Origin: Gemmatimonadota bacterium
GTDB taxonomy: Bacteria > GCA-2686955
Length of the DNA stretch: 17,317 nucleotides
Assembly: GCA_002686955.1 (NCBI GenBank)
Contig: NYZA01000166.1
Location: 1 to 17,317 of the forward strand
Reading direction: 5' to 3'
A program made the translations under genes and the position numbers. The notes beneath the pieces were generated by a model. It did no database searches. It was not told the origin of the DNA and was given only the letters and a program-made list of their open reading frames with translations. This document shows, in pieces, positions 1 to 17,317 of this stretch (position 1 is its first letter; every line of letters starts with the position of its first letter).

Positions 1-345
1 GAGAGCGTCGAGGTAGTTGCAGACCTCCCGCATGTCATCGTTCGCGGCCGCCTCGTTGCCCGCCTCGGCCTCGAGATTCAACAGGTCGATCAAGGTGCAC
101 TGGGTTCCCTCGATCTGGGATGAGATCACCGCCTCTTTCCGCACGAAAGCATAGACGAACCAATCGATCGAGGGCACATTCTCCCCCGCCAACTCCAAGC
201 GGGAGATCTCGCGCTCCGCCCGGTCGAGGAGCGATTTCGTCTCTTCGTCGATCTCGAGCGGGGGATCGGTGGGCGGCAGAGGGTTGGGCACGAAGGCCGC
301 CACCTCTTCTCCGCCGGCTGTGGTGCGCTCGTAGGTTCCTGTTTG
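1..345 (-). pseudogene. Fic family protein, N-terminal fragment (Fic_N region)
   Basis: The minus-strand frame with codons ending at position 1 reads as the Fic_N region of Fic/DOC-type AMP-transferases. It contains TYERTTAGGEEVAAFVPNPL, then VRKEAVISSQIEGTQCTLID and a DLLNLEAEA stretch, which match the conserved N-terminal and inhibitory-helix region of that family. Fic proteins modify target hydroxyls with AMP through an HPFxxGNGR motif. That motif would lie beyond the window edge, so activity cannot be judged. No ATG, GTG or TTG start lies in frame between the upstream stop (406-408) and the domain, except a GTG at 301-303 inside it. An ATG at 407-409 opens a neighbouring frame, so a frameshift near 340-400 is likely. 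I see no antitoxin or partner gene beside it. The family call is firm. Whether the gene is broken or merely starts unusually is less sure. Confidence 0.7.
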
Positions 346-914
346 GCGCGCCGGTTGCCTGGCTGCCGTTCGGAAAGGGCGCGTTCGCCGCCCGCGCCGC
401 CCTCTTCATCGCCGCCGATCACAGAGCCGCCGGAGCCCGTGCGCTCCTCGCCCGAGCCCGATCGGAACCGGCCCAGGAGCAGATCGCGCGCGCGGAAGAG
501 AAGAATGGTGGTCCCGTCCGCTGACCCCGGCGCGCCTGCCCCGGCGCCCCCTGGAAGCCACCCGCTGGTGGCCGGGAATGCTCCTCCCGATCGATCTTTG
601 GGGCACCTACGCGATGAGTTACTACGCCAACGGAGTCGACGGCTGCCCGGTCTTCTTCGAGATCGACAACACCACACGCCCCTGGTCTGGTCGCAGTGGG
701 CTCGCTGCGGTCGGCTGGCGGCGGTCGATGGTCCGGCCGCCGACGCCTATTAGGCGGAGTCCGGCATCGCGAGGGGATGGAGCAGAGTGTGTCGCGCGAC
801 CGCGCCACGAAGAATCCCGCTCCGTGCAGGCGCGTTAGAATGATCGAGAACAATTAGACCAAGCCGCGACACACACAACCGGCTTCAGCCACCCCGGCGT
901 CTTTGGACTCGGTC
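346..914. other. No supported gene; GC-rich stretch with shadow ORFs
   Basis: Overlapping open frames occur on both strands, but their products are rich in Arg, Pro, Ser and Ala and look like GC-driven shadows. The only protein-like passage is on the plus strand at about 578-690, which includes DLWGTYAMSYYANGVDGCPV. It has good codon bias but no family I recognise, and it loses protein character on both sides. It may be a gene scrap. I see no RNA gene or clear promoter. Confidence 0.4.
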
Positions 915-1052
915 ATGAAACGAACACTGATTCCCGCCTTCACGATCCCCCTTCTCCTCGCCGTCCCCCTGGCGGCCCAAGTGGACCTCGGTGCGTCATG
1001 TGGCGCCCGATCCAGCAGGCCAGTACATCCGCCGGCATCGGGGCGAGGGTGA
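915..1052 (+). pseudogene. Signal-peptide stub of a lost secreted protein
   Basis: This 45-codon frame starts MKRTLIPAFTIPLLLAVPLA and continues AQVDLG. That is a textbook Sec signal peptide: two positive residues, a hydrophobic core and a likely cut after the LAA of LAAQ. The remaining 20 or so residues are low-quality sequence before a TGA. There is no clear Shine-Dalgarno sequence. The 3' half lies antisense to the tail of the PDZ gene. The likeliest reading is a secreted or outer-membrane protein gene truncated by a rearrangement near 985-1000, which abuts the end of the PDZ gene. The mature protein cannot be guessed. Confidence 0.4.
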
Positions 1053-1419
1053 GTGAGATGTCGCGGTCGCGGCCGTCGCGCTGAACGGTATGGGTCACGT
1101 GTTGTGCCGGCTGCCACAACTTTCTGGCCTAGGTGATCCTCTCCTTGTTGAGCTCGATTCCATACATGGCGAACGAGATGTCACCCGCCTTCATGCCGGA
1201 GATTTCGGCACGGCTGCCGGGGATCACTTTCGAAATCCGGTACTTCTCGGTGTCCTCGTCGACCTCCATCTCGAGGCCAGCCCAGCCGGTCGTCTTGAGG
1301 TTGGATGTCATCCTGTCGAGGCATTCCTGGGTTGTGGCCGTGCATTTGTAGCTGCCACCGGCGATCGCCGGGGCCGCCAGCGTGAGAGCGATGGTGCTTG
1401 CGATGAGGGAGCGAAACAT
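940..1419 (-). pseudogene. Secreted PDZ-domain protein interrupted by an in-frame amber codon
   Basis: The start is ATG 1419-1417, preceded by AAAGGAGTTGCC, a strong Shine-Dalgarno sequence. Residues 1-20 (MFRSLIASTIALTLAAPAIA) form a Sec signal peptide. Two cysteines follow in KCTATTQECLDRM, then a PDZ core with GWAGLEMEV, KVIPGSRAEISGMKAGD and the start of helix B. A TAG at 1131-1129 stops it after 96 residues in mid-domain. The same frame then continues with convincing PDZ C-terminal sequence (HVTHTVQRDGRDRDISLTLA, then PADVLACWIGRHM) before a TGA at 942-940. A single nonsense change is therefore the simplest lesion. PDZ proteins of this kind act in the periplasm as peptide-binding or scaffold modules. 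The last 15 or so residues overlap the signal-peptide stub on the other strand and may not be native. Confidence 0.75.
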
Positions 1420-1595
1420 GGCAACTCCTTTGGGTTCCAACGAGGTAGGTAGGCGGCTGGAGAAGAGGGTGACGAGGGTCGCAAAGAGATGTCTCGTACG
1501 TAACGGGGTTGTAAACGACGGAAACATCGGCGGCTACCGTGTGATGGACCTTGCCCAGGACGGCGCATCGAGGCCCCATTTCTCAGCGTCCGTAC

Positions 1596-2115
1596 CACAT
1601 CGGCCTCTGTGCCGTCGCGGTGGCGCTCTCGCTATTGCGGGGACTTCAGTATCAGTGGTTCCAGCGCTTGCGAAAGGTCTCCGCCGTGGCGGAGCAGGCC
1701 GCTTCGCGCGACCGTCTCGAAGCGGTGGGTCACGAGATCGGGTCCGTTCCATCGGGAAAAAGCCGAACATCTGCTGAGCCTGTCCCCGGAGCTCTTCACC
1801 GAGGGTCCCGTCGGACGCGCGCCGGAGCAGTGGAAGTCACCGGCCACCAAGGGATTGCGGCGGCTTTTCTTGGTCGACTTCATGTCGACGGAGTTCGGCA
1901 GCTTTCTCGTGTACGACGAGCGGGAAGACCGTCTGCGAACGCCGATCGCTTCAGACTAGAGCCTCGCCAAGATCGTCGTAGCGGGTTCGGGAGTACGGCC
2001 GCAACATCGAAATGGCGAGTCGACGTCTTTCCCGCCTGATCGATAGTGTTCTCGACTTCGAGCGCATCGAGACCGATCGGCGCGGCTATCGATTCGCTTC
2101 TGTTCACCCGCAGGC
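1596..2115 (+). pseudogene. Sensor histidine kinase, scrambled remnant
   Basis: Three pieces lie in three frames. At 1596-1739 a short hydrophobic segment (LCAVAVALSLLRGL) precedes a charged helix, AEQAASRDRLEAVGHEI. At about 1750-1956 a sensor-like stretch includes RLFLVDFMSTEFGSFLVYDE and ends at a TAG. At 1982-2115 comes EYGRNIEMASRRLSRLIDSV followed by LDFERIETDRRGYRF, which is the second half of a HisKA dimerisation domain. The phospho-accepting H-box and the entire ATPase domain (N, G1 and G2 boxes) are absent. The remnant runs straight into a radical SAM gene fragment. It cannot encode a working kinase. The kinase identity rests mainly on the HisKA piece, and the sensor part is unassigned. 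Confidence 0.6.
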
Positions 2116-2120
2116 AGTTC

Positions 2121-3059
2121 GTAGAATGCAGTTTCTGCGCGATCAAGGCGATTCACCACTCCAAGCACACAGCTCTTCCTGCCCAGAGAGTCATCGATGA
2201 GGTCGTGGTCTTGGCGCGTCGTTTCGGAGTGAAACGGTTCTCGTTTCTCGATGTGAACTTCTTCGACGACAGAAATCGCGCTCTCCAGATCGCAACAGGT
2301 TTCGCGCATCACGGCCTAGATCTCGGATGGGATGCCTTCGCACGCATTGACCAGTTCTCGGTCTACAGCAACCACGATCTGGCGCTCCTGGCTCGGGGAG
2401 GATGCCGCACCGTGTCGGTCGGTGTAGAAACAGCATCGCAAAGTCAACTCGACGCGATCAAAGAGGATCTCACGATTTCAGAGACTCGCGGCTTCGTCGA
2501 GAGACTCGCCGGCTCAGGGATCCGCATCTGCGCCAACATCATGCTCGGCCTGCCCGGAGACACTCGAGGAGAATTTCTTGCAACGGTCGAACTGGCAAGG
2601 TGGATACGGATGCAGAACCCGAACAACACATTCGCGTTCTACCCCTTCTCTCCGATTCCCGGGACCCTTGCCTACGGGCGTGTGATCGACGCCGAAGACG
2701 ATCTGCTCGCGATGGATGTCCTGAATCTCGGGCTCGGCACGTACTACGGGCCGCTCACGAGGATGCGTTGGCTGGATCGAAAAGACGAGCGCGCGATCAA
2801 GGCGGCCGTCTGGACGCTCTTCCCATACTACTTCGCGCCCGATGATCACAGGCCCAAACCGTTTTCGTTTCGAGGACTGAAGTTCGGATTCCAGCACGCC
2901 ATGGCCCGATTTCGGGTCGAGCACGAAATCTACGGGGTACCCTTGAGGTGGTGGATCCGGCGAGCGGAGTTGTCGCTGAAGCGCCGAGTCATGCGCTGGC
3001 GGATGCGCTCCGCGAAGCTCCGGTCGGGGGCGACGGAGACAAAGAAACAAGCGGCATAG
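2121..3059 (+). pseudogene. Radical SAM enzyme (B12-binding type), N-terminally truncated
   Basis: From about 2121 the frame reads as the radical SAM core of the family that usually carries an N-terminal B12-binding domain. It has VECSFCAIKAIHHS, a LDVNFFDDR strand, a WDAFARID strand, CRTVSVGVETAS, and NIMLGLPGDT. The cluster motif should be CxxxCxxC. The last two cysteines (CSFC) are present, but the position four residues before them is Gln, and the sequence upstream belongs to a histidine kinase fragment. The B12-binding domain and the first cluster cysteine are therefore lost, so the 4Fe-4S cluster probably cannot form. The 300 or so residues after the motif look intact and end at TAG. 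Such enzymes methylate or rearrange lipids, hopanoids or cofactors. No substrate can be named here. Confidence 0.7.
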
Positions 3060-3166
3060 GACCGTCCGCGGGGAAAACAGCGGAATCGGGTGACAACGGA
3101 AGTCGTTGTGCCTTAGAGTGCCCAGTCGTGGTTGGAGGAACTTCTACCGACCATCGCCGTGCGCTC

Positions 3167-4393
3167 ATGCGATTCCTCATTCTCATCCCGGCCTTCAACG
3201 AAGAAGCAACCATCGCCGATGTCGTGCGGCGTGTGCCACGGGATCTCCCGGGCGTCGACCATATCGAGGTCGCGGTTGTCGATGACGGATCCACCGACCA
3301 GACCGCGAGATGGGCCCGGGAAGCGGGTGCGACACTTCTCTCTCATCTCACCAACCGTGGTCTGGGTGCAGCCTTTCAGACCGGAGTACGCTACGCGATC
3401 GAACAGGGAGCGGATATCGTCGTAACCATGGATGGAGACGGACAGTTCGATCCCGACGACATTTCGGAAATTACGCGCCCGCTCATCGAAGGAGGAGCCG
3501 CGGTGGTGACCGCAAGTCGTTTCGCCGACGCCGAGCTCATCCCTGAGATGCCCCGAGTGAAACGCTTGGGCAATGCGCTCGTAACGGCTATTGTCGGCAG
3601 AATCACTGGCCACCCACACAAAGATGTCTCCTGCGGATTCCGTGCCTATAGCCGCGAAGTCCTTCTCCGCCTCACCGTGCGGGCTAGCCATACCTACATC
3701 CACGAGGTCCTTCTCGATCTTGCATCCAAAGGCATTCCGATCGTGGAGGTACCCGTTTCGGTCCGAGGAGTCCGTCGGTACGGCGAGAGCAAGTTCGCCT
3801 CGAAGATCTCGCGCTACGGCATGAAGACCGCGCTGATCATCGTTGTCTTCTGGCGGAAGCTCGACATCGTTCTCGAGCCCGCCTCTCCGGTGCCCAATAC
3901 CTCGGTCCTCGACTTTGGCTGCGGCACCGGTGTTCTTCTCTCCGAACTCGCCCAAGAGGATCGAACGGTCTTCGCCACCGATCTGGTCCTCGATGGGGCT
4001 CGCGACCTTTCCCGGCACCTCGGCTCGTCAGACATCACTTTTTTCGAAGGTGACTCGTGGAAGGACCAGATCGCGCCCGAGTCGCTGCAACTCGTCGTCG
4101 CCGCCAACGTCTTGGAGCACGTTGACGAAAGACAGCCTCTTCTGAGAGCCATGCAGGCCATATTGGCGCCCGGTTTCCTCCTCGTCGTGTCGGGACATAC
4201 AGAGAATCTTCTCTATTGGATCGGCCGCCGGATCGTCGGTTTCAGCGGCCTCTACTACCTTTCGAATATCATGCGCGTCCTCGCGGATTGTGACGTCGTC
4301 GGATTGAAGCGAGTAGCCCACAGGTCCCATCCCTTGCCCGGTCGGGCGTGCCTGTACCAGGTGGCCTCCTTCATGCCTAACTCCTCTCGATGA
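3167..4393 (+). CDS. GT2 family glycosyltransferase fused to a class I SAM methyltransferase
   Basis: This is a 408-residue, two-domain protein. Residues 1 to about 230 are a GT-A fold glycosyltransferase of the dolichyl/polyprenyl-phosphate sugar synthase type. They show LILIPAFNEE (4-13), VVDDGSTDQT (37-46), the NRGLGAAFQTG acceptor-loop motif (63-73), the metal-binding DGDGQFDP (89-96) and a C-terminal VRRYGESKF. Residues 240 to about 400 are a Rossmann methyltransferase with motif I VLDFGCGTG (247-255), acidic ATDL (270-273) and VVAANVLEHVDE. Expected roles are transfer of a sugar to a lipid carrier and methylation of a glycan or lipid. I chose ATG 3167 because the GT2 fold begins at once; upstream in-frame codons lack protein character. 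The Shine-Dalgarno is weak. The stop overlaps the next start (ATGA), so the two genes are coupled. The join could be a natural fusion or another deletion junction. Confidence 0.85.
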   Translation: MRFLILIPAFNEEATIADVVRRVPRDLPGVDHIEVAVVDDGSTDQTARWAREAGATLLSHLTNRGLGAAFQTGVRYAIEQGADIVVTMDGDGQFDPDDISEITRPLIEGGAAVVTASRFADAELIPEMPRVKRLGNALVTAIVGRITGHPHKDVSCGFRAYSREVLLRLTVRASHTYIHEVLLDLASKGIPIVEVPVSVRGVRRYGESKFASKISRYGMKTALIIVVFWRKLDIVLEPASPVPNTSVLDFGCGTGVLLSELAQEDRTVFATDLVLDGARDLSRHLGSSDITFFEGDSWKDQIAPESLQLVVAANVLEHVDERQPLLRAMQAILAPGFLLVVSGHTENLLYWIGRRIVGFSGLYYLSNIMRVLADCDVVGLKRVAHRSHPLPGRACLYQVASFMPNSSR

Positions 4394-5310
4394 CGGTGGA
4401 CTCGAAAGGGCGAGGCCGGTCGATCTTCCAGTACTTCCTCTATGGTTCGCTCGCGTTCCTTGTCTACTACCTTGTACGCAACGATCTCCTACATCTTCCC
4501 CCCATCCTATCTCCGATCCGCGCGCTTCTGGCGATGTTCTTCCTCATGCTCGGCTTTCTCATGAGTGCCCTCGTGTGGAAGCGGCTCCTCGCCCTTTGCG
4601 CTTTCGAAGTGAGCTTGGCGCAAAGTGTCGCCTCCATCGGTCTATCGGTATTCGGCAAGTACATCCCGGGCAAGATCTGGGTCGTCGTTGGCCGGGCGGC
4701 CTATCTCTCCGAGAAGCTCCTTGGCCCTCTGGTACCGATCTCGGCAATTTCGCTCGCCGAACAGCTCATCAGCCTTTGGACCGGTCTGGGGCTGGGTGTC
4801 TTCGGTCTTCTACTTCTGGGGCGACTGAGCGGCTTCAGTTGGGGACTCTTACCCGTTTGGCTGGCCTTGTTCCTCATCGCTTGTGACCCGCGCGCACACC
4901 GGGTTCTCGAGGCGATTGGGCGCAAGCTGCTTCGCCGCGATGTCGACCTCCCTCATCTGTCGCTGACCCTTGTTCTCTCCACCTTGCCGTACTTTCTCGC
5001 ACTCTGGTTGAGCTGGTCCGCGGGCCTCTACTTTCTCGCTACATCCCTCGTTCCCGCCGAGATCCCTTTCGCCGCTGGCCTCGCCTTCCCCTTTGCCGCC
5101 TGCGTGGGCATCGTCGTCCTCATCGCTCCCGGTGGACTCGGCATCCGCGAAGGGCTGGTGGCCGGCTATCTGGTCATGGCCGGCCTCGACCTGGCACAAG
5201 CCAAGACCATCGCGGTGACATCTCGGCTCTGGTTTCTCGTGGGAGAGGCGCTCTTCTTTCTCTCTGCTCTCCTGGTCGATCGGCTTTCTCGCCCGCCCCG
5301 AAAACCTTAG
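4390..5310 (+). CDS. Polytopic membrane protein, LPG-synthase TM/UPF0104 (flippase-like) family
   Basis: This 306-residue protein has about eight hydrophobic helices. It carries two family signatures: FGKYIPGKIW (88-97) and APGGLGIREG (246-255), the latter followed by two closing helices. It lacks the soluble aminoacyl-transferase domain of MprF, so it belongs with the stand-alone integral membrane members, including the AglD/YbhN-like proteins often proposed to help move polyprenyl-linked sugars or phospholipids across the membrane. Its start overlaps the stop of the GT2-methyltransferase gene by four bases, which implies translational coupling and a shared job in glycolipid or glycan assembly at the inner membrane. 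It ends at TAG 5308-5310, one base from the convergent TPR remnant, with no room for a terminator. It appears intact and family membership is firm; the substrate is unknown. Confidence 0.85.
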   Translation: MTVDSKGRGRSIFQYFLYGSLAFLVYYLVRNDLLHLPPILSPIRALLAMFFLMLGFLMSALVWKRLLALCAFEVSLAQSVASIGLSVFGKYIPGKIWVVVGRAAYLSEKLLGPLVPISAISLAEQLISLWTGLGLGVFGLLLLGRLSGFSWGLLPVWLALFLIACDPRAHRVLEAIGRKLLRRDVDLPHLSLTLVLSTLPYFLALWLSWSAGLYFLATSLVPAEIPFAAGLAFPFAACVGIVVLIAPGGLGIREGLVAGYLVMAGLDLAQAKTIAVTSRLWFLVGEALFFLSALLVDRLSRPPRKP

Positions 5311-5311
5311 A

Positions 5312-6422
5312 TTATCGGTTCCGGCCGCCCGCGGCAGCGAGACCCTTGCGCGCCCACGCCAGGTTCCCTCTCGCCGGTGACTGCTCCGGTTCGATCTTCA
5401 GGGCTTTGTTGCAGGCATCTATCGCCTGCGTCCATCGGCCAAGTTGGTTCAGCGCGCAACATTTGTTGTTGTAGGTGGTAGCCGAGAGAGGATCCAGATT
5501 CAGGGTCTCTTCGCAGATCTCAATCGTCTCTCGATACCTGCCCTCGCGATACAGCTTCAGGTTCAGGTTCTCGAAATCGGCAACCAGAGACTCGCGGTCC
5601 GACTCGAGCGACTCGATCAGCCGAAGGATCTTGTCATGCCCGGGGCTCACCGTTTCGCCCCGCCGCAGGAGCTCCAGCGCTTCCGGCCGTCGCCGCTGCT
5701 TGGCCAACTACGGCGCGTAGTGGAAATACACTTCCGGATTGCGGGGATCGCACTCCATTCCGGCCTTGAAATAGCCCTCCGCTTCCTCGGGCAGGCCGGT
5801 CGAAAAAGTAGATGTAGAGTAAGAGCAGGGGGCCGAACATCGCGGTGGTCTGTTTCGTGAATATGCCGACCAGCGCCGGGATCAAGTAGAGGTATGAGCG
5901 CCGCGTGACGGAGATCTGGTACGCCAGCAGAGCGGCCACGATGCAGAGGGTGGAAAGGGCATCAGAGCGCGCGGAGAGGTAGTTGACGGTTTCGGCCTTC
6001 GCGGCATGGAAGGTGTAGAAAACCGTGGCGATGAGCGCCAAGATTTCGTTGAATTCGTGAGGACGGGCCCGCTCGAAAAGATGCCTGAAGAGGAAGAAGA
6101 GCAGAATCCCCTAGACCACGTACCAGAAAAAGGTGGTCGCGTGCAAGTAGAGGGGATTTCGTTCGCCGCCGGCCAGCCAAACATCGATCGCATTGAGCGT
6201 GGTCACGACCGGGCGGTACGAGGCGTTGGGCGGCAGCGAGCCGTAGGTGTTCGAGTCGACGAAGAACTTCGGAATACTGCTCAGATCGGTGATGTACTTG
6301 TGGCTCGAAATTGTATGCGAGTCGTCGAAGTAGAAACCGTTGTCGAAGTGGTTGGAGTAGACGACGAAGAGCAGGACCAGCAGTCCCAATCCGAAGAGAG
6401 GAGATTCCTTGCTTGGTCTCAT
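5312..6422 (-). pseudogene. TMTC-like membrane protein with C-terminal TPR repeats, broken
   Basis: The start is ATG 6422-6420. The first piece (to TAG 6113-6111) has one hydrophobic helix and then the luminal-loop signature of membrane-TPR glycosyltransferase-like proteins: NGFYFDDSHTISSHKYITDL, then NASYRPVVTTLNAIDVWLAG. The same frame continues past the amber codon with further helices (GILLFFLFRHLFER, ETVNYLSARSDALSTLCIVA) as far as about 5800. There it jumps frame into TPR sequence (PEEAEGYFKAGMECDPRNPE). A second TAG at 5710-5708 interrupts that, and three more TPR motifs follow, ending AWARKGLAAAG. Most of the transmembrane domain is missing, because a full member has ten or more helices. 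Related proteins are O-mannosyltransferase-like enzymes with a PMT/ArnT-type fold. Three separate lesions make a working product very unlikely. Confidence 0.7.
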
Positions 6423-6447
6423 GACCTCATCCGACGGATCGAATACC

Positions 6448-6477
6448 TTGAGAGGGAAATTCAGGGTACACGAGAAT
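6448..6477 (+). promoter_or_regulatory. Possible sigma-70-like promoter for the methyltransferase
   Basis: TTGAGA (6448-6453), an 18-base spacer and GAGAAT (6472-6477) lie about 70 bases upstream of the methyltransferase start, in the 123-base divergent gap. The match is modest and based on sequence alone. Confidence 0.25.
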
Positions 6478-6545
6478 GCTCGTCAGGCACTGTCGTGTGC
6501 TTCCTGGACAGCCTTTCCCGCAACGGGCAGAATGAACCGCTGATC

Positions 6546-7469
6546 ATGAGCCCCTCAACCGACCGCCCTGCTCTGCCTGCCCTTCTTCGCACCCGTCTCG
6601 CCTACGAGTGGGCCCGTGTTCGGATGCGCCTGGAGAGGAGCTGCCCCTTCTGTAAGAGCACCCGATTCGGTGTGGACTACGAGTACTCGCCGGTCCTGGT
6701 GATTCGGCGCTGCAATGGCTGCGGGCTCGCCTACACGCACCCGCGACCCAGGGCGTCGAGACTCCGCCGGTACTATTCTCAGAAGTACCGCGTCGCCGGC
6801 ATCACCCTGGATGAGGTCGCGTCGAGCTACTCCGCCGATCGACTGGCGGGCTCACCCTTCGACCGATCCCGGGAGCTCGGCTTCATTCAGGCGGGCATGC
6901 GAGACGCCGATTCCAAGGGGACTCGACTCCTCGACATTGGGTGTTCCTGGGGGTTTCTCTTGGTCCAGGCCCGGGAGTTCGGCTTCGATGTGCGGGGTGT
7001 GGAGATAAGTGCGCCAAATGCGCAACGGGCCCGTGCCGAATTCGGACTTGATGTATTCAATGGGCAGCTCGAAGATGCGCGCTTCGCGAATGAGTCGTTC
7101 GATGTGGTCGCGGCGATCCACTCTTTCGAGCATCTGCCCGATCCTCGGAAATCGCTGCGCGAGGTCCGGCGAATCATCCGCGAGGGGGGACTCTTTCTGA
7201 TCATCGTCCCGAACTACGACTCCTATCTTCGCAAACATCTGCACGAGGAATGGGAGTGGCTCACGCCCAGGGATCACTACTTCCACTTTTCCCGGTGTGT
7301 GCTCGAGGCGGAGCTGAACGCGGCGGGATTTCGGGCGACATTCTCTAGCGATGAAGGGCACTACGGCCTGGAAGCGCTCGCCGCGCGGGTCTCCGCAGAG
7401 GAGATCCCGAGACGCCTGGCCGCGCTCGAGGGGTCGGAGCTGGTCGCAACCGCCATCGCCGGAAGGTAG
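6546..7469 (+). CDS. Class I SAM-dependent methyltransferase with N-terminal zinc ribbon
   Basis: This is a 307-residue protein. A four-cysteine ribbon near the N-terminus (C33, C36, C56, C59, in CPFCKS and RRCNGCGLAY) is typical of methyltransferases acting on sugar or polysaccharide substrates. A Rossmann fold follows, with motif I LLDIGCSWG (128-136), acidic GVEIS (151-155), DVVAAIHSFEHLPDP, the helix RKSLREVRRIIREGG and FLIIVPN. The tail (PRDHYFHFSRCVLEAELNAA) is the usual C-terminal region of the Methyltransf_23 group. ATG 6546 is the last good start before the ribbon; the longer open frame upstream is antisense to the membrane-TPR remnant. The Shine-Dalgarno is weak. It faces the RND remnant 12 bases away. 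It looks intact and likely modifies surface glycan or a nucleotide sugar; the substrate is not deducible. Confidence 0.8.
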   Translation: MSPSTDRPALPALLRTRLAYEWARVRMRLERSCPFCKSTRFGVDYEYSPVLVIRRCNGCGLAYTHPRPRASRLRRYYSQKYRVAGITLDEVASSYSADRLAGSPFDRSRELGFIQAGMRDADSKGTRLLDIGCSWGFLLVQAREFGFDVRGVEISAPNAQRARAEFGLDVFNGQLEDARFANESFDVVAAIHSFEHLPDPRKSLREVRRIIREGGLFLIIVPNYDSYLRKHLHEEWEWLTPRDHYFHFSRCVLEAELNAAGFRATFSSDEGHYGLEALAARVSAEEIPRRLAALEGSELVATAIAGR

Positions 7470-7481
7470 ACGACTGCGTCA

Positions 7482-8554
7482 TCACCTTCCTGACACCACT
7501 TCTTGCGCCCGAGACTCCCCTGCACGCCGACGCCAGATCCCTCGGAGCAGCAAACGCCCGGCTCCGATCACCGGATCGATCGCAGCGTACATGACCGGCA
7601 CGATCACCAAGGTGAGGAAGGTGGCCACTCCGAGGCCCCAGATCACCGCGACTCCCATCGGTCCCCACCACTGACTCGATTCCCCGCCCACGATCAAGGC
7701 GTCGCCGAGACTTCCTTCGAGCAGGCGACCGAAGTCGAGCGAGAGGCCGGTAGTGAGGGGGATCAGACCGAGAATCGTGGTCACCGCCGTGAGAATCACG
7801 GGCCGAAACCGTGTCTTCCCGGCCTCGACGATCGCGTCTATCTTCTCGAGCCCGGAGACGCGCACCTTGAATACGTAGTCGAGCAACACGATTGCGTTGT
7901 TGACCACGATCCCCGTGAGAGAGATGACACCCACACCGGTCATAATGATCCCGAAGGGTGTGCGAGTGATCATGAGCCCGATGAAGACCCCGATGAGTGA
8001 CAGAATTACACTCGAGAGAATCACGAAAGGTACGGTGACCGAAGTGAACTGGGTGATGAGCACGATCAGAATCAGCATCAACGCGGTACCGAAGGCGTCG
8101 CTCGAGAACGCTTTCGCTTCCTCTCCGTCTTCGCTCTCTCCCGTGAAAGACAGGGCGTAGCCGGCTGGAAGCCGCAGATTCTCGATGTGACTCTGCGCTT
8201 CAGAGCGAAGGGCGTTGGCATTGAAACCCGTTGCGACATCCGAGCTCAGCGTGACAACCCGCCTCTCATCGATTCTGCGGATGGCGCCGAGTCCGGTATC
8301 GAAAGAGATATCCGCAAAGGCGGTGAGGGGAATCGTCGCGCCTTCATGGAAAACCGTGATCTCCTCGAGGTCTTCGATGCTCTGCCTGGCTCCGCTTCCG
8401 TGGCGCACGACGATATCGTACTCGTCCTCGCCGATTCGGAACTTGGAGATCTCGCTGCCCTGAAGAGCTGTACGCAATGTGTTCGCGACATCCCACGTGC
8501 GCAGCTCGTACCTTCCGACCTTGTCGGCATCGAGGCGCGCGCGGATCTGGGGCC
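7482..8554 (-). pseudogene. RND efflux pump inner-membrane subunit, C-terminal third only
   Basis: About 357 residues match the second half of AcrB/MdtC-type pumps. They include the porter subdomain (VANTLRTALQGSEISKFRIG, EDEYDIVVR), GFNANALRSEAQSHIENLRL, and four to five transmembrane helices with the family motif SLTGIVVNNAIVLLDYVFKV (helix 11 region) and RFRPVILTAVTTILGLIPLT. The C-terminal helix ends MYAAIDPVI. Full RND subunits are just over 1,000 residues. The N-terminal two thirds, including the proton-relay helix 4, are missing. At about 8555 the frame switches to a TolC N-terminus. In intact loci the order is usually outer-membrane channel, periplasmic adaptor, pump, so one deletion of more than 3 kb would explain the join. 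It cannot pump. Confidence 0.8.
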
Positions 8555-8979
8555 GTCCACGACAGGTCGAGGCTGGTCCTCCAGAACGACTGCGAAGGGA
8601 TCTCCTCGGGCGAGGGCAGGAACGAGAAGTCGCCGAAGAGGGAATCGAGGGGACTTTCCCCGCCGCCGCCGAAGGTGGCGTCGAGGGCGAAGCTGGGGTC
8701 GCGGGAGCGGATCCACGATCCATTGGCTTCCAGCGTGGGCAAGGCGCCGGCCGACGCTTGCCAGATCAGCGCGCGGGTGAGGTCGAGCCCTCGCCGCTCG
8801 GCGAGCAAGGCCGGATTCGCGTCCAACGCCTCGTCGACGCATTGCCCGAGGCTCAACACCTCGTCGGATCCGGCGATAGCCACAATCCTGTCTTGGCCCG
8901 CTCGGGCGTCGAAGGGCTCGTTGTCCTTCGAGGTGTGGTGAGGCGCGGGCGGCCGCACCCGAGCCGCCACCCCCCCCAC
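8555..8979 (-). pseudogene. TolC-family outer-membrane efflux protein, N-terminal fragment
   Basis: From about residue 38 the frame reads SDEVLSLGQCVDEALDANPA, then LLAERRGLDLTRALIWQASA and GALPTLEANGSW. That is the first coiled-coil hairpin and first beta-strands of a TolC/OprM-type channel, where the helix starts with a 'sl.ea...al..np.l' pattern. It ends SQSFWRTSLDLSWT at position 8555, where the RND reading frame takes over. A normal protein has about 430-500 residues; about 105 remain. No signal peptide is visible: the nearest start is GTG 8979-8977, in a low-complexity G-run just after the TPR gene, so the 5' end may be lost as well. Together with the RND remnant it marks a deleted tripartite efflux operon. 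Confidence 0.7.
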
Positions 8980-8982
8980 GAA

Positions 8983-9573
8983 TCAGTTGAGCCGATCCAG
9001 CTCCCTCAACCGCCGCCGGGCCCGATCGCCGTATTCGTCGTCCACATCGACCAGAGCCTCGAGCTGCTCGCGCGCCTCGTCGGTCTGACCCTGCCGCAGA
9101 AGCACGTGGTGGAAGCTCCAGCGTAGCCAGGACTCTTCCCAGTCCGACGCGTGTTGAATCAGCTCCGTGAAGCGCTCCTTGGCCTGCTCGTACTGACCGT
9201 TGAATACCAGGTAGAGCGCGAGGCGATGCTCTTCGCGCACCGAACCCTCAAGCATAGCCGTGTCTTCCTGCTCGCCGCCGACCGAGCGGGTCTGGGTCGC
9301 GAGCTGACCGACCGAAAGGATCTGCGAGGCCTCGTCGAGAAAGCTCTCGAACCAGGCGAGGATCTTCTCGCCTACATCGCCACTTCGCGCCGTCGTCCTC
9401 TTCATCGTGGCTTCGGCGAGGTTGCGGAACCGCTTCTCCACATTCTCGGGGTTCAGCCCCGCCGAGCGGAGCAGCGCGTCGACCTCCTCTTCCGATTCCC
9501 TGGGCGCGGCATCGAGAGCGTCGTAGATCCGAGCGAGCTTATCTACGGCCGTCTTAGGCTTTTTCGATTTCAT
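8983..9573 (-). CDS. TPR-containing partner protein encoded with the sigma factor
   Basis: This 196-residue cytoplasmic protein has no signal peptide or membrane segment. The N-terminus (1-60) is charged and helical, with DKLARIYDALDAA and EEEVDALLRSAGLNPENV. The C-terminal half (about 118-190) has TPR-like helix pairs: ALYLVFNGQYEQAKERFTEL, then VLLRQGQTDEAREQLEALV. I do not recognise a named family. It lies 10 bases after the sigma factor gene. The sigma stop codon TAG is part of its Shine-Dalgarno (TAGGAGGGTCGACATG), so the pair must be co-transcribed and probably coupled. That layout is where an anti-sigma factor or sigma regulator is often found. The protein has no zinc-binding anti-sigma motif, so a regulatory role is inference from position. 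It appears intact. Confidence 0.75.
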   Translation of the reverse strand: MKSKKPKTAVDKLARIYDALDAAPRESEEEVDALLRSAGLNPENVEKRFRNLAEATMKRTTARSGDVGEKILAWFESFLDEASQILSVGQLATQTRSVGGEQEDTAMLEGSVREEHRLALYLVFNGQYEQAKERFTELIQHASDWEESWLRWSFHHVLLRQGQTDEAREQLEALVDVDDEYGDRARRRLRELDRLN

Positions 9574-9583
9574 GTCGACCCTC

Positions 9584-10192
9584 CTACGCCACCGTGATGT
9601 CGATCCGGCGAAGGCGCCTCAACCGGTTGTTGATCTCTCGCACCGGCTGGTCCAGCCTCGACGCCAGATGCCTCGGCTTCGGCTCGCAGCCATCGAGCAG
9701 AGCGTCCAGGACCTCTCCCAGCTCCGGCTGGCCGGCGACCGCCTCTTTCAAGCACTCGATACGGCGATGGGCGGCCGCCTCCTGCTCCTCGCGCAATAGC
9801 TCCGACTCCGGATCGGCGATCGACCTGCCCGAAATCTCCTGGCCCCTGAGATCGACCCGATCGGTGAGCTCGCTTCCGTCCTCCGATTGTCGAGTCGGCC
9901 GCTCGTAGCGAGCGGAAGCGCTCTTCGCAAGCGCATCGATCATGCCGTTCAGATGCATCATGAAGAAGATCAGAGGGTCGGGGTACCGTTTTCGATCCCA
10001 CTTCCGCGCACCGCTCCAATACCTGACCATGAGCTCGCTGACGATGTCCTCCGGCCCCTGTCCTTTCGGCCAGAAGTTGCCGCGAAGTCTCGGGTAGCGT
10101 CTCGCGCGCCGGATGGCGTGCGCGACCAGGGTCTTGCCAATGAGGCCCCAGTCCACATCGGTCGATGGATCCAGGGCAAGCTCTTCGGTCAT
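9584..10192 (-). CDS. ECF-like sigma-70 family RNA polymerase sigma factor
   Basis: This is a 202-residue protein. Residues 20-97 fit sigma region 2: AHAIRRARRY, the acidic GPEDIVSELMVRYW, and FFMMHLNGMIDALAKSASAR, which would contact the -10 element and the clamp helices. An acidic linker covers about 100-140. Residues 143-197 fit region 4, with a helix-turn-helix in EPKPRHLASRLDQPVREINN, ending in a basic LRRLRR. The length is normal for ECF sigma factors and no extra domain is seen. The start is ATG 10192-10190, behind a G-rich leader (GGGGGGTGAG), with a good promoter upstream. It is co-encoded with the TPR partner. The nearby secreted-protein genes share an upstream element that it may recognise. 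The family call rests on region layout rather than a close match. Confidence 0.75.
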   Translation of the reverse strand: MTEELALDPSTDVDWGLIGKTLVAHAIRRARRYPRLRGNFWPKGQGPEDIVSELMVRYWSGARKWDRKRYPDPLIFFMMHLNGMIDALAKSASARYERPTRQSEDGSELTDRVDLRGQEISGRSIADPESELLREEQEAAAHRRIECLKEAVAGQPELGEVLDALLDGCEPKPRHLASRLDQPVREINNRLRRLRRIDITVA

Positions 10193-10226
10193 CTCTCACC
10201 CCCCGCTGAAGTTGGGCTGCTACCAC

Positions 10227-10255
10227 GTTACCGGTTGGTGCGCGGAGTCTGTCAA
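10227..10255 (-). promoter_or_regulatory. Sigma-70-like promoter of the sigma factor operon
   Basis: On the minus strand TTGACA (10255-10250) is followed by a 17-base spacer and GGTAAC (10232-10227), about 35 bases upstream of the sigma start. The -35 box is a perfect consensus and the -10 is moderate. This suggests housekeeping transcription, because the shared GRCGAGAAA-N9-CTCGGTAGT element is absent here. Confidence 0.5.
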
Positions 10256-10293
10256 TGGGGAATGTGACGATCTCTCGAAGGCGGCCCGTCGGC

Positions 10294-10716
10294 CTACTTC
10301 GCCAGGAGCGTTTTCGTTGTGTCGGATGCATCGGACCGGGTCCTGTAGGAGTTGACGCGCGCATCGATCAGCCGAAGCGCTACGATCCGCGGATCATGGC
10401 GGCATTCGGCGCGGGGGCAGATCTTCGCGACGAAGACCGCATCACCGGCTCCGACCAGCACCTCGGCGATGGCCGGTTTGGCATAGGAAGCCTGAGCGGG
10501 CAGGATCGAGGGTCTGTCCACCGAAAGGGTCGCGATCACGGTGGCCGTTTCGAGATGGTTCAGCAGGTACACCTCCTCCGCCAGGCAATCCTCCGATCTC
10601 GCGGGGTCGACTCGCCGGCTCAGGCTCAGGTTCCGCAGCTTCGGAGGGCTGGACGGCTGCCCGATCGCGACGGTTGCGATCGCCGCGAGGGCGATGGCGA
10701 GGGTCTTGATCTTCAT
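10294..10716 (-). CDS. Secreted protein of unknown function, 140 aa
   Basis: The start is ATG 10716-10714 with GGAGAG six bases upstream. Longer in-frame starts run into unrelated low-quality sequence. MKIKTLAIALAAIATVAIG is a Sec signal peptide, probably cut around residue 19. The mature part has three cysteines (C44, C100, C105), one of them in AKICPRAEC, and a valine-rich middle with LLNHLETATVIATLSVDRPS and AEVLVGAGDAVFVAKIC. This looks like a small beta-rich secreted domain that may hold one or more disulphides. I do not recognise the family. It is the first gene upstream of the sigma operon on the same strand, and it carries a copy of the shared upstream element, so it probably belongs to the same regulon as the 97-aa proteins and the beta-helix protein. 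Confidence 0.65.
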   Translation of the reverse strand: MKIKTLAIALAAIATVAIGQPSSPPKLRNLSLSRRVDPARSEDCLAEEVYLLNHLETATVIATLSVDRPSILPAQASYAKPAIAEVLVGAGDAVFVAKICPRAECRHDPRIVALRLIDARVNSYRTRSDASDTTKTLLAK

Positions 10717-10771
10717 GATTCTCTCCGGTTCTTTTCGATTGTCTGTTCGTGTTGTTCGTCTCATGCCCCTA

Positions 10772-10798
10772 CTACCGAGGGGGAGCTCTTTCTCGCCA
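10772..10798 (-). promoter_or_regulatory. Shared upstream element, copy 1
   Basis: The minus strand reads GGCGAGAAA, nine variable bases, CTCGGTAGT. It ends 55 bases before the start of the 140-aa secreted protein gene. The other three copies precede the other three secreted-protein genes with the same 9-base spacing. It is either a promoter for an alternative sigma factor or a conserved 5'-leader element. Here CCCT-CGGTAGT-AGGG could also form a small hairpin. Confidence 0.6.
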
Positions 10799-10833
10799 TT
10801 CACGGAGTCGAATCCGCCGATCCCCAACGCAGC

Positions 10834-10885
10834 GAGGCGGCCCCGGGATGGAGCCGCCCCAAGGGCGCCGAAAGGCGCGCGCCCT
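10834..10885 (-). terminator. Double hairpin downstream of the 97-aa gene
   Basis: GGCGGC/GCCGCC pair around a loop of about 11 bases, next to AGGGCGC/GCGCCCT with a 10-base loop. Both lie between the 97-aa gene stop and the next gene on the minus strand. There is no long U-run. The same block is repeated at 15149-15191. Confidence 0.45.
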
Positions 10886-10898
10886 ATTCCCCCTCGAT

Positions 10899-11192
10899 TC
10901 AGCGACTGGGTTTGACGGGGGCTGCATAGGCTCGTCTCGTCGGAGGCGGGGAGTAGCTGGGGAAAGCCCGTGCCTCGACCACGTGTCGGCGCGCCCCACC
11001 GTCCCGCTGATTGAGGGCGATGTTGTAGGCCGCGGTCAACCACGGCATCGCCTGCAATCCGGGCCAGATCCGCGGATTGAGAATGACGAGATCGCGGGGA
11101 TTTCGGGCCTCGGCCGTGTTGGTGGTGAGAGCCTGACCCGCGGTCGTCAGAGCCGCGAGAGCGATCGTTGCGAGGGCGATTCGAGTCTTCAT
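10899..11192 (-). CDS. Secreted 97-aa protein, paralogue 1
   Basis: The start is ATG 11192-11190 behind AAAGGAG. A Sec signal peptide, MKTRIALATIALAALTTAGQ, is probably cut near residue 22-30. The mature part opens NPRDLVILNPRIWPGLQAMP and WLTAAY, has a basic middle (RRHVVEARA) and ends in a proline-rich tail, SPPPTRRAYAAPVKPSR. I know no family for it. It is nearly identical to the gene at 15204-15497 over residues 1-60 and diverges in the tail, so the tail may evolve faster or bind different partners. It lies back to back with a TPR/CHAT gene start and carries the shared upstream element 73 bases before its start codon. Small size, a signal peptide and duplication suggest a secreted effector or signal, but no activity can be read from the sequence. 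Confidence 0.7.
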   Translation of the reverse strand: MKTRIALATIALAALTTAGQALTTNTAEARNPRDLVILNPRIWPGLQAMPWLTAAYNIALNQRDGGARRHVVEARAFPSYSPPPTRRAYAAPVKPSR

Positions 11193-11264
11193 GTCCTGTC
11201 TCCTTTCGGTGATTCGGAAAAGGTGTTCCGAATCGATGTGGGGATGTGTTGTTGTTCACTCCCG

Positions 11265-11291
11265 ACTACCGAGGCACCCGCATTTCTCGCC
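11265..11291 (-). promoter_or_regulatory. Shared upstream element, copy 2
   Basis: GGCGAGAAA-N9-CTCGGTAGT on the minus strand, exactly 73 bases from the start of the first 97-aa gene. The downstream leader (AACAACAACACATC, then ATCGATTCGGAACA) is nearly the same as in copy 4. Confidence 0.65.
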
Positions 11292-11550
11292 GGCCAAACG
11301 GTGCCGTGGGCCAAATTGGATCGAGGACAAGGACGAAGAGGGGGGGGAGACCGAGTATTGGCTTGCCGATCTCCGCCATCCGCGGCCAGGCCCGCCCAGC
11401 GGCTCCGCATCCCCGAACGCGACGCCCTGCATGCGCGCGAGGCGGGGGAGCGGAGCGCGCCTCACCCTGCTCCCTTCCGCCCGATTCGGGAGCCCGGCCA
11501 CGCATTTTGGCCCTTCGACACTCGAGGGCCGCAACGTCCCGTCGAAGCTC

Positions 11551-11582
11551 CGGGGAGAACGCGCTACACTTGCCGCGACAGA
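11551..11582 (+). promoter_or_regulatory. Conserved leader/-10-like site before the CHAT remnant
   Basis: CGGGGAGAACGCGCTACACT followed by TGCCGCGAC recurs almost unchanged at about 16000-16027 before the intact TPR gene. TACACT (11565-11570) could be a -10 box, but no convincing -35 is seen. In this copy an inserted element pushes the site from 33 to about 212 bases away from the start codon. Confidence 0.35.
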
Positions 11583-11594
11583 TCGGCCGCGAGG

Positions 11595-11770
11595 CCAGGA
11601 TCCCCCACCCAATGCGTGCCCGAGCCGTGCGAATCTTGGTCTTAGTCGAGGAACCGCACCGATTTGAGCTCAGGCGTAGTGGGGCTACGTTGAGCATCAA
11701 ATCGGTCCGAGTGACGAAGGATAAGGCCAAGAGGCGCATGGCGAAGCGCGTATTGGGTGGTGGATCCTGG
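11595..11770. mobile_element. 176-bp palindromic MITE-like element with GAGG target duplication
   Basis: The ends are inverted repeats: CCAGGATCCCCCACCCAATG on the left matches CCAGGATCCACCACCCAATA read inward from the right. The arms stay complementary, with a few mismatches, to a loop near 11682, including a perfect 10-bp pair ACCGATTTGA (11658-11667)/TCAAATCGGT (11697-11706). The element is bordered by GAGG on both sides (11591-11594 and 11771-11774). The paralogous site at 16030-16051 reads CCGCGAGGGACC with a single GAGG, which is an unoccupied target. There is no ORF, so it must have been mobilised in trans. It sits between the conserved leader and the start codon of the CHAT remnant and would form a huge hairpin in the mRNA leader. 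The transposase family is not identified. Confidence 0.85.
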
Positions 11771-11782
11771 GAGGGACCTTCC

Positions 11783-12233
11783 ATGGACAGCAACGCGCTA
11801 CTGGCGCATCTACTGGATCTGGACGCGCAAGGCCGCAACAAGGCACTGCGCCCCTACGTCGAGGAGCGGATCGACTCGTGGGGGCCCGATGTCTTCGAGG
11901 CGGTCGCGCGATCGCTCAGTGGGACGCGGGAGACGAGACGGAGCGTTGGGCGGCGGAGGAGCAACGGCGCGGACTACCCGGATTGGGGCCTCTGTCTGAA
12001 GAGGCGCTGGCGGGGATCTCCGATCTCGGCTCTCGCGTCCGCCAAGAGGGCGATGCTGGCCGAGGCTCGGCAATCGACCGGCTCGATCAAGCAACGCAAC
12101 GGCAGGTCCAAGTTCCCTCTGCCCCGGGCCCACCCCTACTACTGGGCGGGGTTCGGGATTCACGGAATATCGGCGATGGAGGGGGCCGGTCTCGATTGAG
12201 CTCGGGCGCCTGCGCTGCGGCGGGCCGGGATGA
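11783..12233 (+). pseudogene. TPR-CHAT protein, internal-deletion remnant
   Basis: ATG 11783 opens MDSNALLAHLLDLDAQGR and YVEERIDSWGPDVFEAVA, the same N-terminus as the gene at 16052. Near 11905 the frame shifts by one base relative to that gene: AQWDAGDETERWAAEEQRRG continues in another frame. Near 12015 sequence joins directly to the C-terminal end of a CHAT domain (SPISALASAKRAMLAEA, then SKFPLPRAHPYYWAGFGIHG), matching residues 328-377 of the intact CHAT gene at 13931. The TPR array and both catalytic residues are gone. An extra G in a G-run near 12180 shifts the tail as well; the homologous stop would be TGA 12231-12233. It is a clear relic of a full-length TPR-CHAT gene whose upstream region also took a palindromic insertion. 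Confidence 0.8.
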
Positions 12234-12257
12234 GAGTCGGAAGACACCGTACGCAGG

Positions 12258-12284
12258 GAGGCGGCCCCGGTGAAGGGCCGCCTC
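12258..12284. terminator. Bidirectional hairpin between CHAT remnant and beta-helix gene
   Basis: A perfect 10-bp stem, GAGGCGGCCC/GGGCCGCCTC, has a 7-base loop and sits between convergent genes. It has no U-run on either strand but is strong enough to act both ways. It is related in sequence to the hairpins at 10834 and 15149. Confidence 0.55.
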
Positions 12285-12319
12285 ATGGGTGTGGAAGCCG
12301 CGCGTGCCCTGGACGGGGG

Positions 12320-13693
12320 TCAGATTCCCCAGTCGCTGTTCGGTCCTCCGAATGCTCCGATGTCGTTCACGGCGGATCCTCTCGCGAGGCCACCCTCATC
12401 CTCGAAGTCGGCTTGCGGCTCGCCGCTATCGATCGCTTCGGAGCGGTCGGCGAGGCCGAGTCCGGCGAGCTGAGCCCACGCCACCGAGTAGACGTCGATC
12501 GATTGAGGGATGACATCTGGGAGCTGATCGGCGTGAAGCTCGGCCACGAAACCAGGATCCGCATTGAACAGATTCGTGTTGTTCAACATCGCATTCGATG
12601 CTTCGTTGGATCCCCTGTCGAATAGATTGTAACGAGCGAAGAGCAGTGTGTTCGGCACCTCCGCATCACGGAAGAGGAGATCCTCGTGCGACTCATCGCC
12701 GGCCCCATTGTCGGCAAAAATATTGTTGCGCACATCCGCGACGACCGGAACACCTTCGCAGTTCCCGTCGAGCAACCGGAGGACCACCGGACTGATCTTG
12801 AGTCCAGATGCATGTTGCCAGGAGAAGACGTTGTTGTAAACACGCAGAGGTTCGCTGCCGCGCATTCCCTCGATGCTTAGACCGTAGCCTGGATCTTCCG
12901 TGCCGAGAACCACGCAGTTTTCGAAACGCACATTCGAGCCAAGTTGAAAGTGGAATCCGACGTTGTTGTTCTTGACGATGATCGAATGCCGAACCTCGAA
13001 GTCCTCCGCCGCGGTCATATGAACGCCCTCATCGCCGTTGAATCCGATGAAGGTGTCGTAAATGCCGCCGGTGGTGCGGTAGAGGTTCATTCCATCCACG
13101 AGGCAGCTCGTTATGGAACAACCCGACACCGTGACACGAGATGTGGCTTGGCCCAAGAGCTCCTCACTGACCGCACCCCAGTTTCCGTCGCATCGGTAGG
13201 CCCCGGTACGGGTTCCGATCTGCATGCCGATCCGACAATGGCGAATGGCAACTGAGTCGAGCTGTAGGTCGAGCAAGACATCGTCGGTCTCGTAATCCGC
13301 GGTGTAGGCACGAATTCCGTACCGCTCTTTTCCCTGGCCGTCGATCGAGACACCCCGGATTCGAACCGTTGCCGGCGCGCCGGAGGCGGCATCGATGGTG
13401 ATGATCGGATCGGTGGTGGCGTCACCGGAGATCACCGGTGATGGGGCGGCGGGATGGGCGGCGAGCGTCACTTCGTGCAAACGAGATGTGTCGATCCGGA
13501 TCGCTTCGTCATAGGGCGAAACGGAACCGTCGATCACCAGAGTGTCGCCGGACGTCGCGGCATTCAGAGCGCGCTGGATCGTCGCGAATCCGTCGGGAAC
13601 GCGAAGTGTAGCCGCGTGAGACGGAGTGTGAAGACCGGCGAGTGCGAGGGCCGCGGTGAGGGCGATCGAGTTCGGGGAAGTTGGGGTTTGCAT
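12320..13693 (-). CDS. Secreted right-handed parallel beta-helix protein
   Basis: This is a 457-residue protein. Residues 1 to about 28 are a signal peptide (ALTAALALAGLHTPSHAA). The mature part begins LRVPDGFATIQRALNAATSG, the usual entry of PbH1/pectate-lyase-fold proteins. It then shows many short beta-helix rungs such as ISGDATTDPIITID, RVTVSGCSITSCLVDGMNLY, FEVRHSIIVKNNNVGFHF and RFENCVVLG. The C-terminus has SEAIDSGEP and NDIGAFGGPNSDWG, a frequent ending in such surface proteins. These folds bind or cleave polysaccharides, and I see no clear lyase active site. The start is ATG 13693-13691 behind AGGAAAA. The shared upstream element lies 73 bases before the start, linking it to the small secreted proteins. 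Family call secure; substrate unknown. Confidence 0.8.
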   Translation of the reverse strand: MQTPTSPNSIALTAALALAGLHTPSHAATLRVPDGFATIQRALNAATSGDTLVIDGSVSPYDEAIRIDTSRLHEVTLAAHPAAPSPVISGDATTDPIITIDAASGAPATVRIRGVSIDGQGKERYGIRAYTADYETDDVLLDLQLDSVAIRHCRIGMQIGTRTGAYRCDGNWGAVSEELLGQATSRVTVSGCSITSCLVDGMNLYRTTGGIYDTFIGFNGDEGVHMTAAEDFEVRHSIIVKNNNVGFHFQLGSNVRFENCVVLGTEDPGYGLSIEGMRGSEPLRVYNNVFSWQHASGLKISPVVLRLLDGNCEGVPVVADVRNNIFADNGAGDESHEDLLFRDAEVPNTLLFARYNLFDRGSNEASNAMLNNTNLFNADPGFVAELHADQLPDVIPQSIDVYSVAWAQLAGLGLADRSEAIDSGEPQADFEDEGGLARGSAVNDIGAFGGPNSDWGI

Positions 13694-13765
13694 TGTGATT
13701 TTCCTGTGTTGAGAATTCGATGTGGTGCGGCACGTGGGTGGGTGATTGGTGGCTGTTCGCTCCTG

Positions 13766-13792
13766 ACTACCGAGGCCGCCGTGTTTCTCGTC
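13766..13792 (-). promoter_or_regulatory. Shared upstream element, copy 3
   Basis: GACGAGAAA-N9-CTCGGTAGT on the minus strand, exactly 73 bases from the beta-helix gene start. The flanks differ from copies 2 and 4, so conservation of this core is not just a by-product of the long duplication. Confidence 0.65.
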
Positions 13793-13930
13793 ACGGCGCT
13801 CGAAGGCGTGGCTGCGGCCCGGGAGGGAAGGGGTGCGCCGGGCTCGGGGGGAGCGCGAGAAACCGCGAAGCGGGGCGTGAGTGGCCGAAGGGGTGCGCCG
13901 GGATGGCGAGGGACCGTGGGGAGGCGATCG

Positions 13931-15124
13931 ATGGAGCGCGATCGGTTACTGGCGCGGCTCTTGGATCTCGATGCGGAGGGCCGCGTCGAGACCGCACTCA
14001 AGCCGTTTGGACGCTTCTGTGAATCGCGAGATCCGGCAGCTCTCCTGGCTCTTCTTCCGGATCGCCTGAATGCGCTATCGGACGATGTTCTGGGTCCCGC
14101 GCTCCCGTATCTCGACGGCGCCGAGCGGCTCCTGCTCGTCCCCTCCGGCGCGCTGTACGACGTCCCCTTCGAAATGCTGGTGCTGTCTTCATCCGACGAC
14201 AGTATTTCTTCGCGCGAAGTCGAAGCAGCGGATCATTTCGCAAGAGCGGAGTACGTCGCCGACCGCTTCGAGATCGCCTACGGCCCAGCGGCCACCCTCC
14301 TCGATCCCGAGCTGCGCGCTGTCCGGGAGGCGCCCGACCAGACCGTCGCGGAGCCCTCCGCGCCCGCCGTCCTCGCCCAGGGCGATCCGATCTACGAGGA
14401 GCTCGCGGGCGCGCCGGCTCTCGCCCGCTCATCGGGGCGCGGCGTTCACCTGGCTCGCCTGCCCGGCACTCGCAAAGAGGTCCAGGCCATCAAACGTGTC
14501 TTCACCAACGTCCGCGCACTGATGCGTTCCCGCGCGCGCGAATCCGCCTATCGGAAGCACGCGCCCTCGTCCGACATCGTTCACCTGGGCTGTCACGGTG
14601 TGATCGACACCGACGAACCGGGCTACTCCGGTGTGCTCCTTTCGCCCGGCGCACGTAGAGACGAAGATCCGTTCTTGCAGGCCTACGAGATTGCCCGTGT
14701 CCACCTGGAGCGGCGTCCACTCGTGGTGGTTTCAGCCTGCGAGGTCGCCGGCGGGAAGCGCTCCGCGGCGGAAGGGCTATTGGGGCTTACGCGGGCCTTT
14801 GCGCAAGCAGGCGCCGGCTCCGTCGTCGCATCCACCTGGCCGGTCGACGACGAGGCGACGGCGAAGTTGATGACACATTTATACGAGGCGATCGCGACCG
14901 GCGCGGCCGATCCGATCTCAGCCCTCGCCGAAGCCAAGAGGGCGATGCTGGCGGAGGCTCGGCGAAGGGCCGGCTCGCTCGAGCACCGCAAGGGCTCGTC
15001 CAAGTTCCCTCTTCCTCCCGCCCACCCCCACTACTGGGCGGGGTTTGGGATTCATGGGATTGCGGCGATGGGGGGGCCGGTCTCGATTGAGATCGGGCTC
15101 CTTCGCGGGGGCGGACCGGCATGA
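13931..15124 (+). CDS. CHAT-domain caspase-like protease without TPR array
   Basis: This is a 397-residue protein. The first 25 residues (MERDRLLARLLDLDAEGR) match the N-terminus of the TPR genes at 11783 and 16052. Almost at once it enters a CHAT domain: LLLVPSGALYDVPFEML (67-83), LARLPGTRKEVQAIKRVF, IVHLGCHGVIDTDEPGYSGV with catalytic His222, VVVSACEVAGGKRSAAEGLL with catalytic Cys270, GAGSVVASTWPVDDEATAKL, and HYWAGFGIHG near the end. The His/Cys dyad is complete, so it should be an active clan CD peptidase in the cytoplasm. Relatives usually carry hundreds of residues of TPRs before CHAT, so this one may be a natural short form or an in-frame deletion product. ATG 13931 was chosen by N-terminal homology; a longer open frame upstream is antisense to the beta-helix gene. 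The Shine-Dalgarno is weak. Confidence 0.85.
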   Translation: MERDRLLARLLDLDAEGRVETALKPFGRFCESRDPAALLALLPDRLNALSDDVLGPALPYLDGAERLLLVPSGALYDVPFEMLVLSSSDDSISSREVEAADHFARAEYVADRFEIAYGPAATLLDPELRAVREAPDQTVAEPSAPAVLAQGDPIYEELAGAPALARSSGRGVHLARLPGTRKEVQAIKRVFTNVRALMRSRARESAYRKHAPSSDIVHLGCHGVIDTDEPGYSGVLLSPGARRDEDPFLQAYEIARVHLERRPLVVVSACEVAGGKRSAAEGLLGLTRAFAQAGAGSVVASTWPVDDEATAKLMTHLYEAIATGAADPISALAEAKRAMLAEARRRAGSLEHRKGSSKFPLPPAHPHYWAGFGIHGIAAMGGPVSIEIGLLRGGGPA

Positions 15125-15148
15125 GAGCAGGAAGATCCCGAACGTAGC

Positions 15149-15191
15149 GAGGCGGCCCCGGGATGGAGCCGCCTCAAGGGCACGCGCCCTT
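15149..15191. terminator. Double hairpin between CHAT gene and second 97-aa gene
   Basis: Perfect 8-bp stem GAGGCGGC/GCCGCCTC (15149-15175), then AAGGGC-ACGC-GCCCTT followed by one more T (15176-15192). It lies 25 bases after the CHAT stop and 12 bases from the convergent stop, so it probably serves both genes. Confidence 0.6.
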
Positions 15192-15203
15192 TGCCTCCCC
15201 GAT

Positions 15204-15497
15204 TCACCGACTGGGTAGGACGGGGACAGCGTAGGCTCGTTTCGGCGGAGGCGGTGGGCAGCTCGGAAGCGCCGGTGCCTCGACCATGTCTCGGCGCACC
15301 GCACCCTGCCGCCGGGCGAGGGCGATGTCGTAGGCCGCGGTCAACCACGGCATCGTCTGCAATCCGGGCCAGATCCGCGGATTGAGAATGACGAGATCGC
15401 GGGGATTTCGGGCCTCGGCCGTGTTGGTGGTGAGAGCCTGGCCTGCGGTCGTAAGGGCCGCGAGGGCGATCGTTGCGAGGGCGATTCGAGTCTTCAT
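15204..15497 (-). CDS. Secreted 97-aa protein, paralogue 2
   Basis: Same length as the gene at 10899-11192 and identical to it through residue 47, then at 49-56. The start is ATG 15497-15495 behind GAGAGGAGAAAGGAC. It has the same signal peptide, then NPRDLVILNPRIWPGLQTMP and WLTAAYDIALARR. The tail differs (MVEAPALPSCPPPPPKRAYA, VPVLPSR) and gains a single cysteine at residue 80, but keeps the length and the proline/basic character. It is convergent with the intact CHAT gene and divergent from the TPR gene at 16052. The shared element sits 73 bases upstream. Strong conservation of signal peptide and first mature part, with an in-frame variable tail, argues that both copies are or were recently translated. 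No function is recognised. Confidence 0.7.
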   Translation of the reverse strand: MKTRIALATIALAALTTAGQALTTNTAEARNPRDLVILNPRIWPGLQTMPWLTAAYDIALARRQGAVRRDMVEAPALPSCPPPPPKRAYAVPVLPSR

Positions 15498-15569
15498 GTC
15501 CTTTCTCCTCTCGATGATCCGGAAATGTTGTTCCGAATCGATGTGTGGTTGTGTTGCTGTTCACTCCCG

Positions 15570-15596
15570 ACTACCGAGGCACCCGCGTTTCTCGCC
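15570..15596 (-). promoter_or_regulatory. Shared upstream element, copy 4
   Basis: GGCGAGAAA-N9-CTCGGTAGT on the minus strand, exactly 73 bases before the second 97-aa gene. It is nearly identical to copy 2 and its flanks. Confidence 0.65.
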
Positions 15597-15645
15597 GGCC
15601 AAAGGTGTCGTGGGCCGAATTGGATCGAGGACGAAGAGGGGGGGA

Positions 15646-15943
15646 GACCGAGCATTGGCTTGCCGATCTCCGCCATTCGCCGCCAGGCCCGCTCAGCGGC
15701 TCCGCTCCCCCGAACGCGACGCCCTGCATGCGCGCGAGGCGGGAGTGCCGAGCGCGCCCCACCCCGCTCGACCTCCTCGGCCGGTCTGGAGAGGTGGGTG
15801 GCCGAGCGTGGATCGAGCGGAGTGGGGCGGAACGCGCTGATCTCCATCGCTCGGCGGGCAAAGAGGGCGTCGCGTGCGGGGATGCGGAGCCGCTGGGCGG
15901 GCCTGGCGGCGAATGGCGGCAGCCCGCCGTCCAGTGCTCGGTC
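15646..15943. repeat. 298-bp near-palindrome
   Basis: GACCGAGCATTGG at the left end matches CCAGTGCTCGGTC at the right end, read in reverse. The phrase GCCATTCGCCGCCAGGCCCG near the left recurs inverted near the right. Inner pairs include GCCCCACCCCGCTCGA (15756-15771) with TCGAGCGGAGTGGGGC (15813-15828), and CTCGGCC (15776-15782) with GGCCGAG (15800-15806). The centre is near 15791. The homologous spacer at 11349-11500 has only the left arm. It fills most of the 550-base gap between the secreted gene and the TPR gene, where I see no gene. Confidence 0.75.
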
Positions 15944-15999
15944 CCCACGGGAATCCCTCAGGTTCAAGTCTCGGTGCCGCGAATTGTCTCATCGAGGCT

Positions 16000-16027
16000 C
16001 CGGGAGACCGCGCTACACTTGCCGCGA
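16000..16027 (+). promoter_or_regulatory. Conserved leader/-10-like site before the TPR gene
   Basis: CTCCGGGAGACCGCGCTACA followed by CTTGCCGCGAC closely matches the site at 11551-11582. TACACT (16014-16019) may be the -10 box, with the start codon 33 bases downstream. Conservation between copies is the main evidence; no -35 is evident. Confidence 0.35.
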
Positions 16028-16051
16028 CGGATCGGCCGCGAGGGACCTTCC

Positions 16052-17317
16052 ATGGACAGTGACGCGCTGCTGGCGCATCTTCTGAAGCTCGACGCGCAAG
16101 GGCGTCACGGGTCATCGCGCCCCTATGTCGAGGAGCGGATCGATTCGTGGGGGCCCGAGGTCTTCGAAGCTGTCGCGGTCGCTCAGTGGGACGCGGGAGA
16201 CGAGACGGAGCGGTGGGCGGGGGAGGAGCAGCGGCGGGGACTGCCGGGGCTGGGCCCTCTGTCGAAGGCCGTGCGGGCGGGGATCGATGAGGGGCGCAAG
16301 AAGGCGGAAACGGGTGGGCGCGGGGTATTGGGCGGGCGCGTGAGGTCGATGAAGGGCGCCCGGGAGGGTGTGTTGTCCGCCGGCGACCTGGCGATGGTGG
16401 AGATCGGGGGCGACGAAGTCACCTCATCGGCCGAGGCGGCGATGCTGCGCTGGGAGGCGTGGCAGCGGATCGAGGATGTGGTTTTCGCCAAGGTCGTCGA
16501 GCGCATATCGACCGGCACCGAGCGCGACTGGACGAGGGTGCGCCTCGGTCGCGAGATTGCTGCGCTTCTACGTGGGACGGCTGTAGAGGGGATCGAGATC
16601 TGCGGCCTCGCGGCGAATGCCACGGCTCTGGGAGGGTGGCTTCTCGCGCGGGGTAGGGGTCTGGTCGAACCCTTCTTGGCGGGGCTCGAATCCGCTGATT
16701 TCGGGGATCTTGGCGCCTCCCGTGGGGCCGCGGTGGCGATCGTCGTCGCGAAGATGGAGGGGACCACGGGGCGAAACGAAGAGGCGAGATGCAGGCTCGA
16801 GGCCATGGCGGAGCAGGTGCGGGGAGGGCGATGGGCAACAAGAGCTTCGATCGCCCTGTGCGGCCTTGTCTGTGAGTCGGTCGGCCCGGCACATGCTCTG
16901 GGAGCGATCTCGGAGGCTCCGGAACAGGCGCGAGCCCACCGCGATCGTCGCGGGTTGGCGGATGCCCTGAGGAGCCTGGGGCTCCTGCATCACGAGACCG
17001 GCTCGCCAGATCGCGCGCGGGAGCTCTTCGAGTGCGCGCTCGAGATCCATGGAGAGGTGGGGAATCGCCGAAGCGAGGGGGTTGTGCTCGGGAACCTGGG
17101 GAACCTGCGCAAACTGACCGGCTCGCTCGATCGTGCACGAGAGCTCTATGAGTCCGCGCTCGAGATCCACCGAGAGGTGGGAGATCGCGCGGTGGAGGGA
17201 ATTGCGCTCGGGAACCTGGGGACTCTGCACCACGAGACCGGCTCGCCCGATCGCGCGCGGCGGCTCTACGAGGCGATGGACTTGTGCCTGGAGTGCAAGG
17301 CGTGCAAGGCGGAGTGC
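16052..17317 (+). CDS. TPR-repeat protein (TPR-CHAT type), runs off the window and ends in an Fe-S motif
   Basis: Open for 422 codons to the window edge. ATG 16052 has GAGGGACC as a weak Shine-Dalgarno. The N-terminus (MDSDALLAHLLKLDAQGR, YVEERIDSWGPEVFEAVA) matches the CHAT-remnant gene, so a CHAT C-terminus would be expected. Residues 40-300 are helical and unassigned, with AQWDAGDETERWAGEEQRRG and VRLGREIAALLRG. From residue 311 there are 40-residue TPR units with HETGSPDRARELFECALEIH and EGVVLGNLG. In the third unit the sequence breaks off into LYEAMDLCLECKACKAEC: C412, C415, C418 and C422 form the CxxCxxCxxxC 4Fe-4S motif typical of FAD/Fe-S oxidoreductases of the glycolate/D-lactate oxidase type. 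That does not belong in a TPR and suggests a junction near 17270. Confidence 0.75.
   Translation, partial: MDSDALLAHLLKLDAQGRHGSSRPYVEERIDSWGPEVFEAVAVAQWDAGDETERWAGEEQRRGLPGLGPLSKAVRAGIDEGRKKAETGGRGVLGGRVRSMKGAREGVLSAGDLAMVEIGGDEVTSSAEAAMLRWEAWQRIEDVVFAKVVERISTGTERDWTRVRLGREIAALLRGTAVEGIEICGLAANATALGGWLLARGRGLVEPFLAGLESADFGDLGASRGAAVAIVVAKMEGTTGRNEEARCRLEAMAEQVRGGRWATRASIALCGLVCESVGPAHALGAISEAPEQARAHRDRRGLADALRSLGLLHHETGSPDRARELFECALEIHGEVGNRRSEGVVLGNLGNLRKLTGSLDRARELYESALEIHREVGDRAVEGIALGNLGTLHHETGSPDRARRLYEAMDLCLECKACKAEC
16985..17284 (+). repeat. 120-bp tandem repeat encoding TPR units
   Basis: Units start at 16985, 17105 and 17225 (CTGCAT, CTGCGC, CTGCAC) with exact 120-base spacing and share GAGACCGGCTCGCC or close variants, GATCG-GCGCG and CTCGGGAACCTGGGG. 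They encode 40-residue TPRs. High DNA identity between units suggests recent expansion or homogenisation. The third unit is cut short near 17270-17284. Confidence 0.75.

What the first reader, a model, noticed from the sequence alone, without database searches (positions are those of the whole stretch)
9584..17317. Possible CHAT protease / sigma factor / secreted-effector system
An ECF-like sigma gene coupled to a TPR partner is followed by four secreted-protein genes that share one upstream element, alternating with TPR/CHAT genes. A CHAT gene here (13931-15124) has an intact His222/Cys270 dyad. CHAT proteases are known to cut partner proteins that hold sigma factors inactive, as in the type III-E CRISPR Craspase with Csx30. 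I infer that CHAT cleavage of a regulator (perhaps the 196-aa TPR protein at 8983) frees the sigma factor, which then switches on the secreted genes. No CRISPR or Cas gene is present, so the trigger would be different.
Basis: partly seen in the sequence, partly recalled or inferred. Interest (0 to 1): 0.75.

Follow-up and report, generated by a model that had tools for sequence, protein, structure and literature searches.

The report
CHAT protease linked to sigma-factor switch
Outside any CRISPR system, a caspase-like protease gene lies next to a gene-switching sigma factor and that sigma's probable inhibitor, and the pairing recurs in other genomes with other proteases, which suggests cells swap proteases onto a standard "cut the inhibitor, free the sigma" switch.

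Summary
The ECF-type sigma (9584-10192), its TPR partner (8983-9573), four secreted-protein genes with one shared upstream element, and the CHAT ORF with His222/Cys270 are all present. Two corrections: 13931-15124 is a TPR-less derivative of a TPR-CHAT gene, and 11783-12199 is a decayed remnant. The complete-type copy (16052 on) runs off the contig.

The coupling is real. All four CHAT loci of this genome sit by a sigma gene; two (C8, C245) carry diverged paralogues of the whole set. In 37 CHAT loci from other genomes, 12 have an ECF-like gene within 1.2 kb (2.6 expected).

The sigma-partner pair also recurs without CHAT, followed by a CapP-type M78 peptidase; CapP is known to cut a transcriptional repressor. 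The partner's N-terminal segment is conserved; its C-terminal part changes with the protease.

Best reading: the partner is a cytosolic anti-sigma and TPR-CHAT inactivates it, as Csx29 does Csx30. Cleavage and regulation of the secreted genes remain inferred. The element is local to this contig.

This is not type III-E CRISPR: no RAMP gene in the (84.5% complete) assembly, no detectable Csx30 similarity. It is a new variant of known CHAT-ECF associations (ECF54, Craspase).

The parts
8983..9573 (-). 196-aa sigma partner, candidate cytosolic anti-sigma: N-terminal helical segment conserved in other sigma-linked partners, C-terminal TPR half
   Evidence: TPR_19; paralogues on C8 and C245; N-terminal profile 22.7 bits against at most 17.3 in 16,000 shuffles; all-helical model
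9584..10192 (-). ECF-type sigma factor, 202 aa
   Evidence: paralogues
10294..10716 (-). 140-aa predicted secreted protein, no family
   Evidence: shared element upstream
10771..10794 (-). shared upstream element copy 1 (78 nt before the ATG)
10899..11192 (-). 97-aa predicted secreted protein, copy 1
11265..11288 (-). shared upstream element copy 2 (96 nt before the ATG)
11783..12199 (+). remnant of a TPR-CHAT gene (start and CHAT tail only, frameshifted)
12320..13693 (-). 457-aa predicted secreted right-handed beta-helix protein
   Evidence: Beta_helix 2e-11
13766..13789 (-). shared upstream element copy 3 (96 nt before the ATG)
13931..15124 (+). CHAT protease ORF lacking the N-terminal and TPR regions; His222/Cys270 present
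15204..15497 (-). 97-aa predicted secreted protein, copy 2
15570..15593 (-). shared upstream element copy 4 (96 nt before the ATG)
16052..17317 (+). 5' part of the full-type TPR-CHAT gene, cut by the contig end
   Evidence: TPR; similar to C8 TPR-CHAT, 31% over 316 aa, E 1e-27; last ~45 nt probably an assembly chimera

Best explanation
This is a protease-controlled sigma switch. Shown or strong: 9584-10192 encodes an ECF-type sigma; 8983-9573 is its dedicated partner; the pair is genetically tied to TPR-CHAT protease genes and to secreted-protein genes. Inferred: the partner is a soluble anti-sigma whose N-terminal segment holds the sigma and whose TPR tail presents it to the TPR-CHAT protease. 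On an unknown cue the TPR-CHAT protein cleaves or unlocks the partner, the freed sigma binds RNA polymerase, and it transcribes the neighbouring secreted-protein genes, possibly through the GAGAAA-N9-CTCGGTAGT element. The working protease here is most likely the full TPR-CHAT protein that starts at 16052; the CHAT-only ORF at 13931 is a derivative.
For: Sigma identity. Linkage inside the genome: 4 of 4 CHAT loci by a sigma gene. C8 has beta-helix, sigma, partner in a row, divergent from TPR-CHAT; C245 has TPR-CHAT, secreted LTD protein, sigma, partner in one direction. Linkage elsewhere: 12 of 37 CHAT loci from other genomes have an ECF-like gene within 1.2 kb, 2.6 expected, P 4e-8; several have a zinc-finger anti-sigma in the same run, one with a TPR tail (L112). 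Partner as inhibitor: the same sigma-partner pair stands before an M78 peptidase, CapP-type by PADLOC, and CapP is known to cleave the repressor CapH (PMC13373217). The partner N-terminal segment is shared across protease types while the C-terminal part differs. Precedent: Csx29 cleaves Csx30, which inhibits CASP-sigma (PMC10028731).
Against: No interaction, cleavage or transcription data. The three CHAT-type partners come from one genome, so co-variation of partner tail and protease type is confounded by ancestry. The C245 partner scores only 9.5 bits with the N-terminal profile. The element is absent from C8 and C245 and its parts are spaced more tightly than usual for ECF promoters (own knowledge). 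No orthologous four-gene set was found in 386 other genomes; in the one relative of the same family no close sigma homologue was found, and contigs end beside two of its three CHAT genes.
Confidence: 0.45

Rival explanations
1. The CHAT protease acts on the sigma itself to switch it off (the kind of control proposed for group ECF54), and the TPR partner is an adaptor that delivers the sigma to the protease rather than an inhibitor.
For: Proteolytic control without an anti-sigma was proposed for ECF54, whose neighbourhoods hold subtilase, carboxypeptidase and CHAT proteins (PMC8999054). TPR tail in the partner and TPR in the protease.
Against: Several CHAT-ECF loci do carry an anti-sigma-like gene. 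The CapP loci point to cleavage of an inhibitor by analogy.
Confidence: 0.2
2. The sigma-partner pair is a real switch, but the CHAT protein acts on something else, for example the secreted proteins or a separate signalling target, and only shares its regulation.
For: TPR-CHAT is divergent from or adjacent to secreted beta-helix or LTD genes at C8, C166, C245 and, in the related genome, at C603. CHAT genes can stand without a recognisable sigma: 25 of 37 control loci.
Against: The secreted proteins are predicted to leave the cytosol, whereas the TPR-CHAT starts at C8 and in the window show no signal peptide by eye.
Confidence: 0.2
3. The locus is a decaying tandem duplication: duplicated promoter regions and gene pieces with no current switch.
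For: Remnant 11783-12199, TPR-less 13931 ORF, duplicated 97-aa genes; other broken genes on the same contig (7482-8979).
Against: Sigma, partner and beta-helix ORFs are intact, and the catalytic dyad and the element are kept exactly. Paralogous sets exist on C8 (complete) and C245 (protease gene cut by the contig start). This rival concerns this copy, not the system.
Confidence: 0.15

Closest known systems
Craspase / CASP (type III-E CRISPR: Cas7-11, Csx29 TPR-CHAT, Csx30, CASP-sigma)
   Same: TPR-CHAT protease, ECF-type sigma and a sigma partner in one locus; same proposed order of events (PMC10028731)
   Different: No Cas7-11 or other RAMP gene in this genome assembly; the partner is 196 aa with a TPR tail and matches no PDB chain by sequence (Csx30 is in a deposited structure, 8EEY, according to PMC10028731); trigger unknown
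ECF54 neighbourhoods with CHAT, subtilase and carboxypeptidase proteins
   Same: ECF sigma next to CHAT genes without CRISPR (PMC8999054); C187 has subtilase, ECF, zinc-finger-like protein and TPR-CHAT
   Different: The review describes ECF54 as controlled without an anti-sigma; the window sigma has a dedicated TPR partner. Group membership could not be scored here
CapH + CapP (DNA-damage-activated controller of CBASS and Bub operons)
   Same: Protease removes a transcriptional repressor; a CapP-type peptidase stands next to the same sigma-partner pair in other genomes
   Different: CapH is a DNA-binding repressor; here a sigma and partner stand in its place, and in the window the protease is CHAT
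EACC2-caspase neighbourhoods with ECF sigma and a DUF1822 TPR protein
   Same: Caspase-fold protease, ECF sigma and TPR protein together (PMC8195603)
   Different: Different caspase family and domains; no EACC or TRADD-N domain was recognised here

Membership tests
Type III-E CRISPR Craspase/CASP | Cas7-11 (RAMP domains) present | tested here: not met
   no PF03787 match in G000 (assembly 84.5% complete); four control genomes ring
Type III-E CRISPR Craspase/CASP | TPR-CHAT protease with His/Cys dyad | tested here: met
   complete TPR-CHAT at C8 (1130 aa), window full-type copy cut by the contig end
Type III-E CRISPR Craspase/CASP | Partner homologous to Csx30 | tested here: inconclusive
   no match to any PDB chain below E 0.1; a very distant relation is not excluded
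Type III-E CRISPR Craspase/CASP | Protease cleaves the partner | not testable with these tools
   needs an in vitro assay
ECF sigma factors | Regions 2 and 4 only, sigma-like fold | tested here: met
   sequence scores are below curated cut-offs, so it is a divergent member
ECF54 | Assignment by the ECF group models | not testable with these tools
   no ECF group models in the libraries
ECF54 | CHAT, subtilase or carboxypeptidase genes in context | tested here: inconclusive
   CHAT yes; subtilase only at C187, which carries a different sigma
Zinc-binding anti-sigma (zf-HC2) | HxxxCxxC zinc motif in the partner | tested here: not met
   no zf-HC2 match, and the 196-aa sequence contains no cysteine
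CapH/CapP controller | CapP-type M78 peptidase | tested here: not met
   none among the window ORFs scanned; present at L032 (PADLOC capP E 7e-55)

The most novel reading that the evidence does not exclude
There is a cassette of ECF sigma plus small anti-sigma whose inhibitor tail and protease are exchanged together (TPR tail with TPR-CHAT; helical tail with CapP; another tail in G568). It would control secreted genes in one lineage and ubiquitin-like immune operons in others, and type III-E CRISPR would have recruited such a CHAT-sigma switch rather than invented it.
Probability: 0.3. Interest if true: 0.78.

Novelty: new variant of a known kind. Interest (0 to 1): 0.6.

Why it matters
Craspase was presented as an RNA-guided protease acting on a sigma inhibitor. 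If CHAT proteases widely control ECF sigmas without CRISPR, that wiring is older and more general, and the non-CRISPR loci give small testable systems. [quoted passage not shown]

Tried and rejected
Genome-wide regulon by the shared element: rejected, only four exact copies, none at the paralogous loci. My first element pattern was mis-written and missed even the window copies. Element as conserved RNA structure: no common fold; z about -2.3 only in the two duplicated 97-aa leaders, where a separate hairpin dominates, and -0.3 and +1.0 in the others; no Rfam match. Sigma homologues in GTDB contigs by back-translated patterns: none, and the second alignment was not searchable. Plasmids: one weak hit. 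Weak sigma hits in G077, G127 and similar: G077 is an ordinary SigH-like gene without CHAT or partner nearby; hits around E 1e-7 had no credible partner, M78 or CHAT gene next to them. Csx29 and Csx30 by sequence: no match. A consensus sigma-70 promoter before the sigma operon: a TTGACA is there by eye but the scan finds no promoter. The structural search for the partner returned mostly generic TPR proteins.
Full report
WHAT IS THERE. The window is one whole contig (C166, 17,317 bases) of a 4.28-Mb, 270-contig, 84.5% complete genome. Only one other genome of its family is held; all other relatives sampled share only the domain. Reading leftward from 10,192 come an ECF-type sigma and, about 10 bases on, a 196-aa TPR protein. 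To their right, four leftward ORFs with signal-peptide-like starts alternate with rightward members of one TPR-CHAT family in three states: remnant (11783-12199), CHAT-only (13931-15124) and 5' part cut by the contig end (16052-17317). The CHAT-only protein carries His222 and Cys270. It begins with the same ~20 residues as the 16052 protein and then jumps to CHAT, so it has lost the N-terminal and TPR regions.

THE SIGMA. Sequence scores are weak for the window protein (sigma70-ECF superfamily 7e-5, below cut-off) and better for its C245 paralogue (2.5e-9). The AlphaFold2 model (mean pLDDT 77; two confident helical domains and a disordered linker) finds almost only sigma factors in the PDB, with modest Foldseek E-values. 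Domain-wise it aligns to sigma region 4 (3mzy Z 8.9, 67 residues, 1.7 A) and region 2 (5uxx Z 8.1, 79 residues, 2.8 A). Z values near 8 are not decisive for helical proteins, but the rows shown are nearly all sigma factors.

THE SHARED ELEMENT. GAGAAA-N9-CTCGGTAGT stands 96, 96, 96 and 78 nt before the four start codons, identical at all 15 fixed positions. Because the two 97-aa genes are 87% identical duplicates, this counts as three independent instances. With up to two mismatches the genome holds two further hits, no more than the reversed-pattern control. Weight-matrix scans find nothing above shuffles at C8, C245, C187 or three CHAT loci of the related genome. The leaders share no RNA fold. 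It behaves as a local DNA element, such as a promoter or operator. That this sigma reads it is inference.

SAME SET ELSEWHERE IN THE GENOME. The genome has four CHAT loci. The sigma has two paralogues at this sensitivity, at C8 and C245 (E 9e-32 and 3e-9), each in a CHAT locus. C8: secreted beta-helix protein, sigma, 174-aa TPR partner in one row, divergent from a complete 1130-aa TPR-CHAT. C245: TPR-CHAT, secreted LTD protein, sigma, 176-aa partner, all one way (Pfam). The partners are related to each other (window-C8 E 1.7e-11; C8-C245 2.9e-6). The fourth locus, C187, has a subtilase, a different ECF sigma, a protein with an HxxxCxxC motif, then TPR-CHAT. Its counterpart in the related genome G001 keeps sigma, CxxC protein and TPR-CHAT (TPR-CHATs 44% identical over 841 aa). 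The other two G001 CHAT genes lie on contigs that end next to them; one is divergent from a secreted beta-helix gene as at C8.

SAME LINKAGE IN OTHER GENOMES. From a search of 145 genomes (41 with CHAT) I took 37 CHAT loci outside the own family. Thirteen ECF-like ORFs were found by home-made profiles, 12 of them within 1.2 kb of a CHAT gene, where 2.6 would be expected if spread evenly over the flanks (P 4e-8). The 1.2-kb limit was set after seeing the loci, three of the hits score only 15-17 bits, and one (L156) may belong to a neighbouring gene instead, so 'about a quarter to a third' is the fair statement. Several loci have a zinc-finger anti-sigma in the same row (L112, L126 by Pfam; L148, L151 by eye). 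L112 joins a zf-HC2 domain, a transmembrane-like stretch and a TPR tail, next to a TPR-CHAT with a signal-like start.

SAME SIGMA-PARTNER PAIR WITH ANOTHER PROTEASE. Searching with the sigma alignment led to G176 (E 3e-14) and then G457, G567, G568, G495 and G029. In G176, G457, G567 and G495 the sigma is followed by a 129-143-aa protein and then an M78-type peptidase; in G029 the middle ORF was only partly found. The G176 peptidase is CapP by PADLOC (7e-55), and beside it lie multi-ubiquitin/E2 and E1/JAB genes; E1/JAB-like genes also lie near the G567 and G029 copies, by eye. CapP is known to cleave the repressor CapH and to control CBASS and Bub operons (PMC13373217). In G568 the partner has another C-terminal part and the next ORF, cut by the contig end, has no Pfam match; a Lon-like reading of it is only by eye. 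A profile of the N-terminal segments of these non-CHAT partners scores 22.7 bits on the window partner and 21.7 on the C8 partner, against a best of 17.3 in 16,000 shuffles; C245 scores 9.5. So the N-terminal segment follows the sigma while the C-terminal part changes with the protease, as expected if the former binds sigma and the latter meets the protease. Ancestry confounds this, since the CHAT type comes from one genome.

MECHANISM. I put 0.45 on: partner = soluble anti-sigma; TPR-CHAT inactivates it; sigma then drives the neighbouring secreted genes. Sigma identity and genetic coupling are shown; inhibition, cleavage, trigger and targets are inferred. The element would be the output promoter only if this sigma has a specificity different from its paralogues.

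COMPARISON. It works like Craspase (PMC10028731) but is not a member: no RAMP gene in the assembly and no Csx30 similarity found. [quoted passage not shown] In the open library the only paper that holds both 'CHAT domain' and 'anti-sigma' is the CASP paper, so a CHAT-linked anti-sigma outside CRISPR seems undescribed there; subscription papers were not searched.

Noticed in passing
L032:9525-11333, L042:8205-9980, L043:7073-8885, L045:6703-8510, L046:6927-8720: ECF-like sigma, small partner and M78 (CapP-type) peptidase in a row, in three cases beside E1/E2/JAB ubiquitin-like genes: looks like a sigma-based controller in which a sigma and partner replace CapH.
   Followed up: partly
L112:8195-12952: ECF sigma, then an anti-sigma of zf-HC2 + transmembrane-like stretch + TPR tail, then a TPR-CHAT with a signal-like start: CHAT could act as a periplasmic site-1 protease on a membrane anti-sigma.
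   Followed up: no
window 17275-17317: The TPR frame breaks off into 'MDLCLECKACKAEC', typical of Fe-S oxidoreductases and not of TPR; no second copy in the genome. Probably an assembly chimera at the contig end.
   Followed up: partly
window 7482-8979: Pieces of a TolC-like outer-membrane gene and the end of an AcrB-like pump gene (by eye) are joined with frame breaks, as if the region between them had been deleted.
   Followed up: no
window 10819-10866, 12243-12290, 15134-15181: Three copies of a G+C-rich hairpin (such as GAGGCGGCCCCGGGATGGAGCCGCCTC) at gene 3' ends, two of them between converging CHAT and secreted genes; possibly a two-way terminator.
   Followed up: no
window 11346-11473, 15643-15769, 15820-15946: A ~128-nt sequence occurs three times, the third copy inverted (75%); a possible small dispersed repeat that may have driven the local rearrangements.
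   Followed up: no
L011:2785-9176 and L108:6280-10513: A different ECF sigma with a CxxC protein and TPR-CHAT is conserved between the two genomes of this family; a subtilase gene precedes it at L011.
   Followed up: partly
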